Positions 1 through 64,000 of a DNA stretch of 64,000 bases are shown here, piece by piece. Position numbers and translations under genes: made by a program. Below the pieces are notes generated by a model, which worked only from the letters and a program-made list of their open reading frames with translations, had not been told where the DNA came from and did no database searches. Origin of the DNA: Corynebacterium mastitidis DSM 44356 (lineage in GTDB: Bacteria > Actinomycetota > Actinomycetes > Mycobacteriales > Mycobacteriaceae); NCBI RefSeq assembly GCF_000375365.1, contig NZ_AQXB01000001.1:362770-426769 (forward strand), given 5' to 3'. Position 1 is the first letter of the stretch; each line of letters opens with the position of its first letter.

Positions 1-119
1 CCCCCCCCCCGCAGGCGCGGGTAGGGCGGCATGGTCGTTGTTGCCGCTGCCGCCCCACCCGCGTGCCCCCTTCCCCCTATCCCCTTTTCCCCCTGACCCC
101 GGGAGGCCGGGCACCCGGC

Positions 120-1967
120 CTAGCGGCGGTAGATGCGCTCGATCTCCTCGGCGTAGCGCTCGGTGACCACGTTGCGCTTGACCTTCATCGTGGGGGTCAG
201 CTCGTTCTCCTCCTCGGTGAGGTCGCGGTCGAGGATGTGGAACTTCTTAATCCCCTCCGCGTGGGAGACGGTGGCGTTGGCGGTGTTGATGGCGTCCTGA
301 ATCTCCGCCCGCAGCACCGGGTCCGCCGCCACCTCGCGCACCGGGCGGGAGTCCGGGATGTTGCGCCCGTGCTTCCAGCGAGCCAGCTCCTCCTCGTCCA
401 GGGTCAGCAGCACGCCGATGAAGGGCTTGCCGTCCCCGACCACCATCGCCTGGCTGATCAGCGGGTGCGAGCGCAGCAGGTCCTCCATCGGGGCGGGCGA
501 GACGTTCTTGCCGCCCGCGGTGACGATGAGATCCTTCTTGCGCCCGGTGATGCGGATGTGCCCGCTCTCGTCCAGCTCGCCGAGGTCGCCGGTGTTGTAC
601 CAGCCCTCCTCGTCGAAGGCGTCCCGGGTGGCCTCCTCGTTGTTCCAGTAGCCGGAGAACAGCACGTTGCCCCGGAACATGATCTCGCCCTCCTCGCTGA
701 TCTTCACGGACATGCCGCCCACCGGCTTGCCCACCGTGCCGATCTTTTGGTCCTCGAAGTCCACGGCGGCGGCGGCGCAGGTCTCCGTCAGCCCGTAGCC
801 CTCGTACACCGGCACGCCCACGCCCCGGAAGAAGTGCAGCAGGTCGTGGCTCATGGGGGAACCACCCGTGATGCAGTAGCCCACCTCGCCGCCGATGGCG
901 GCCTTGAGCTTGGAATACACCAGGCGGTCATACAGGCGGCGCTGGGTATCCAGAAAGCGCGTGGGACCCTCGGGGGTGTCGAGTGCCTTGGAGTACTCGA
1001 TGGCCACCTTCTCCGCGCGCCTGAACAGCGCGGCGCCCACGTTGCCCTTGGCGGCGGCCTGGCTCGCGGCCGCGTTGCGCACCTTCTCGAACACGCGCGG
1101 CACGCCCAGCAGCAGGTTCGGGCGGGAGCGCGGCAGCTCCACGGTGAGGGTGGAGGGGTCGGACCAGTGGGACTGCGTGGCACCGGCGATGGACACCGCC
1201 AGGCACACGGCGCGCGCCAGCACGTGGGCCAGGGGCAGGTAGGTGAGCACCCGACGCCCCGGCGCGGCAAAGGCCCCGATGGGGTTGGTCAGCACCGCGC
1301 GCACCTCGCTCAGCCAGGCGTAATGGGTGAGGATGCACCCCTTGGGGCGGCCGGTGGTGCCGGAGGTGTACACCAGGGAGGCCAGGTCGCTGCTCTTGGT
1401 GCCGCGGATGCGCTCCCACACCGCGTCGTCGCTCACGTCGCGCCCCTCGAAGCGCAGCGTGTCCACCGCCGAGGAGTTGATCTCCAGCACCCGCGCCAGC
1501 TTGGAGGAGGAGCCGGAGAGCATGGGGTGGCCCTCGTCGTCGAGCACGAGGTGGTTGAGCATCTCCGTGTGGGACTGGGTCTCCGTGATGGCAAAGACCG
1601 CCCCGGAGTCCTCCACGATCCATTCCACCTGGCTCATGGAGGAGGAGGGGTAGATGGGAACCGACGCCGCCCCGGCCGCCCAGATGGCGTAGTCGAAGAG
1701 GGTCCACTCGTAGCGGGTGTTGGAGAGCAGGACCACGCGGTCGCCCTTCTTCACGCCGGCGGCGATGAAGCCCTTGGCCACGTCAAAGACCTGCTCGATA
1801 AACTCCGTGGCCGTGACGTTGACCCACTCGTAGTTCGCGGGGCGGGAGAACAGGATGCTGTAGGGGCGCGACTGCGCCTGGTCGATGAGCGCCGTCAAGC
1901 AGGTCTCCCCCTCCTTGACCTCGTACTTGGCGGGGCTGGTGTACTCCTTGAGAGCTTGGGTTTCCAT
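120..1967 (-). CDS. fadD15: Long-chain fatty-acid--CoA ligase (AMP-forming)
   Basis: A 615-residue ANL-superfamily enzyme that activates fatty acids with ATP through an acyl-AMP intermediate and loads them on CoA, probably at the inner face of the membrane for lipid or mycolate metabolism. The ATP-binding motif YTSGTTGRPKG is at residues 200-210, followed further on by YEGYGLTE and YNTGDLG, all typical of the AMP-binding domain. The ATG at 1967 was chosen because GAGGAG lies just upstream; the open frame runs on to 2240 but that extension is not family-like. The C-terminal KVKRNVV...Y is as in FadD15/FAA1-type ligases. The symbol rests on the matching position in C. glutamicum (upstream of idi); substrate chain length cannot be read from the sequence. 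Confidence 0.93.
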   Translation of the reverse strand: METQALKEYTSPAKYEVKEGETCLTALIDQAQSRPYSILFSRPANYEWVNVTATEFIEQVFDVAKGFIAAGVKKGDRVVLLSNTRYEWTLFDYAIWAAGAASVPIYPSSSMSQVEWIVEDSGAVFAITETQSHTEMLNHLVLDDEGHPMLSGSSSKLARVLEINSSAVDTLRFEGRDVSDDAVWERIRGTKSSDLASLVYTSGTTGRPKGCILTHYAWLSEVRAVLTNPIGAFAAPGRRVLTYLPLAHVLARAVCLAVSIAGATQSHWSDPSTLTVELPRSRPNLLLGVPRVFEKVRNAAASQAAAKGNVGAALFRRAEKVAIEYSKALDTPEGPTRFLDTQRRLYDRLVYSKLKAAIGGEVGYCITGGSPMSHDLLHFFRGVGVPVYEGYGLTETCAAAAVDFEDQKIGTVGKPVGGMSVKISEEGEIMFRGNVLFSGYWNNEEATRDAFDEEGWYNTGDLGELDESGHIRITGRKKDLIVTAGGKNVSPAPMEDLLRSHPLISQAMVVGDGKPFIGVLLTLDEEELARWKHGRNIPDSRPVREVAADPVLRAEIQDAINTANATVSHAEGIKKFHILDRDLTEEENELTPTMKVKRNVVTERYAEEIERIYRR

Positions 1968-2065
1968 CTCACACTCCTCGTTTTGTGGCGTGGATAACTT
2001 TAGCGAACCTTCGCGTTCCACCAAACTTACCCGCCCCGGAGCCATCGCGCGCACAAAAATCTCGC

Positions 2066-2073
2066 ATTTTATA
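2066..2073 (-). promoter_or_regulatory. Candidate -10 element for fadD15
   Basis: TATAAAAT on the minus strand within an AT-rich patch (about 2040-2110), roughly 100 nt before the fadD15 start. No good -35 is visible at the usual spacing, so only the -10 is proposed. Confidence 0.4.
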
Positions 2074-2132
2074 GATTTGCCCCAAAAATATCGACGATCA
2101 CACGAGCCTTTATGTCTTTGATCGTGGCCCTT

Positions 2133-2160
2133 GGGGCGCGCTGCGGGGTGCCCGCGCCCC
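2133..2160 (-). terminator. Possible hairpin terminator after the small membrane gene pair
   Basis: GGGGCGCG (2133-2140) pairs with CGCGCCCC (2153-2160), downstream of the stop of the 46-residue gene on the minus strand. There is no T-tract, so termination is uncertain. Confidence 0.35.
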
Positions 2161-2188
2161 GGGGCGCACGCGCTAGATCGACGCCGCG

Positions 2189-2329
2189 CTAGATCAGGGA
2201 GACCAGCCAGGCCACCAGCACGAGCGCCAGCAGAATCCACAACGACTGCGTGACCCAGGAAGCCGGGTACCGCCGCCTCGACTTGGGCAGCCGCCGGTCC
2301 TGCTTGCGTAGTTCCTCCGGATTAGGCAT
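2189..2329 (-). CDS. Small single-pass membrane protein, function unknown
   Basis: A 46-residue protein: a basic N-terminal half (KQDRRLPKSRRR) followed by one hydrophobic helix (LWILLALVLVAWLVSL) at the C-terminus, giving a positive-inside, tail-anchored layout. It starts with ATG inside the last codons of the upstream small gene (8-nt overlap), so the two are probably translationally coupled. No family is recognised. The coupling and the clear transmembrane segment argue that it is a real gene and not chance. Confidence 0.6.
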   Translation of the reverse strand: MPNPEELRKQDRRLPKSRRRYPASWVTQSLWILLALVLVAWLVSLI

Positions 2330-2534
2330 CGAGAGCTGGCTCCTTACTCGTGTTTGCGCGATCGCCGGTCCGCACCAGCCGCTCCACCCCATAGGCCGCG
2401 CCGTCCACGGCACGCTGCAAGAATAGCGCCGCCACCGCACAGGCCGGTAGCGCGATCCCCAGCACCACGGCTATTTGCACCGCCAACGGCGCGGCCACCA
2501 GGGCTTGCACGAGCCAGTCATACAGCGCAGTCAT
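2322..2534 (-). CDS. Small membrane protein, function unknown
   Basis: A 70-residue protein with one long hydrophobic region (about residues 8-40, LVQALVAAPLAVQIAVVLGI...) and a polar C-terminal tail. The ATG at 2534 was chosen because a -10-like TACGAT lies 7 nt upstream, which gives a leaderless message. It is divergent from the esterase gene, and the two promoters share a 40-bp gap. It overlaps the 46-residue gene by 8 nt. I do not recognise the family. Confidence 0.6.
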   Translation of the reverse strand: MTALYDWLVQALVAAPLAVQIAVVLGIALPACAVAALFLQRAVDGAAYGVERLVRTGDRANTSKEPALDA

Positions 2535-2541
2535 GCCCACC

Positions 2542-2568
2542 ATCGTAGAACGGCAAAGTTGCTATGGT
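2542..2568. promoter_or_regulatory. Back-to-back leaderless promoters
   Basis: Minus strand: TACGAT (2542-2547) ends 7 nt before the ATG at 2534. Plus strand: TATGGT (2563-2568) ends 6 nt before the ATG at 2575. Neither start has a ribosome-binding site, so both messages are likely to begin at or next to the start codon. The -35 region of each promoter would overlap the other's -10. Confidence 0.55.
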
Positions 2569-2574
2569 TCAACC

Positions 2575-3903
2575 ATGCCTACCGCGCCCGCCCCCGTGAC
2601 CGTCTCCACCCCCGAGGGACGCTTCCGAGGCACAGCCCACGCCACGCACGCGGAGTTCAGCTCCATCGAGTTCTGCACCATCCCCGGCCCCTTCCAGGAC
2701 TCCCGCCCCCGGCGCGGCACCCCGGAGGAGCGTATCGACGCCACCACCGCGCACCCCGAGCGCGTCGCCCTGAGCGTGACCACCCCACCGGGCGCGGCCT
2801 TTGGCGACGATCTCCCCGTCATCGTGTACATCCACGGCGGCTCCTACGACTCCGGAAGCCACGAGGAGGAGGACTACCAGGGCCCGGCCATGAGCCGGGC
2901 CGGGATCATCGTGGTGCGCCTGGGCTACCGCACCGGCCTGCCCGGCTTCGCCCAGTTCAGCGACGACGAGTCCCAGCACTACCGGGGCGTGGCGGACTGC
3001 CAGTGGGGCCTGGAATGGGTGCAGCGCTGCATCGAGTACTTCGGCGGGGACCCCACCAACATCACCCTGGTGGGGCAGTCCGCCGGGGCCGGGATCGCCC
3101 TGTGGCTGACCCGGCGCGACCACTATCGGGGCGCCTTCCGGCGCGTCGTCGCCATGTCCCCCGCCTACCCCCGCAGGCCCTTCGCCCAGCGCAAAGGCTC
3201 CCTGCGCCGCCTGCTGTTTACCCCCATCACCCGCAGGCACCTCACGGAGCTGCACCGCACCAAGCCGGAGGCGCTCGCGCGCGGCTACCGACGCCTGCGC
3301 ACGCGCTACTTCCACGACCTCGCCCTGGGGCCGTGCCCCTTCGCCGCCAACGAGCTATCCAACATCCCCATCCTCGTAACCTGCACCCGGGAGGAGTGCT
3401 TCGAGTTTGTTCCCGCCGTGCGGCGCCTCGACGCCCGGGGCCACGGCGGGATGGCGGTGCGGGTGATGGCAAAGACCATGGGGCTGGAGGTACCCGCCTC
3501 CTCCTACCTGCGATCCGCCCGGGAGGTCTACCGGCGCCGGGAGATGTCCCAGCTCATCAGCGACGCCTCCATCAGGCGCTGGGTGTCCGATACCGCCGAG
3601 AACGCCCCCGCCCAGTGCTGGGTGCTGCAATACGAGGGCTCCGACGACGAGCCCATGCTGCACTGCGACGACCTCCCGCTCGTGTTCCGCCCGGAACCAA
3701 CCCGGCGCTCCATCCACCGGATCGTGGTGGACTTTGCACGGGGCACCATGCCGGCGTGGCCGCGCTACCAGCGCACCGACGGCAGGAAGGTACGCATCTA
3801 CGACGCCACGAGCGGCGAGCTGCGCACCGAGTCTGATCCGCTGAAGCCTGTGCGGCTGGCCTTTACCCACCACATCCCGTGGAAGTCCGCGGGCGCGCGC
3901 TAG
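2575..3903 (+). CDS. Carboxylesterase family (type B) alpha/beta hydrolase
   Basis: A 442-residue serine hydrolase of the carboxylesterase/lipase type-B family. It shows the oxyanion-hole motif YIHGGS (residues 85-90), the nucleophile elbow GQSAG (167-171, Ser169) and the ECIEYFGGDP-like stretch typical of the family. There is no signal peptide, so it is cytoplasmic. The ATG at 2575 follows a -10-like TATGGT; an in-frame start at 2533 is less likely because it would lie upstream of that promoter. It converges on idi with a 4-nt overlap. The physiological ester is unknown. Confidence 0.85.
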   Translation: MPTAPAPVTVSTPEGRFRGTAHATHAEFSSIEFCTIPGPFQDSRPRRGTPEERIDATTAHPERVALSVTTPPGAAFGDDLPVIVYIHGGSYDSGSHEEEDYQGPAMSRAGIIVVRLGYRTGLPGFAQFSDDESQHYRGVADCQWGLEWVQRCIEYFGGDPTNITLVGQSAGAGIALWLTRRDHYRGAFRRVVAMSPAYPRRPFAQRKGSLRRLLFTPITRRHLTELHRTKPEALARGYRRLRTRYFHDLALGPCPFAANELSNIPILVTCTREECFEFVPAVRRLDARGHGGMAVRVMAKTMGLEVPASSYLRSAREVYRRREMSQLISDASIRRWVSDTAENAPAQCWVLQYEGSDDEPMLHCDDLPLVFRPEPTRRSIHRIVVDFARGTMPAWPRYQRTDGRKVRIYDATSGELRTESDPLKPVRLAFTHHIPWKSAGAR

Positions 3904-4490
3904 GAACGCCCGCGCAGCGGCCCACGGAGCAGGGCCTCTCCCAGCTCCCGATGCCCGAGCTGCTTGACCATCCACGGGGAGAACACGCCGGGTAGGGAGT
4001 CCACCGCGCGCAGCAGGTTCTCCGGGGCCACCCACTCCCAGGCATCCACCTCCTCCGGGGAGGGTTCAAGCGCGGTGCCACCGGCGAGCGCGACCACGAA
4101 TACCGGGCAGATCTCGTGCTCCACGACACCCGAGGAATCCCTCGCCCAGTAGCGGAAGTCCGGCAGGACCTCCTCCACCGACTCCACACGCCCCTCGCCC
4201 ACGCCCAGCTCCTGGCCAAGGCGGCGCACGATCGCCTCCCGAACAGGCTCCCCGGGGCCGGGGTGCCCGCAAAAGCTATTCGTCCACACGCCCGGCCACG
4301 TCTTTTTCCCCAGCGCGCGGCGGGTAAGCAGCACGCCACCGGAGGCGTGGAGAAGGTACGCGGAGAAGGCCAGGTGCAAGGGGGTATCGTCCGTGTGCAC
4401 CGTGGCCTTGGGCGCGACGCCGATGGGCCGCCCCTCCTCATCGCTGAGCACGACAAGCTCCGTTCCGGCGCTGTTACCCGTGGAGATCAT
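3900..4490 (-). CDS. idi: Isopentenyl-diphosphate delta-isomerase, type I
   Basis: A 196-residue Nudix-fold enzyme that interconverts IPP and DMAPP, the first branching step of isoprenoid synthesis (menaquinone, decaprenyl phosphate, carotenoids). The catalytic Cys74 is in TNSFCGHP, and the acidic partner is in VEHEIC (124-128). The Nudix-like helix REAIVRRLGQELGV follows the Cys motif. Length and motifs match type I IPP isomerases of corynebacteria. The start is the ATG at 4490. Its stop overlaps the esterase stop tail-to-tail. Confidence 0.95.
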   Translation of the reverse strand: MISTGNSAGTELVVLSDEEGRPIGVAPKATVHTDDTPLHLAFSAYLLHASGGVLLTRRALGKKTWPGVWTNSFCGHPGPGEPVREAIVRRLGQELGVGEGRVESVEEVLPDFRYWARDSSGVVEHEICPVFVVALAGGTALEPSPEEVDAWEWVAPENLLRAVDSLPGVFSPWMVKQLGHRELGEALLRGPLRGRS

Positions 4491-4523
4491 GCGCTCACCC
4501 TACCGCCACCGAGCATTTCCTCA

Positions 4524-6305
4524 CTAACCCCTAGCCCAGCTACCGATCACCCCCGGCACCACGGGCGGGCGATCCCCGAGCAGGGCCCGCAGGTTCTCGT
4601 TCTCCTCTACCGAGGACGTGATGGTCTTGATCTTCTTGTTCCGCTGGCCTCCCCCACCGCCAGCCCCGGCGGAACCCGCCATCGGCCCCATGAAGGTATG
4701 CGACCGCATGCCCTGCGCCGCCGCTACTCCCCCGCCGCCCGGGCGCAGCCCCGCCCCCGGAGAGGCTGCCGCAGAAAGGCCGCCGGGAACGGTGCCCGGG
4801 GACAACACCCCGCTCACCCCACCGACGGGAGACAAACCACCCGAAGCCGACGAGGCCGCCCCTACAGGAAGCACCGGCAATGCCGAGCCCCCGTACCCCG
4901 CGCCCACGGGGGCCGCCACGGGATACTGCGACAGCGACGAGGCCCGGGTAGAAACCTCATCCATCGTGAGGAGGGGAAGAGACGAATCCCCTCCCGCGCG
5001 CTGTCCTCCTGCCTGACGAGACATGCCGGGCTCCTGGCCACGCCCCATCACGCCGGGGCTCATCATCGCCGCCCCGGGCGACCCCATCATGCCGGACGCG
5101 GCCGAGGCGGCGGTTGCGGATGCCCCGGAAACCGGAGCCCCACTGCCAGAAGCCACCGGGGCGCCACCGCCGGGAACCACGGGAACCGAGGCCGCGGCGG
5201 ACTGCGCGTTACCCGCGGCGGCGCTCACCGTGCCCACGCTTTCGACCGACACGTCCCGAGCATCCGGGGTGCGGGCGAGGGCCTCCTCGAAGGTGGCCCC
5301 TCCTCGTTCCCCGACCTGCCGCGCCGCGTGAATGATCCTCCGCAGCGCGGCCTCCCCCTCCGGGTGCAACCCCGAGGGATCGTGTGGACGCCCCTTGCCC
5401 GGCACGGCCCCCATTCCCGTGGGAACGAGGGAACCAAGCGAAAGAGAAAAGGAAGGATCGGTCAAGGAACGCACTATGGGAACGCTGGGCAGCAGCATGG
5501 GTGTATAGGCCGCCGGAAAGGCCTGGAGGAAGGCCGCCTCTGCGGCCTGGCGCTCCTGCGGATCGGGCATTGCGTTAAGGGCGTTCTGCATAGAAAACAC
5601 CAACTGAGCGCCCTGCTGCTGGGCGGGGGTAAGGCTCATGGTGCTGCTCACCATCAAAGCGGCATTGCGGGCGAACGCCTTACCCGTATCCGCCACGTCC
5701 ACAATCTGCTTAATGGCGGAATCCACAACCTCACCGTAATTGTGCACCCTGAGGTCGGCGGCGACCGCCACCAGACCGGCGGCGACCGCACCAATGCTCG
5801 ACGCCATTTTCCCCCAGAGTCCGGCGGCCTGGTGCGACTGCGCAAGCTGAGTAGCGCCGAAGGCCGCCGCCAACTGGGCGACCGAGGAGGCAGGCCCCAC
5901 GACGGGCGCGGGGAAGGCAAACGGCTCATAGCGCGGCGCGGGCCGGGGCGGAAACGCCACCACTCCCACCTCGCCCACGGCCCCCTCGTCCGCCCTGTCC
6001 AGGCTGCGGGCAAAGGCGTCATTCTGCTCCGTCAACGCCTGCACGCTGGCCCGCAGCGCATCGCGCAGCCATTCCACCTGCTCGGCGTAGGACTCCAAGA
6101 CGCTGCGCGCCGAACCCAGGCCACCCATGAGAACAACCCCGTGATAGTTGCCCAACTGGTCCAAGCCCGAGACGGCGGAGAAACTGCCGTTGATGGTGGC
6201 TCGTAATGGAGTAGCAGCAGCAGTTTTAGCAATTCTAGAGAGAGAAGATATTTTACCTACCGCTCCAACAAGATTATCTTTCCGCAAGCTCAACATATCA
6301 AACAT
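4524..6305 (-). CDS. WXG100/PPE-like helical protein with Pro/Gly/Ala/Ser-rich tail
   Basis: A 593-residue protein without a Sec signal. Residues about 45-100 form an amphipathic helical stretch with a VEWLRDALRAS segment like the WXG100/PPE hairpins of type VII substrates. Residues about 170-260 are alanine-rich helices. The C-terminal third is low complexity (Pro, Gly, Ala, Ser, Met) and ends in a charged segment NENLRALLGDRPPVVPGVIG. The ATG at 6305 (AAAGG just upstream) overlaps the stop of the lipoprotein gene by 8 nt; TTG 6317 and ATG 6296 are alternatives. The first ~45 codons are AT-rich, unlike the rest. Export by type VII secretion is an inference. Confidence 0.7.
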   Translation of the reverse strand: MFDMLSLRKDNLVGAVGKISSLSRIAKTAAATPLRATINGSFSAVSGLDQLGNYHGVVLMGGLGSARSVLESYAEQVEWLRDALRASVQALTEQNDAFARSLDRADEGAVGEVGVVAFPPRPAPRYEPFAFPAPVVGPASSVAQLAAAFGATQLAQSHQAAGLWGKMASSIGAVAAGLVAVAADLRVHNYGEVVDSAIKQIVDVADTGKAFARNAALMVSSTMSLTPAQQQGAQLVFSMQNALNAMPDPQERQAAEAAFLQAFPAAYTPMLLPSVPIVRSLTDPSFSLSLGSLVPTGMGAVPGKGRPHDPSGLHPEGEAALRRIIHAARQVGERGGATFEEALARTPDARDVSVESVGTVSAAAGNAQSAAASVPVVPGGGAPVASGSGAPVSGASATAASAASGMMGSPGAAMMSPGVMGRGQEPGMSRQAGGQRAGGDSSLPLLTMDEVSTRASSLSQYPVAAPVGAGYGGSALPVLPVGAASSASGGLSPVGGVSGVLSPGTVPGGLSAAASPGAGLRPGGGGVAAAQGMRSHTFMGPMAGSAGAGGGGGQRNKKIKTITSSVEENENLRALLGDRPPVVPGVIGSWARG

Positions 6306-6942
6306 CCAACCTTTCAATTATGGAATTATGAATAGAGAGCGCAATCTTACACTCATCTTTCTCCACACCGTCACCGCTATAAGAAACTAGAACTCCCCAC
6401 CGCCCCCTACTGGTATCCATAGAAGTAGAGCAACTGCCTCCATCGTCCACAAGATATACCCCTCTCTGATCAGACTCAGACAAAATCCTCAGACCAGTCG
6501 AACTGTATCTATCTTCCGATATCAGGTCAGAGAAGAGAGTAACTTCTGTGTCAGGAAAATAATCCCCTCCATCAGATAAAGAAAAATAACAGTTGGAATA
6601 CCTACCTTCTTCGAAGAGGAAATTACCTTCCATCTCCCCCAACCCCGCCTCCGCAAAGACCTCGGCGGGTATCTCCGCGCAGGGATCAAAGAAGCGGAAG
6701 TTCGGATCGCTCGCATCCCAGGGCCCCACCTCGAAGGGCAGCCCACCGCTCTCGTTTTCTCCCCCTCCCCGCTTCTCCTCCCGAGCCGCCGATCCTGCGG
6801 CGGAGCCCACGGTTTCCGCGCCGCTCACGCCCACCGCCTCGTGGGCTATGATCCCCGTGTCCGTCGAGGAGCACGCCGCCGTCCCCGCGAGCAGAGCAAC
6901 CCACAGGGGGATGAGGGCGCGCGTCGATAAGCGAACTGTCAT
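6298..6942 (-). CDS. DUF3558-type lipoprotein
   Basis: A 214-residue lipoprotein. The signal peptide ends in the lipobox AGTAAC with Cys24 as the lipidated residue. After a charged linker comes FFDPCAEIPAEVFAEAGL, the hallmark start of DUF3558 domains, which are cell-surface lipoproteins of Actinobacteria with unknown function. The gene is translationally coupled to the WXG/PPE-like gene (stop and start overlap), so the two products probably act together at the envelope. The part of the gene encoding the C-terminal half (about 6300-6640) is AT-rich compared with its 5' half, suggesting a mosaic origin. Confidence 0.8.
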   Translation of the reverse strand: MTVRLSTRALIPLWVALLAGTAACSSTDTGIIAHEAVGVSGAETVGSAAGSAAREEKRGGGENESGGLPFEVGPWDASDPNFRFFDPCAEIPAEVFAEAGLGEMEGNFLFEEGRYSNCYFSLSDGGDYFPDTEVTLFSDLISEDRYSSTGLRILSESDQRGVYLVDDGGSCSTSMDTSRGRWGVLVSYSGDGVEKDECKIALSIHNSIIERLDV

Positions 6943-7066
6943 GGATACCTCCCGGTGCAGCCGATAGAGCCAGCGAGCACCGTGCGCTCTGTGTGCCCGC
7001 GTTTTCTTTAGACTCCACCACGGGCCGCGCGGTTCCCGGTAGATATTCTTTCGATAGAAACGCCAA

Positions 7067-7097
7067 AGGCCCGTTGGCCACCCTCGCCAACGGGCCT
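7067..7097 (-). terminator. Rho-independent terminator of the 7113-7634 lipoprotein gene
   Basis: An 11-bp perfect stem GGCCCGTTGGC (7068-7078) / GCCAACGGGCC (7086-7096), extended by an A-T pair, with a 7-nt loop. On the minus strand it is followed by TTTGGCGTTT. It lies 15 nt past the stop codon. Confidence 0.75.
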
Positions 7098-7112
7098 CCC
7101 GCAGCCCAACCT

Positions 7113-7634
7113 TTAGAGGCTGCCCTCGAACTTCACGTTGCCGATCTCAAACTCGGCGTCGTAGAGGTTCCCCGGGGCCACGTCGAAGGCGTAGCGGAGG
7201 TTCGTGGTGGCGTGCGCGCCCAGCGGTCGGTCCAGCCCATCCTGCCCGGCCACGCCGGAGGCCTCGGCGTCCAGGCGGTCCACGGTGGTGCCCCCGTTGA
7301 TGGTCAGGATCGGGTCTCCGATGGCGTCCTGCGGGATCGCCACGTCGTTGAGGTTGGTCACCTCGACGGTGAGGATGGACCCGCCGGCGTTGCCGCTGGC
7401 GGTGGCCTGGAGGTGCCAGCGCACGTTGAGCCCGGTGTCCACCACGGGCTCCCACCTGTTTTCGGCAACGATGGTCTCCACGTCCTCCGGCTGGAATACC
7501 GGAGTCTCCGAGGTGGTCACCTCGATGGACCCCTCCGGGTCGCCCACCTGGCCGTCGCCCTGGGAGCAGGCCGTGAGTACCAGGGCGCAGCCGCATGCCG
7601 CGCCCACGAGGGCGATCGTTTGCTTCGTTTTCAC
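7113..7634 (-). CDS. Secreted lipoprotein with Ig-like beta domain
   Basis: A 173-residue lipoprotein. It starts at GTG 7634 behind AAGGG, and the signal peptide ends at the lipobox VLTAC (Cys23). The mature part is beta-rich and resembles DUF4352/telomeric-repeat-like extracellular domains (alternating strands such as SILTVEVTNLNDV). It is monocistronic: divergent from the ABC exporter and closed by a strong terminator. Its role at the cell envelope is unknown. An in-frame start as far up as 7823 is rejected, because that would place the signal peptide 60 residues inside the protein. Confidence 0.75.
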   Translation of the reverse strand: MKTKQTIALVGAACGCALVLTACSQGDGQVGDPEGSIEVTTSETPVFQPEDVETIVAENRWEPVVDTGLNVRWHLQATASGNAGGSILTVEVTNLNDVAIPQDAIGDPILTINGGTTVDRLDAEASGVAGQDGLDRPLGAHATTNLRYAFDVAPGNLYDAEFEIGNVKFEGSL

Positions 7635-7791
7635 TTCGGCCCTTGCGCCTTCCTGCCGTGGCTGTCTTGATCCGTATTGCCGCCCAATTGTAGCCGCGCC
7701 ACTGGCGGCGCTGGCAACCGATGGCATAATGGTTGCCCTGGCGCGCCCGCGCCGGTTTCCCATCACCTTATCTTTTCCGGAAGGCTTTTGC

Positions 7792-9678
7792 GTGCAATCG
7801 TTGTCCCGCATTCTGCGCAGCACCTCGGCACTGTGGCCGTACTATCTGGGCATCATCCTCACCGCGATCACCCGCGCGGCGTTGTCCCTGGCGTTTCCCT
7901 TCATCCTCAAGCACGCCACGGACACCATCGTGGGGGCCGTGGGAGGGGCGGGACCCACGGATGGCGTGGTGCGCACCCTGCTGTGGCTTTCCGCCGCCCT
8001 GTTCGTGGCGGAGCTGAGCTACACGGTGATGAACAACGTGGGCGGGTACGTCGGGGACGTGATGGCGGCGCGCATGCGCCAGATCCTGTCCACCCGGTAC
8101 TTTGCCAAGCTGCTCGCCATGCCGCAGGGCTACTTTGATACCCAAGCCACGGGCGCGATTATCGCCCGGCTGGATCGCTCCATCTCCTCCATCACGCAGT
8201 TCCTGCAGTCCTTCTCCAATAACTTCTTTCCCATGCTGGCCACCACGGCGGCGGTGCTGACCATCTGCGGGTGGTACTACTGGCCGCTGGCGATCCTGCT
8301 GGCCGCGCTGTTCCCGCTGTACATGTGGCTCACGGCGCTGACCAGCTCGCGGTGGCAGCGCATCGAGCAGGAAAAGAACGAGCAGGTGGATCACGCGGGC
8401 GGGCGCTTTGCCGAGGTGGTGGGCCAGGTGAAGGTGGCCAAGTCCTTTGTGTCCGAGGCCCGCGAGCTGGATTCCTTCTCCCGGCGCTACGGGCGCACGA
8501 TCTCGCTCACCCGGCGGCAGTCCCGGTTCTGGCATTCCATGGACACACTGCGCGGGGCGGCGATGAACGCCCTCTTCCTCGCCATCTACCTGGTGATCTT
8601 CTATCGCACGCTGCACGGCATGTTCTCGCTCGGTGACATGGTGATGCTGATTCAACTGGTGAACATGGCCCGCCAGCCGGTGTTCATGATGAGCTGGATC
8701 GTGGACACCGCGCAGCGCGCCATCGCGGGGTCGCGCGATTACTTCGCGGTGATGGGGCACGCCACGGAGGCCACCGCGCACCCGGAGATCGTCGCGGCGA
8801 CCTCCGCCAATGACGTTCCCCGCCTCGATCTCTCCCCCGCCCCGGCGCTCGCGCCGGTTAAGGGCCGCCCCATGATCGAGTTCGACGACGTCTCCTTCGC
8901 CTACGAGGAGAACAAGCCGGTGTTAAAGGGCATGCCCTTCCGAGTGCGCGCGGGCGAGCGGGTGGCGCTGGTGGGCGAGTCCGGCGGCGGCAAGTCCACC
9001 ATCGTGAATCTGCTGCTGGGCCTGTACCGCCCCACCTCGGGACGGCTGTCCGTGTGCGGGCACGACGTGGCCGATCTCCACAGCGCGCAGCTCAGGGCGT
9101 CGGTGGGCGTGGTGTTCCAGGAGCCCAACCTGTTTTCCGGGACGATCCGGGAGAACATCGCCTACGGCATGCCCGGGGCCAGCGAGGAGCGGATCATAGA
9201 CGTGGCCCGGCGCGCCAACGCACACGGCTTCATCATGGCCTTCCCGGACGGGTATGACACGGTGATTGGCGAGCGCGGCCTGCGCCTGTCCGGCGGGCAG
9301 AAGCAGCGGATCGCGGTGGCCCGCGCCATGCTCAAGGACGCCCCGGTGCTGGTGCTCGACGAGGCCACCTCCGCGCTGGACACCAAGGCCGAGCGCGCGG
9401 TGCAGGCGGGGCTGGACGCCCTGATGGCGCACCGCACCACCCTGATGATCGCGCACAGGCTTTCCACCATCGCGGACGTGGATACCATCATCACCATCGA
9501 CAAGGGCCGCATCGACGAGGTGGGCTCCCCCGCCGAGCTGGCGGTCTCCGGCGGCATCTATAGCCAGTTGCTGGCTTTGACCTCTTCTACCTCCGAGGCG
9601 GACCGCAAGCGCCTCGAGCGCTTTGGCTTCCGCGATCACGCCCGCGCCGGGGAGGATGAGGCCGAGGCCGAGGAATAA
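7792..9678 (+). CDS. ABC exporter half-transporter (permease fused to ATPase)
   Basis: A 628-residue type-I ABC exporter of the MsbA/MdlB/LmrA kind. The N-terminal six-helix transmembrane domain covers about residues 1-320, followed by an ATPase domain with Walker A GESGGGKST, signature LSGGQ, Walker B VLVLDEATS and the switch His in IAHRLS. It would work as a homodimer exporting lipids, peptides or drugs. It starts at GTG 7792 with GGAAGG 8 nt upstream. The open frame extends to 7204 on the 5' side but that part is antisense to the lipoprotein gene. The substrate cannot be predicted. Confidence 0.9.
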   Translation: MQSLSRILRSTSALWPYYLGIILTAITRAALSLAFPFILKHATDTIVGAVGGAGPTDGVVRTLLWLSAALFVAELSYTVMNNVGGYVGDVMAARMRQILSTRYFAKLLAMPQGYFDTQATGAIIARLDRSISSITQFLQSFSNNFFPMLATTAAVLTICGWYYWPLAILLAALFPLYMWLTALTSSRWQRIEQEKNEQVDHAGGRFAEVVGQVKVAKSFVSEARELDSFSRRYGRTISLTRRQSRFWHSMDTLRGAAMNALFLAIYLVIFYRTLHGMFSLGDMVMLIQLVNMARQPVFMMSWIVDTAQRAIAGSRDYFAVMGHATEATAHPEIVAATSANDVPRLDLSPAPALAPVKGRPMIEFDDVSFAYEENKPVLKGMPFRVRAGERVALVGESGGGKSTIVNLLLGLYRPTSGRLSVCGHDVADLHSAQLRASVGVVFQEPNLFSGTIRENIAYGMPGASEERIIDVARRANAHGFIMAFPDGYDTVIGERGLRLSGGQKQRIAVARAMLKDAPVLVLDEATSALDTKAERAVQAGLDALMAHRTTLMIAHRLSTIADVDTIITIDKGRIDEVGSPAELAVSGGIYSQLLALTSSTSEADRKRLERFGFRDHARAGEDEAEAEE

Positions 9679-9696
9679 ATAGACCACATTGTCTAT
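9679..9696. promoter_or_regulatory. McbR-type operator upstream of aecD
   Basis: A perfect inverted repeat ATAGAC-N6-GTCTAT. It contains TAGAC-N6-GTCTA, the established binding site of the TetR-type sulfur regulator McbR of C. glutamicum. It lies 35 nt before the aecD ATG, and a -10-like TACGCT at 9717-9722 lies between operator and gene, so the operator would cover the -35 region. The same palindrome occurs at the YeeE-TusA promoter (29938-29955). Confidence 0.75.
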
Positions 9697-9730
9697 GTAG
9701 CCGCCTCCCGACGCGCTACGCTGGGGAGTC

Positions 9731-10861
9731 ATGCACACACCCGATCTCGATGCCCTGCGCTCCCGAGGCACGCGCAAGTGGACCGCCTACCCCCAGGACG
9801 TCCTCCCGGCGTGGATCGCGGAGTCGGACTTTGCCACCTGTTCCCCGGTCAAGGAGGCCATCCTGCGCCACGCCGAGGCGGAGTCCTTCGGCTACACGCC
9901 CGCCTCCTCGGACCTGCCGGAGGCCCTCTCCGAGTTTTCCGCCCGCCGCTACGGCTGGCGGCCCGACCCCGCCCACATCGTGGAGGTGGCCGACGTGGTG
10001 CGCGGGCTCACGCTCGCCGTGCAGTTTTTCACCCGCCCCGGCTCCCCGGTGGTGGTCCCCGTGCCCGCCTACCCGCCGTTCCTGAGCATCCCCGACGCCG
10101 CCGGGCGCGGGCGCATCGACGTCGGCGCCGGGGGCGGCATGGACCTCGACGAGATCGAGCGCGCCTTCGCCCGGGGCGCGGGCTCCATCCTGCTGTGCTC
10201 CCCGCACAACCCCCTGGGCTACGCCCTGGACGAGGACTTCCTGCACGGCCTGGTAGCGCTGGCCCAGCGCTACCACGCGCGCGTGCTGGTGGACGAGATT
10301 CACGCCCCCCTGGTGCTCGACGGCACCCACGTGGCGGCGGCCGGGCTCTCCGAGGCCGCGGGCCTTGCCTGCGTCACCGTCACCGCCACGTCCAAGGCGT
10401 GGAACATCGCGGGGCTCAAATGCGCGCAGATGATCCTGACCAACCCGGAGGATCGCCGCACCTGGAGCGGCCTCAACCCGGTGGTCAAGGACGGCGTGGG
10501 CACCCTGGGCGTGTTCGCGGCCGCCGCCTGCTACCGCCACGGCGGCCCCTTCCTCGACGAGCAGGTGGAGTACCTGCGCGCCAACCGCGACTGGCTGGCG
10601 CGCGAGCTGCCCGCGCGGGTGCCCGGCCTGCGCGTCACCCGCCCGCAGGCCACTTACCTGATGTGGCTGGACTTCCGCGATACCGCCCTGGCCGCCGATC
10701 CCGCCGGGCACCTGCTGCGCCACGGCAAGGTGGCGCTCAACGACGGCCGCCTCTTCGGTAAGGGCGGCCAGGGCCACGCGCGGCTGAACTTTGCCACCTC
10801 GCGGGGAAACCTGGAGGAAATTGTGCGCCGCATTGCACGGGGAGCCCACGCACGCGGGTAG
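9731..10861 (+). CDS. aecD: Cystathionine beta-lyase / C-S lyase (MalY/PatB family)
   Basis: A 376-residue PLP enzyme of the MalY/PatB branch of fold-type I aminotransferases. It cleaves cystathionine and other S-alkyl cysteines to pyruvate, ammonia and a thiol, so it works in methionine synthesis. SPHNPLG, VDEIHAPL and the PLP-lysine motif SKAWNIAGLK are all present. In C. glutamicum aecD is followed by brnQ and a flavin monooxygenase gene, exactly as here. The ATG at 9731 is preceded by -10-like TACGCT (8 nt gap) and by an McbR-type operator, fitting sulfur-dependent repression. Confidence 0.93.
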   Translation: MHTPDLDALRSRGTRKWTAYPQDVLPAWIAESDFATCSPVKEAILRHAEAESFGYTPASSDLPEALSEFSARRYGWRPDPAHIVEVADVVRGLTLAVQFFTRPGSPVVVPVPAYPPFLSIPDAAGRGRIDVGAGGGMDLDEIERAFARGAGSILLCSPHNPLGYALDEDFLHGLVALAQRYHARVLVDEIHAPLVLDGTHVAAAGLSEAAGLACVTVTATSKAWNIAGLKCAQMILTNPEDRRTWSGLNPVVKDGVGTLGVFAAAACYRHGGPFLDEQVEYLRANRDWLARELPARVPGLRVTRPQATYLMWLDFRDTALAADPAGHLLRHGKVALNDGRLFGKGGQGHARLNFATSRGNLEEIVRRIARGAHARG

Positions 10862-10908
10862 TGTTGGTCTCTAATCTTTTGTTCCCTGCTCAAGGTACAG
10901 GTGACCCT

Positions 10909-12237
10909 ATGACTAGAGAAAAGTCCTCCCCGATGCTGCTCATCGTCACGGCCTTCATGCTGTTCTCGATGTTCTTTGGGGCCGGAAACCTCATCTTCCC
11001 CGCCATGCTGGGCGTGGAGGCCGGCACGAGCTTTACCCCCGCGATCCTCGGCTTCCTCGCCACCAGCGTGGTGCTGCCGGTGCTCGCCATCATCGCCATC
11101 GCCATTTCCGGGCGCAACGTGCGCGACCTCGCCAACCGCGGCGGCGTGGTGTTCGGCCTGGTGTTTTCGGTGCTGGCGTACCTCTCCATCGGGGCCTTCT
11201 ACGCCCTGCCGCGCACCGGGGCGGTGAGCTACTCCACCGCCATCCAGCCGCTCACGGGGTGGAACTCGCTGGCGTCCTCCGCGATCTTCAACGCCATCTT
11301 CTTCGGCATCGCGCTGGCGCTGGCGTACAAGCCCGGCAAGATCGTGGACAACCTGGGCAAGTACCTCACCCCCCTGCTGCTGATCCTGCTGGTGGTGCTG
11401 GTGGCGCTCTCGCTGACCACCTTCCACGGCGAGGTACTGGCCCCGACGGAAAAGTACGCGTCCACCCCCGCCACCACGGGGCTGCTGGAGGGCTACCTCA
11501 CGATGGACTCCATCGCCGCGCTGGCCTTCGGCATCGTGGTGATCTCCGCCCTGCGGTACAAGGGCGTTCAGGAGGGCGCCCCCCTCGTGCGCGGCACCAT
11601 CCTCGCGGGCCTGGGCGCGGGCGGCCTGCTCGCGGCCATCTACATCGGGCTCGGCCTGATCGGCCACACCATCCCCGATCCCGTCTCCTACACCGACGGC
11701 GCGGGGCTGCTGTCCGACGCCGCCCGGCTGACCATGGGCACCCCCGGCCAGGTGCTCTTCGGCGCGATCGTGCTGCTCGCCTGCATGACCACGGCGGTGG
11801 GGCTCATCGCCGCCACCAGCGAGTTCTTCGAGTTCCTCATGCCGGGCGTGCGCTACCACGTGTGGGCGGTGATCTTCTCCGTGATGTCCTTCGGCATGGC
11901 CACCATGGGGCTGGAGACGGTGCTCACCGTGGCGGCGCCCATCATCACCTTCATCTATCCCCCGGCGATCACGCTCATCCTGCTCACCCTCGTCGAGCCG
12001 CTGCTGCGCCGCCGGGTGCACCTCGTGCGCACCTTCCTCATCGCCATCTGGGTGTCCGTGGTGTGGTCCGCGCTGACCACGCTGGCGGACCTGGGCGTGG
12101 CGGGAGTCTCGCCCCTGGTGAGCTGGGCGCCGCTGTCCGATCAGAGCCTGGGCTGGGTGCTGCCCACCCTCGCGGGCGCGGTCGTCGGCGTTGCCATCGA
12201 CCTCGCCAAGCCCCGCAAGGCCTCCTGGGTGGAATGA
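10909..12237 (+). CDS. brnQ: Branched-chain amino acid:cation symporter
   Basis: A 442-residue membrane protein of the LIVCS (BrnQ) family with about 12 transmembrane helices, importing Leu, Ile, Val and also Met with Na+. The N-terminus TAFMLFSMFFGAGNLIFPAMLG is the family hallmark (helix 1). It sits 47 nt after aecD, as in C. glutamicum, and is probably co-transcribed. The ATG at 10909 has AGGTGA upstream; the frame also allows GTG at 10861 overlapping the aecD stop, but that adds 16 non-family residues. Confidence 0.95.
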   Translation: MTREKSSPMLLIVTAFMLFSMFFGAGNLIFPAMLGVEAGTSFTPAILGFLATSVVLPVLAIIAIAISGRNVRDLANRGGVVFGLVFSVLAYLSIGAFYALPRTGAVSYSTAIQPLTGWNSLASSAIFNAIFFGIALALAYKPGKIVDNLGKYLTPLLLILLVVLVALSLTTFHGEVLAPTEKYASTPATTGLLEGYLTMDSIAALAFGIVVISALRYKGVQEGAPLVRGTILAGLGAGGLLAAIYIGLGLIGHTIPDPVSYTDGAGLLSDAARLTMGTPGQVLFGAIVLLACMTTAVGLIAATSEFFEFLMPGVRYHVWAVIFSVMSFGMATMGLETVLTVAAPIITFIYPPAITLILLTLVEPLLRRRVHLVRTFLIAIWVSVVWSALTTLADLGVAGVSPLVSWAPLSDQSLGWVLPTLAGAVVGVAIDLAKPRKASWVE

Positions 12238-12302
12238 TTCCCCGGGGCTCGCTGTTGCACGGGAGCAGTAAGCAACCTCCGCCCTAAGGAAGGACCGCTC
12301 CC

Positions 12303-13298
12303 GTGGCACCCGCCGTTCCCCTTTCCCTCATCGACTTCTGCACCGTGCACGAGGGCGAACGCCCCGGAGCCTCCATGGCCCGCTCGGTGGAACTGGCCCA
12401 GCGCGCGGAGGCGCTGGGCTTTTATCGCATGTGGTACGCCGAGCACCACAACATGCCCGGCATCTCCTCCTCCGCGCCCGCCGTGCTCATCGCGCACGTG
12501 GGCGCCCACACCTCCACGATCCGGCTGGGTGCGGGCGGGGTCATGCTGCCCAACCACTCCCCCTACGTGGTGGCCGAGCAGTTCGGCATGCTCGCGGAGC
12601 TCTACCCCGACCGCATCGACCTCGGCCTGGGGCGCGCCCCGGGCACGGACATGAACACCCTGGGCAGGGCGCTGCGGCGCGATCCCCACGCCGCCGAGAA
12701 CTTCCCCGGCGACGTGATGGAGCTGGCCGGGTTCCTCTCGGAGAACTCCCCCGTTCCGGGCGTGCAGGCCGTGCCCGGCAGGGGCACCAACGTGCCCCTC
12801 TACATCCTGGGCTCCTCCATGTTCGGCGCCTCCCTGGCCGCCAAGCTCGGCCTGCCCTACGCCTTCGCCTCGCACTTTGCCCCCACGCACCTCACGCAGG
12901 CCACCGCGTACTACCGCGAGAACTTCCAGCCCTCGCAGCGCCACCCCGAGCCCTACGTGATCGCGGCCGTGAACGTCACCGCCGCGGAGAGCCACGAGGA
13001 CGCCGAGCGCCAGACCCGCCTGGTGCGCCGGGAACGGGTGCGCGCCCTGGCCGCGCGCGGCAACCGCGACATCAGCGACGCCAACCTCGACCAGCTCGTT
13101 GCTTCCCCCGCCGGGCAGCAGATCGTCGAGATGCTGCACTACAGCGCCGTGGGCACGGGCGACGAGGTGCGCGAGTACCTCGACGGCTTCGCCCACCTGG
13201 CCCAGGCCGACGAGTTGATGGTCTCCGTGCTGGCCCCCACGGGGGAGGAGAGCTTCCGCGCCATGGAGATCCTGGCCCGGGTGTGGGGCCTCGGCTAG
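12303..13298 (+). CDS. LLM-class flavin-dependent oxidoreductase (bacterial luciferase-like)
   Basis: A 331-residue TIM-barrel flavoprotein of the luciferase-like monooxygenase family (MsnO8-like subgroup). Recognisable features are SLIDFCTVHEGE at the N-terminus, YRMWYAEHHNMPG, and PYVVAEQFGMLAELYPDRIDLGLGRAPGTD. It would use FMNH2 and O2 on an unknown substrate. GTG 12303 is preceded by AAGGAAGGA. It follows brnQ directly, the order known from C. glutamicum, and probably ends the aecD-brnQ operon. It converges on the BCCT gene with a 4-nt overlap. Confidence 0.88.
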   Translation: MAPAVPLSLIDFCTVHEGERPGASMARSVELAQRAEALGFYRMWYAEHHNMPGISSSAPAVLIAHVGAHTSTIRLGAGGVMLPNHSPYVVAEQFGMLAELYPDRIDLGLGRAPGTDMNTLGRALRRDPHAAENFPGDVMELAGFLSENSPVPGVQAVPGRGTNVPLYILGSSMFGASLAAKLGLPYAFASHFAPTHLTQATAYYRENFQPSQRHPEPYVIAAVNVTAAESHEDAERQTRLVRRERVRALAARGNRDISDANLDQLVASPAGQQIVEMLHYSAVGTGDEVREYLDGFAHLAQADELMVSVLAPTGEESFRAMEILARVWGLG

Positions 13299-15166
13299 GA
13301 GTTTTCCTCCCACTCCCGGGCGGTCTGCGGGCGGGACTGCTCGATGAGCCGGAAGCGGGGCTGGGCCTCCCCTCCCTCGCCGGGCTCGTCCGTCATCTCG
13401 CCCTTGACCCCCAGGTCTCCGCCGATGACCACGTTGCCCGGCAGCACGATGTTGCCCTCCTCGTCGCGCTCCAGCGTGGGCGTGGGCAGCGCGTTGCCCT
13501 GCTCGTCGTAGCCGGGGGCGGGGCGCGCCTCGTGCTCCTGAAGCTTCTCGGGGCTGTCGGTGCGCTCCCAGCGGCGGGTGCGCACCCGCCGCGTCGCGGC
13601 GGCGTCGTCGCTCATGCCCTTGAGCAGGGAGTACATCATCACGAACTGCATGAGGAAGAAGGGGAAGGCCACGATAATCACCACCTCCTGCAGGGAGGCG
13701 ATGCCCGTGTCCGGGGAGATCAGCAGCAGCGCCGTGCACACCGCGCCGATCATCACCGCCCAAAACACGCGGTACCAGGTGGGGGTCTTGTCCTCCTCGC
13801 CCGTGGCGAACATGTCGTTAACCAGGGCGGCGGAGTCGATGGAGGTGATAAAGAAGATCACGATGATCACCAGCGCGAAGCCCGAGACCACCCCGGCCAG
13901 CGGGTACTGGGACAGGAAGTTAAAGAGCGCGGCGGGGACGTCCCCCTCCTCCACCGCCGGGGTGGTGAGAAAGCCCGGGCGGCGCAGCTCCAGCTCGATC
14001 CCGGCGCGCCCGAACACGCTGAACCAGATCACCACGAAGATCGTGGGCAGGGCCAGCACCCCGGCGATGTACTCGCGCACCGTGCGCCCCCGGGAGATGC
14101 GCGCCACGAACATGCCCACGTAGGGCGACCAGCAGATGGTCCAGGCCCAGTAAAAGACCGTCCACTTGCCCTGCCAGCCGGGGTTGTCCTGGTAGGAGTC
14201 CGACCAGAACATGATGTCCGGCAGCCACGCGGCGTAGATGCCAAAGGATTCCACCGTGTGCCGCAGCAGGGTGAGCGTGGGGCCGGTGAACAGGATGAAC
14301 AGCATGAGCGCCACGGCCACCGCGATGTTGAGGTTGGAGAGTACCTTGATACCTTTATCCAGCCCGGAGGCCACGGACAGGCAGCCCACGGCGGTGATGA
14401 CCACGATGATGAGAAGCTGCACCCAGCTCACGATCGGGGTGCCCCACAGGGTGTGCATGCCCGCGTTGATCTGCAGCACGCCCAGGCCCACGGACACCGC
14501 GATGCCAAAGGTGGTGCCCACGATGGCCAGGACGTCGATGAGTCTGCCCGGCGCGGAGTAGATGCGCCCGCCCAGCACGGGGGCAAAGACCGAGGACAGG
14601 CGCGGCGGGAGCTTGCGCTTGTAGATGAAGTAGCCCAGGGCCAGGCCGGGCAGCGCCATGATGACCCACATGTGGATGCCAAAGTGGTAGAAGGTGAAGG
14701 CGAAGGCCTCCGTGATGGCCTCCGGGGACATCCGCGCGTGATCGGCCCTGGGCACGTTGTAGGCATGGTTGATGGGCTCGGCCACGCCCCAGAACATCAG
14801 CACCGCGCCCACCCCGCCGGCGAACAACATGCAGAACCAGGCCACCAGGCTGTGCTCCGGCTCCTCGTCGTCGTCCCCCAGGCGCACCCGCCCGTAGCGG
14901 GAGGCGAAGACCCCCAGGAGGAAGATCAGCATGAGGGAGACGCCGCCGATGTACATCCACCCGAGGTTGTCCAGCAGCCATCCGGCGGTGCGGGAGAAGG
15001 CGTCCCGGGCCACGGGGCCGAGCGCGAGGGTGAGGATCACGAAGGCCACGATGATCCCGGCCGCGGGGAGGAAGATGAGGGGATCGGATTGCAGCCGCCT
15101 GCGGGCGCGCGCCCTCGGCGCGGCGGGGTGCGCGCCGGGGCGCGCGTGCTGGGTGTCCTGGCTCAT
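13295..15166 (-). CDS. ectP: BCCT-family compatible-solute carrier (EctP/BetP-like)
   Basis: A 623-residue secondary transporter of the betaine-choline-carnitine family with about 12 transmembrane helices. Family landmarks are FWGVAEPINH, YWAWTICWSPYVGMFVARISRGRTVREY and FFITSIDSAA. It would import ectoine, proline or glycine betaine with Na+ under osmotic stress. The C-terminal tail of about 110 residues is long, charged and acidic, and BCCT tails of this kind take part in osmosensing in BetP. The ATG at 15166 has GGAGG upstream. The name EctP rests on its position after the aecD-brnQ cluster as in C. glutamicum; LcoP or BetP are alternatives. Confidence 0.85.
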   Translation of the reverse strand: MSQDTQHARPGAHPAAPRARARRRLQSDPLIFLPAAGIIVAFVILTLALGPVARDAFSRTAGWLLDNLGWMYIGGVSLMLIFLLGVFASRYGRVRLGDDDEEPEHSLVAWFCMLFAGGVGAVLMFWGVAEPINHAYNVPRADHARMSPEAITEAFAFTFYHFGIHMWVIMALPGLALGYFIYKRKLPPRLSSVFAPVLGGRIYSAPGRLIDVLAIVGTTFGIAVSVGLGVLQINAGMHTLWGTPIVSWVQLLIIVVITAVGCLSVASGLDKGIKVLSNLNIAVAVALMLFILFTGPTLTLLRHTVESFGIYAAWLPDIMFWSDSYQDNPGWQGKWTVFYWAWTICWSPYVGMFVARISRGRTVREYIAGVLALPTIFVVIWFSVFGRAGIELELRRPGFLTTPAVEEGDVPAALFNFLSQYPLAGVVSGFALVIIVIFFITSIDSAALVNDMFATGEEDKTPTWYRVFWAVMIGAVCTALLLISPDTGIASLQEVVIIVAFPFFLMQFVMMYSLLKGMSDDAAATRRVRTRRWERTDSPEKLQEHEARPAPGYDEQGNALPTPTLERDEEGNIVLPGNVVIGGDLGVKGEMTDEPGEGGEAQPRFRLIEQSRPQTAREWEENS

Positions 15167-15292
15167 GGGGTACCGCCTCCTTGCTCGTGGAGAAATCCCG
15201 TTAAGGGTACCCGCGGCGAGCACCGGAGTGTGCCCTGCCCCACTTTTCGGCGTCGCGCCGACGCCCGTGCAGAGACGCCCGTGCAGAGAAAA

Positions 15293-15320
15293 GCCCCGGT
15301 CGCCGCGCGGCGACCGGGGC
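15293..15320 (-). terminator. Rho-independent terminator of the 15341-15688 gene
   Basis: A perfect 14-bp palindrome GCCCCGGTCGCCGC / GCGGCGACCGGGGC, followed on the minus strand by TTTTC. It lies 20 nt past the stop of the small secreted protein and upstream of the BCCT gene. Confidence 0.75.
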
Positions 15321-15340
15321 GTACGGCGTGCGCCGCCCGG

Positions 15341-15688
15341 TTAGGCGATGCGGAACTGCCCGTCGGCGTCCTTGACGATCACGTCCCCGCCGTGGGCCAC
15401 CTGGCCGTTGGGCAGAGTCAGGGGGCGGTAGTCCTTTGTCCCGGCGTCGGGCTCCACGAAGTCCCCTCCCTCGAACCACGCGGTAAAGGCCTCCACGGAG
15501 GTGCCGGAACCGGAGAACAGGTGGGCCTCCCCCAGGGCCTCGGCGTGGACGGGCTCGCCCACGGCGGTCTGGGGCGCCTCGGGCACCACGGAGGCCTCGG
15601 GCACAGCGATCGGCTGGGGTTCGATGGGTTCCTGGTACACCGGGGCGTGCAGGGCGGTGGCGGAGAGCATGAGAGCGCTCAGCAGCAT
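15341..15688 (-). CDS. Small secreted protein, function unknown
   Basis: A 115-residue protein with a short N-terminal hydrophobic segment (MLLSALMLSATALHA) that reads as a Sec signal peptide, followed by a Pro/Glu/Val-rich linker and a C-terminal part with short hydrophobic strands (YRPLTLPNGQVAHGG). The ATG at 15688 has GAGGAGG 4 nt upstream. It has its own terminator and is divergent from the peptide-transport operon. No family is recognised. Confidence 0.65.
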   Translation of the reverse strand: MLLSALMLSATALHAPVYQEPIEPQPIAVPEASVVPEAPQTAVGEPVHAEALGEAHLFSGSGTSVEAFTAWFEGGDFVEPDAGTKDYRPLTLPNGQVAHGGDVIVKDADGQFRIA

Positions 15689-15802
15689 GGGGCCTCCTCG
15701 TAAGGCTCGTCGGGCGATGCTGAAAACACCTTTGATCCTACCAACCCGCAACCGGTTGGCACCCGCCCGGCCCGCGGCTCTTTTTCTGTTACTCTGCTCT
15801 GC

Positions 15803-17383
15803 ATGCTTCTGCGGCATCCCGCCCGGCCCCTGGCGGCCCTCGTCCTCGGCGCCCTTCTGCTCGGCGCGACTGGCTGCTCCGCCGGGTCCACCGCGCTGAC
15901 CGGCGCCGCCGGCAACGACCCCGCCCCCCACGGTTCCGCGCGGGAGGGCCGGGAGGGCACCGTGGTGCTGGCCGCCGGGGCCGCCCCCGCCTCCCTGGAC
16001 TTCACCACCACCTCCGGGGCCGCCATCCCGCAGGCCCTGATGGGCAACGTGTACGAGACGCTGGTGACCATCGACTCCGCCGGGGAGATCCGCCCGGGGC
16101 TGGCCTCCTCCTGGGAGGTCTCCCCGGACGGCACCGTGTACACCTTCCACCTGCGCCCCGGCGTGCGCTTTAGCAACGGGGACGCCTTCACCGCCCACAC
16201 CGCGCAGTTCTCCCTGGATCGGGTGCGCGGCGGCGCGTGGACCAACGGGCTCAAGGCGCAGATGGACCCGGTGGCCGATACCCGCGCCCTGGACGACCTC
16301 ACCCTGGAGGTGCGCCTGCACCGGCGCTCGGTCTCCTGGCTGTGGAACATGGGGACGCTGGTGGGGGCCATGATGACCCCCAGCGGCGTGGATGACCTCG
16401 CGGCGCACCCGGTGGGCACCGGACCCTACGAGGTGGAGGCGTGGGCGGTGGGCAGCGCCCTGCGCCTGCGCGCTCGCCCGGACTACTGGGGCCCGGCCCC
16501 CGCCAACCGGGCGGCGGAGATCCGCTACTTTCCCGACGCCGTCTCCGCCGCCAACGCCCTGGAATCCGGGGACGTGGACGTGCTGTGGGCGCTGCAGTCC
16601 CCCGAGCTGCTGGACCCCCTGCGGGCGCGCGGGCGGTGGAACATCGACGTCGGCACCACCAACGGCGAGGTGTTGTTCTCCATGAACAACCGCCGGGAGC
16701 CCTTCGACCGCGTGGAGGTGCGCCAGGCGGTGCTCCACGCGGTGGACCGCCAGGCCGTGATCGACACGGTGTGGGAGGGTTACGGAGTGGACACCGGCGG
16801 CGCCCCGGTTCCCCCCACCGACCCCTGGTATCGGCCCTCCGGGCGCTACCCCTTCGACCCGGACCGGGCGCGCGACCGGCTGCGCCGGGCCGGCTTTGCC
16901 ACGGACGGGAGCGACCCCCGCCTCGACGTCACGATCACCGTGCCCTCCCTGCCCTATGCCCAGGCCACCTCGGAGCTGGTGTACTCCCAGCTCCGCGACG
17001 TCGGCTTCCGGGTGACCCTCCAGTCCGCGGAGTTTCCCGCGGTGTGGCTGGCGCAGGTGCTCAAGGGGCACGACTACGACGCCTCCCTCATCGCGCACGT
17101 CGAGCCCCGGGACGTCCCCACCCTCTTCGGCAACCCGGACTACTACCTGGGCTTTGACTCCCCGCGCACGCGGGAGCTGCTGGACGCCGCCGACGCAGCG
17201 GCACCGGAGGACAACGCCGCGCTCATGGAACAGGCCGTGGATACCCTCATGGCGGAGGCCGCCGCCGATACCCTGATGAACCTGCCGAACATCGTGGTAT
17301 CGCGCCCGGAGATCGGCGGCATCGAGCCCACCGCGGCGGTGGACTCCCTCCCGCTCGCGCGCATGGCAAAGGGGCGAGGCTGA
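15803..17383 (+). CDS. ABC transporter substrate-binding lipoprotein, peptide/nickel type
   Basis: A 526-residue extracytoplasmic binding protein of SBP family 5 (DppA/OppA/NikA). The lipobox LLGATGC puts the lipid anchor on Cys25. Family features are LMGNVYETLVTID, ASSWEVSPDGTVYTFHLRPGVRFSNGD and HPVGTGPYEV. It is the first gene of a four-gene importer operon, with TGATG overlap to the first permease. A -10-like TACTCT (15790-15795) ends 7 nt before the ATG, so it may be leaderless. Likely ligands are short peptides or a metal chelate. Confidence 0.9.
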   Translation: MLLRHPARPLAALVLGALLLGATGCSAGSTALTGAAGNDPAPHGSAREGREGTVVLAAGAAPASLDFTTTSGAAIPQALMGNVYETLVTIDSAGEIRPGLASSWEVSPDGTVYTFHLRPGVRFSNGDAFTAHTAQFSLDRVRGGAWTNGLKAQMDPVADTRALDDLTLEVRLHRRSVSWLWNMGTLVGAMMTPSGVDDLAAHPVGTGPYEVEAWAVGSALRLRARPDYWGPAPANRAAEIRYFPDAVSAANALESGDVDVLWALQSPELLDPLRARGRWNIDVGTTNGEVLFSMNNRREPFDRVEVRQAVLHAVDRQAVIDTVWEGYGVDTGGAPVPPTDPWYRPSGRYPFDPDRARDRLRRAGFATDGSDPRLDVTITVPSLPYAQATSELVYSQLRDVGFRVTLQSAEFPAVWLAQVLKGHDYDASLIAHVEPRDVPTLFGNPDYYLGFDSPRTRELLDAADAAAPEDNAALMEQAVDTLMAEAAADTLMNLPNIVVSRPEIGGIEPTAAVDSLPLARMAKGRG

Positions 17384-18348
17384 TGCTGCGGATCGTCTGC
17401 GGGCACGTCCTGCGCTTCGCGCTTCTCCTGGTCCTCGGGAGCCTCGCCATCTTCGGAATGCTGCGCGTGGTCCCCGGCAACCCGGCCGAGGTGGCCCTCG
17501 GGGTCACCGCCACGGATTCCGCCGTGGCGGAGCTCTCCGCCCGGATGGGCACGGACCGGCCGCTGCCCGAGCAGTACGCGCGCTGGGTGGCGGGCATGAT
17601 CCGGGGGGACTTCGGCTCCTCCCTCGCCAGCGGCCAGCCCATCGGCCCGCTGCTGCTGGATCGCGGGGCGGTCTCCCTGATCCTCTGCGGCAGCGCCCTC
17701 GCCCTCTCCCTCCTCCTCGCCGTGGGGCTGGGCATACTCGCCACCCGCCGCCCCTGGGGCGGGATCGTCGCGGCGCTGAGCCAGGTGGGCATCGCCGTGC
17801 CCAGCTTCCTGGCCGCCATCGCGCTGGTGATGGTGTTCTCGCTGCGGCTGGGGTGGTTCCCGGCCAACGGCTGGGTGCCCCCGGGGGAGGACGTCGCGGG
17901 CTTCCTCTCCCGGCTGGTGCTGCCGGTGCTCTCCCTCACCGCCGTGCAGGCGGCCATCCTCACCCGCTACGTGCGCTCGGCCCTGCTCGAGGCGCTGCAC
18001 CAGGACTACATGCGCACGGCCTACGCCACCGGCCGGGGCCGCGCTCGGGCGCTGATCGACCACGGCCTGCGCAACGCCGCCGTCCCCGTGCTCACCGTCA
18101 CCGGGCTGCAGCTCACCTCGCTGGTGGTGGGCGCGGTGGTCATCGAGAAGGTTTTTGTCATTCCCGGGCTGGGTTCCCTGCTCTTAAGCGCCGTCAACGG
18201 ACGGGATCTGCTGCTGGTGCAGGGCATTGTGATGGTGCTGGTGTTCTTCGTGCTGCTGGTCAACCTCGCGGTGGACGTGACCACTACCCTCATCGACCCC
18301 CGCCTGCGCCCCGCGCGCCGCGCCGCCGAGGAAGGACCCCCCGCATGA
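17383..18348 (+). CDS. ABC transporter permease, DppB type
   Basis: A 321-residue inner-membrane permease with six transmembrane helices of the DppB/OppB family. MLRVVPGNPAEVALG near the N-terminus is the family motif, and the EAA-like loop (YMRTAYATGRGRARALIDHGLRNA) that contacts the ATPase is present. The start ATG overlaps the stop of the binding-protein gene (TGATG), and the 3' end overlaps the next permease (ATGA), so translation is coupled along the operon. Confidence 0.92.
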   Translation: MLRIVCGHVLRFALLLVLGSLAIFGMLRVVPGNPAEVALGVTATDSAVAELSARMGTDRPLPEQYARWVAGMIRGDFGSSLASGQPIGPLLLDRGAVSLILCGSALALSLLLAVGLGILATRRPWGGIVAALSQVGIAVPSFLAAIALVMVFSLRLGWFPANGWVPPGEDVAGFLSRLVLPVLSLTAVQAAILTRYVRSALLEALHQDYMRTAYATGRGRARALIDHGLRNAAVPVLTVTGLQLTSLVVGAVVIEKVFVIPGLGSLLLSAVNGRDLLLVQGIVMVLVFFVLLVNLAVDVTTTLIDPRLRPARRAAEEGPPA

Positions 18349-19163
18349 TGCGCCGCCTCACCGCCCCCGGATGGGCGGGCCTGCTGCTGGTGGGCGCCGT
18401 GGTCGCCATGGCCCTGGTCTCCCTGGCGTGGACCCCGCACGATCCCCTGGCCGTCTCCCCGGATCATCGCCTCGAGGGCTCCTCCGCGCACCACCTGCTG
18501 GGCACGGATCGCTTCGGGCGCGACGTCCTCTCCCGCGTCATGGTCGGCTCCCAGATCACGCTGCTGGTGGGGCTGGTGTCCGTGGGCATATCCCTCGCCC
18601 TCGGCGTGCCCCTGGGCCTGTGGGCGGCGCTGCGCGGCGGGATCGTGCAGGCCGCCGTGATGCGCGGCGCAGACCTCCTGCTGGCCTTCCCCGCGCTGCT
18701 CCTGGCCATCCTCGCCGGGGCCGTGGTGGGCCCCTCCACGTGGTCCGCCATGGTGGCCATCGGCATAGCCGGGGTGCCCGGCTTTCTTCGCGTCACCCGC
18801 GCCGGGGCCCTCCAGGTGCTCACCCAGGACTACATCGCCGCCGCCCGCATCGCCGGGCGCAGCAACCCCGCCTTGGCCGTGGTGCACGTCCTGCCCAACA
18901 TCGCGGCCACCCTGATCGTCCAGTGCTCCGTGGCGTTCGCCCTGGCGATCCTCGCGGAGGCGGCGCTGAGCTTCCTCGGCCTGGGCACCCCTCCCCCGGA
19001 TGCCTCCTGGGGCCGCATGCTGGGCGACGCCCAGGCCTCCCTCGCCTCCGCGCCGCACCTGGCGCTGTGGCCGGGGGCGGCGGTGGCCCTCACCGTGCTG
19101 GGATTCAACCTCCTGGGCGACGGCCTGCGCGACGCCCTCGACCCCCGCGAGAGGAGGGCCTGA
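18345..19163 (+). CDS. ABC transporter permease, DppC type
   Basis: A 272-residue partner permease of the DppC/OppC family. LLGTDRFGRDVLSRVMVGSQ is the signature of this family, and the EAA loop DYIAAARIAGRSNPALAVVHVLPN follows. It forms the heterodimeric pore with DppB. The start overlaps the previous stop as ATGATG (18345 or 18348), with GAGGAAGGA upstream. The ATPase gene follows after 1 nt. Confidence 0.92.
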   Translation: MMRRLTAPGWAGLLLVGAVVAMALVSLAWTPHDPLAVSPDHRLEGSSAHHLLGTDRFGRDVLSRVMVGSQITLLVGLVSVGISLALGVPLGLWAALRGGIVQAAVMRGADLLLAFPALLLAILAGAVVGPSTWSAMVAIGIAGVPGFLRVTRAGALQVLTQDYIAAARIAGRSNPALAVVHVLPNIAATLIVQCSVAFALAILAEAALSFLGLGTPPPDASWGRMLGDAQASLASAPHLALWPGAAVALTVLGFNLLGDGLRDALDPRERRA

Positions 19164-19164
19164 C

Positions 19165-20685
19165 GTGACCGACAACGCCGCCGCGCTGCGCGTGGACAAC
19201 CTCACCGTCGCCGGGCTCGTGCACGACGTGTGCTTCACGCTGCGCTCCGGGGAAACCCTGGGGCTCATCGGGGAGTCCGGCTCCGGGAAGTCCCTCACCG
19301 CCCTGGCCCTCATGGCCCTGTGCCCCCTGCCGGTGCGCGGCAGCATCCGCCTGGGTCAGGAGGAGCTGGTGGGGATGCCGGAGCGCCGCGCGCGCCGCCT
19401 GCGCGGCAGCCGCATAGCGATGGTGTTCCAGGAGCCCATGACGGCGCTCGACCCCCTCATGACCGTGGGCAACCAGCTGGGCAAGGCCATGCCCGGGCTG
19501 GACCGCCGCCGGGCCCAAAGCCGCGCCGCCGAGCTGTTCTCAGACGTCGGGCTTTCCCCGGAGCACCTGCGCGCCTACCCCCACCAGCTCTCCGGGGGAC
19601 AGCGCCAGCGCGTGCTCATCGCCATGGCGCTGGCCCAGGACCCGGAGGTGCTCGTCTGCGACGAGCCCACCACCGCGCTCGACGCCACCGTGCAGCGCCA
19701 GATCGTCGAGGTCATCCGCGCGGTGACCGCGCGGCGCGGCATCTCCGTGATCTTCATCAGCCACGACGTCTCCCTGGTCGCCTCGCTGTGCCAGCGGCTG
19801 CTGGTGATGGACTCGGGCCGCATCGTGGAATCCGGGACCGCCCAGGAGGTGCTGGGCAGCCCCCGGCACCCGCGCACCCGCGCGCTGATAGCGGCCACGC
19901 GGCTGCCCGCGCTTGCCCGCCGCAACGGGGCCGACCACGGTGACCACAGTGACCACGGTGACCACAGCGGCGTCGAGAGCCCGGCGGTGGAGGTGCGCGG
20001 CCTCACGCGCACCTTCCGCTCCTCCGGGCGCACGGTGCGGGCCCTGCGCGGGATCGACCTCACCGTGCCGCGCGGCGCCCGGCTGGGCATCGTGGGCGGC
20101 TCGGGCTCCGGCAAGACCACCCTGCTGCGGGTCCTGGCCGGCCTGGAGCAGGCGGACTCCGGCGAGGCGCGGCTGCACGGGCGCGCCCACATGGTGTTCC
20201 AGGACCCCTTCTCCTCCTTCAACCCCCGGATGCGGGTGGGGGCGGCCATCACCGAGGCGCTGCCGCGCACAGGCCGAGGCCACCGCCGCGAGCGCGCCGC
20301 CGAGCTCATGGAGAAGGTGGGGCTGGACCCCTCGGCGGCCCGCCGCCTGCCCCACGAGTTCTCCGGCGGGCAGCGCCAGCGGCTCTCGCTGGCCCGGGCG
20401 CTGTCCACCCAACCCGAGGTGCTGCTGGCCGACGAGGCGGTCTCCGCCCTCGACGTCACGGTGCGCGCGCGCATCCTGGACCTGCTCGACGAGGTGGTCA
20501 CCCCGGACCGCAGCCTCGTCTTTGTCACCCACGACCTCGCCGTGGTGCGCCGGTTGTGCACCGAGGTGGCGGTGATGCGCGCGGGGAGGATCGTGGAGCA
20601 CGGTCCCGTGGAGCGGGTGTGGGAGGACCCCCAGGACCCCTACACCCGGGAGCTTCTTTCTGCGGTGCCGCCACCCCTCGGGTAG
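19165..20685 (+). CDS. Fused dual ATPase of peptide ABC importer (DppD-DppF)
   Basis: A 506-residue protein holding two complete ABC ATPase domains that energise the two permeases. Domain 1 (about 1-250) has GESGSGKS, LSGGQRQR and VLVCDEPTTALD; domain 2 (about 272-506) has GGSGSGKTT, FSGGQRQR and LLADEAVSALD. The two are joined by a linker with four D-H-G/S triplets (residues 257-268), encoded by four 9-bp repeats. The GTG at 19165 has GAGGAGG upstream. Such fusions are common in Actinobacteria; the histidine-rich linker is unusual and could bind metal. Confidence 0.92.
   Translation: MTDNAAALRVDNLTVAGLVHDVCFTLRSGETLGLIGESGSGKSLTALALMALCPLPVRGSIRLGQEELVGMPERRARRLRGSRIAMVFQEPMTALDPLMTVGNQLGKAMPGLDRRRAQSRAAELFSDVGLSPEHLRAYPHQLSGGQRQRVLIAMALAQDPEVLVCDEPTTALDATVQRQIVEVIRAVTARRGISVIFISHDVSLVASLCQRLLVMDSGRIVESGTAQEVLGSPRHPRTRALIAATRLPALARRNGADHGDHSDHGDHSGVESPAVEVRGLTRTFRSSGRTVRALRGIDLTVPRGARLGIVGGSGSGKTTLLRVLAGLEQADSGEARLHGRAHMVFQDPFSSFNPRMRVGAAITEALPRTGRGHRRERAAELMEKVGLDPSAARRLPHEFSGGQRQRLSLARALSTQPEVLLADEAVSALDVTVRARILDLLDEVVTPDRSLVFVTHDLAVVRRLCTEVAVMRAGRIVEHGPVERVWEDPQDPYTRELLSAVPPPLG
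19933..19968 (+). repeat. 9-bp coding tandem repeat (Asp-His-Gly/Ser)
   Basis: Four contiguous copies of GACCAC(G/A)G(T/C), in register with the codons of the linker between the two ATPase domains. An in-frame repeat of this kind can expand or contract without breaking the gene. Confidence 0.9.
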
Positions 20686-20701
20686 TGTGTGATAGTTCAC
20701 G
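20686..20701 (+). promoter_or_regulatory. Candidate GlxR (CRP-family) site upstream of lldD
   Basis: TGTGT-GATAGT-TCACG matches the corynebacterial GlxR consensus TGTGA-N6-TCACA at 8 of 10 defined positions. It begins right after the ATPase stop codon and lies about 55 nt upstream of the start expected from the -10-like TAAACT at 20737-20742. Confidence 0.4.
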
Positions 20702-20785
20702 TCAAGCGCGTATGCCTTAGCGCTCGGGCACTGGGATAAACTTACGTGGAGAAGATTATTTCCAACAAGGAGTGCCGCCGTAATC

Positions 20786-22063
20786 ATGGCAAAAATCCCA
20801 CGCCAAGTACCCAATCCCACCGAGATCTTTGATCTGCTGAAGTTCAAGACGCCCGACCTGAACCTCAAGCGCGCGCGGCTGAGCAAGGCCCAGACGATCG
20901 ACGACCTGCGCGCCATCGCCAAGCGCCGCACCCCCGCCGCCGCCTTCGACTACACCGACGGCGCCGCGGACGACGAGATCTCCATGAACCGCGCCCGCCA
21001 GGCGTTCAAGGACGTGGAGTTCCACCCCTCCATCCTCAAGGACGTCTCCCACCTGGACACCTCCTGCGAGATCTTCGGCGGCCCCTCCTCCCTGCCCTTC
21101 GGCATCGCCCCCACGGGCTTTACCCGCCTCATGCAGACCGAGGGCGAGGTGGCCGGGGCCAGCGCCGCGGGCCGCGCGGGCATCCCCTTCGCCCTGTCCA
21201 CCCTGGGCACCACGTCCATCGAGGACGTGAAGAAGGCCAACCCGCACGGGCGCAACATGTTCCAGCTCTACGTGATGCGGGACCGCTCCATCTCCTACGG
21301 GCTGGTGGAGCGCGCCGCCAAGGCGGGCTTTGACACCCTCTTCTTCACCGTGGACACCCCGGTGGCCGGCGCCCGCCTGCGCGACGCCCGCAACGGCTTC
21401 TCCATCCCCCCGCAGATCTCCCTGGGCACCGTGCTCAACGCCATCCCGCGCCCCTGGTGGTGGTGGGACTTCCTGACCACCCCGCCGCTGGAGTTCGCCT
21501 CCCTGACCACCACCGGCGGCACCGTGGGCGAGCTGCTCAACAACGCGATGGACCCCACCATCAAGTTCGACGACCTCGACGAGATCCGCGCCCTGTGGCC
21601 CGGCAAGCTCGTGGTCAAGGGCGTGCAGAACCTCGAGGACTCCAAGAAGCTCGCGGACCTGGGCGTGGACGGCATCATCCTGTCCAACCACGGCGGCCGC
21701 CAGCTCGACCGCGCCCCCGTGCCCTTCCACCTCCTGCCCGAGGTGGTGCGCGAGGTGGGCAAGGACCTCGACGTGGCGATGGACACCGGCATCATGCACG
21801 GCGCGGACATCGTGGCGGCCCTGGCGATGGGCGCGAAGTTCACCTTCATCGGTCGCGCCTACCTCTACGGCCTCATGGCCGGCGGCGAGGCGGGCGTGGA
21901 CCGCACCATCGAGATCCTGGCCGGGCAGGTGCGCCGCACCATGCAGCTCCTCCAGGTGGCCTCGGTGGACGAGCTGGGCCCGGAGCACGTGACGCAGCTC
22001 AACCGCCTGAACCCGCGTCAGATCGACTTTGACGTCCGCGAGGATCGCGGCGGCTTCGTCTAA
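20786..22063 (+). CDS. lldD: FMN-dependent L-lactate dehydrogenase (quinone) / alpha-hydroxyacid oxidase family
   Basis: A 425-residue TIM-barrel flavoenzyme that oxidises L-lactate to pyruvate and passes electrons to menaquinone at the membrane. Family features are [42 protein letters not shown] and the catalytic/FMN stretch [14 protein letters not shown] (His and Arg of the active site). The ATG at 20786 has AAGGAG 13 nt upstream. It is monocistronic, between a candidate GlxR site and a strong terminator. Another 2-hydroxyacid as substrate cannot be excluded. Confidence 0.9.
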
Positions 22064-22428
22064 GAAGCGCCGAGGGTTACGCGCTGGTGGGCACCGAGGT
22101 GCCCACCAGTTTTTTATGCCTCCGGGGGCGTTGAGGCCGCGCGGCGGTGGGGCGGGCGGGTGGCGTCGGCTGGTGCGGCCGGGCGGGAGTGACGGGGCGA
22201 CGCCATGGTGTGGCGGGAGTGATTCCCCCGCGTCACGCCGAGGCATGAAAAGACGCTTTCATTCCGCTGTGGGGCCGGTGTGCATCACTCTGGCCCCAGC
22301 ACGGCATCGCGCGATAGCCTCATTCCACGGTGTTACCCGTGGGAACCACACCAGCCCCAGCGCGGCGGGGACAACTCCCCCACCGGCTAGGCTGTGCATT
22401 ATCCGCCCATCCGAAGGGAGAACCGCCC
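22064..22428 (+). other. 365-bp intergenic region between lldD and ribokinase
   Basis: It holds the lldD terminator (22084-22115), a 6-6-6 inverted repeat ATGAAA-N6-TTTCAT (22245-22262) that could be an operator, and a -10-like TAGGCT (22388-22393) before the ribokinase gene. No coding sequence with a family match was seen in it. Confidence 0.5.
22084..22115 (+). terminator. Strong rho-independent terminator after lldD
   Basis: A perfect 12-bp stem CTGGTGGGCACC (22084-22095) / GGTGCCCACCAG (22098-22109) with a tight loop and six T residues after it. Confidence 0.92.
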
Positions 22429-23337
22429 ATGCCCAACCGGGTCGTCGTCGTCGGCTCCATCAACGCCGACCTCACCGTTCACGTCCACCGCCACCCCCGG
22501 CCCGGGGAGACCCTGCCCGGCAGCGGCGGGGCGATCTCCGCAGGGGGCAAGGGCGCGAACCAGGCCGTGGCCGCCGCGCTCCAGGGCGCGGAGGTGGCGC
22601 TCATCGGCGCGGTGGGGCGCGACCCCTACGCAGCCCCCGCCACCGAGCGCCTGCGCAGCAGCGGGGTGGACTGCTCCGGGGTGGCCGAGGTGGACGGCCC
22701 CACGGGCCTGGCCGTGATCACCGTCTCCCGCGACGGTGAGAACTCCATCATCGTGGTGCCCGGTGCCAACGCCTCGGTGACCGGGGAGTACGTGGAACGC
22801 CACGCCGACGCCCTGCGCGAGGCCGCCGTGATCCTGCTTCAGGGCGAGATTCCCGCCGAGGGCTTCGCCCGCGCCGTGGCAGGCGCCGGGCCGTGCACCC
22901 GGGTGGTCGTTAACCTCGCCCCCGTGGTGCCCGTGCCCAGGGAGGCGCTGCTGCGCGCCGATCCCCTCATGGCCAACGAGCACGAGGCCGGGCTGATCCT
23001 CGACCAGCTCGGGCACCCGCTGGACTCCGACGCCCCCGAGGACCTCGCCCGCGCCCTGATCGCGGAGGGCTTTGCCTCCGTGGTGCTCACGCTGGGCAAG
23101 CGCGGCGCCCTGGTGGCCCGGGGCGAGGAGGTCACCCCGATCCCCACCCCCACGATCACGCCCGTGGATACCACCGGCGCGGGCGACGCCTTCGCCGGTG
23201 CCTGCGCGGCCCGGCTGGCCGAGGGGGCGTCGCTCATCGACGCCGCCCGCCACGCCGCGCGCGTGGGAGCCTACGCCGCCACGGGGCACGGCGCGCAGGC
23301 ATCCTACCCCGGGTTGGGGGACGAGCTGCCGAGGTAG
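22429..23337 (+). CDS. rbsK: Ribokinase
   Basis: A 302-residue PfkB-family sugar kinase phosphorylating D-ribose to ribose 5-phosphate. VVVVGSINADLTV and GGKGANQAVAA at the N-terminus are ribokinase-specific, and DTTGAGDAFAGA carries the catalytic Asp and anion hole. The ATG at 22429 has GAAGGGAG 9 nt upstream. No ribose transporter is next to it; a nucleoside hydrolase gene, which could supply ribose, lies 4 kb downstream. Converges on the DUF4143 gene. Confidence 0.9.
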   Translation: MPNRVVVVGSINADLTVHVHRHPRPGETLPGSGGAISAGGKGANQAVAAALQGAEVALIGAVGRDPYAAPATERLRSSGVDCSGVAEVDGPTGLAVITVSRDGENSIIVVPGANASVTGEYVERHADALREAAVILLQGEIPAEGFARAVAGAGPCTRVVVNLAPVVPVPREALLRADPLMANEHEAGLILDQLGHPLDSDAPEDLARALIAEGFASVVLTLGKRGALVARGEEVTPIPTPTITPVDTTGAGDAFAGACAARLAEGASLIDAARHAARVGAYAATGHGAQASYPGLGDELPR

Positions 23338-23338
23338 C

Positions 23339-24604
23339 CTACGGCCGCAGGCACGCCAGGGGGATCACGTACACGCCGTCGGGGCGTCGATAAGCGGCCC
23401 GGCCACCGGTGACCACGGCCAGAAAGGAGGGCGCACCCATGCGCGCGCTGTCCACTCTGTTGGCTAGCTTGTTCAGGTTCGCCGCGGCCTCGTCCACCTG
23501 GCGTTCCCCGAGCTTGATCTCTATTGGCGCCCAGCTACCGTCCGCGAGCACGAGCACCGCGTCCGCCTCCAGGCCGGTCTTGTCCCGGTAGTGCAGGAGC
23601 GTTCCGTCGATCGCCTCGGCGTACACGCGCAGGTCGCGCACGCACAGGGACTCGAAGAGGAGCCCGTAGGCCTCCATGTCTCGCAACAGGTCCGCAGGGT
23701 TGGCGCGCATCAGGGCAGTTCCCACCGAGGGGTCCACGAAATGCCTGGTGGGACTGGTACGCACCACCGTCTTGGAACGCAACGCCGGGTTCCACGCCTC
23801 AACCTCGTCGGTGATATACGCGCGAGCCAGGGCGTCAAGGTAATCACTCACGGTATTGGGCGACATCGCCTCGTCGTTGACGGCCAGGTCCGCCGCTATG
23901 GTCGCCTGCGACGCCTGCGTGGATACGTGGCGCGCATACGAGCGCATGAGGGCACGCATCCGCGTGGCGTTGCGGTTGACCCCATCGACGCGAGAAATAT
24001 CCGATTCAATGAGCCCATCCACGTATGCCTGGGCAAGCCGCGCCCCTTGATCGTGCGCCGAGGCGATCCCCGCGGGCCACCCGCCCCGGCACAGGACATG
24101 TGCTAAGTCCTCCACGTCCAGGGTGGAGATGCCGCCTATGCCCTCACCGGGGTCCGAAAAAAGATCACCGAGCGAGACGTCCCCGCTGGATTCCCGCGAC
24201 TCGTGCAGCGTCATGGGGCGCATCACCAGGCTCGTGATCCGCCCGACCCCAGAGTGCGCCGGGGTGACGGTCGGCGTGCTCGATCCGGTGAGAATGAACT
24301 GCCCGGGCTCGCCCCTGCGGTCCACGGCAAAGCGAACGGCGTCCCACAGCCGAGGCGCCATCTGCCACTCGTCAATGAGCCTGGGCACCTCCCCCTCCAA
24401 AAGCTTGGAGGGCTTCGCCTCCGCCAAGGCCAGATACGAGGCCGAATAGTCGGGGTCTTGCAGATACATCACGCTGCCCGCCTGCTGCAGCGCCGTGGCC
24501 GTCTTGCCGCACCACTTGGGCCCCTTGATCTGTACCGCCCCGCTCTCCGCCAGGGCGCGCGCCAGCCTCGCGTCGGCGATTCTAGGCAGATAGTGAGCCA
24601 CCAC
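23339..24604 (-). CDS. DUF4143 AAA-type ATPase, solitary
   Basis: A 421-residue ATPase of the AAA_14/DUF4143 group. The P-loop is GPKWCGKT (about residues 28-35), the Walker-B-like acid lies in RLIDEWQ, and a sensor-like ILTGSSTP follows. The C-terminal DUF4143 part contains the PD-(D/E)XK-like stretch LEADAVLVLADGSWAPIEIKLG, also seen in other members. The start is GTG 24604 behind GGGAAGGGG. The cellular role of this family is unknown. Almost five copies of a 23-bp repeat lie immediately upstream of its promoter, pointing to a dedicated control or binding site. It could be part of a defence or selfish element. Confidence 0.85.
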   Translation of the reverse strand: MVAHYLPRIADARLARALAESGAVQIKGPKWCGKTATALQQAGSVMYLQDPDYSASYLALAEAKPSKLLEGEVPRLIDEWQMAPRLWDAVRFAVDRRGEPGQFILTGSSTPTVTPAHSGVGRITSLVMRPMTLHESRESSGDVSLGDLFSDPGEGIGGISTLDVEDLAHVLCRGGWPAGIASAHDQGARLAQAYVDGLIESDISRVDGVNRNATRMRALMRSYARHVSTQASQATIAADLAVNDEAMSPNTVSDYLDALARAYITDEVEAWNPALRSKTVVRTSPTRHFVDPSVGTALMRANPADLLRDMEAYGLLFESLCVRDLRVYAEAIDGTLLHYRDKTGLEADAVLVLADGSWAPIEIKLGERQVDEAAANLNKLANRVDSARMGAPSFLAVVTGGRAAYRRPDGVYVIPLACLRP

Positions 24605-24639
24605 GGCACTACCCCTTCCCTACCTCGTTTTCCCAGTTG

Positions 24640-24645
24640 AGGATA
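24640..24645 (-). promoter_or_regulatory. Extended -10 of the DUF4143 ATPase gene
   Basis: TGC-TATCCT on the minus strand, 35 nt before the GTG start. The expected -35 position falls in the first copy of the 23-bp repeat array. Confidence 0.5.
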
Positions 24646-24651
24646 GCACAC

Positions 24652-24757
24652 TGAGTGATATGGCCGGTTTTTATTGCGTCATATGGCTCGTTTTTATTGC
24701 GTCATATGGCTCGTTTTTATTGAGTGATATGGCCGGTTTCCGTTGAGGCATATGGCC
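24652..24757 (-). repeat. 23-bp tandem repeat array (about 4.6 copies)
   Basis: Contiguous units at 24652-24674, 24675-24697, 24698-24720, 24721-24743 and a partial 24744-24757. Units 2 and 3 are identical. Each unit has the palindromic core CATATG or GATATG next to GGC(C/T)(G/C)G and a T-rich end. There are no unique spacers, so it is not a CRISPR. Its place just upstream of the ATPase promoter suggests an operator or a binding platform for the ATPase itself. Confidence 0.9.
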
Positions 24758-24892
24758 GCCCGCGTTTACCCGGTGTTCCGCCAACGCTCATCTCCGCTCC
24801 TCCCTCCGTTCATCGGGGCGTCGCGCACGGCTGCGATAATGCGGGCCGTCCCCGCACCGCGACCGTTAAGCACCGCCCCCGGAGGTTTTCCC

Positions 24893-26434
24893 GTGAAGCG
24901 CCGTACCGTCCTCAAGGCCGCCGCCGCGTCCGGTCTGCTGCCCCTGCTCGGCCGCGCCGCGCCCGCCGTGTCCGCACCCGCCGGGGAGGCCGCGCGGCCC
25001 CGCCCGCACCTGCTGTTCTGGGAGGGCTTCGACGCCGTGCCCAACCCCGCCGCCTTTACCCACCGACTCCCCGAGGGGTGGACGAGCGCGGTAGAGGGCG
25101 TGACCTCCGGGGAAAAGCGCTGGGAGGGCTGGACCCTGACCACCATCCGCGACTGGGCCTGGGCCTGCGGCACGGACAAGCGGCACTGGTTCACGCGCGG
25201 GCACCGGCAGGTGGCCATCGTGGAGTCCCGGCAGCAGCGCCTCAACGCCACGGACTCGATGGACGCCCGCCTCCTCTCCCCGGAGATCGCCGTATCCGGG
25301 CACACCGCGGTGGTGGTGGAGTTCGACTCCCACTACCGCCAGGGCAGGCCCGGGCAGCGCGCGGCGGTCACCGCGGAGATCGACGGCCGCGAGCGCGAGA
25401 TCCTGCGCCTGGAATCGGATCGCTTCTCCTCCCGCGAGTCCCTGACCGTGGAGCTGCCCGCCGGGGCAACCACCCTGCGCCTGGGATTTCGCTACCTCGG
25501 CGGCAACGATGACTGGTTCTGGGCCATCGACAACGTCGCGGTCACCGTCCCCCTGCCCGAGCCAGCGGGCCCTCCCCTGGCGATCGTAGACGTGCTTTCC
25601 GACGTCCAGGGGGACATCGAGGGCTACGAGGACGCCGTGCGCCAGCTCAACGCCATGCCTGAGCCCGCGCACGCGCTGGTCATCAACGGCGACGCCGTGG
25701 ACAACGGCAGCGCGCGCCTGTGGGAGGAGTTCTCCGCCGCCTCCGCACGCACCCCGCACGCTTCCGGGCGCACGATCATGACGGCGGGCAACCACGAGAT
25801 GTACGGCGACGAGGGCTCCGAGGCCTACATCCGCCGGTTCCTCGAGCGCTCCGGCAACCGGGAACTCTGGGGCGAGACCCTGGTGGCGGGCGTTCCCCTG
25901 CTCACCCTCAACTCGGAGTATTACTCCGACGTGGACCGCGACGGCAAGGAGCCCTTCGTGCGCATGTCCCCCGAGCAGCTCGCCTGGCTCGACGAGCGCC
26001 TGGCCCACTGGGCCGCGCGCGATACCCCCGTGCTGCTGTTTGCGCATTACCTGCTGCCCAACACCGTGTCCATGTCCCACAGCGCCTGGTATCAGAACGA
26101 CTACGAGGACATCGAGGCCCTCTCCGAGGTGCTGGGCCGCTACACCCACCAGGTAATGTTCACCTCCCACAGCCACACCTCGCTGCTGCACCAGCACGAC
26201 TGGTGGGGCGTGCGCCGCTACGCCGGCACCGGGGAGGCCGGGGAGAGAGGGTTTCCGGTGGTCAACACCGGGGCCATCCTCAACGCCTACATGCCCGAGG
26301 GCGACCACGACGAGACGATCCTCGACGGCCCGGCGGCCTCCGGGCTGCGGGTGCGCGTGTACGAGGACCGCGTGCGGGTGGAGGCCTGGGACTTTGTGGG
26401 GAAGAAGCGGGTGAGGGTGCGGGATTTCCAATAG
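24893..26434 (+). CDS. Tat-exported metallophosphoesterase
   Basis: A 513-residue exported phosphoesterase. The N-terminus KRRTVLKAAAASG is a twin-arginine signal (Arg3-Arg4), with a likely cleavage after AVSA. Residues about 45-230 form a beta-rich jelly-roll-like domain. The calcineurin-like domain follows with SDVQGD, INGDAVDNG, AGNHEMYG, FAHYLLP and FTSHSHTS; the first motif has Gln instead of the usual His (DxQ, not DxH). GTG 24893 has GGAGG 7 nt upstream. It would fold with its metals before export. The substrate (nucleotides, phosphodiesters) is unknown. Confidence 0.88.
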   Translation: MKRRTVLKAAAASGLLPLLGRAAPAVSAPAGEAARPRPHLLFWEGFDAVPNPAAFTHRLPEGWTSAVEGVTSGEKRWEGWTLTTIRDWAWACGTDKRHWFTRGHRQVAIVESRQQRLNATDSMDARLLSPEIAVSGHTAVVVEFDSHYRQGRPGQRAAVTAEIDGREREILRLESDRFSSRESLTVELPAGATTLRLGFRYLGGNDDWFWAIDNVAVTVPLPEPAGPPLAIVDVLSDVQGDIEGYEDAVRQLNAMPEPAHALVINGDAVDNGSARLWEEFSAASARTPHASGRTIMTAGNHEMYGDEGSEAYIRRFLERSGNRELWGETLVAGVPLLTLNSEYYSDVDRDGKEPFVRMSPEQLAWLDERLAHWAARDTPVLLFAHYLLPNTVSMSHSAWYQNDYEDIEALSEVLGRYTHQVMFTSHSHTSLLHQHDWWGVRRYAGTGEAGERGFPVVNTGAILNAYMPEGDHDETILDGPAASGLRVRVYEDRVRVEAWDFVGKKRVRVRDFQ

Positions 26435-26439
26435 GAAAA

Positions 26440-27249
26440 TTAGGAAAATAACCTATCGACGATAGTATCAAACGTTCCTTTTCCGTTCTGAAAATCTAGC
26501 GACCCCTTAGTAAAACGAACAGCCCGTGATGGCGTATACCTAATAAAATTAGAAACTTCCCCAAAAATATCATTCAAGGAACGGACATTGCAGAACCAGT
26601 GCTCTACAGGACGAACAACCACAATAGATGCTTCCCCTCGCTCCGCCTTCTCAACAGCCTTAGCAGCAAGATCAAACTGCCACTCCTGACTAGGGATAAT
26701 ATCCGCCTTGCATTTCTTTTGAGAATCCCTACACTCCCCATCCCCCTTAAGACGACCATGAGAGGCCTTCGAGCGGTACGGAAAGAGATCGATATGCATG
26801 ATATTTTTATAGAAAATATCCAAAACCTCCCGCTGTCGACCTTCACCCAAATCATCAAAAGATCTAACCCCAGGGAAAATTCCAGAAATTCCCGCATTTA
26901 TAATCTGATTATAAACCCTCTTAGCCCACATTCCCCCGGGAAGGTCTACCGTTTCTGGAGTAAAGTAATAAAAACCTCCATCACGCCCTCCCGAATGAAT
27001 ACACTTTTCATACTCATTCAAGAATGCAGGGGATTCAAGTATGGCCTTATCCTCTTCAGAAAAGCCCGGATTACACAATAAAACTATCAGCTTAGACGTA
27101 TTAATGTTGCCAATAAAAGGTTCCGGAGGAAGATCCAACTGAAGTCGGGTATCCTTACCTTTCCACAGATTCTTAAGGTCAACACATTCGTCAGCTTCTG
27201 AGATAAAGACCTTCTCCTTTAGAGAAATATTACCCCAGGGATTATCCAT
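26440..27249 (-). CDS. Hypothetical protein with uracil-DNA-glycosylase-like motifs; AT-rich
   Basis: A 269-residue cytoplasmic protein. The stretch KLIVLLCNPGFSEEDK followed 80-100 residues on by MHIDLFPYRS, and near the C-terminus by VVVRPVEHW, resembles the order of motifs in distant UDG-superfamily proteins, but the match is weak. The gene is markedly AT-rich (22 of 60 bases G+C at 26521-26580) between GC-rich neighbours and uses codons rare around it, so it was probably acquired by transfer. The start is ATG 27249; GTG 27270 is possible. Both neighbours are ordinary metabolic genes. Confidence 0.7.
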   Translation of the reverse strand: MDNPWGNISLKEKVFISEADECVDLKNLWKGKDTRLQLDLPPEPFIGNINTSKLIVLLCNPGFSEEDKAILESPAFLNEYEKCIHSGGRDGGFYYFTPETVDLPGGMWAKRVYNQIINAGISGIFPGVRSFDDLGEGRQREVLDIFYKNIMHIDLFPYRSKASHGRLKGDGECRDSQKKCKADIIPSQEWQFDLAAKAVEKAERGEASIVVVRPVEHWFCNVRSLNDIFGEVSNFIRYTPSRAVRFTKGSLDFQNGKGTFDTIVDRLFS

Positions 27250-27304
27250 AGTTTTACTACCTACTCTCACAAGGAATCAAGATTACCCCTCCCCCGAGAT
27301 ATAG

Positions 27305-28246
27305 CTAGTCAAGCCCCTCCACCGCCTGCACCACGAGATCCCAGAACCGCCCGTGGTCGAGCTTCACCGCCACCGAGGTCGTGCACCCCGGGGGCGCGGG
27401 CGCCCTGAAATCCGCCACCGTCATACCCGTGGTCAGCGCCCCGTGCAGCTCCACGTCCAGGGGAACCCGCACTGTGCTCACCACCGAGGGGTCGATGAGG
27501 TAGGCGACGGTGCAGGGGTCGTGCACCGGGGGGTCGTCGAAGCCCTGGGCCTGCCGGTAGGCCTCGCGGAAGAAGCCGCACAGCCCCACCACGAAGTCCC
27601 CCGCCCGGGTGCCCAGCGCGGCAAAGCGCGCCTCGACCTCGCGGGTGGCCAGGGCCTGGTGGGTGAGGTCGAGGCCCACCATCACCAGGGGCCAGGGCTC
27701 GTGGAACACGATGTGCGCGGCCTCGGGGTCCACGGAGATGTTGAACTCCGCCGTGGCGGTCTTGTTGCCTTCGTGGTAGCCGCCGCCCATGAGCACCACC
27801 TCGCGCACGCGCTCGGCGATGCGCGGCTCCTTGCGCACGGCCAGGGCGATGTTGGTCAGCGGGCCGGTGGGGACCAGGGTGACCTCGCCGGGCTCGTGCG
27901 CCATCACGGTGTCGATGATGTAGTCCACCGCGTGCCCGGGGGACACCTCCACGGCGGGGTCGGGCAGGTCAAAGCCGTGGATCTCCATGCCGGAGTCCCC
28001 GTGGACGTCGGCGGCCACCTCCACCGGGCGCACCAGGGGTCGGGTGCACCCGGCGTGCAGGGGGACGTCGGTCAGCCCGGCGATGGTCATCACCTGCCGG
28101 GCGTTGTGGGTGACCTTGCCGAGGGTCTGGTTGCCGCCCACGGTGGTGATGCCCAGCAGGTCGATCTCGGGGCTGCCCGCGGCCAGCAGGATGGCCACGG
28201 CGTCGTCGTGGCCGGGGTCGCAGTCCAGGATGATCTTTCGCGCCAT
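27305..28246 (-). CDS. Nucleoside hydrolase (inosine-uridine preferring type)
   Basis: A 313-residue enzyme cleaving the N-glycosidic bond of ribonucleosides to give ribose and a base. The Ca2+-binding N-terminal motif DCDPGHDDA is intact, as are the later LVPTGPLTNIALA and the EFNISVDPEAA segment. The length is typical of the IunH/Rih family. The ATG at 28246 has GGGGAG upstream. A 46-residue reading frame ends 9 nt before its start, so the two may be co-transcribed. Substrate preference (purine or pyrimidine) is not clear. Confidence 0.92.
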   Translation of the reverse strand: MARKIILDCDPGHDDAVAILLAAGSPEIDLLGITTVGGNQTLGKVTHNARQVMTIAGLTDVPLHAGCTRPLVRPVEVAADVHGDSGMEIHGFDLPDPAVEVSPGHAVDYIIDTVMAHEPGEVTLVPTGPLTNIALAVRKEPRIAERVREVVLMGGGYHEGNKTATAEFNISVDPEAAHIVFHEPWPLVMVGLDLTHQALATREVEARFAALGTRAGDFVVGLCGFFREAYRQAQGFDDPPVHDPCTVAYLIDPSVVSTVRVPLDVELHGALTTGMTVADFRAPAPPGCTTSVAVKLDHGRFWDLVVQAVEGLD

Positions 28247-28255
28247 CGGGCTCCC

Positions 28256-28396
28256 CTAGCTGGAGTAGATGCGTGGCAGCAGGGAAAGATCCAGCAGGTG
28301 CTCCTCGGGCACCTCGAAGATCCCCATCATCTGGTCAAACTCGTGGGCTTCCGCGCCGGAGAGCAGCACCTGCTCCCGATCCATCCAGGGCTCCAT
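28256..28396 (-). CDS. Possible 46-residue leaderless small protein
   Basis: A short frame encoding MEPWMDREQVLLSGAEAHEF... and ending LLDLSLLPRIYSS, acidic and partly helical. A -10-like TACACT (28404-28409) ends exactly 7 nt before its ATG, the spacing of a leaderless start. It stops 9 nt before the nucleoside hydrolase ATG. It has no known family. The promoter fit and a charged, non-repetitive composition support it; without a homolog it remains tentative. Confidence 0.5.
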   Translation of the reverse strand: MEPWMDREQVLLSGAEAHEFDQMMGIFEVPEEHLLDLSLLPRIYSS

Positions 28397-28403
28397 AGTC
28401 CAG

Positions 28404-28409
28404 AGTGTA
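28404..28409 (-). promoter_or_regulatory. Leaderless -10 for the small gene and nucleoside hydrolase
   Basis: TACACT on the minus strand, 7 nt before the ATG at 28396. It is the best promoter candidate for the nucleoside hydrolase as well. Confidence 0.5.
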
Positions 28410-28471
28410 ACCCACATGCCCGGCGCGCCACCTCCCCACGCCGGGGTCGTACCCCCGAGGTCGCCCGCCCG

Positions 28472-29896
28472 CTACGCGCCCTTGCGCACGGTGATGCTCC
28501 ACCCGGCCTCGCCGCGCTCGGTAAACTCCACCACCTCGTGGCCGTCCTCGGCCGCCCAGCGCGGTATGGAGTCCGTGGCCTGGGTGCAGTCGAAGTCGAT
28601 CACCAGCTCCTCCCCCGGCGCGAGCCGCCTCATGGCCTCCTTGGCCTCGATGAGGGGGAAGGGGCACACGGCGCCGAAGGTGTCCAGGCGGTAGCGCCCC
28701 GGCGCGAGCGTGGCCACCCCGCCGCCCGGCTGGTCACGCCGCTCCGGGACCGCGCCGCCCAGGGAGATCAGCCCTCCGACGGAGGGCACGGCGGGCAGGA
28801 CCGACGCCGCCCCCGCCACGGCCCCCTCCCCACGGGCCTGCGCCGCGGGCTCTCCGGGCTCCCCGGGCCGCACGGGCCGCACAGACTCCTGCCCCGCGAG
28901 GCGCGGGGCGGCGGGCCGCAGCCACAGGCGCGTGCCCAGCCCCACCCCCAGGGCGATGAACAGCAGGGCCAGCCAGCCCTGGTAGGTGAACAGGGAGGTC
29001 TGCACCATGCCGTTGCCCACGGTGCAACCCCCGGCGAGCGAGGCCCCCACGCCCATGGCCAGGCCGCCGAGCACCGCGCGGCAGGCGGTGGTGGCGTCGG
29101 GCACGCGCACGCGGAACTCCCCGGTGGCCTTGGCCGCCGCGAAGGCGCCGAGGAACAGCCCGAGCACGAGCATGACGCCCCAGTCCACGCGCTCGGTGTC
29201 GCCGGTGACAAGGTAGCGCAGCACGTTGGAGGAGGGGGTGGTGATCCCCAGGCCGTCGTTGCGGCCGGTGGCGGCGGAGAGCGGCCAGGCCAGCACCCCG
29301 AGCAGGCCGACGATCACGGCGGCGGCGTACAGGTGCAGCGGGCGCCGCCAGGGCTGGCGGCGCAGCGTGGCCACCGGCTTCTCGGCGGCGAGGTAGCGGC
29401 GCGCCAGCGCGGCGGTGAGCCCGCCGAGGGCCAGGGCGAACCACCAGGGAGAGACGCCGAGGCTCTGTGGGAGGCTGCGCAGGGGCAGCGTGGGCGCGTG
29501 GAGGGCGTCGTTGAGGCCGCGCAGGGCCCCGCTTTTCATCGCGGCGGCGGACAGGGCGTAGGTGCCCAGGGCGATCCACGATCCCACCAGCCCCTCGGCC
29601 GAGCGGTACCAGGTGCCGGAGGCGCAGCCGCCGGCCAGCACGATGCCCAGGCCGAAGAGCACGCCGCCCACGACCACGGCCACCGGGGCGAGGTCGCTGT
29701 ATTCCGGGGCGATGATCCCCGCGCTGGTCAGCGCCGCCAGGCCCACGGCGTGCACGGAGATCACGATGAGCAGGGCGGTGAAGCCGCGCCAGGAGCGCTG
29801 GAGGAAGATGTCGCGCAGCATGCCCGTCACGCAGAAGCGCCCGCGCTGCATCACGGCGCCGAGCGCTGCCCCGAGGGCGAGTCCGGTAAGGATCAT
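28472..29896 (-). CDS. YeeE/YedE sulfur transporter fused to TusA-like domain
   Basis: A 474-residue fusion. Residues 1-about 360 are a polytopic YeeE/YedE (TsuA) transporter with the three conserved cysteines in RGRFCVTG (Cys22), LAGGCASGTWYR and LAGGCTVGNGMV, which in studied homologs pass thiosulfate through the pore. After a Pro/Ala-rich linker, residues 401-474 are a TusA/SirA domain with GAVCPFP (Cys411), a persulfide carrier. The fusion would hand imported sulfur directly to the cytosolic relay. The ATG at 29896 has GAAAGG upstream. The promoter carries an McbR-type operator, so expression should follow sulfur supply. Confidence 0.9.
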   Translation of the reverse strand: MILTGLALGAALGAVMQRGRFCVTGMLRDIFLQRSWRGFTALLIVISVHAVGLAALTSAGIIAPEYSDLAPVAVVVGGVLFGLGIVLAGGCASGTWYRSAEGLVGSWIALGTYALSAAAMKSGALRGLNDALHAPTLPLRSLPQSLGVSPWWFALALGGLTAALARRYLAAEKPVATLRRQPWRRPLHLYAAAVIVGLLGVLAWPLSAATGRNDGLGITTPSSNVLRYLVTGDTERVDWGVMLVLGLFLGAFAAAKATGEFRVRVPDATTACRAVLGGLAMGVGASLAGGCTVGNGMVQTSLFTYQGWLALLFIALGVGLGTRLWLRPAAPRLAGQESVRPVRPGEPGEPAAQARGEGAVAGAASVLPAVPSVGGLISLGGAVPERRDQPGGGVATLAPGRYRLDTFGAVCPFPLIEAKEAMRRLAPGEELVIDFDCTQATDSIPRWAAEDGHEVVEFTERGEAGWSITVRKGA

Positions 29897-29934
29897 GGCG
29901 GCCTTTCATGCCGAGGTGGGTACGGATTCACCAC

Positions 29935-29955
29935 AGTATAGACGTACCTGTCTAG
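29935..29955. promoter_or_regulatory. McbR-type operator overlapping the YeeE-TusA -10
   Basis: TAGAC-N6-GTCTA at 29939-29954, within ATAGAC-N6-GTCTAG. The minus-strand -10 hexamer TATACT (29935-29940) overlaps one half site, so binding would block transcription directly. The same half sites and spacing occur upstream of aecD (9679-9696). Confidence 0.75.
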
Positions 29956-30008
29956 AACTCATATACAACCCTGTTTCTACACCGGGTGCCGCTCCCGAGG
30001 AGATGCGT

Positions 30009-30014
30009 TAGCCT
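30009..30014 (+). promoter_or_regulatory. Leaderless -10 of the DUF5129 gene
   Basis: TAGCCT ends 6 nt before the ATG at 30021. There is no ribosome-binding site. Confidence 0.45.
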
Positions 30015-30020
30015 GGCGGC

Positions 30021-31484
30021 ATGCCGGGATCAATACTGAGCAAGGGACTCTCCGCTTCCGCCGTCGCCGCCACGCTCGTGGGCGTCGGCGCCGGGATGGC
30101 CGTGTGGAACGCCCAGGACGCCCCCGTGCCCGGCCACCAGCTCACCGCCTCGCGCGAGCAGCTCGATCCCCACGCGGGCGTGCCCGTGGAGATCGACGAC
30201 CCGCAGGACGTGCTCAGCGCTGAGGACGAGGCCCGCATGCGCCGCGACGCCGAGCGCCTGGAGATGCCAGGCGTGGTCACCGGCCTGTACTACGTGGTGT
30301 TCGAGGAAAACGAGGACAACGTGCTGGACTCCCTCGAGGAACACGTGCGCGAGCACCGCCCGGGCCTCATCGCCCCGGACGACGACCACTACTCCGACGG
30401 CGCGCTGATCGTGGGCGTGGGGCTCGACCCCCGGAACGCCTTTGTGGGCTGCGGCAACGACGTGTGCGACGCGCTGCACCTGTGGAGGGGCACCGCGCTC
30501 GACGCCGCGCTGGACGCCATGAAGCCCGGCGTCAAGGACGGCGACATCCCGGCGGGCCTGCTCAGCGCCACCCGCACCGCCACGGACATCCCGGCGCTCA
30601 AGCGGCGCCTGTACGACGACGCCGTGAGCGACCGCACCGCCGCCGGTATCGGCGCGGGAGTGGGCGCCGGAGCGGTGACCGGGGGCGTGGGCGGTTCCCT
30701 CACCCTCGTGCGGCACGGCCGCAGGAAGAAGGCCGCGCAGGCCCGCGCGGACCTCGACCTCGTACTGAATAACTACGGAAAGATCGCCGGGCGCCTCCCC
30801 GACATCGACGTGCGCGCCCACTCCTTAAGCAGCCCCCTTGCCGACGATCACCTGCGCGGCCAGTGGACGCGGGTGCGCGATCGCTTCCTCGCTCTTAACG
30901 ATCAGGTATCCGGCGCGCGCGGGCTCGGCTCCCTGGACACCGGCGACGACAAGGCCATGGCGGGCCAGCACGAGGCCCTCTCCCGGGCCGCCGCCACGAT
31001 CACCCAGATAGAGACCGCCGAGGGCAACGTCAACCGCCTCTTTGACATCGAGCGCGGCGACGAGTCCGCCCGCCGGGCGGACGTGGAGAAGCTGCGGGCC
31101 GACGTGCGCGCGGCCGCGCTGGGCACCAGGAACGGGGAACTGAAGGCCGAACTGAGAGCCATTCAGCGGCGCGTGGAGGACCTTTCCGCGCGGGTGCTCG
31201 ACGCGGACTTCCTGCCCTCCCTGGTGCGGGTGATCGAGGACTACCAGGCCACGCTGGAGGAGGTCAGGCGCCGGGAGCTCTCCGACGTCAAGGAGTACAA
31301 GAAGTTGCGCCGCCCCTCCCTCTACGAGCCGGACTACCGCTACAGCAACGTGGTGACCTACGTGATGCTGACGAACTGGCACAGCAGCAACGTGGAGGCG
31401 CACGAGGCCGCGCAGGCGCAGTCCTCCACCAACACCACGTACTCCTCCGGGTTCAGCGGCGGGGGCGGGTCCTCCAGCTTCTAG
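30021..31484 (+). CDS. DUF5129-type membrane protein with TPM-like extracellular domain
   Basis: A 487-residue protein. A signal anchor (about residues 8-27) is followed by an extracellular alpha/beta domain like the TPM fold (DPQDVLSAEDEARMRRDAERL..., SDGALIVGVGLDPRNAFVGCGND). A glycine-rich transmembrane helix (about 211-232) comes next, then a long cytoplasmic coiled-coil region (about 240-430). The tail ends in FSGGGGSSSF, reminiscent of TPM proteins that end in GGGxS-rich tails. The layout fits DUF5129, known mainly from corynebacteria, of unknown function. It is probably leaderless. Confidence 0.75.
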   Translation: MPGSILSKGLSASAVAATLVGVGAGMAVWNAQDAPVPGHQLTASREQLDPHAGVPVEIDDPQDVLSAEDEARMRRDAERLEMPGVVTGLYYVVFEENEDNVLDSLEEHVREHRPGLIAPDDDHYSDGALIVGVGLDPRNAFVGCGNDVCDALHLWRGTALDAALDAMKPGVKDGDIPAGLLSATRTATDIPALKRRLYDDAVSDRTAAGIGAGVGAGAVTGGVGGSLTLVRHGRRKKAAQARADLDLVLNNYGKIAGRLPDIDVRAHSLSSPLADDHLRGQWTRVRDRFLALNDQVSGARGLGSLDTGDDKAMAGQHEALSRAAATITQIETAEGNVNRLFDIERGDESARRADVEKLRADVRAAALGTRNGELKAELRAIQRRVEDLSARVLDADFLPSLVRVIEDYQATLEEVRRRELSDVKEYKKLRRPSLYEPDYRYSNVVTYVMLTNWHSSNVEAHEAAQAQSSTNTTYSSGFSGGGGSSSF

Positions 31485-31555
31485 CACGGGGATACTGCCC
31501 TGCCTCTTGGGCGAGCACTGGCGGCGCGCGCCCATCCATGACACCCTGGTGCACC

Positions 31556-32743
31556 ATGTCCACCAGCACCCCGCCCTCACCCACCCGCCCCCGCATCGAC
31601 GGCTTCGACCTCGCCCGCGCCCTGGCGATCATCGGCATGATGACCTCTCACCTCGGCCCCGATCTCCCCTGGGTCAACGCCGCCAGCAACGGGTTCCCCT
31701 CCGCGCTCTTTGCCGTGCTCGCCGGGGTCTCGCTCTGCCTCATGCACGCCCGCGCCGACGCCGAGGGCGGACCGGCCCTCGCGCGCGCCCGGCACCGCAC
31801 CCTGATCCGGGGCGTGATCCTCGTGGGCACGGGCATGGTGCTCTCCACCGCGCAGGCGATCATCGCCGTGGTGCTCGGCTCCATCGGGGCCATCTACCTG
31901 GTGTTGGGGCCGTGCACCCGGTGGCGCACCCGCTGGCTGCTGGCGGGCGCGGTGGCGCTGCCGCTCGCCGGGATCGCCCTGAGTTTTTATCTGCACCGGG
32001 GAGGCCCCATGGCCATGTCCCCGCTCCTGGAGGGCGCCTACCCCATCCTCAACTGGCTGGCCTACGGGCTCTTCGGCATGGTGCTGCTGCGCGCCTTCCG
32101 CGCCGGGGCCCGCGTCGCCACGGCGGTCACCCTCGCCGGGATCGCCGTGGGCGGGTACGCGCTGTGGCAGCGCCACCTCACCGGGGAGCTGGGACACGGG
32201 GAGAACCCCCTGGACGTGGTGTATTCCTACGGCTTCTCCGCCGGGGTGATCGGGCTGTGCCTGCTGCTCACCCGCCCGCGCGCGCTGAGCGCCGCACTCT
32301 ACCCGCTGCGCAGCATGGGGATCATGGCGCTCACGGTGTACGCGGCCCACGTGCTCACCGCCGCGATCCCGCTGAACGGGTACCCCTTCCAGCACTCGGG
32401 GGCGGAGTCCGGGTACTCCCGGTCCGCCGAGGATCCCTTCCCCAACGTGGACTTTAAGGAGTTCCGATCCCGGATCTCCCAGGCCCAGGACTGGGAGGAC
32501 TACATGAGCACGCAGACCGAGATGCTGTACCAGCCGATGAAGGAGAAGGCCGAGTCCGCCCCCGCCGCGCCGGAGACCGGCCACACGGGGTGGTGGCTGG
32601 GCTCCATCGCGGGGGCGCTGCTGTTCTGCTCGGCGTGGCGGGCCTGGAGGCCGCGCGGCCCCCTGGAGGAGGCGCTGCGCCGCGCGGCGTATCGGGGCAG
32701 CGGGGGCGGCGGCGCGGAGGCGTCGCGGCCTCGGACCGACTGA
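31556..32743 (+). CDS. Polytopic membrane protein, DUF418/DUF1624 (HGSNAT-like) family
   Basis: A 395-residue membrane protein with about nine hydrophobic helices. The N-terminus RIDGFDLARALAIIGMMTSH is the start of heparan-alpha-glucosaminide acetyltransferase-like and DUF418 proteins, and MGIMALTVYAAHVL near residue 265 fits the DUF418 core. Such proteins probably transfer acyl groups onto extracytoplasmic glycans, though this is not shown for this branch. The C-terminal part has an acidic hydrophilic insert before a last helix. The ATG at 31556 was chosen over 31538 because residues from here align with the family. No clear ribosome-binding site. Confidence 0.72.
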   Translation: MSTSTPPSPTRPRIDGFDLARALAIIGMMTSHLGPDLPWVNAASNGFPSALFAVLAGVSLCLMHARADAEGGPALARARHRTLIRGVILVGTGMVLSTAQAIIAVVLGSIGAIYLVLGPCTRWRTRWLLAGAVALPLAGIALSFYLHRGGPMAMSPLLEGAYPILNWLAYGLFGMVLLRAFRAGARVATAVTLAGIAVGGYALWQRHLTGELGHGENPLDVVYSYGFSAGVIGLCLLLTRPRALSAALYPLRSMGIMALTVYAAHVLTAAIPLNGYPFQHSGAESGYSRSAEDPFPNVDFKEFRSRISQAQDWEDYMSTQTEMLYQPMKEKAESAPAAPETGHTGWWLGSIAGALLFCSAWRAWRPRGPLEEALRRAAYRGSGGGGAEASRPRTD

Positions 32744-32893
32744 CCCCGAGACCGCCGGGGGTCGTCGAGAGGCGGCGTCGATAAGCGGCATCGAGAGGCG
32801 GCATCCGGGCGGCCCGACCCTCCGCCTATGTGTGCGCGGGTCAAAAAGGTATCTTCAACAAATAGTCTTTCGTCGTCTTTCCCGAGGAGCATT

Positions 32894-33973
32894 GTGACCG
32901 AATCATCCCCCGCGCCTGCGCCCTACGCCACCTCCGCCGGTGATTTCACGCTCAAAGTGCTCAACGGCATCTCCATCGCCGTGGTGGTCTCCCTGGTGCC
33001 CCAGGCACTCCTGGGAGAGCTCTTCAAGGCCCTGCTGCCGGTGTTCCCCCAGGGGATCAACATCATCAACATGGTCAGCCTCACCGCGTCCATGATGCCG
33101 CTCATCATCGGCGTCATGGTGGCCATGCAGTTCAAGCTCACCCCCATTCAGACGGCCGCCGTGGGCATCGCCGCCATGCTGGGCTCCGGCGTGGCCGCCC
33201 CGGACCCCGAGGGCGGCTTCCACGTCCAGGGCACCGGGCTGGTCATCAACTCCGGCCTCACCGCCGCCATCGCGGTGGGCGTGGTGGCCCTCATCGGGCA
33301 GCGGCTGAAGAACTACACGATCCTCCTGCTCTCCATGATCGTGGTGCTCATCGCCGGCGGCATCGGCTCCATGGTCACCTACCCCGCCGTGAAGGTGCTC
33401 ACCCAGTGGCTGGGCTCCGTGGTCAACGGCGCCACCGGGTTCCAGCCCGTCCTCATGGGGCTGGTGCTGGCCGTGTTCTTCTCCGTCATGATCGTCTCCC
33501 CCATCTCCACCGTGGGCATCGCCACCGCGATCTTCATGGAGGGGGTCTCCTCCGGCACCGCCAACCTGGGCGTGACCGCCGCCGGATTCGGCCTCATGAT
33601 CGCCGGATGGAAGGTCAACGGCTTTGGCACCTCCATCCTGCACGTGCTCGGCTCGCCCAAGGTGCAGATGGCCAACCTGTGGTCCCGCCCCATCACCATG
33701 CTCCCCATGATCTGCACGGCGGCCATCGTGGGCGCGCTCGGCGGCCTGCTGGGCGTCTCCGGCACGCCGATCTCCGCCGGGTTCGGCGTGTCCGGGCTCA
33801 TGGGCCCGCTGGCCGCCCTCAACTACGAGGGCTGGGGCTGGACCGCCACCAACCTGCTCATCGTGGGCGCGCTCTTCTTCGCGCTGCCGCTGGTGCTCTC
33901 CATCGCCTTTAGCAAGCTCTTCGAGAAGATCGGCTGGGTACGCCCGGAGAACTACAAGCTGGACTTCGAGTAG
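32894..33973 (+). CDS. PTS EIIC-like membrane protein (PfoR/EIIC_2 family), orphan
   Basis: A 359-residue polytopic protein of the PTS_EIIC_2 type (PF13303-like), with about nine helices and the loops INIINMVSLTASMMPLIIGVMVA and GVSGTPISAGFGVSGLMGP. Classical EIIA and EIIB domains are missing and not encoded nearby, so it may act as a transporter without phosphorylation or as a sensor. GTG 32894 has GAGGAG 4 nt upstream. It is monocistronic with a strong terminator. No substrate can be named. Confidence 0.82.
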   Translation: MTESSPAPAPYATSAGDFTLKVLNGISIAVVVSLVPQALLGELFKALLPVFPQGINIINMVSLTASMMPLIIGVMVAMQFKLTPIQTAAVGIAAMLGSGVAAPDPEGGFHVQGTGLVINSGLTAAIAVGVVALIGQRLKNYTILLLSMIVVLIAGGIGSMVTYPAVKVLTQWLGSVVNGATGFQPVLMGLVLAVFFSVMIVSPISTVGIATAIFMEGVSSGTANLGVTAAGFGLMIAGWKVNGFGTSILHVLGSPKVQMANLWSRPITMLPMICTAAIVGALGGLLGVSGTPISAGFGVSGLMGPLAALNYEGWGWTATNLLIVGALFFALPLVLSIAFSKLFEKIGWVRPENYKLDFE

Positions 33974-33986
33974 GCCGTGATCCGGC

Positions 33987-34017
33987 GGGCGGGGTGTCGC
34001 CGCACCCCGCCCTTTTT
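33987..34017 (+). terminator. Rho-independent terminator after the EIIC-like gene
   Basis: A perfect 10-bp stem GGGCGGGGTG (33987-33996) / CACCCCGCCC (34003-34012), a 6-nt loop and TTTTT directly after. Confidence 0.92.
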
Positions 34018-34062
34018 GTGCTTATCGACGGCCCCGGTGCCACGGGAAGTCGATACACTCAA

Positions 34063-34127
34063 GTTCGTACAGATCGTACAGCGGAAGGAAGTTCGTACAG
34101 GGTGCTATAGTTCGTACAGATCGTACA
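34063..34127 (+). repeat. Five 9-bp direct repeats at the AAA ATPase promoter
   Basis: G(T/A)TCGTACA occurs at 34063, 34072, 34091, 34110 and 34119: two tandem pairs flanking one central copy, with start-to-start distances of 9, 19, 19 and 9 bp. The extended -10 TGC-TATAGT (34103-34111) lies between the central copy and the last pair and overlaps the fourth copy by 2 nt; AAGGAG (34127-34132) follows the last copy. The array thus covers the promoter from upstream of -35 to the ribosome-binding site, as an autoregulatory operator would. Confidence 0.92.
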
Positions 34128-34137
34128 AGGAGCAGGC

Positions 34138-35241
34138 ATGGCACCGCGTAATCCCTTCCGCCCCACCTTCGGCATCGTCCCCGAGGTCGTCGCCGGGCGC
34201 ACCGGCACCGTGGCGCAGGTATCGCTGGCGCTCGACGAGGGCCCCGGCTCCCCGTACCGCTTCACCCTCATCAGCGGGGCACGCGGCTCCGGCAAGACCG
34301 TGCTGCTCAACCTCCTGGAAAAGGAATCCCGCGAGCGCGGCTGGACTCCCCTGCGCGTCACCGCCTCCACCGCGATGCTCGATAAGCTCCTTCACACGGA
34401 CCTTCCCAAGCTGCTCGCCCAGGCCACCGACTCCCCGCACCGCACCCAGATCACCGGGGGCTCGCTCGCCGGACTCGGCTCCGTCACCGTGGAGCGCGCC
34501 CGGCGCTACCCGTATCAAGAATCCCTCCACAGCCTGCTGCGCGAGGCGGTGAGCCTCCTTGACTCCCGGGGCGGGGGCCTGTTCCTCTCGCTCGACGAGC
34601 TGCAATCGGCTTCCCCTGAGCACCTTCACGTCCTCACCGACGCCATCCAGGACCTGGTGCGCGACGAACTCCCCATCGCCCTCACCGTGGCCGGGCTTCC
34701 CTTCGAGATCGCGGAACTCCTCGACCACCCCGGAACCACCTTCCTGCGCCGCGCCGTACCCGTGCCGCTCACCGCGCTCTCCCGCGACGAGGTGGAGAGC
34801 ACCCTGCGCGATACCGCCCTTCGCGGCAGCAAGCGCTTCGACGACGCCGCAGCCCGCCTTGCCGCCGAGGCCACCCAGGGCTACCCGTACCTGGTGCAGC
34901 TTCTCGGCTCGGTGGCGTGGGCCCTCGCCGGGGAGGAGATCACCGCCGAGACCATCGACGCCGCCCTCCCCCTGGTCAAGGACCGCATGGGGTTGCAGGT
35001 CCACGCCCCCGCGCTGCGCGGGATACCCGGGCGGGAGCTGGAATACCTGCTCCGCATGGCGCGGGGAACTCGCCCCACGCCTACCGGGGAGATCGCGGAA
35101 GCGATGGGCATACCTGCTAACCAGCAGTCCACCTATCGACGCCGCCTCATCGAGCGCGGGCTCATCGCTCCCGCCGGGTACGGGCGCGTGGACTTTGCGC
35201 TGCCCTATCTTGGCGAGTACCTGCGCGAGCGCGAGGCATAG
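34138..35241 (+). CDS. AAA ATPase with C-terminal winged helix, solitary
   Basis: A 367-residue ATPase of the archaeal-ATPase/Orc-like STAND-related group. Walker A is GARGSGKT (about residues 47-54) and Walker B GLFLSLDEL, followed by a sensor region LTVAGLP. The C-terminus (about 300-367) is a winged helix-turn-helix (TGEIAEAMGIPANQQSTYRRRLIERGLI), so it should bind DNA. The obvious target is its own promoter, covered by five 9-bp repeats. The ATG at 34138 has AAGGAG 5 nt upstream. No partner gene is in the same operon. A function in defence, replication of an element, or regulation is possible. Confidence 0.85.
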   Translation: MAPRNPFRPTFGIVPEVVAGRTGTVAQVSLALDEGPGSPYRFTLISGARGSGKTVLLNLLEKESRERGWTPLRVTASTAMLDKLLHTDLPKLLAQATDSPHRTQITGGSLAGLGSVTVERARRYPYQESLHSLLREAVSLLDSRGGGLFLSLDELQSASPEHLHVLTDAIQDLVRDELPIALTVAGLPFEIAELLDHPGTTFLRRAVPVPLTALSRDEVESTLRDTALRGSKRFDDAAARLAAEATQGYPYLVQLLGSVAWALAGEEITAETIDAALPLVKDRMGLQVHAPALRGIPGRELEYLLRMARGTRPTPTGEIAEAMGIPANQQSTYRRRLIERGLIAPAGYGRVDFALPYLGEYLREREA

Positions 35242-35394
35242 GGAAAGACCATCGCCGCCACACGGGACTACTGCCCTAAAGTCCTAGACACCGTACCAAA
35301 GGGTGCGGTACCCTGAGCGGCAGCAGTGAAACAGCGCTGAGTAATCGGGGGAACGTACGTGAAGCATCCATCATCCTCATCGCAAGGAGCAGCC

Positions 35395-35846
35395 GTGGCG
35401 CACGTGAACGATGTGGCTCGATACATCCTCGAACGCAACGAGGGGCGCATGAGCACGATGAAGCTGCACAAGCTCGCCTACTACTCGCAAGCATGGAGCC
35501 TGGTCTGGGACGAGAAGCCACTCTTTCCCTCCCGAATCGAGGCCTGGGCCAACGGCCCCGTCACGCGCGATCTCTACGCTGCTCATCGCGGCCATTTCGA
35601 CGCCACCGCGAGCATGTTCCCAGGCGACTCAGGGAACCTGAGCAGCGATGAGAAAGAGACCATCGACGCCGTCCTCCGCGCGTACGGCCACCTCTCCGGC
35701 AGCAGCTCAGCGACCTCTCCCACAGCGAGCGTCCGTGGCGGGAGGCCCGCACGCACGTTCCCGAGGGCGAGCCCTCCACGAACGAGGTAAGCCCCGAGGT
35801 CATGCAGGATTTCTACAGCGCCATGTACTCGTCCGACGCGGTATAG
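35395..35846 (+). pseudogene. Panacea-domain (DUF4065, GepA/SocA-like) gene with a 1-nt frameshift
   Basis: It starts at GTG 35395 with AAGGAG upstream. The first frame encodes MAHVNDVARYILERNEGRMS..KLHKLAYYSQAWSLVWDEKPLFPSRIEAWANGPV, the Panacea domain start. At about 35700 the frame breaks after YGHLSG: reading from 35703 in another frame gives QLSDLSHSERPWREAR...MQDFYSAMYSSDAV and a stop at 35846, precisely the missing family C-terminus. One base appears to be lost in GGCAGCAGCTC. Panacea proteins are promiscuous antitoxins or phage-related adaptors; no toxin gene is beside it. A sequencing error is possible. Confidence 0.85.
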
Positions 35847-35909
35847 ATATAACAACGGGCGGGAAACGGTGGACAAGCGCCACACGTAGGCGCGTAGCGG
35901 CACGCCCTC

Positions 35910-37235
35910 CTAGATCCCCCGCCCCGGGGAAAGAATGCCGCGCGGGTCCAGGACCGCCTTGATCGCGTGCTGGGCCGCGAGCGTGGCGGCGTCGTACTGG
36001 CGGTGCAGCTCGTGCTGCTTAAGCAGGCCGATCCCGTGCTCCCCGGAGATCACCCCGTCCAGCTCCACGGCGGCGGCCACGATGCGGTCCATCACCGCCT
36101 GCGCCTCCTCCCGACGCCCCGGCTCCACCTGCACCATCGGGTGCAGGTTGCCGTCGCCCGCGTGGGCCACGATCCGCACCGCGCGGCCGGACTCCTCCTC
36201 GATGCGGCCGATGGCCTCGATCATGGCGGGCAGGTTGGGCACCGGCACGCCCACGTCCCCCATCACCCACTCGCCGCGTGCCTGCATGGCGGGCAGCGCG
36301 AGGCGGCGGGCCTCCAGCAGGGCGTCGCCCTCGCCCGTCTCCGCCCGCGCGGCCCCGTTCTTCCGGCACAACTCGGCGGCCTCCGCCACAGACTCGGCCG
36401 CCTGCGGGCCCAGCGCCTGCCCGATGAGCAGCGCGGCCTGGGGCTGCGGCAGACCGCTGGGCCGGTACTGCTCCACCATGGCGGCGATGGGGGCGTCGAT
36501 AAGCTCGAGCGTTTCCAGCCCCACGGAGCGCACGACGTCCACCACGGCGCGCCCGGCGTCCTGGATGGCGTCGAAGCCGGCCATGAACGTGTGCGCCGGC
36601 CCCTCGGGCGCGGGGGTGAGCCACACGGTGGCCTCGGTGATCACGCCGAGGGTGCCCTCGGATCCGACGAAGAGCTGGGTGAGGTTCAGGCCCGTGGAGT
36701 TCTTCACGGTGCGCGCGCCGGTGGTGATGACCTCGCCGGTGGCCAGCACCACCTTCAGCGCGGCCACGGCCTTGGCGGTGTCCCCGTGGGCGAGGCAGCG
36801 CAGGCCCCCGGCGTTGGTGGCGATGTTGCCGCCCACGGTGGAGATCTCGGCGCTGGCGGGGTCCGGGGCGAAGAAGAGCCCGTACCTGCGGGCCTCGGCG
36901 TCCAGGTCGGCGGTGAGTACCCCGGCCTCCACGGTGGCCAGGCGGGCCGGGACGTCGAGGTCGAGGATGCGATTCATCTCGTGCAGGGCCAGCACCAGAC
37001 CGCCCTCGTAGGCCAGCGCCCCGCCGGAGACGCCGCTGCCGCCCGCGCGCACGGAGACCTTGACGCGGTGCTCGTGCGCCCAGCGCAGGGCGGCGGAGAC
37101 GTCCTCGGTGGAACGCGCCACCGCAACGGCCCGGGGCAGGCCCTCCGGAGGCACCTGGGAGGCGTCGGTAAGAAAGGGCCGCATCTCCTGCTCGGCGGTG
37201 AGCACGCGGCCGTGGGGAAGGTTCAGGGAGGTCAT
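35910..37235 (-). CDS. glcD: FAD-linked oxidase, glycolate/D-lactate dehydrogenase type
   Basis: A 441-residue flavoprotein of the GlcD/DLD family. The N-terminal FAD-binding (PCMH) domain shows VSVRAGGSGVSGGAL and STVGGNIATNAGGLRCLAHGDTA; the C-terminal FAD-oxidase domain ends with SGEHGIGLLK. It oxidises D-2-hydroxyacids such as glycolate or D-lactate. No iron-sulfur partner gene is adjacent. The ATG at 37235 lacks a ribosome-binding site but has TACACT (37242-37247) 6 nt upstream, a leaderless arrangement. The position between the transport genes and lepA is shared with C. glutamicum. Confidence 0.9.
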   Translation of the reverse strand: MTSLNLPHGRVLTAEQEMRPFLTDASQVPPEGLPRAVAVARSTEDVSAALRWAHEHRVKVSVRAGGSGVSGGALAYEGGLVLALHEMNRILDLDVPARLATVEAGVLTADLDAEARRYGLFFAPDPASAEISTVGGNIATNAGGLRCLAHGDTAKAVAALKVVLATGEVITTGARTVKNSTGLNLTQLFVGSEGTLGVITEATVWLTPAPEGPAHTFMAGFDAIQDAGRAVVDVVRSVGLETLELIDAPIAAMVEQYRPSGLPQPQAALLIGQALGPQAAESVAEAAELCRKNGAARAETGEGDALLEARRLALPAMQARGEWVMGDVGVPVPNLPAMIEAIGRIEEESGRAVRIVAHAGDGNLHPMVQVEPGRREEAQAVMDRIVAAAVELDGVISGEHGIGLLKQHELHRQYDAATLAAQHAIKAVLDPRGILSPGRGI

Positions 37236-37241
37236 TCCCCT

Positions 37242-37247
37242 AGTGTA
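37242..37247 (-). promoter_or_regulatory. Leaderless -10 of glcD
   Basis: TACACT on the minus strand, 6 nt before the ATG at 37235. Confidence 0.5.
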
Positions 37248-37308
37248 GGAGCGCCCGCCCGACCGGGGAGGCGTTTCCAGGGAAAAGGTCTGTCCCTTCT
37301 TGCGGATC
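37248..37308 (-). other. Short gap between lepA stop and glcD promoter
   Basis: 61 nt without a recognisable hairpin; lepA transcription may read into glcD, which has its own leaderless promoter. Confidence 0.3.
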
Positions 37309-39165
<1,857 letters not shown>

Positions 39166-39319
39166 GAACGTGGAGACCCCTTCCGTCGAACTAACCCCTG
39201 ACACTCTACCCAACGAGGCGGTATATTCTAAGCCATGTAACAGAGGTGACGGGTGAGGCAATAGCCCGTGCGACGCGCCCCGCCCCCCACCCACGCACCC
39301 ATCCCCGGGACTGATGCAC

Positions 39320-39871
39320 ATGAGCAAATCCGCCACGGCACGAGAGCTTGCCACCCTGGTCAAAAAGATCCTGCCCGGAAGCAAGGTGCCGCCCCTGCAG
39401 GCCGGGCTCGACCGGATCAACTCCCGGCTGGGCCTGTGCGACGCCCCCTCCCCCGCCGCACGGTGCCTGCCCAGCACCATCCACGTGACCGCCACCGCCG
39501 CCAAGGCCCGCAGCATCTACTACGCCCCGGACATGGACGGCCAGCCCGAGCCCGGCGAGGTGGTGTGGGTGTGGGCCCCCTCCGACGGCCCGGACCGCCC
39601 CCTGCGCGACCGCGCCGTGCTGGTGATCAGCCACGGGCGCGACACCGTGCTGGGCCTGCTCATCTCCCCCAACCCGCGCCACGCCAACGAGAAGGAATGG
39701 CTCGACATCGGCTCCGGGGAATGGGACGAGAAGGGCCGCCAGTGTTGGGTGCGCCTGGACCGCGTGCTGGAGATCCCGCACCTGGGCATCCGGCGCCAGG
39801 GGGTGCTGTTCCCCCGCCGCCGCTTCGACCGCATCGCCAGCAAGCTGCGCAACCGCTACGGGTGGACGTAA
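39320..39871 (+). CDS. PemK/MazF-like protein without antitoxin
   Basis: A 183-residue protein. The N-terminal third is helical ([22 protein letters not shown]); the rest resembles a PemK/MazF beta-barrel ([11 protein letters not shown]..., [18 protein letters not shown]). It is longer than typical MazF toxins (about 110) and has no antitoxin gene beside it. The place between lepA and rpsT is conserved in corynebacteria, which suggests a housekeeping RNA-related role and not an active toxin. ATG 39314 is an alternative start six nt upstream. Confidence 0.72.
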
Positions 39872-39913
39872 TTCCTCTCCTGGCACGAGCGGCGATCGGG
39901 GCGGCGGAGCGCC

Positions 39914-39943
39914 TTTGTCTCGGCGCGCTCCCCCTGCTAAAAT
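39914..39943 (+). promoter_or_regulatory. rpsT promoter with long leader
   Basis: -35 TTTGTC (39914-39919), 18-nt spacer, extended -10 TGC-TAAAAT (39938-39943). The expected start near 39950 leaves an untranslated leader of about 175 nt before rpsT, GC-rich enough to fold. Confidence 0.65.
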
Positions 39944-40127
39944 CTCTCGGGTTGTCCTTTACGGGTTGTACCGAACACGGCGGGCAGGACCTTGGGTTCG
40001 CCAGAGTCGGCACCAACGGCGACGCCACGGGATGCCTACGCAGGCCCCGCGTCGCCCCGGCAGACACCAGGTAGAGGACGCGCGATACGTCCTAAAGCAG
40101 TTTTCAGACATCAAGAGGGAACCTTTT

Positions 40128-40391
40128 ATGGCTAACATCAAGTCCAAGAAGAAGCGCATCATCACCAACGAGAAGAGCCGCCAGCGCAACCAGGCCGTGC
40201 GCTCCCGCGTGCGCACCGAGATCCGCAAGTTCCGCGAGGCCGTGGCCGAGGGCGACAAGACCGCCGCCGAGGCCCAGCTCCGCGTGGCCTCCCGCGTGCT
40301 GGACAAGTCCGTGTCCAAGGGCGTGCTGCACCGCAACAACGCCGCCAATAAGAAGTCCGGCATGGCGCACCTGTTCAACAAGATGAGCTAA
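40128..40391 (+). CDS. rpsT: 30S ribosomal protein S20
   Basis: An 87-residue basic helical protein that binds 16S rRNA in the body of the small subunit. [22 protein letters not shown] at the start and [19 protein letters not shown] at the end are diagnostic. The ATG at 40128 has AGAGGGA upstream. It is monocistronic, with its own strong promoter, a long leader and a terminator 15 nt after the stop. Confidence 0.98.
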
Positions 40392-40406
40392 TCCAGCCTC
40401 ATCGTA

Positions 40407-40439
40407 CAAAAGCCCCCGGTGGAAAGCCGGGGGCTTTTG
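40407..40439. terminator. Bidirectional terminator after rpsT
   Basis: CAAAAGCCCCCGG (40407-40419) pairs with CCGGGGGCTTTTG (40427-40439). The A- and T-tracts are part of the stem, so it can end both rpsT and the opposing RhtB-operon transcripts. Confidence 0.92.
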
Positions 40440-40521
40440 CGTTGTGCGGTTTGCCTTCCCGTCGTGCGGCCAGGGCGGTCGGGCGCGGCGTCGGCAGCGC
40501 GCGGACGCATTCCCGGAGGTC

Positions 40522-41163
40522 TTAGGCCAGGACCTCCATCGCTCCCCTGACCACGAGCACCGCGCCGAAGATCAGGAAGAGCGCCCCGGCCCCGAGGTCG
40601 ATGAACGGCCCCGCCCGCAGCGCCCGGCGCTGCACCGCGCGGGTGGAAAGCGCCGTGGCCACCACCAGAAAGTACGCCAGGGAACTCAGCCACAGGCAGG
40701 CGATGATCGCCAGCGCCGAGCCCCAGGACGGATCGGCGGGCATGACCGGGGCGATGATCGAGGTCAAAAAGAGCACGATCTTCGGGTTGGAGAGGTTGGT
40801 CAGCACGCCCTGGCGGGCGCACTGCGCGGAGGTGGCCCGCGTCGCGGCGGGCACGTCCGCCGCGCCGTAACGGCGCAGCCGCCACCCCACGCGCGCCATC
40901 GCCGCGCCCATGTACGCCAGGTACGCCCCGCCCACGAGCTGCACCGCCCCCACGAGCACCGGGTAGCGTCCCAACACCGCGGCGGCCCCCAGCACCGTGA
41001 GCGCCATCCACCACAGCACGCCCACGTGGATGCCCGCCACCGTGGCGTAGGCGTGGCGGCGAGAACGAGTGGCGGCGCGCATGACCAGGATCGTGTCCGG
41101 GCCTGGCGCCGCCACCCCCACGAGGTTGAGGACGGTCAGGGAAAGAAGCGCCCGGGGCGTCAT
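40522..41163 (-). CDS. LysE/RhtB-family amino-acid exporter
   Basis: A 213-residue inner-membrane protein with six hydrophobic helices. VGVAAPGPDTILVMRAA near the N-terminus is the RhtB/LysE signature, and NLSNPKIVLFLTSII the second conserved loop. It probably exports an amino acid such as threonine or homoserine. Its ATG overlaps the stop of the ankyrin gene (ATGA), so the two are translationally coupled. Confidence 0.9.
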   Translation of the reverse strand: MTPRALLSLTVLNLVGVAAPGPDTILVMRAATRSRRHAYATVAGIHVGVLWWMALTVLGAAAVLGRYPVLVGAVQLVGGAYLAYMGAAMARVGWRLRRYGAADVPAATRATSAQCARQGVLTNLSNPKIVLFLTSIIAPVMPADPSWGSALAIIACLWLSSLAYFLVVATALSTRAVQRRALRAGPFIDLGAGALFLIFGAVLVVRGAMEVLA

Positions 41164-41546
41164 CGCAGGCGGTCCACGAGGTCCTCCCGGCCAAACATGC
41201 GGGCCGTGTCCACGGCGGTGGGCTGCCCTCGGTGGGGGTCGGCGTGCGCCGCGAGGAGCGCCTCCACCACGGCGTCCTCCTTCTTAAAGATCGCCCCGGC
41301 CAGCGGGGACTGGCCGCGATCGTTGAGCCTATTCACGTCCGCCCCGCGCTCGATGAGCGCGCCGACCAGGTCGGCGTGCCCCGCGTATGCGGCGAGCATG
41401 AGAAAGCTGTTGCCCTCCTGGTTCACCATGTCCACGGCCACCCCGTGATCGACGTACTCCACCAGCCGCTCGTCGCCGCTGCGGGCCATGTCAAAGAGCC
41501 GGGTGGCTAGTTCCTGCACGTCCTGGGGAATATCCGGAGAAGTCAT
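41160..41546 (-). CDS. Ankyrin-repeat protein
   Basis: A 128-residue cytoplasmic protein of three to four ankyrin repeats (GNSFLMLAAYAGHADLVGALIERGADVN, GQSPLAGAIFKKEDAVVEALLA). These are protein-binding scaffolds. It is coupled to the RhtB-type exporter and may regulate it, though this is only an inference from overlap. The -10-like TAGACT (41554-41559) ends 7 nt before the ATG at 41546, so it is probably leaderless; that promoter overlaps the end of holA. Confidence 0.85.
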   Translation of the reverse strand: MTSPDIPQDVQELATRLFDMARSGDERLVEYVDHGVAVDMVNQEGNSFLMLAAYAGHADLVGALIERGADVNRLNDRGQSPLAGAIFKKEDAVVEALLAAHADPHRGQPTAVDTARMFGREDLVDRLR

Positions 41547-41553
41547 GGTGAGT

Positions 41554-41559
41554 AGTCTA
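41554..41559 (-). promoter_or_regulatory. Leaderless -10 of the ankyrin-exporter operon
   Basis: TAGACT ends 7 nt before the ATG at 41546. It overlaps the stop codon of holA (41557-41559). Confidence 0.5.
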
Positions 41560-42501
41560 ACCAGCCAGCCGCGCCACGCGCTGGACGGCGGACTCGATGG
41601 CAAAGAGCGGGTCCCCGCCCTGCCCCTTCACGGTGGCGTCCAGGTCCGCCATGAGGATCACGGCGCGGCTCACGGAATCGCTCGACCACCTCCGGGCCAC
41701 CTTGGAGGTCTTTTCGATCACGAAGGGGTGCGCGCCGAGCTGCCCGGCCAGGCGGCGCGAGTCCACGCGCCCGGAGGTGGAATACAGCCGCGCGATCATG
41801 CCTACCTTGGAACTCAGCGCGGCGGCGATCACCACGGGGCTCATCCCCAACTGCAGGGCCCGGCGGGTGGCGGCCACCGCCCGCGCGGTCTGCCCGGTGA
41901 CGGCCCAGTCCGCGATGTCGAAGGCCGAGACCTCCGCCACCCCGGAGTAGTAGGCGCGCACGGTGGCCACGGTGATGTCCCCCTGCGCGTCGGCCACAAG
42001 CTGCGCCACCGCGGAGGCCAGCTCGCGCAGGTCCGAACCCACCCCCTCCAGCAGCGCGTGCACCACGTCCGGGGTGATGCGCACCCCGTGGGAGCGGAAC
42101 TCCTGGGTCACCCATCCCGGCAGCTCCCGCTGCTTGACCTCGTCCGCGCGGTGCGCGGTGGCCAGCTTTTCCAGCTTGGGCACCAGCGCCTTGGTCCGCC
42201 CGCCGCCGGAGTGTTCCACGATGAGGTAGATCCCCGGCCCCGGATCGCGGGCGGCCTGCACCAGCAGCTCCGCCGGTTCCTTGCCCGCCACCTCCGTGTT
42301 CTTGATGACCACCACGCGGTCGTCCCCAAACAGCGAGGGAGAGAGCACCTCCAAGACCTCGGAGGCCGTAAGTTCCCCGGCGTTCATGGGGGTGACCGTG
42401 ACCTCGGGGCGGCCGTCCTTGATCTGCTCGATGATGGCGCGGCGCTGGCGTTCCACGAGGAAGGCCTCCGTGCCAACGATGAGGTGCACCTGGGAATCCA
42501 T
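41557..42501 (-). CDS. holA: DNA polymerase III subunit delta
   Basis: A 314-residue clamp-loader subunit that opens the beta clamp. The N-terminus VHLIVGTEAFLVERQRRAII fits the HolA fold (delta lacks a working P-loop). LVVEHSGGGRTKALVPKL-like and FDIADWAVTGQTARAVAATRRALQLG segments match the family's AAA lid and collar region. The ATG at 42501 starts the conserved part; the frame remains open far upstream without homology. It follows comEC, the order found in many bacteria. Confidence 0.9.
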   Translation of the reverse strand: MDSQVHLIVGTEAFLVERQRRAIIEQIKDGRPEVTVTPMNAGELTASEVLEVLSPSLFGDDRVVVIKNTEVAGKEPAELLVQAARDPGPGIYLIVEHSGGGRTKALVPKLEKLATAHRADEVKQRELPGWVTQEFRSHGVRITPDVVHALLEGVGSDLRELASAVAQLVADAQGDITVATVRAYYSGVAEVSAFDIADWAVTGQTARAVAATRRALQLGMSPVVIAAALSSKVGMIARLYSTSGRVDSRRLAGQLGAHPFVIEKTSKVARRWSSDSVSRAVILMADLDATVKGQGGDPLFAIESAVQRVARLAG

Positions 42502-42599
42502 GTGCTCTATCGTGCCACAGGCGGCCCCAGCCCCAGGCGGAAGCAGAGGCTGCGCACCGCCGCCGGTGGCGCCCCGCGTTCGAACGAACCCACACAGTG

Positions 42600-44246
42600 C
42601 TAAAACCTGCCGTCGGCCGCGCGCTGGGTGCCGTCGTTGCGCAGGCTCACCGGGCCATCGCGCGCGGGAAAGAGCACGGGAACCCCGGCGGCGGTTTGGC
42701 TGGGGTACTGCGCCGGGCGGCCCGAGGGGTCCCGGACCACGATCGCCTGCGCGCCCGGGGGCACCCGCAGCGCCTCCTCCTCCGTGTCCACCACCGCCAC
42801 CCGCAGCCGGGACAGGTCCGCCTCCGGGGCGGCCCGCGAGGACCAGGCGGCCGTAAGGAGCGCTCCCGCCAGCGCGCCCATGAGGAGAAGAAAGCGACGT
42901 CCGCGCAGCGCCAGGGCGAGGTAAAGCAGCCAGGCGTAGCCCAGGATCACCCACTCGGGCCGAGCCTCCACCGTGGCATAGGGCAGGGAGGAGGCGTACC
43001 GGGCCACCCGGTGTATCCACCAGGTGCAGGGCTCCATGAGGTGCAGCGGTATGCCCTGCCCGGGAAGCCGCAGGCAGCCCCACGCCACGGCCACCAGTCC
43101 GAGCACGGTAACCGGGGCCACCGCCGCCCCCACGGCCACGTTCGCGCAGACGGACACCAGGGAGACCCGTCCGCTCATCGCCGCCACCAGCGGCGCCGTG
43201 GCGAGGTCCGCCGCCGCTGCCACCGCCACGGCGCGCGCCACCACATCCGGCAGGCGGGTGCGCGCGCACAGCCGATAGAAGATCCGATAGCAGGCGACGA
43301 TGCCCGCCGTGGCCCCCACCGAGAGGGCAAAGCCCCACCGGCAGGCGAGGTCGGAATCGTAGAGCACCAGCGCGATCACGGAGACGCTCAGCGCGTGCAG
43401 CGGAGGAAAGGTGGCGGACCGCGCCACGGCCGCCAGCCCCACCAGGCCCGTGACGGTGGCGCGCAGCACGGAGGGCTCCGGGCCGACGAGGAGGAAGAAC
43501 AGCGCCACCAGCGCTCCCGCCGAGGCCACCTGCACGCGCGGTCCCAGCCCGCACAGGCGACACAGCAGGAAGGCACAGGTGGCCACGATGGTGACGTTGG
43601 CCCCGCTGACGGCGGAGAGGTGGGAAAGGCCGCTGGCGAGGTAGGCGGCGCGCTCATCCTGCGCCTGCAGCGAGGTATCGCCCAGCACCATGCCCGGAGC
43701 GATGCCCTGGGAGGAGGCACCCATGTGCCGCACGACCGCCTCGCGGAACTCCTCGTGCACCCGATTGACCCAGGCATGGACCCCGGCGGGTTCCTCGGCC
43801 TCCCACCACCGCACGGTGCCCACCCATCTGCCCACCCCGGCGCGCTCGCTGCCCGCCCAGTCCACCGCCGCGCTGAGGGTGCCCCCGCGCGGCAGGGAAG
43901 GCTCTTCCTGGCCGCGGATAAAGAGGGGAACCTCCGCCGGGTAGCCCGGAACGCGGACCCGCACCAGCCAGGAACCACCGGGCAGTGACTTCGGCTCGCC
44001 GAGCACCGTGGCCCGCAGGAGTCCCGGCAGCGCGCGCCGCCCCTCGGTCACCCTCTCTGCCGCCACCGCGAGGGAGGCCGCGCCGCACGATCCCGTGACA
44101 AGTGCCTGGCCCCAGGAGCCCAGCAGCAGGCACACGGCGGCGACCACCCCGACGAGGCACGCCCCCAGCGGCGCGTGCCCGTGGATCGCCGCGAGGGCGA
44201 CCGCCCAGGTCAGCGCCGCCGCCGGGACCAGGCGCAGCTCGCTCAC
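42600..44246 (-). CDS. comEC: ComEC/Rec2-type DNA uptake channel, without metallo-beta-lactamase domain
   Basis: A 548-residue polytopic protein. The OB-like extracellular domain (about 90-200) is followed by the competence domain (GMVLGDTSLQAQDERAAYLASGLSHLSAVSGANVTIV) and several membrane helices. The C-terminal metallo-beta-lactamase domain of full ComEC (about 750 residues) is absent; the end is a short extracytoplasmic segment. It starts with GTG overlapping the comEA stop (GTGA). It would move single-stranded DNA through the membrane if competence is active; the rest of a pilus system is not in this window. Confidence 0.85.
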   Translation of the reverse strand: MSELRLVPAAALTWAVALAAIHGHAPLGACLVGVVAAVCLLLGSWGQALVTGSCGAASLAVAAERVTEGRRALPGLLRATVLGEPKSLPGGSWLVRVRVPGYPAEVPLFIRGQEEPSLPRGGTLSAAVDWAGSERAGVGRWVGTVRWWEAEEPAGVHAWVNRVHEEFREAVVRHMGASSQGIAPGMVLGDTSLQAQDERAAYLASGLSHLSAVSGANVTIVATCAFLLCRLCGLGPRVQVASAGALVALFFLLVGPEPSVLRATVTGLVGLAAVARSATFPPLHALSVSVIALVLYDSDLACRWGFALSVGATAGIVACYRIFYRLCARTRLPDVVARAVAVAAAADLATAPLVAAMSGRVSLVSVCANVAVGAAVAPVTVLGLVAVAWGCLRLPGQGIPLHLMEPCTWWIHRVARYASSLPYATVEARPEWVILGYAWLLYLALALRGRRFLLLMGALAGALLTAAWSSRAAPEADLSRLRVAVVDTEEEALRVPPGAQAIVVRDPSGRPAQYPSQTAAGVPVLFPARDGPVSLRNDGTQRAADGRF

Positions 44247-44959
44247 GGGACCACCCGGTCCTTGAGCGCGGCGAACTTGGCCGGGCCGATCCCCCGCACC
44301 TCCTGGAGCTGATCGACCTCGCTAAAGCCCCCGTGGGCCTCCCGATAGTCCACGATGGCCCGCGCGGTCACCTCCCCCACCCCATCGAGTTCCATGAGTT
44401 CCTGCGCGCTCGCGGAGTTGAGGGAGACCTTTCCGGCGCCTCCCCCACCTCCCGCGCCTCCGCCCGGTGCGGGGGCGCCCACCGCGCCGGGTGCCTGGAC
44501 CACGTCCTCGCCCGGGCCGGGGACGTGGATCTGTTCGCCATCGCTGAGCAGCCGGGCCAGGTTGAGCGCGAGGGTGTTGGCGTCCCCGTGGGGCACCGCC
44601 GCGTCCAGGGCGTCGGCCACCCGCGAGCCCGGCGGCAGGCGGATCAGGCCGGGGCGCTCCACCCGCCCCACCACCGAGACCACGATCTCCCGCTCCCCCG
44701 ACGGCTCCGAGGCGGTGGTCTCCTCCGTAAGCGGCGCGGGCACCGCGGTGACGAGACCCTCCGCAGAGATAGCGGCGGTGGGTTCCACTGAGGGGCGCGG
44801 CCAGGCCAACCACAGCGCCACCGCCGCCAGCAGCACCGCCGCGCACGCGGCCCCCTGCCTGGGCGTGATCTGCCAGCGCGGGCGCGGGTAGCGCACCCGC
44901 ATCAGGTCCTCCTCCCCGGTGGGACGCAGGAGGTCCTTGAGCCTTTCGTGTACCTGCAT
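44243..44959 (-). CDS. comEA: ComEA-type DNA receptor with SLBB and helix-hairpin-helix
   Basis: A 238-residue protein with one membrane anchor (about residues 34-50, QGAACAAVLLAAVALWLAW). A SLBB-like domain (VSVVGRVERPGLIRLPPGSRVADAL) and a glycine/proline-rich linker follow. The C-terminal double helix-hairpin-helix (SLNSASAQELMELDGVGEVTARAIVDYREAHGGF) binds double-stranded DNA outside the membrane. It is coupled to comEC by GTGA overlap. Confidence 0.92.
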   Translation of the reverse strand: MQVHERLKDLLRPTGEEDLMRVRYPRPRWQITPRQGAACAAVLLAAVALWLAWPRPSVEPTAAISAEGLVTAVPAPLTEETTASEPSGEREIVVSVVGRVERPGLIRLPPGSRVADALDAAVPHGDANTLALNLARLLSDGEQIHVPGPGEDVVQAPGAVGAPAPGGGAGGGGGAGKVSLNSASAQELMELDGVGEVTARAIVDYREAHGGFSEVDQLQEVRGIGPAKFAALKDRVVP

Positions 44960-45121
44960 ACGGGGCAGGCTAGGCGGGTCCTTTCGGCCCGCGCAGCCGC
45001 GCGCGGCGGGGGCTGTGGATAACGCGCGTTACCCACAAGAGGGCCGCTGCCGCGCTCGCCTCTGCACCCCCACGGCGCTATAGTTTGAGATCACGCACAT
45101 AAGACAGCTCCGACGTGTGGC

Positions 45122-45161
45122 TATAAGTTTTCCCTTATAAAAGATCCCTTCGCGGTATGGT
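45122..45161 (+). promoter_or_regulatory. Leaderless promoter and operator-like palindrome of the OpuC-type operon
   Basis: TATAAG (45122-45127) and CTTATA (45134-45139) form an inverted repeat with a 6-nt gap in the -35 region; the -10 TATGGT (45156-45161) ends 7 nt before the ATG at 45169. A dimeric repressor bound at the palindrome would block the promoter. Confidence 0.5.
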
Positions 45162-45168
45162 GGTGAGA

Positions 45169-45981
45169 ATGATCCAGTATGAGGCCGTCACCAAGGCGTA
45201 TCCGGGCGGAACCACGGCGGTCTCGGAGTTCTCCCTCACCGTGCCGCAGGGCACCATCACCGCACTGGTCGGCTCCTCCGGCTCCGGCAAGACCACCCTG
45301 CTGCGCATGGTCAACAGGATGGTGGAGCCCAGCGGCGGGCGGGTGCTCGTGGGCGGAACGGACGTGCGCGAGGTCGATCCCGTGGCGCTGCGCCGCTCCA
45401 TCGGGTACGTGCTCCAACACGGCGGGTTGCTTCCGCACCGCACGGTGGCCGATAACGTGGCCACCGTGCCCGTCCTCCAGGGAACCCCGCGCAAGGCCGC
45501 CCGGCTGCGCGCCGCGGAACTGCTCGAACGAGTGGGGCTCGATCCCCGCCTGGGAACCCGCTATCCGGCCCACCTCTCCGGGGGCCAGCAGCAGCGAGTG
45601 GGCGTGGCCCGCGCGCTGGCGGCGGACCCGGATGTGCTCCTCATGGACGAGCCCTTCGGGGCCGTGGACCCCATCGTCCGCAGGGAGCTGCAGGCGGAGC
45701 TGCTGCGCCTGCAGGAGGACCTGGGCAAGACCATCCTCTTTGTCACCCACGACGTGGACGAGGCCTTCCGCCTCGGGGACGAGGTGGTGGTGCTCCGGGA
45801 GGGCGGGGTGATCGCCCAGCGCGGCACGCCCGCCGAGATCCTTGCCGCCCCCGCGGATGGCTTCGTTCGGGACTTCGTAGGCTCCGATCGCCAGGATCGC
45901 CGCCTCACGGTGCGCACGGTGGGAGATCGCGCGGTGGCGGTGGATGCGTACGGCGCGCCGGTGGGGGTGATCCGCCCGTGA
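45169..45981 (+). CDS. Osmoprotectant-type ABC importer, ATPase (OpuCA/ProV-like)
   Basis: A 270-residue ATPase of the glycine betaine/carnitine/choline importer class. Walker A is GSSGSGKTT, the signature LSGGQQQR, and Walker B VLLMDEPFGAVDP; FVTHDVDEAFRLGD is specific for OpuCA/ProV-type ATPases. The tandem CBS domains found at the C-terminus of many OpuCA proteins are missing. It heads a four-gene operon; the ATG at 45169 is probably leaderless. Confidence 0.9.
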   Translation: MIQYEAVTKAYPGGTTAVSEFSLTVPQGTITALVGSSGSGKTTLLRMVNRMVEPSGGRVLVGGTDVREVDPVALRRSIGYVLQHGGLLPHRTVADNVATVPVLQGTPRKAARLRAAELLERVGLDPRLGTRYPAHLSGGQQQRVGVARALAADPDVLLMDEPFGAVDPIVRRELQAELLRLQEDLGKTILFVTHDVDEAFRLGDEVVVLREGGVIAQRGTPAEILAAPADGFVRDFVGSDRQDRRLTVRTVGDRAVAVDAYGAPVGVIRP

Positions 45982-46628
45982 CCTGGCTGAGATTCAACTG
46001 GCAGTACGCCCTCGACCTCGCCGGGCAACACCTTCTTTTGTGCCTGCCCGCCATCGTCATCAGCGCGCTCATCGCCACGCCCCTGGGCTGGTACGCGTGG
46101 TCGCAACCCCGCTGGGGGCGCCCCCTCGTCCTCGCCGCCACGCTGCTGTATGCCATCCCCGCCCTCCCGCTGCTCATCGTGATTCCCCTGCTCATCGGCA
46201 CGCCGCTGCGCTCTCCGGCCACGATGATCGCCGCGTTGAGCGTGTACGGCGTGGCCCTGCTCGCGGGCACGGCGCGGGACGCCTTCGCCTCGGTGGACCC
46301 ACGGGTCCGCGAGGCCGCCGTGGCGCTGGGCCACACCCCGCGCAGCGCCCTGTGGAGGGTGGAGCTTCCGCTGGCGCTGCCGGTGCTCCTTTCCGGGCTG
46401 CGCGTGGTCGTGGTCTCCACCATCGGGCTGGTCACCATGGGGGCGCTGGTCGGCGTTCCCAGCCTCGGCACCCTGCTCACGGACGGCTTCCAGCGCGGGA
46501 TCGCCGCCGAGGTGGCCGTCGGAATGCTCGCCACGGTGATCCTCGCCCTGCTCTTGGACTCCCTCGTGCTCGCCGCCTCGCGGCTCCTGCTGCCCTGGCG
46601 CCGCGCCGTCTCGAAGGCAACCGCATGA
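45978..46628 (+). CDS. Osmoprotectant-type ABC importer, permease 1
   Basis: A 216-residue permease with five or six helices of the OpuCB/OpuCD family (TPLGWYAW, YAIPALPLLIVIPLL, VREAAVALGHTPRSALWRVELPLALPVLLSGLR). It starts at GTG overlapping the ATPase stop (GTGA) and overlaps the second permease by ATGA. Pairs with that permease to form the channel. Confidence 0.9.
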   Translation: MTWLRFNWQYALDLAGQHLLLCLPAIVISALIATPLGWYAWSQPRWGRPLVLAATLLYAIPALPLLIVIPLLIGTPLRSPATMIAALSVYGVALLAGTARDAFASVDPRVREAAVALGHTPRSALWRVELPLALPVLLSGLRVVVVSTIGLVTMGALVGVPSLGTLLTDGFQRGIAAEVAVGMLATVILALLLDSLVLAASRLLLPWRRAVSKATA

Positions 46629-47302
46629 ACTTTCTCCTCGACGCCCTAACCTGGCTTGCGGACCCGGCCCAGTGGAACGCCGCCTCGGGGATTCCCGCCC
46701 GACTGACCCAGCACGTCGCGCTCACCGTGGCCGCCGTGGCCCTCGCCTGCGCAGCGGCGCTGCCGCTGGGCATGGCGCTCGGGCACACGGGGCGCTGGGC
46801 GGGGCTGGTGGGCGCGATCACCGGGGCGGCGCGCGCCATTCCCACGCTCGGGCTCATCACGGTCTTTGGCCTGGCCCTGGGCATCGGCTACGCCGCTCCC
46901 CTCTGGGCGCTCGTGGTGCTGGCCGTCCCCTCGATTCTCGCCGGCGCCTACTCCGGCGTCCAGGCGATCGACCGGGACGTCCTGGCCGCCTCGCGCGCCC
47001 TCGGCATGAGCACGAGGCAGCTCGTCCTCCGAGTGGAGCTACCCCTCGCGTTGCCCCTCATCATCGGGGGCCTGCGCGCGGCCACCCTGCAGGTGGTGTC
47101 CACGGCGACCCTGGCGGCCTACGTCTCGGACTACGGCCTGGGGCGCTACCTGTTTACGGGGTTAAAAACCCGGGACTACACGCAGATGCTCGGCGGGGCG
47201 CTCCTGGTCATCGCAGTGGCGCTGCTCTTCGAGGCCCTGCTCGCCGCCGCGCAGCGCCTGGCCCGCACCCGCCTTGCCGACCCCGCCTCCCGCACCAAGT
47301 AA
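46625..47302 (+). CDS. Osmoprotectant-type ABC importer, permease 2
   Basis: A 225-residue permease of the same family. ARAIPTLGLITVFGLALGIG and AASRALGMSTRQLVLRVELPLALPLIIGGLR (EAA loop) are the conserved parts. The start ATG overlaps the previous stop (ATGA). The binding-protein gene follows after 16 nt. Confidence 0.9.
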   Translation: MNFLLDALTWLADPAQWNAASGIPARLTQHVALTVAAVALACAAALPLGMALGHTGRWAGLVGAITGAARAIPTLGLITVFGLALGIGYAAPLWALVVLAVPSILAGAYSGVQAIDRDVLAASRALGMSTRQLVLRVELPLALPLIIGGLRAATLQVVSTATLAAYVSDYGLGRYLFTGLKTRDYTQMLGGALLVIAVALLFEALLAAAQRLARTRLADPASRTK

Positions 47303-47318
47303 AAAGGACCCAGCAGCC

Positions 47319-48224
47319 ATGCCCGCGCACCCACCGCTCCTCTCCCGCCGCGCCTTCCTCGGGGTCGGCGCCCTGGCCGCCGCAGCGCTCGGCGGCTGCG
47401 CCACCGCCGATCCCCTGCGCAGCGGCGGGGGCGCGGGCAGCATCGTTGTGGGCAGCCAGGACTACTACTCCAACGAGATCATCGCGGAGGTCTACGCGCA
47501 GGCCCTGGAACGGGGCGGCTACCGGGTGGACCGGCAGTTCCGCATCGGGCAGCGGGAGGCCTACCTGCCCGAGATCGAGGCCGGGGGCATCGACCTCTTC
47601 CCCGAATACACCGGCCCCCTCCTGCAATACTGGCGGCCCGATACCGAGGCGCGGCGCGCGGAGGACGTCTACCGGGCGCTGCGGGAGGCCGTGCCCGAGG
47701 GGCTGCGCGTGCTGGATCAGGCGGCCGCCACCGATCAAAACTCCTACAACGTCACCCGGGACTTCGCCCGCAGGTGGGGCCTGAGCACCATCGGGGACCT
47801 GGCCACGGTCACCGAGCCGATCACGCTGGGCAGCAACTCCGAGAACTACGGCCGCCCCGACGGCCCCCGGGGGCTGGAGAGCCGCTACGGAGTCTCCGTG
47901 CGCTTTACCCCCATCGAGGACGGCGGCGGACCGCTGACGGTGCAGGCGCTGGAGAGCGATGACATCCAGCTCGCGGTGCTCTACACCGCCGACCCCGCCA
48001 TCGGACGGCACCACCTGGTGCCCCTCGAGGACCCCGACGGTTTCTTCCTCGCCTCGCACGTGGTCCCGCTGGCCAGCCCGGCCATTGACGCCCCGGCGGC
48101 GGAGGCCATCAACCGGATCAGCGCCGCCCTGGGGCCGGAAGACCTGGTGGAGCTGAATCGACGCAGCGTGGAGGAGCAGCGGCCCGCCGCCTCCATCGCC
48201 GCCGACTGGCTGGAGCGGCGCTGA
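47319..48224 (+). CDS. Osmoprotectant-type ABC importer, binding lipoprotein (OpuCC-like)
   Basis: A 301-residue OpuAC-family binding protein. The signal has SRRAFLG (Arg10-Arg11, Tat-like) and the lipobox LGGC (Cys27). The mature part has VVGSQDYYSNEIIAEVYAQALE and YLPEIEAGGIDLFPEYTGPLLQY, the core of the glycine betaine/choline pocket. The related EgtU proteins bind ergothioneine, so the ligand could differ. AAAAAGGA upstream of the ATG. Ends 8 nt from the convergent degV stop. Confidence 0.9.
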   Translation: MPAHPPLLSRRAFLGVGALAAAALGGCATADPLRSGGGAGSIVVGSQDYYSNEIIAEVYAQALERGGYRVDRQFRIGQREAYLPEIEAGGIDLFPEYTGPLLQYWRPDTEARRAEDVYRALREAVPEGLRVLDQAAATDQNSYNVTRDFARRWGLSTIGDLATVTEPITLGSNSENYGRPDGPRGLESRYGVSVRFTPIEDGGGPLTVQALESDDIQLAVLYTADPAIGRHHLVPLEDPDGFFLASHVVPLASPAIDAPAAEAINRISAALGPEDLVELNRRSVEEQRPAASIAADWLERR

Positions 48225-48232
48225 GCCACCGG

Positions 48233-49006
48233 CTAGATCTTCCCGCGCACCACCGACACCGCGATGGAGCCCGGCCCGGCGTGCACCGCGAGCGCCTCGG
48301 AGAGCGGGTAGGTGCGCACACGCGATCCCTGCGGCAGGGCCTCCTCGAGCAGCGCGGCGAGCTTCCTCGAGGCCTCGCGGGCCTCGTGCTCCTGGAGGTA
48401 CACGCTCACCGGCTCCCCCGCCGAGGCCTCGGAGGCGAGCTGCGCCAGGCGCTCGAAGGCCTTGGACTGGGTGCGGGTCTTGACCGCCAGCTCCACCCGC
48501 CCCTCGCGCAGCCGCATGATCGGCTTGCTGGCCAGGGCCGTGGAGATCATCACCGTTCCGGCGGAGACCCGCCCGGAGCGGCACAGCTCGTCGAGGCGGT
48601 GCACGTAGAGGAAGGTGGCGGAGGAGTCGAGAACCCCCACGGCCGCCTCGTAGCAGGCCGCGAGATCCCCGCCCGCCCGCGACGTGCGCGCGGCGGCCAC
48701 GGCGGCGCTGCCCAGGGCCATGCCCACGGCCCCTGTGTCCACCACGCGCACGGTGTCGTGGAAGATCGCGGCGGCCTCCACGGCCGCGGACCAGGTGGAG
48801 GAGAGTTCCTTGGGCACGTGCAGGGCCACCACGCCGTCGTCCCCGCCGCGCTCGAGCTGGCGGGCGTAGCAGGCGCACAGTTCCAGCGCGCCCAGCCCGG
48901 CGGTGCCGCCGCCGGTGAGGTGCATGTCCACCACCGCGATCCCGTGCCGCTCGGCAACCTCGGGCGGCAGGCTCGCCAAGGAATCCACCACCACGCGCAC
49001 CGCCAT
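48233..49006 (-). CDS. DegV-family fatty-acid-binding protein
   Basis: A 257-residue protein of the DegV family, which bind a fatty acid between two alpha/beta domains and hand it to fatty-acid kinase FakA where present. VRVVVDSLASLPPEVAERHGI, and HVPKELSSTWSAAVEAA are the usual N-terminal landmarks. No FakA gene is in the window. It follows gpgP directly (no gap: stop of gpgP at 49007), suggesting an operon. Confidence 0.9.
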   Translation of the reverse strand: MAVRVVVDSLASLPPEVAERHGIAVVDMHLTGGGTAGLGALELCACYARQLERGGDDGVVALHVPKELSSTWSAAVEAAAIFHDTVRVVDTGAVGMALGSAAVAAARTSRAGGDLAACYEAAVGVLDSSATFLYVHRLDELCRSGRVSAGTVMISTALASKPIMRLREGRVELAVKTRTQSKAFERLAQLASEASAGEPVSVYLQEHEAREASRKLAALLEEALPQGSRVRTYPLSEALAVHAGPGSIAVSVVRGKI

Positions 49007-49690
49007 CTACGCCCCCATGTTCCAGGCGTCGAGGTACCACTGCGCCCGCGCAACCGTGCGCGGATCAAAGCGCGGGGCCGTGCCGGGGTCGAGGGCGTCC
49101 GTGCTGCCGGGGCTGAAATGCGGGCGCGCCGTGAGCTGCGCCCAGTGGGCGTTGTTCAACCCGGAGAGCAGCGGATACTGGTGATCGCCCAGCCCCAGCA
49201 GATTGCCGGTGAGCGCGGAGATCGTGCCGCCGTGGGCCACCAGGAGCACCGCGGCGTCGTCCCAGCCCTCGTAGCCCGCCATGAGTTCCTCCACCACCGG
49301 GCGCGCCCTGCGGGCCACCTCGAGGCGGGATTCCCCTCCGGGCGGCGCCCAGGAGGCGTTGTGGCGCCACACCGCCCGGGAGCCGGGGTGCGCGCCGTCC
49401 ACCTCCTGGTGGGTCTTGCCCTGCCACTGGCCCAGGTGCGTCTCGCGCAGGCGGGCGTCGGTAGTAACCCCCAGGCCCAGGTGGTCCCCGATGATCCGGG
49501 CGGTGTTCGCGGCGCGCTCCAGGTCGGAGGCCACGATGCGGGCTATCCCGCGCCCCTCCAGGAGGCGGGCGGCCTCCCGCGCCTGGCGCACCCCCTCCTC
49601 GGACAGCGACGTATCGAGCTGGCCCTGCATGCGCCGGGTGGCGTTGTACACCGTCTGCCCGTGGCGGGCCATGATGAGGCGTCGCGTCAT
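49007..49690 (-). CDS. gpgP: Histidine phosphatase, probable glucosyl-3-phosphoglycerate phosphatase
   Basis: A 227-residue histidine-phosphatase superfamily enzyme. The catalytic motif MARHGQTVYN is near residue 7-16, the acid donor in RETHLGQWQGKT and the second His in VAHGGTISAL. In M. tuberculosis the gene beside rsfS and nadD (Rv2419c) is GpgP, which makes glucosylglycerate for methylglucose lipopolysaccharide. The same neighbours occur here, so GpgP is likely; a general phosphoglycerate mutase-like phosphatase is the alternative. Confidence 0.8.
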   Translation of the reverse strand: MTRRLIMARHGQTVYNATRRMQGQLDTSLSEEGVRQAREAARLLEGRGIARIVASDLERAANTARIIGDHLGLGVTTDARLRETHLGQWQGKTHQEVDGAHPGSRAVWRHNASWAPPGGESRLEVARRARPVVEELMAGYEGWDDAAVLLVAHGGTISALTGNLLGLGDHQYPLLSGLNNAHWAQLTARPHFSPGSTDALDPGTAPRFDPRTVARAQWYLDAWNMGA

Positions 49691-49697
49691 GGCCGGG

Positions 49698-50165
49698 TCA
49701 GGCGTCGTCCTCGTCGGGGGCCGGGGCCGCCAGCGGGATCTCCTCCAGGGACTGCACCTGGCGCAGGTCCACCTCCTCGGACCACTCGCCGGGGCGCTGC
49801 GGGGTCTCGATGCCCTCGATCTCCACGAGGGGGCAGTCGCGGTACAGGCGGTCCAGGCCGTAGAACTCGCGCTCCTGCTCGCGCTGGACGTGCACCACCA
49901 GGGAGCCGTAGTCCAGCAGCACCCAGCGGTTCTCGCGGTTGCCCTCGCGGCGCAGCGGCTCCATCTTGTTGCTGGTCAGGGCGTCCTCGATCTCCTCGAC
50001 GATGGAGCGCACCTGGCGCTCGTTATCGGCGGAGGCGATCACAAAGACGTCGCTGATGGCCATGACGTCGGAGACGTCGATGACCGCGATGTTGCTGGCC
50101 TGCTTCTCGTCGGCGGCCAGGGCCGCGATGCCGGCCAGGCGGCGGGATTGTTCAGATACAGTCAC
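49698..50165 (-). CDS. rsfS: Ribosomal silencing factor RsfS
   Basis: A 155-residue protein that binds L14 and blocks subunit joining under starvation. DVSDVMAISDVFVIASADNERQVRSIVEEIED and DYGSLVVHVQREQEREFYGLDRLYRDCP are the diagnostic parts. The acidic C-terminal tail is longer than the core needs. The GTG at 50165 has GAAGGAT upstream. It lies between nadD and gpgP as in mycobacteria. Confidence 0.95.
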   Translation of the reverse strand: MTVSEQSRRLAGIAALAADEKQASNIAVIDVSDVMAISDVFVIASADNERQVRSIVEEIEDALTSNKMEPLRREGNRENRWVLLDYGSLVVHVQREQEREFYGLDRLYRDCPLVEIEGIETPQRPGEWSEEVDLRQVQSLEEIPLAAPAPDEDDA

Positions 50166-50280
50166 GCAAATCCTTCATTGCTCGTGGGCTGCTCGTCATG
50201 AGCGACGCATACTGGCCCTATCATTCCATAACTTGCAGGTCACAGGCCAACGCCGGGACGAGCCGGGGACTATCCGAGAA

Positions 50281-50952
50281 CTAGGCGGCACCGGGGTCCG
50301 GGGCCCGACCCGCCACGGGATCGGTGACCTCCTCGGGCCCCGCGCCGGAGTACAGCCGCCGCTTGGCGATGTACTGCACCACGCCCTCGGGCACGAGGTA
50401 CCACAGGGGGCGGCCGTCGCGGCGGCGTCGGCGGCAATCCGTGGAGGAGATCGCCATCGCGGGCACCTGCACCAGGGACACCCGCTCCCGGTGCACCTCG
50501 GGGATGACCTCCTCGTGCAGCTCGTAGCCCGGCCGGGTCACCCCAATGAAGTGCGCGAGCGCGAACATGTCCTCCCAGTCCCGCCACGTCACGATGCTGC
50601 GCATCGCGTCCGCCCCGGTGATGAAGAACAGTTCCGCCTCGGGGAACTGGCGGCGGACGTCGTGCAGGGTGTCGATCGTGTAGGTCGCGCCCCCGCGCTC
50701 GATGTCCACGCGGCTCACGGAGAAGCGCTCGTTGGAGGCCGTGGCGATCACCGTCATGAGGTAGCGATCCTCGGCGTCGGAGACCTCCCGGCCCGCCTTC
50801 TGCCAGGGCTGGCCGGTGGGCACGAAGATCACCGTGTCCAGCGCAAAGCGGTGCGCCACCTCGCTGGCGGCCACCAGGTGCCCGTTGTGGATGGGGTCAA
50901 AGGTGCCGCCCATGATGCCGATGCGGGCGGGCGCGGGCCGGGAGGTGCTCAT
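50281..50952 (-). CDS. nadD: Nicotinate-nucleotide adenylyltransferase
   Basis: A 223-residue enzyme making deamido-NAD from nicotinate mononucleotide and [22 protein letters not shown] holds the (H/T)xGH nucleotidyl-transfer motif, and [15 protein letters not shown] the C-terminal ISSTxxR motif. The ATG at 50952 opens the conserved sequence. A gap of 115 nt separates it from rsfS. Confidence 0.95.
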
Positions 50953-51037
50953 GGGTGGCCATTCTACGGGTCGCGGGGGGCGCCCGCCGCGTGACGACGC
51001 CCCACCCCGCCTCCCCCATCGAGGGGCCGCGCCGCGC

Positions 51038-52810
51038 CTATCCCAGGGAGCCCAGGCGCGCGACGTCGCTCACGAGGGGCAGGGCCGCGTCCTCCACCGG
51101 GGAGTCGATGACCTCCATCGCGGACGGCGTGACCTTGAGGTACACCTGGTGGAAGCGCTCGCCGTCGAGGTATCCCTCGAGAAACGCCGCCAGGGCGGGA
51201 TCGGCGGCGGCCTGCGCGCGGGTCTCCTCCGGCACCTCGAGGGCCGCCATGTAGTTGCGCGGCACGCCCTCCGCCAGGCCCGCCGGGCGCGAGCCGAACT
51301 CCCCCTCCCCCGGAAGCATGCGCATGGACAGCGGCGTGCCCAGTCGGCCATCCACGGTGTGCAGCACCAGGCGGTAGTCGCGCTCGCCCACGCGCAGCGT
51401 CACGTCCCGCTTGGGCGAGGCGTAGGCGAACTCCCCCACCTCCAGGCGCACCCCGGGGCGCAGCTCGCCCGCGTATCCGAAGGGCGAGGGCTCCGCGAGG
51501 GTTTCGGCGCTGCGATCCTGCGGGGAGTTCTCCAGCTCCGTTCCCGCCGGGGGCTGGCCGGTGGGCACGAACTCCCACCGCTCGCCCAGCAGCTCCTTGC
51601 GCCAGAACCCGGTCTCTCCCCGCTCGTTCCAGCCCTCCACCCGCAGCTCGCGGTTGTTCGAGCCCGGAGCGGTGGAGTGGAGGGAGATGCGGTCGGTGAT
51701 CCGGCCCAGGATCTTGGGCTGGTGGTGCCAGTCGTCCGCGGGCAGGCCGATGGGGGCCGTGGACTCGTCCAGGCGGTGCTGGGCGGCGCCCTCGGCGGCG
51801 GGGCGGGAGTCCTCTCCCCAGCCGTAGCGGAACTGCGCGGGGTCGGAGCCGTTGATGTCAAAGTCCGAGAGCCGGGTGTACATGTCCCCGTACTTGTTGG
51901 TGATGAACATCATGGACCCGGAGGCGGAGATCGCCCGCGCCTGAAAGCGCGAGTTCCACGGCGTGCCCATCTCGTAGGAATAGTCCCGCGCCAGCCAGGG
52001 GTCGAGGGAATAGATGCGCGAGCCGTCCTCGCTCAACGCCACCACCTGCGTGACCTTGGCCAGGGATACGGGCTGCTGCTTGCCGTCCGGGGTGTCATAC
52101 ACCCGGTCCGTGTGGGTGCCGATCAGGCTCAGCGCCCAGGCGCCGGGCCGCGTGGTGGGCGATTGCAGCCCCTTGCCCAGCCACACCGGGCCGCCCCACG
52201 CCCTGATCCAGCCCCAGCGGTCCGGGCTGGACTGCAGGTTGGACAGGGTGTACATCCAGCCGTCGGCGTCGAGAGCCACCAGGGCGTCGTCGTTGAGCGA
52301 GATCCCCGCGATCTGCCCGCGCAGGCACTCCGGCGTGGGCAGGTCGCGCCACTGGGTCTCTCCCACGCGGCGCACCACCAGGCTCCCCTCGCGCAGCGCC
52401 ACCTCCACCTGCTCGTTGAAGCCCTGGGTGTTATCGCGCAGGTCCACCCGGCGCGGCAGGGACTCCTGGTTGGGGCTCACCGGCAGGTCCTCGTACCCCC
52501 GAGCCCCGTAGTCCGGCGGGACGAGGCCCAGCGGGAACTGGCCGTTGCCCTTGAGCAGGTCACCCAGGTAGGGCACGCATTCCTTGGGCCCGGGGGAGGA
52601 CGGGATCGCCGGCTGCGGGGAGTCCGCGGGAACGGCCGTGGCGGCGGGGGCCGCGGGGGTCAGCCACGCCCCCGCGAGCGCGCTCGCCGTAAGGAGCGCG
52701 CAGGCCGCCGCCGCGCGTGCGCGCCGCGCCCTGGGCAGCGGCCCGGCGGGGTTTGCGGGACCCGTATGGTTCCCGGGGATCGGGGAAATGCTACCCGAGG
52801 TGTGGCCCAT
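51038..52810 (-). CDS. Large secreted protein, beta-propeller-like, function unknown
   Basis: A 590-residue exported protein. A long N-terminal signal region (basic stretch [10 protein letters not shown], then [22 protein letters not shown]) precedes a mature part rich in short strands with recurring pieces such as [35 protein letters not shown] and [20 protein letters not shown], suggestive of beta-propeller blades. The last 180 residues form a separate beta domain. No enzyme motif is visible. It is 68 nt downstream of the cutinase gene and probably in the same operon, so the two may act on the same envelope target. Confidence 0.72.
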
Positions 52811-52878
52811 GATCGTTACTGTCCTCTCCTTATTGTTCTTTTACGTTGTACAGCTGGAAAGCGTTCCGGGCGGCCCGC

Positions 52879-53862
52879 CTATCCCTCCGCCGCGCCCCCG
52901 CGCGCCTCGTCCACCCATCGGGCGAAGGCATCCGCCATCGCGTTCTCCGCGTCGCTGGCCGAGGCGGGGTCGGCGGCGGCCCCGAGGAAGTACAGCGCGT
53001 GGGTGCCGCCGCCACCGGAGAGCGCCTTCGAGGCGGACTCCCATCCGGCGTCGCACACAAAGTCATCCCGCAGGCAGTAGTTCAGGCGGTGGTCCTCGTC
53101 CACGGCCGCCAGGGTGCGCGAGTTCAGCGGGGACAGGCCCAGCAGGCCCACGCCGTTCTTGGGGTCGCCCACCAGGGAGGGATCGCCCCAGGCCAGCATG
53201 GGATTGCCGATGTAGAGGGTGCCCGCGAGCCGCCCGCCCAGGGACTCCTGCATGTCCCGCTCCCTCGCGGAGAGCAGCGCCGCGCCCTGGGAGTAACCAA
53301 AGAACACGTACTGGGGCTGGCAACCGGTCTCCGCCTCGTGCTCGCCCACCACGTCGTCCACGCTCAGGGTCCCGCGCACCACGGACTCGAGGAAGCCACG
53401 CGCCGCGTTCCCGGCGATCTCGTGCGCCGGGGTCTCGCGCAGCAGGGCGCCGATGCGCCGCATGGTCTCCAGCGGGGTCATCTCCTCCCCCACCTCCGCG
53501 ATGCGCGGCACGTGCAGGGAGGCCGGGTACACGGAGGCGTCCAGCGGCAGCACCTCCACGTCGCTCATCAGGGACCCACCCGTGCGCTCCCGGTAGCGCT
53601 GCTCGGAGAACCGCAGGAAGGCCCGGATGTTCTCCTCCTCGTAGCCGTTGGACACCCACGGGGCCTCCGGGGAGTAGCGGGTGGGCTCCAGGTTCTCGTT
53701 CTGCTCGGAGCCGCGCGCGGCGATCACCGTGACCGCCGGGCAGCGCGGGGCCGAGCGCTCGGGCTCCTCCGCCCGGGCCGGGGCGTGGCCGCCCACGCTT
53801 ATCGACGCCGCCAGGGCGACGGTGAGGGCGGACAAAGAGACGAGACGGCGCGCAAGCGTCAT
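52879..53862 (-). CDS. Cutinase-family serine esterase, secreted
   Basis: A 327-residue exported alpha/beta hydrolase of the cutinase (Culp) family. The signal peptide ends about APARA; the mature enzyme starts with CPAVTVIAARGSEQNE. The nucleophile elbow is FFGYSQGAALLS, and the Asp/His pair is expected in the C-terminal DAENAMADAF-HRLNY region. Such enzymes act on lipids or mycolate esters of the cell envelope. The -10 TATTAT lies about 50 nt upstream. Confidence 0.88.
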   Translation of the reverse strand: MTLARRLVSLSALTVALAASISVGGHAPARAEEPERSAPRCPAVTVIAARGSEQNENLEPTRYSPEAPWVSNGYEEENIRAFLRFSEQRYRERTGGSLMSDVEVLPLDASVYPASLHVPRIAEVGEEMTPLETMRRIGALLRETPAHEIAGNAARGFLESVVRGTLSVDDVVGEHEAETGCQPQYVFFGYSQGAALLSARERDMQESLGGRLAGTLYIGNPMLAWGDPSLVGDPKNGVGLLGLSPLNSRTLAAVDEDHRLNYCLRDDFVCDAGWESASKALSGGGGTHALYFLGAAADPASASDAENAMADAFARWVDEARGGAAEG

Positions 53863-53912
53863 GGGGGCTCCTACCCGAGAGATACTGGTGCGTTTTCAAA
53901 AACCTGGCCCTC

Positions 53913-53918
53913 ATAATA
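53913..53918 (-). promoter_or_regulatory. -10 element of the cutinase operon
   Basis: TATTAT on the minus strand, 51 nt before the ATG at 53862. Confidence 0.5.
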
Positions 53919-53992
53919 CCCAGGAAGAAACACACGAGTACGCACATCCGAAGCGGAACACGCGCTTGCTCGGCGCTGCGCGCAACGTCCTC

Positions 53993-54020
53993 TTTGCCCC
54001 GCCACCGCCCGCCTTATACT
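53993..54020 (+). promoter_or_regulatory. Strong leaderless promoter of the asparaginase gene
   Basis: -35 TTTGCC (53993-53998), 16-nt spacer, -10 TATACT (54015-54020), then 6 nt to the ATG at 54027. Both hexamers are close to consensus. Confidence 0.65.
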
Positions 54021-54026
54021 CGGATT

Positions 54027-55064
54027 ATGAGAATCCCCCTCCGCACCGTCGCGGCGCTCGCGGCCGCCCTCGGGCTGCTCACCGCCTGCTCCCACTCCTC
54101 CGATTCCGCCCCTGGCGACCACGAGGCCCAGGCCCAGGACCTCGCCGGGCGCGTGGTGGTCCTCACCACCGGCGGCACCATCGCCAGCACCGCCGACGAG
54201 ACGGGAGCCCTGGTGCCCACCGTCTCCGGCGCACAGCTCATCGACTCCGTGCGCGACCGCCTCGGCCCCGACCTCGACGTCCAGGTGCGCGAGATCGCCC
54301 AACTGGACTCCTCCGCCATGACCTTCCGGGACACGGACACCATCCTGCGCTCCATCCACGAGGCGCTGCGCGACCCGGAGGTCAGCGGCGTGGTGGTCAC
54401 CCACGGCACCGACTCCATGGAGGAGACCGCCGTGGCCGCCGATGCCTTCCGCCCCGACACCCGGCCCATCGTGCTCACCGGCGCGATGAAGCCCGCCGAC
54501 GATCCCCGCCCCGACGGCCCCGATAACCTCGCCCAGGCGATCCGGCTGGCGGCTAACAAGGAGACCGAGCCCGGGGCGCACATCGCCTTCGGCGGCGCCA
54601 CCTACCCGGCGCGCGCCACGTACAAGTCCCACACCACCGACGTGGACGGCTTCGCCCGCAACACCCCCGAGTCCTCCTCCCATCCCGCCCCACTGCCGCT
54701 GACCCCGCTGGAGTCCACGCACGTGGAGATCGTGGCGGCCTACCCCGGCGCGCCCCGCGCGCTCATCGACTCCGCCGTGGAACGCGGCGCGCAGGGCCTG
54801 GTGATCCAGGGCATGGGCGCGGGCAACGTGGGCGGGGAACTCGCCGCCGCGATGACCGACGCCCTAGCGCGGGGCGTGGCCGTGGTGATGAGCACCCGCG
54901 TACCGGAGGGCAGCGTGGAGGCCGCCTACGGGGGCGCGGGCGGCGGGGCCACCCTGCAGTCCCAGGGCGTGATCAGCTCCGGGTACCTGCGGCCCGCCCA
55001 GGCCCGCGTGCTGCTCGCGGCGGCCCTGGCCACCGGCACGGACCCGGCGGTGCTGTTCTCCTAG
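54027..55064 (+). CDS. L-asparaginase, type II-like lipoprotein
   Basis: A 345-residue extracytoplasmic asparaginase. The lipobox LLTAC gives Cys21 as the anchor. The catalytic motifs are [11 protein letters not shown] (first Thr) and [13 protein letters not shown] (second Thr, Asp). It releases ammonia and aspartate from asparagine outside the membrane. Start ATG 54027 is leaderless; an upstream in-frame ATG at 53994 would sit in the promoter. It converges on proA with a 4-nt overlap. Confidence 0.9.
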
Positions 55065-56326
55065 GGGCGCACCTGGCCGTTGCCCTCGAGGATCCACTTG
55101 GTGCTGGTGAGCTCCGGCAGCGCCATGGGTCCGCGGGCGTGGAGCTTCTGGGTGGAGATGCCGATCTCCGCGCCCATGCCGTACACCTCGCCGTCGGTAA
55201 AGGCGGTGGAGGCGTTGACCATCACGGCGGCGGCGTCCACCTCCTGCGCAAAGCGCTGCGCGGTGGCGTAGTTCTGGGTGGCAATGGCCTCGGTGTGCCC
55301 GGAGGACCAGCGCGCGATGTGGGCGATCGCGCCCGCCACGCCGTCCACCACGGCGGCCGCGATGTCCATGCTCAGGTACTCCTCTCCCCAGTCCTCGTCG
55401 GTGGCGGGAACCACGCCGTCGATCTGCTCGGGGTCGCCGTGGAGGGTCACCCCGGCGTCGCGGAAGGCGTCCAGGATGCGGCGCTGGGCCTCGGGGGCCA
55501 GGGCGGCGTCGATCAGCACCGTCTCGGTGGCGTTGCACACCGAGGGGCGGCGAGTCTTGCCGTTGAGCGCCATCTCGATCGCGGAGTCCAGGTCGGCCTC
55601 CGCGTCGATGTAGAAGTGGCAGTTGCCGGTGCCCGTCTCGATGGTGGGCACCGTGGCCCCGGTGACCACGGCGTCGATCAGGCGGGCGGAGCCGCGCGGG
55701 ATCACCACGTCCACCAGCCCCCGGGCGGTGATGAGGTCCTGCACGGAGTCGTGGCTCTCGCAGGGCAGAAGCTGCACGGCCTCGCGGGGCAGGCCGTGGG
55801 CCACCGCCACCTCCTGCAGGATCTCCACCAGGGCGGCGTTGGAGTGGCGGGCGGACTTCGAGCCGCGCAGCAGCGCCACGTTGCCGGACTTGAGCGCCAG
55901 GCCAAAGGCGTCCACGGTGACGTTGGGGCGGGCCTCATACACCATGCCCATCACGCCCAGCGGCACGCGCACCTGGCGCATCCTGATGCCGTTGGGCATC
56001 ACGCTGCCGCGCAGCACCTCCCCCACCGGGTCGGGCAGGCCCGCCACCTGGCGCAGGCCCCCCGCGATGCCCGCGATCCGATCCCCATCCAGGCGCAGGC
56101 GATCCAGCAGGGAATCCCCCATGCCCGCCTCACGCCCGGCGCGCACGTCGCGCTCGTTGGCCTGGATGACGCGCTCGGCCCCCTCCTCGACCGCCCGCGC
56201 GGCGGCCAGCAGGACCTCGTTCTTCTGCGCGGAGGTCAGCCCGGCGATCTTCGGGGCGGCCTCCTTGGCCGCCCGTGCCTTGGCGAGGACCTCTGCGCGC
56301 TCTGACTCACGAGTATTGGGTTCCAT
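55061..56326 (-). CDS. proA: Gamma-glutamyl phosphate reductase
   Basis: A 421-residue enzyme of the aldehyde-dehydrogenase superfamily, second step of proline synthesis. The catalytic cysteine is in [28 protein letters not shown] and [16 protein letters not shown] belong to the NADPH and substrate sites. It is the partner of ProB, four genes upstream in the same direction with the hypothetical gene and the broken dehydrogenase between. Confidence 0.96.
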
Positions 56327-56353
56327 GCCACGCGAGTGTACCGAAGCCCCGGG

Positions 56354-57346
56354 CTACTCCTCGGCGCGGCGAGCCTCCCCGCCCGGATCGGCGCCGCCCC
56401 GCTCCGGCCGCCCCGGCCGCGCCACCGGGGTATCGTCCTCGCGCGGCGTGAGGCGACCGCCCTCGCTCCTCCAGCGCTGCCGGGTGCGACGCGCCTTGCG
56501 GGCCCGGCGCAGCGAGACGACGCCCACCACCAGGCCCACGAGTATGGGAAACCAGATCTTCTCGTGCTCCACGATCACCTTGACCCAGTCCGGCACCGTG
56601 ATGGACGGCCAGGGAATGTCCGGCCACGGTATCCGGGGCAGGGAAATATCGGGCCAGGGGATGGACACCGAGGGCAAGGAGACGTCCGGCCAGGGAATGC
56701 TGGGCAGCGAGTAGTCCGGGAGCAGGCTCAGCAGCCACTCGATGATCTTGCCTATCAGCGGCCCGATTACCAGCACCGCCACGGCCCACCCCGCCTTGCC
56801 CATGCCGCCCACCAGGGGATACACCAGGCGCTTCCACGAGGACTTCTCCATCGCCCGGTAATACTTCTCCGCCCTGGAACCGGCCGGGGGAATGATGTCC
56901 ACGGTGCCGCCGTCGGCGTCCTCCACGTAGGCGGCCTTGAGCCAGCGGTCGAAGAACCCCGTCTCTATCCGCAGCCGGGGCCGCGAGGGGGCGAGCAGGA
57001 TGGTGGTGTACTCCTCGTCCTTGGGGGCTTTCCCGGTGACCAGGGAGATCTTCTTCTCGTTCATGCTCTTCAGGCGGGCCACCACCACGCCCTCGCGGCG
57101 CACCACGATGCCGGGGAACATCGCGTCAACCTTCTCCTTCAGCTCCGCCTCGGAGCCGTCCCCGTCCCCGGAATCCTCCTCATCGTCCGAGTCCTTCGCG
57201 GCGGGGAACCCCGGGTCCACCTCCCGCAGTTGTTGCTCCGACCCCACGTACACTCGAATCTCCCCCAGCTCCGGGTGGTCGAGGCTCCACTCCTCCGGGC
57301 CCTGGGCGGGTTCCTCGCTGTTCTCGACGCTCTCCGGGCTGCTCAT
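56354..57346 (-). CDS. Membrane protein with Pro/Trp repeats, function unknown
   Basis: A 330-residue protein. The N-terminal half is soluble and acidic (DSDDEEDSGDGDGSE at about 52-66); then come a membrane helix (about 186-205), a region of Pro-Trp repeats (IPWPDVSLPS, IPWPDISLP, IPWPDIPWP), a second helix (about 265-280) and a basic tail. The repeats lie between the two helices and would stand outside the membrane. I do not recognise the family; the gene lies inside the conserved proA-proB region. The ATG at 57346 opens the reading frame. Confidence 0.65.
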   Translation of the reverse strand: MSSPESVENSEEPAQGPEEWSLDHPELGEIRVYVGSEQQLREVDPGFPAAKDSDDEEDSGDGDGSEAELKEKVDAMFPGIVVRREGVVVARLKSMNEKKISLVTGKAPKDEEYTTILLAPSRPRLRIETGFFDRWLKAAYVEDADGGTVDIIPPAGSRAEKYYRAMEKSSWKRLVYPLVGGMGKAGWAVAVLVIGPLIGKIIEWLLSLLPDYSLPSIPWPDVSLPSVSIPWPDISLPRIPWPDIPWPSITVPDWVKVIVEHEKIWFPILVGLVVGVVSLRRARKARRTRQRWRSEGGRLTPREDDTPVARPGRPERGGADPGGEARRAEE

Positions 57347-57416
57347 GCGGGCAGGGTAACACAGCCCACAGGAGGGCGCCGGGTGGAGTCGTTGTGGGGC
57401 GAGGGGCGCAGAGGCC

Positions 57417-58337
57417 TCAGTACCCCGCCTCCGGGTCGAACTCCGTCTCCATGCGCTCCCCCGCCTCGTACCGCTCGGCGTTGCGCACCGCCAGCGCCCC
57501 CAGGCGCTCCTTCATGATGGGGATCGTGTTCGTGGTGTGCGGGGTGATCAGGCAGTTGTCCAGCCCCCACAGCGGGTGGTCGTCCGGCAGCGGCTCCGGC
57601 TCCATGACGTCCAGGCCCGCCCCGGCGATGCTTCCCTTACGCAGGGCGGCCACGAGGTCGTCGGTGACCACCAGTCCGCCGCGCCCGGCGTTGACGAGGA
57701 AGGCGGTGGGCCTCATGCGCTCCAGCACGGCGGCGTCGATCATGCCGTGGGTCTGCTCGGTGAGCGGCGCGAGGAGCGCCACGAAGTCCGCGCGGCCCCA
57801 CTGGGAGGGGTCGGCGCGCAGGTCGTCGATGGGGAGCGTCTCGTGTGCCCCGGGCACGGGGCGCCCGGACCTGTTCACCGCGATCACGCGGCACCCGAAG
57901 GGCTCCAGCATCTCGATGAGGCGCGCGCCGATGCCCCCGGCCCCCACGATCATCACGGTCTTGTCCGCGTAGAGGAACTGGGATTCTTACTGCATCGTCT
58001 TCGCGGCGCTCCACGAGGCACGCGCGGTGACCAGCTTGTACATGTGCGCCGCCCCGAGCATGAGGCCCAGGGTTCCCTCCGCCACGGAGTCGGCGTAGAG
58101 CCCCGCCGCGTTCGCCCACCGCACCCGGGGGCTCAGCAGCCCGGCCTCGCGCAGGCCGTCCACACCGGCCATGGCCGTCTGCACGTAGCGCACCGTGGGC
58201 GGCAGGTCCGGGAAATCCTCGGGCCCGCCGTTGAACACCAGGCACTCCGCGCGGTCGAGGTCGGTGTGCTCGTGCCCGGCGCCCGTCAGGGCCTCCACGA
58301 CCGCCTCCCAGGGCCTGGGCAGCATGGTAAATTTCAT
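57417..58337 (-). pseudogene. D-2-hydroxyacid dehydrogenase interrupted by an in-frame stop
   Basis: A 306-codon gene of normal length for this NAD-dependent dehydrogenase family, except that codon 117 is TAA (57987-57989). Both halves are in the same frame: first MKFTMLPRPWEAVVEAL...SWSAAKTMQ, then after the stop ESQFLYADKTVMIVGAGGIGARL (the Rossmann GxGxxG). One base change from CAA or GAA would restore it. An internal ATG at 57956 could at most give the NAD-binding half. Its homolog between proA and proB is usual in corynebacteria. Either a true recent nonsense mutation or a sequencing error. Confidence 0.9.
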
Positions 58338-58357
58338 GGCTTCCTCCTCTTCCGCTT

Positions 58358-59461
58358 CTAACCGCGCGCCGCGAAGTAGGAGAGGTAGTCTGTGTGCACC
58401 ACGGCCCTGCGCTGCTCCTCCGCCAGCTCCGAGGTCTTTTTCCCGATCATCCCCTGCAGGCTAGACGCGGGGTAGCCCACCTCGCCGCGCCCCACGATCT
58501 CGTCGGACTCGTCCACGATGTCCACGATCTGCCCGGCGTCGAAGTCCCCCAGCACCTCGGTGATGCCCACCGGCAGCAGGGAGGTGCCGCCGGAGCGCAC
58601 GGCCTGGGCCGCCCCGGCGTCGATACGCAGCTTGCCCGCGGTGTCCGCCGCGTAGAGCGCCCAGAACTTCCACGCGGAGAGCCGGTTGTCCTTGGGGTGA
58701 AAGACCGTGCCCACCTGGGCGGTGTCCAGTGCCTGGCTTATCGACGCCGTGGAGGCCATCAGCACCGGGACCCCGCCCCGGGAGGCCAGGCGCGCGGCGG
58801 AGAGCTTGGAGGCCATGCCCCCGGTGCCCACGGAGCCGCCGTCTCCCGCGTCGATCCCCTCCAGGTCTGCGGCGCTGCGCACCTCCGGGATGAACCGCGC
58901 CCCCGGCTCCGCGGGGTTGCGGTCGTACAGGCCGTCCACGTCCGAGAGCAGGATCAGCGCGTCCGCCCACACGAGGTGGGCCACCAGGGCGGAGAGGCGG
59001 TCGTTGTCCCCGAAGTGAAACTCCGAGGTGGCCACGGTGTCGTTCTCATTGATGATCGGCACGGTGCCCATCTGCCGCAGGCGGTCGATGGTGCGCTGGG
59101 CGTTGCGGGCGCGGTCGCGCACCCCGATGTCCCCCGCGGTGAGCAGCACCTGGGCCACCGTCCGGCCGTAGCGGGCAAAGGACTTCCCCCACTCGTGGGC
59201 CAGCTCCACCTGCCCCACGGCGGCGGCGGCCTGCTTGGTGGCCAGGTCGGTGGGGCGCTGCTTGAGGCCCAGCGGCCCCATGCCCGCCGCCACGGCACCG
59301 GAGGACACCACGATCACGTCCGTGTCCCGCCCCATGCGGGCGGTGAGAGCATCCACGATCTCGTCCAACCGGGACGTGTCCACGGTGTGGGCCTCATTGG
59401 TGAGGGACGAAGACCCAATCTTGACTACGATGCGCTTGGCGTTAGCAAGATATTGTCTCAT
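58358..59461 (-). CDS. proB: Glutamate 5-kinase
   Basis: A 367-residue kinase, first step of proline synthesis. The amino-acid-kinase domain holds [12 protein letters not shown] and [11 protein letters not shown], with [15 protein letters not shown] further on; the C-terminal PUA domain begins about [24 protein letters not shown]. Usually feedback-inhibited by proline through the kinase domain. ATG 59461 was chosen because the family starts here; GTG 59467 or 59479 are possible. It follows obg by 66 nt, so both may be one operon. Confidence 0.95.
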
Positions 59462-59527
59462 GGGCACCCCATGGTACACGCCCGCGCCACGGTGTCACCG
59501 CGCCCCGGGGAAGGCACCAACGCTGCG

Positions 59528-61048
59528 CTAACCCTGCCAGCGCTCGCGCTCCGAGGGGCCCTCGTCCTCGTAATGGTATTCATCGATGAGGCCACGACGC
59601 GCCTGCGAGGCGCGCTTGCGCTCCGCGGCGGAGGCGCGGTGCGAGCGGTCCAGGCGCGGGTCGGTGCCGCGCGCCGTCATCACCATCTCGTCTCCCGCCG
59701 TGGTCAGCGGCTCCCACTCGAAGCTGACCTCACCGATGGTCACGGTCGCGCCCTCGTGCGCCCCGGCCTTGTACAGGGCGTCCTCCACCCCGGCGCGGGC
59801 CAGGCGGTCCGCCAGATAGCCCACGGCCTCGTCGTTTTCAAAGTCCGTCTGGGCGATCCAGCGCTGCGGCTTGCGGCCCAGCACGATGAACGCGCCCGGC
59901 TCCTCCGGGTCCGCCACGACCTCAAAGTCCTTGGTGCCCTTGCCCGCTCGGCCGCGCGCGTCCACCGCCTGGGGCCGGATGATCGCCTCCTGCTTCTTCT
60001 CCTTGGGGCGGGCCTTGCGGTCCGCCTCCACGATCTCCAGCAGCGCGTACTTCAGGGGGTCCAGGCCGCGCCGGGCCACCGCCGAGATGATGAACACGAG
60101 CCAGCCGAAGCGCTCCTCCAGCTCGGGCTTGACGAACTCCGCCAGCTCCTCCGCCTCGGGGACGTCCGCCTTGTTGAGCACCACGATGCGCGGGCGCTGG
60201 CGCAGATCGCCCAGGCCGGTATCCTGATCCAGCGCGGACTGGTAGGCGGCCAGCTCCTCCTCCAGCGCCTCGATGTCGGACACCGGATCGCGGCCCGACT
60301 CCAACGTGGCGGCGTCCACCACGTGCACCAGCACGGCGGTGCGCTCGATGTGGCGCAAAAAGTCCAACCCCAGGCCCTTGCCCTGGCTGGCGCCGGGGAT
60401 CAGACCGGGAACGTCCGCCATGGTGAAGGTCTGATTGCCCACGTTAACCACGCCGAGGTTGGGTTGCAGCGTGGTAAAGGGGTAGTCACCGATCTTGGGG
60501 CGCGCCGCGGACAGCACGGAGATCAGCGAGGACTTGCCCGCCGAGGGAAAGCCCACCAGCCCCACGTCCGCCACGGACTTCAGCTCCAGGATGAGGTCGC
60601 GCTCCTCCCCCGGCTCCCCCTTCAGAGCAAAGCCGGGGGCCTTGCGGTTGCGGCTGGCCAGGGCCGCGTTGCCCAGGCCGCCGTAGCCGCCGGTGGCGGC
60701 GATGAAACGCGAGCCCGGCGCGGTGAGGTCCGCCAGGGCCTCGCCGTCCTCGTCCAGCACCACGGTGCCCACCGGGACCTCCAGCACCAGGTCCTCGCCG
60801 CGCGCGCCGTTGCGGTGATCCCCCGCCCCGTTGGCCCCGCGCTTGGCCTTCAGGTGGGGGTGGAAGTGAAAGTCGAGGAGGGTGTGTACCTGCGTGGAGA
60901 CCTCCAGCACGATGTCCCCGCCGTGGCCGCCGTTGCCGCCGTCCGGGCCGCCCAGCGGCTTGAACTTCTCCCGGTGCACCGAGGCGGCACCGTGGCCGCC
61001 GTCGCCTGCGGAGCAGTGCAGGACCACACGGTCAATAAAGCGAGCCAT
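59528..61048 (-). CDS. obg: GTPase Obg/CgtA
   Basis: A 506-residue GTPase needed for large-subunit assembly and stress control. The glycine-rich Obg fold ([34 protein letters not shown]) is followed by the G domain with [19 protein letters not shown] and NKAD, and the C-terminal OCT domain (about 340-430). The charged tail is typical of actinobacterial Obg. The ATG at 61048 has AAGGGG upstream and a -10-like TATACC (61066-61071) beyond that. Confidence 0.97.
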
Positions 61049-61268
61049 AAGAATCGGTACCCCTTGGTATAGTGCGCAAACTAAAGCACTCCGATGCTAC
61101 CACCCCGCGCCGCGGGCCCCTCGCCCCTCCTGTCAGGATGCTTGCGCCCCGTAACGCGGCGGTACTGTTCTCTGGCAATCCCACGCCGACCCTTGTCCCG
61201 CCTCCCCTGCGGCCCCTAGCGTGGGACACGCACTGAACGCTTCAACTTCCGAAGGGACATGAGAACTT

Positions 61269-61595
61269 ATGAAGAAGACGACGCGACTCTTTGCCTCCGC
61301 CACTGCGGCGGCCGCCCTGAGCACCGGCGCCCTGGCCACCACCGCCTTGGCCGCGGAGGACGCCGCGACCGCTGAGAAGACGAACACCGCCGCGACCGCC
61401 ACCACGGCGGACACGACCCCGAAGAAGGCCTCCCCCGCCTCCGAACAGGAGCAGGCCGAGCTGACCGGCAAGCGCCTGGACAACGCCAAGAAGGGCGTGG
61501 ACACCGCCAAGGGCATCACCGACACCCTCGGCGGGCTGAAGGATCTGACCCTGGGCAACGCGGATGCCGAGGAGGACGAGACCGCCGAGGCCTAA
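61269..61595 (+). CDS. Small secreted Ala/Thr-rich protein
   Basis: A 108-residue exported protein: signal peptide with a KK start and cleavage probably after TTALA, then an Ala/Thr/Glu-rich part and one helical segment (about 62-95, EQAELTGKRLDNAKKGVDTAKGITDTL). GAAGGGACAT lies upstream of the ATG. It has its own terminator. It is inserted, in the opposite direction, between obg and rpmA. No family is recognised. Confidence 0.7.
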   Translation: MKKTTRLFASATAAAALSTGALATTALAAEDAATAEKTNTAATATTADTTPKKASPASEQEQAELTGKRLDNAKKGVDTAKGITDTLGGLKDLTLGNADAEEDETAEA

Positions 61596-61610
61596 GCACT
61601 CACCCGCCGC

Positions 61611-61654
61611 AACCCCGCCTGGTGCTCACTACCCGAAGCCCCGGGCGGGGTTTT
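61611..61654 (+). terminator. Terminator after the small secreted protein
   Basis: AACCCCGCC (61611-61619) pairs with GGCGGGGTT (61644-61652) and is followed by TT. The loop is long (24 nt) and has internal pairing potential. Confidence 0.6.
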
Positions 61655-61825
61655 GCTCTGCCCCCTTTCAAGGGGCCGCGCGTCCACGCCCCCATGTCCG
61701 TGCTCGTTGCTCGACCGTCAGCCACGGTCTCTCGCTGCACTTGAGCGGCCCGGCGTAGCGGCGACGCGGGCGGGAGGCGGCCATGCGACGCACGGCCTCC
61801 CACCGCCGCCTTCCCTATCGCGCAG

Positions 61826-61857
61826 AAAGGGACCCCGCCCGAAGGCGAGGCCCCTTT
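61826..61857 (-). terminator. Terminator of rplU-rpmA
   Basis: AAAGGGACCCCGCC (61826-61839) and GGCGAGGCCCCTTT (61844-61857) pair with two mismatches and a CGAA loop. It lies 16 nt past the rpmA stop, and the minus strand after the hairpin is CTGCG, so the T residues are within the stem. Confidence 0.7.
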
Positions 61858-61872
61858 GCCGGAAGGTATCCC

Positions 61873-62148
61873 TTACGCGGACGCGGCGGCCGGCTGCTCG
61901 GCCTCCACGATGTTCACCATGCGGCGGTTGCGCTTGATGGAGAACTGCACCGCACCCTCCTTGAGGGCGAAGAGCGTGTCGTCGCCACCGCGACCCACGT
62001 TCTCGCCGGGGTGGAACTTGGTGCCGCGCTGGCGCACCAGGATCTCGCCGGCGTTGACCTTCTGGCCGCCGAAACGCTTCACGCCGAGGCGCTTGGCATT
62101 TGAATCGCGACCGTTACTAGAGCTAGATGCACCCTTCTTGTGTGCCAT
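61873..62148 (-). CDS. rpmA: 50S ribosomal protein L27
   Basis: A 91-residue protein reaching the peptidyl transferase centre with its N-terminus. [29 protein letters not shown] is diagnostic. No N-terminal pre-sequence of the Firmicutes type. It lies 30 nt after rplU in the same operon. Confidence 0.98.
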
Positions 62149-62178
62149 GTGGGTTTGCCTCCCTCGCTAAAAGCTTGA

Positions 62179-62484
62179 TTACTTGACGCCGGTGACCTTG
62201 AGCACGGTCAGCTGCTGGCGGTGACCCTGACGGACCTTGTAGCCGGTCTTGTTCTTGTACTTCAGAATCTTGATCTTCGGGCCCTTGGTGTGCTCGACGA
62301 TCTCCGCGGAGACCTGCACGCCCTCAAGCTCGGAAGCGTTGGACTTAATATCGGCGCCATCGACGAGCAGAATCGGGGTGAGAGCCACGGACGAACCCGG
62401 CTCACCCTCGATCTTCTCGACCTTGACGAGGTCACCTTCGGCAACCTTGTACTGCTTTCCGCCGGTCTTGACGATCGCGTACAT
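62179..62484 (-). CDS. rplU: 50S ribosomal protein L21
   Basis: A 101-residue 23S rRNA-binding protein. [18 protein letters not shown] opens it, and the C-terminus [23 protein letters not shown] is as in the family. The ATG at 62484 has GGAGG upstream. The leader carries a perfect hairpin (62516-62535). Confidence 0.98.
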
Positions 62485-62515
62485 CGGAGGGCTACCCCTT
62501 ATCTGGTATCTCGGC

Positions 62516-62535
62516 TCAGGCCCTGGCGGGCCTGA
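62516..62535 (-). promoter_or_regulatory. rplU leader hairpin
   Basis: TCAGGCCC (62516-62523) pairs with GGGCCTGA (62528-62535) around a 4-nt loop, 32 nt upstream of the rplU ATG and in its leader. It has no T-tract, so it is unlikely to be the rne terminator. It may take part in ribosomal-protein feedback. Confidence 0.5.
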
Positions 62536-62650
62536 CATGGACAGGTACTCAATTGCTTCGGAGCGCTGACATCACACAGACAGGTGGAAAAGGCCCCAAA
62601 ACAGCGACTGTGAAAGGTTACCCTGCCACAGCCGCCGAACACAAACCGGC

Positions 62651-64000
62651 CTACCCGCGCCGCCGCGTCACGCGACGGCGACCGCGTCGGCGCGGCGCCG
62701 AGGACGAGGCCGCCTCCTCCCGCCCGGTGGACCCGGTGAGCTCAGTGGATTCGGGGGACGCGGCGCCGCGCCTCGGCTGCGCGGTCTGCCGCCGCGAACC
62801 GGACTCGGCGGTGCGCCGCCCCGCCGCCCGGCGCACCGCGCGGCGGCGATGGCGGCGTCGGATGGCGTCGCTGCGCTCCGAGGCCTCGGAGCGCCCGCTA
62901 TCGGCAGGCTCCTCGCTCCCCGGCTCCTTAGCGGGGGTCTGCGGTGCGGGGGCGAAGTCCTCCGGGCGGGGACGCCGATCCGAGCGGGAGTTGCCGCGCG
63001 TGCGGCGCTTGCGGCGCGGGGAGGCCTCGAACTCCGCCACGGCCTGCTCGTAGTGCGCGCCGTTGGGCTCGTGCGGATCCAGCTCGTCGGCGGTCTCCAC
63101 GGCGGCAGCGGCGATCTTCTCCACCTCGGAGACGGGCTCCTCCTCCGTGGTCTTCGTGGCCTCTGCGGGTACCACGGCGGAGGCCAGCTCCTCGATGGAG
63201 CGGCGGGGCTCCTTGGCGGGCTTGTCCTGCTTCTTGCCCTTGCGCTTGCGGTCGGCCTCCGCGTACTTCTCGGCCTTCTCCCCGGCCCCATGCTCCACGG
63301 GGTCGTCGTGCAGCAGCAGGCCCCTGCCCTCGCAGGTGGGGCACTCGGTGGAGAAGGTCTCCACCAGCCCGGTGCCCAGCCGCTTGCGGGTGAGCTGCAC
63401 CAGGCCCAGCGAGGTGACCTCGGAGACCTGGTGGCGCGTGCGATCCCGGCCCAGGGCCTCCTTGAGGCGGCGCAGCACCAGGTCGCGGTTCTCCGGCAGC
63501 ACCATGTCGATGAAGTCGATGACGATCATCCCGCCCACGTCGCGCAGGCGGAGCTGGCGCACGATCTCCTCTGCGGCCTCCAGGTTGTTGCGGGTGACCG
63601 TCTCCTCCAGGTTGCCGCCGGAGCCGGTGAAGCGCCCGGTGTTGACGTCGATGACCGTCATGGCCTCCGTGCGATCCATGACCAGGGAGCCCCCGGAGGG
63701 CAGCCACACCATGCGGGCCAGGGCCTTCTGAAGCTGCTCCTCCACGCGGTACGCCTCAAAGACGTCCGTGCCGCCGTGCTCCTCGCGGTCGTAGTAGGTC
63801 AGGCGGTCCTCAAGGTCCGGGGCCACGGACTGCACGTAGGCGTGCACCGTGTTCCAGGCGCGGCGGCCCTCCACCACCAGCGCGCCGAAGTCCTCGTTGA
63901 AGAGGTCGCGCACCACCTTGACCAGCATGTCCGGCTCCTCGTACAGGGTCACCGGGGTGGCGCCTCGGGAGGCCTTCTCCTGCTCCGCGCGCTCCTGAAT
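62651..64000 (-). CDS. rne: Ribonuclease E/G, 5' end outside the window
   Basis: The C-terminal 449 residues of an RNase E/G; the gene enters from beyond 64000. The catalytic DNase-I-like part shows MTVIDVNTGRFTGSGG and GGMIVIDFIDMV, and the Zn-link motif STECPTCEGRG joins subunits. The region after about 63270 is a charged, low-complexity tail rich in Arg/Glu ending RRRGRRRVTRRRG, typical of actinobacterial RNase E scaffolds. It processes rRNA and mRNA. The place upstream of rplU-rpmA is conserved in Mycobacteriales. Confidence 0.95.
   Translation of the reverse strand: MQERAEQEKASRGATPVTLYEEPDMLVKVVRDLFNEDFGALVVEGRRAWNTVHAYVQSVAPDLEDRLTYYDREEHGGTDVFEAYRVEEQLQKALARMVWLPSGGSLVMDRTEAMTVIDVNTGRFTGSGGNLEETVTRNNLEAAEEIVRQLRLRDVGGMIVIDFIDMVLPENRDLVLRRLKEALGRDRTRHQVSEVTSLGLVQLTRKRLGTGLVETFSTECPTCEGRGLLLHDDPVEHGAGEKAEKYAEADRKRKGKKQDKPAKEPRRSIEELASAVVPAEATKTTEEEPVSEVEKIAAAAVETADELDPHEPNGAHYEQAVAEFEASPRRKRRTRGNSRSDRRPRPEDFAPAPQTPAKEPGSEEPADSGRSEASERSDAIRRRHRRRAVRRAAGRRTAESGSRRQTAQPRRGAASPESTELTGSTGREEAASSSAPRRRGRRRVTRRRG

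Follow-up and report, generated by a model that had tools for sequence, protein, structure and literature searches.

A sensorless NBD-HD-WHD ATPase of Corynebacterium mastitidis, and its family, are most likely autoregulated through operator arrays that coevolve with the winged helix

The archaeal proteins SSO1545 and PABY2304, of the PF01637 kind, have the same NBD-lid-winged helix fold over the whole length as the ATPase described here, which is encoded in a 64-kb stretch of DNA from C. mastitidis (the window; its ATPase is called the window protein). They differ from it in that a Pfam scan at E up to 1 gave no PF01637 match for the window protein, and no DNA target of SSO1545 or PABY2304 was found in the literature searches made here. 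According to passages of PMC5760070, the mycobacterial IniR (Rv0339c) contains an ATPase domain similar to SSO1545 and is the activator of one operon, whose promoter it binds in ChIP. In M. marinum the protein is 818 residues long and also includes a sensor similar to that of MalT and, as a separate unit, an SdiA-like domain for DNA binding. As described there, IniR is like the window protein in its ATPase domain and is dedicated to one operon, but this is another operon, which it activates, and the DNA is read with another domain; both extra domains are missing from the window protein. In the STAND class, defined by an NBD-HD-WHD core, MalT multimerises, binds cooperatively to several promoter boxes and recruits RNA polymerase (passages of PMC4381067). 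The core, with a multimerisation that allows cooperative binding to boxes, makes MalT comparable to the window protein, while its sensor domain and its separate DNA-binding domain, as given in the same passages, set it apart. Further, MalT controls other genes.

Cdc6/Orc1 initiators read repeats near their own gene. Like the window protein they have an AAA+ core with a C-terminal winged helix, but their structural match lies below that of SSO1545, and there is no evidence of an origin at the array in the window. The same NBD-HD-WHD unit is also found in NLR NB-ARC proteins such as Rx1, from which the window protein differs by having neither leucine-rich repeats nor an effector domain. The NB-ARC domain of Rx1 binds nucleic acids in vitro, and sequence-specific recognition is not described for it in the passages of PMC4599002. 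As far as the passages of these papers show, none of IniR, MalT and Rx1 is described as reading DNA via a winged helix which coevolves with an array before its own gene. Here we present a sensorless NBD-HD-WHD ATPase that is most likely autoregulated by way of an operator array coevolving with it, a finding that reaches well past the gene in the window. The locus contains the following features:

33987..34012, plus strand: terminator-like hairpin that ends the upstream PTS gene and sets it apart from the ATPase promoter
34063..34071, plus strand: array copy 1, GTTCGTACA, exact pattern match
34072..34080, plus strand: array copy 2, GATCGTACA, exact pattern match
34091..34099, plus strand: array copy 3, GTTCGTACA, exact pattern match; its partner copy is absent in the window and present in C. 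lowii (L018/L046)
34103..34111, plus strand: extended -10, TGCTATAGT, found by eye; shares two bases with copy 4
34110..34118, plus strand: array copy 4, GTTCGTACA, covering the final two bases of the -10
34119..34127, plus strand: array copy 5, GATCGTACA, overlapping the expected transcript start region
34127..34132, plus strand: AAGGAG, likely ribosome-binding site 5' of the ATG, found by eye
34138..35241, plus strand: ORF of the 367-aa ATPase with P-loop (Walker A around K53), Walker B (D153-E154), helical lid and C-terminal winged helix
35119..35148, plus strand: recognition-helix residues N328-L337 (NQQSTYRRRL), covarying with the array

The pattern G(T/A)TCGTACA occurs exactly five times in the 64-kb window, always on the plus strand and with start-to-start distances of 9, 19, 19 and 9 bp, just as the earlier note had described it. 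In 100 shuffles of the window it was found 0.22 times on average and three times at most, never five times. The copies are grouped 2-1-2 and not 1-2-2 as previously read, and the idea that a period of two helical turns places them on the same face of the DNA had to be given up, since at 10.5 bp per turn their phases are 0, 309, 240, 171 and 120 degrees. The extended -10 had been set between the central copy and the last pair, but in fact it overlaps the fourth copy by two bases. Of the proposal that the ATPase gene is alone in its transcription unit, the upstream half is supported by the hairpin, while downstream no terminator-like site was found between the gene and the next same-strand ORF at 35359. 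This ORF (35359-35790) encodes a SocA-like Panacea (antitoxin) domain (Pfam, 7.1e-12).

That the gene product is a P-loop ATPase with a C-terminal winged helix was borne out by Pfam and by an AlphaFold model. The window protein matches AAA_16 (PF13191) with 49.5 bits at a cut-off of 32.6 bits; at E<=0.1, this family is matched by 104 of 104 family members and PF01637 by 61 of 104. The model (pLDDT 94.5, pTM 0.89) consists of an NBD-lid-winged-helix unit, in which residues 327-339 form the recognition helix and the chain ends after the winged helix. It has the NBD, helical domain and winged helix in the order of STAND regulators, and the Walker A and B residues which STAND proteins require (G47, G52, K53, T54, D153 and E154) are invariant in the 104 sequences. 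A STAND sensor domain is absent from the 367 residues, with nothing following the winged helix, and a LuxR-type C-terminal DNA-binding domain as in MalT was not found in the Pfam scan, there being no residues left to hold it. By structure comparison the best matches were PABY2304 (2qen, Z 24.6, rmsd 3.4, 311 aligned) and, tied with it, SSO1545 (2fna, Z 23.9, rmsd 3.3, 303 aligned), followed by A. pernix Orc2 (1w5t_A, Z 20.7, rmsd 4.2, 327 aligned), NRC4 (9cc9, Z 20.4), CED-4 (4m9s, Z 17.6) and the Cdc6/Orc1 structures 2qby_A (Z 17.4, rmsd 6.1) and 2v1u (Z 16.3, rmsd 7.1); the cores of NRC4 and CED-4 both align from residue 10-12 to residue 367. At the level of sequence, a single-protein search of the PDB gave no relative at E up to 1, and a profile search at E<=1 returned 222 distinct sequences, the 60 listed being partial P-loop, lid or winged-helix matches. 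In PADLOC, five family proteins had no clear model match: the window protein gave weak partial matches, the best to mad8 (5.7e-4, residues 41-161), and the best among the five was CARF3 for L103 (3.1e-4, residues 275-330).

The earlier note had proposed to test whether such arrays precede the homologues of the ATPase and change together with the winged helix. This turned out to be the case for most homologues with more than 30% identity, the change being seen as covariation with the recognition helix. As array statistic we required three or more pairs of exact 7-mer direct repeats within 140 bp upstream. In the best 80 of 178 relatives from named genomes, a set which includes close relatives, it was passed by 71 homologues and failed by nine, as compared to 32 of 306 neighbouring genes (taken from a simple ORF caller) and 4.6% of shuffles; for 69 of the 80 the result exceeded that of their own shuffles at p<0.05. 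In a larger set of 208 non-redundant homologues, obtained from 229 full-length matches by removing identical proteins and loci with a short upstream region, arrays were found for 71 of 80 with at least 40% identity to the window protein, 88 of 106 with 30-40%, 6 of 21 with 26-30% and 0 of 1 below this. By this statistic, homologues without an array, named in advance as counter-evidence, do exist (16 of 22 under 30% identity and 27 of 186 closer ones), while the rest have arrays. Among plasmid homologues, six of eight passed (eight of 110 records looked at), three of these six with plain tandem words of 9-10 bp by eye. From viral contigs 14 loci were collected, one of them too short, and 2 of 13 passed. 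By eye, the distant viral-contig homologues L256, L257, L259, L260 and L264 carry pairs of 6-7 bp, spaced about 10 bp, just before the start. The array habit may therefore be older than the statistic shows.

The words differ between clades. They include TCGTACA, CCTACAA, GATCTATCA, GATCTAACA, GATCTAAA, TTTATCAA, TTTATCGG, TTATCCA and TCTCCCAAA, as well as TTTCTCG, TATAACA, TGCTAAA, ATAGTAA, AACTGAG, CTTAGAA and others. On a tree of the ATPase body with the helix region excluded (127 rows), no fewer than 30 changes are required to account for 19 coarse word classes, the minimum possible being 18. The rows are those of the 208 homologues which had at least 330 aligned columns and fitted one of the 19 hand-made classes; the classes alone excluded 78 of the 208, and a few rows were assigned on two chance matches. 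Among the listed titles and abstract openings of open-licence papers no description of these arrays was found, which is not proof of absence.

The spacing of the repeats follows a common rule. In 165 arrays the favoured offsets are 9 bp (in 84 arrays), 19 bp (79), 28 bp (63) and 37 bp (39), as compared to 2.0-3.2 in letter shuffles; offsets of 8 bp (30), 10 bp (39), 18 bp (44) and 27 bp (33) are raised too. The offsets form a ladder with steps of about 9.4 bp, which vary somewhat between clades, and the copies in the window fit its sites 0, 1, 3, 5 and 6 within 0.4 bp. In C. lowii (L018/L046) there are three full doublets with a period of 28 bp. The window thus contains an array of this kind that lacks one unit, which accounts for its apparent symmetry. 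A helical turn is longer than 9.4 bp, so that consecutive protomers would follow a spiral around the DNA, and we infer that the natural binder of such direct repeats is a head-to-tail oligomer and not a dyad dimer.

The arrays overlap promoters, as follows from the position of their ends and of the -10 motif: the arrays end at a median distance of 17 bp from the start codon, and TANNNT is found 6-15 bp upstream of it in 87 of 157 cases, with 11.3 expected (start codons were chosen by nearness in this count). The position of TANNNT may be taken as a sign of leaderless transcripts. The window clade differs from this in that its array straddles the -10 and the start. Both placements suit repression, and the one before the start also suits activation. 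At the window gene, copies 4 and 5 lie across the start region of the promoter, which makes self-repression plausible.

The strongest link between protein and array comes from the recognition helix. Pairs were compared among the 161 of 208 homologues which passed the array statistic and had at least 330 aligned columns. At an identity of 0.55-0.70 in the rest of the protein, the array-word sharing was 0.626 for pairs with the same helix (n=73) and 0.190 for pairs with different helices (n=177); at 0.70-1.0 it was 0.738 (n=169) versus 0.269 (n=25). When 12-column windows were scanned along the protein, the helix window ranked first of 353 in tracking array similarity (partial correlation 0.163), and an N-terminal window at residues 11-22 (FGIVPEVVAGRT) was nearly as strong (0.133), both partial correlations being small. 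This close second suggests either that the N-terminus helps to contact DNA or that some shared ancestry remains uncorrected; residues 11-22 may touch DNA or the neighbouring protomer. Among 349 single columns, N328 ranked first and T332 fifth, while the 16 helix columns had a median rank of 79.5. In arrays of the type TTATCNN (n=33), the residues D-T-R at 332-334 go with AA in 15 of 15 cases and D-I/L/V-R with GG in 8 of 8; the remaining 10 arrays end with CA, TA or GC, that is neither AA nor GG. On the tree there are three independent switches between AA and GG, all concordant with the residue, which are too few for significance (sign test, p 0.25).

The ancestral locus at mnmA, with 30 orthologous genes, offers a comparison in which several words with matching helices have changed in place. 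Uncorrected, array similarity correlates there more strongly with the identity of the protein body (Spearman 0.82) than with that of the helix (0.73), and after correction the helix retains a partial Mantel r of 0.433 (p 0.0002). One mark of locally autoregulated DNA-binding proteins, a putative operator in the own promoter which covaries with the DNA-reading helix, was found in this family. With arrays before most homologues and a helix that covaries with them at fixed relatedness, the earlier suggestion that the ATPase binds the array has gained ground, and we regard it as very probable.

To see where else the words occur, we looked at 101 genomes of the genus. The word TTTATCRRTTTATCRR has 37 matches in 20 of them and GTCTCCCAAATCTCC has 26 in 13, the reversed controls giving 0 in both cases. 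By coordinate comparison, 28 of the 37 TTTATCRRTTTATCRR matches lie directly before an ATPase gene or remnant; the nine others consist of one doublet before a tyrS-like gene in each of three related genomes and of two arrays without ATPase (six matches). For GTCTCCCAAATCTCC, 24 of 26 are placed before an ATPase gene or remnant and two inside unrelated coding sequence. The words scanned are thus nearly private to the ATPase gene, and a genome-wide regulon was found neither for these two words nor for the doublet of the window. A TTTATCAATTTATCAA doublet lies just upstream of a gene taken by eye for that of tyrosyl-tRNA synthetase in L181 (at 4023), L182 and L183. The ATPases of the three genomes with a tyrS doublet use the TTTATCAATTTATCAA word, and tyrS is a possible second target. 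Intact arrays without an adjoining ATPase gene were observed in two genomes (L184, 4060-4117; L185, 4041-4082), and tblastn detected no ATPase remnants beside them.

The genome of C. mastitidis (2.37 Mb in 39 contigs) contains ten exact G(T/A)TCGTACA, namely the five copies of the array and five scattered singles, the latter being at chance level because the reversed control pattern gives four matches. The 18-bp doublet has three matches with up to 3 mismatches, two of them in the array and one elsewhere with 3 mismatches (reversed control, 1), and neither scan revealed a second array of this word in the genome. The family is present at four other places: a 35% relative, a distant relative and two decayed copies, the second of which was found only by the family profile. 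This second copy, which has repeats, was one of three further weak profile matches, and the other two belong by eye to unrelated proteins. Each of the four places has its own, different repeats at the same position (by eye): direct repeats similar to GATTCA(C/T)AA, GTTTATGCG repeats, TGTTAAATTTAACA dyads, and CTTTAT/ATAAAG doublets. The distant paralogue (L003, C2:188835-189971) carries two TGTTAAATTTAACA dyads ahead of its start, and in a decayed copy (L268, C4) CTTTAT doublets face ATAAAG doublets. These two cases indicate that arrangements other than direct repeats exist, and inverted sites may be in use in other arms of the superfamily.

The family is common in the genus (83 of 101 genomes, E<=1e-3) and patchier beyond it, with 27 of 150 genomes of the order (E<=1e-20) and 14 of 346 genomes of the phylum (E<=1e-30). 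A homologue was detected in 1 of 50,697 phage records and in 110 of 72,556 plasmid records, where the annotation in the records looked at is only 'ATP-binding protein'. In G026, G063 and G064, up to 12 family matches per genome were noted, several of which are fragments or divergent pairs. This suggests rapid gain and loss of family genes. A conserved partner gene was considered and dismissed, as the largest clusters of neighbours are explained by shared chromosomal position. In three relatives (L186, L187, L188), a dif-like sequence, ATAATGTACATTAT, lies between divergent ATPase genes, and it is also found beside a decayed copy in the own genome (L004/L005). Among the loci examined it was present only in these cases, and it was rejected as a general feature of the family.

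We propose the following account, which as a whole we hold to be reasonably probable. The winged helix would recognise the 9-bp word before its own gene. Several protomers, arranged head to tail with a spacing of about 9.4 bp, would occupy the core promoter and keep the ATPase gene repressed (autorepression), and the readiness of the protomers to polymerise would probably depend on the nucleotide state. The array would evolve together with the recognition helix as a matched pair, by which paralogues in one cell would be insulated from each other. The parts of this account are of unequal strength. Given binding, repression is moderately well favoured over activation, and for an oligomer that depends on ATP we see an even chance. 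A control of the ATPase by ATP is weakly suggested by the conservation of the Walker A and B residues.

Instead of repressing its promoter, the ATPase could activate it in the manner of MalT, with an array near the -35 position recruiting RNA polymerase where a -35 box is absent. A promoter scan gave no -35/-10 pair for the window promoter, and many relatives have a last doublet that ends close to where a -35 would be, immediately upstream of a leaderless-type -10. Precedents are MalT, which recruits RNA polymerase after cooperative binding to its boxes (passages of PMC4381067), and IniR as activator of a single operon (passages of PMC5760070). However, an activator would be in the way at copies 4 and 5 of the window clade, which extend across the end of the -10 and the expected start, and the window promoter has an extended -10. 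An extended -10 needs no -35. Activation is therefore a possible but rather unlikely reading. We consider it improbable that the array is primarily a replication, partition or recombination site of the ATPase, similar to those of Orc1/Cdc6 or to iterons, with promoter control as a secondary effect. The first Foldseek match, Cdc6/Orc1 bound to origin DNA, would fit such a role, as would direct repeats adjoining the gene of their putative binder, an arrangement known from iteron systems, the occurrence of homologues on plasmids and the dif-like sequence between divergent genes in three relatives. Against it, the genes are single at old chromosomal loci (30 at mnmA), with up to 12 matches per genome when fragments are included, the arrays abut leaderless-type promoters, and the closest folds are SSO1545 and PABY2304, not Orc1.

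Autorepression from a private array has also to be weighed against two readings in which the link between gene and array is looser. The ATPase could be an ordinary regulator with other targets such as tyrS, the own promoter being one site of several. The TTTATCAATTTATCAA doublet before the gene taken by eye for tyrS, in three genomes whose ATPases use this word, agrees with this, but the GTCTCCCAAATCTCC word lies outside the ATPase genes and remnants only in unrelated coding sequence, and no second array was found in the genome of C. mastitidis, so that this reading appears quite improbable. Finally, it is hardly conceivable that an unrelated factor reads the repeats or that they arose by neutral slippage, with the covariation reflecting shared ancestry. 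Array similarity does strongly track overall relatedness, but the helix still predicts the word when relatedness is fixed. Moreover, in five genomes 42 of 45 positions of the repeats are invariant, as compared to 0 of 10 in the linker 34081-34090 and 19 of 84 in the rest of 34000-34137, and this conservation of repeats next to drifting linkers counts against this reading.

Beyond autorepression by a head-to-tail oligomer, one may tentatively think of a large bacterial family without sensors, similar to the NLR core, in which the fast-evolving winged-helix reader of each member would build an ATP-gated helical filament ahead of the member's own gene, on a private lattice with steps of about 9.4 bp. 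For the words scanned its targets would be almost only the own gene; the promoter could then serve both as a place of storage and as a trigger, and the real output could be non-transcriptional, for example in stress or phage sensing. On this reading, dozens of ATPase-operator pairs insulated from one another would be available in the family.

In NLR, Apaf and Orc1 cores the winged helix is usually seen as a regulatory element. The family described here is a likely DNA-reading example beside these cores, and the matched arrays are a concrete handle on what its proteins touch. The arrays also provide a natural table of recognition helices versus DNA words.
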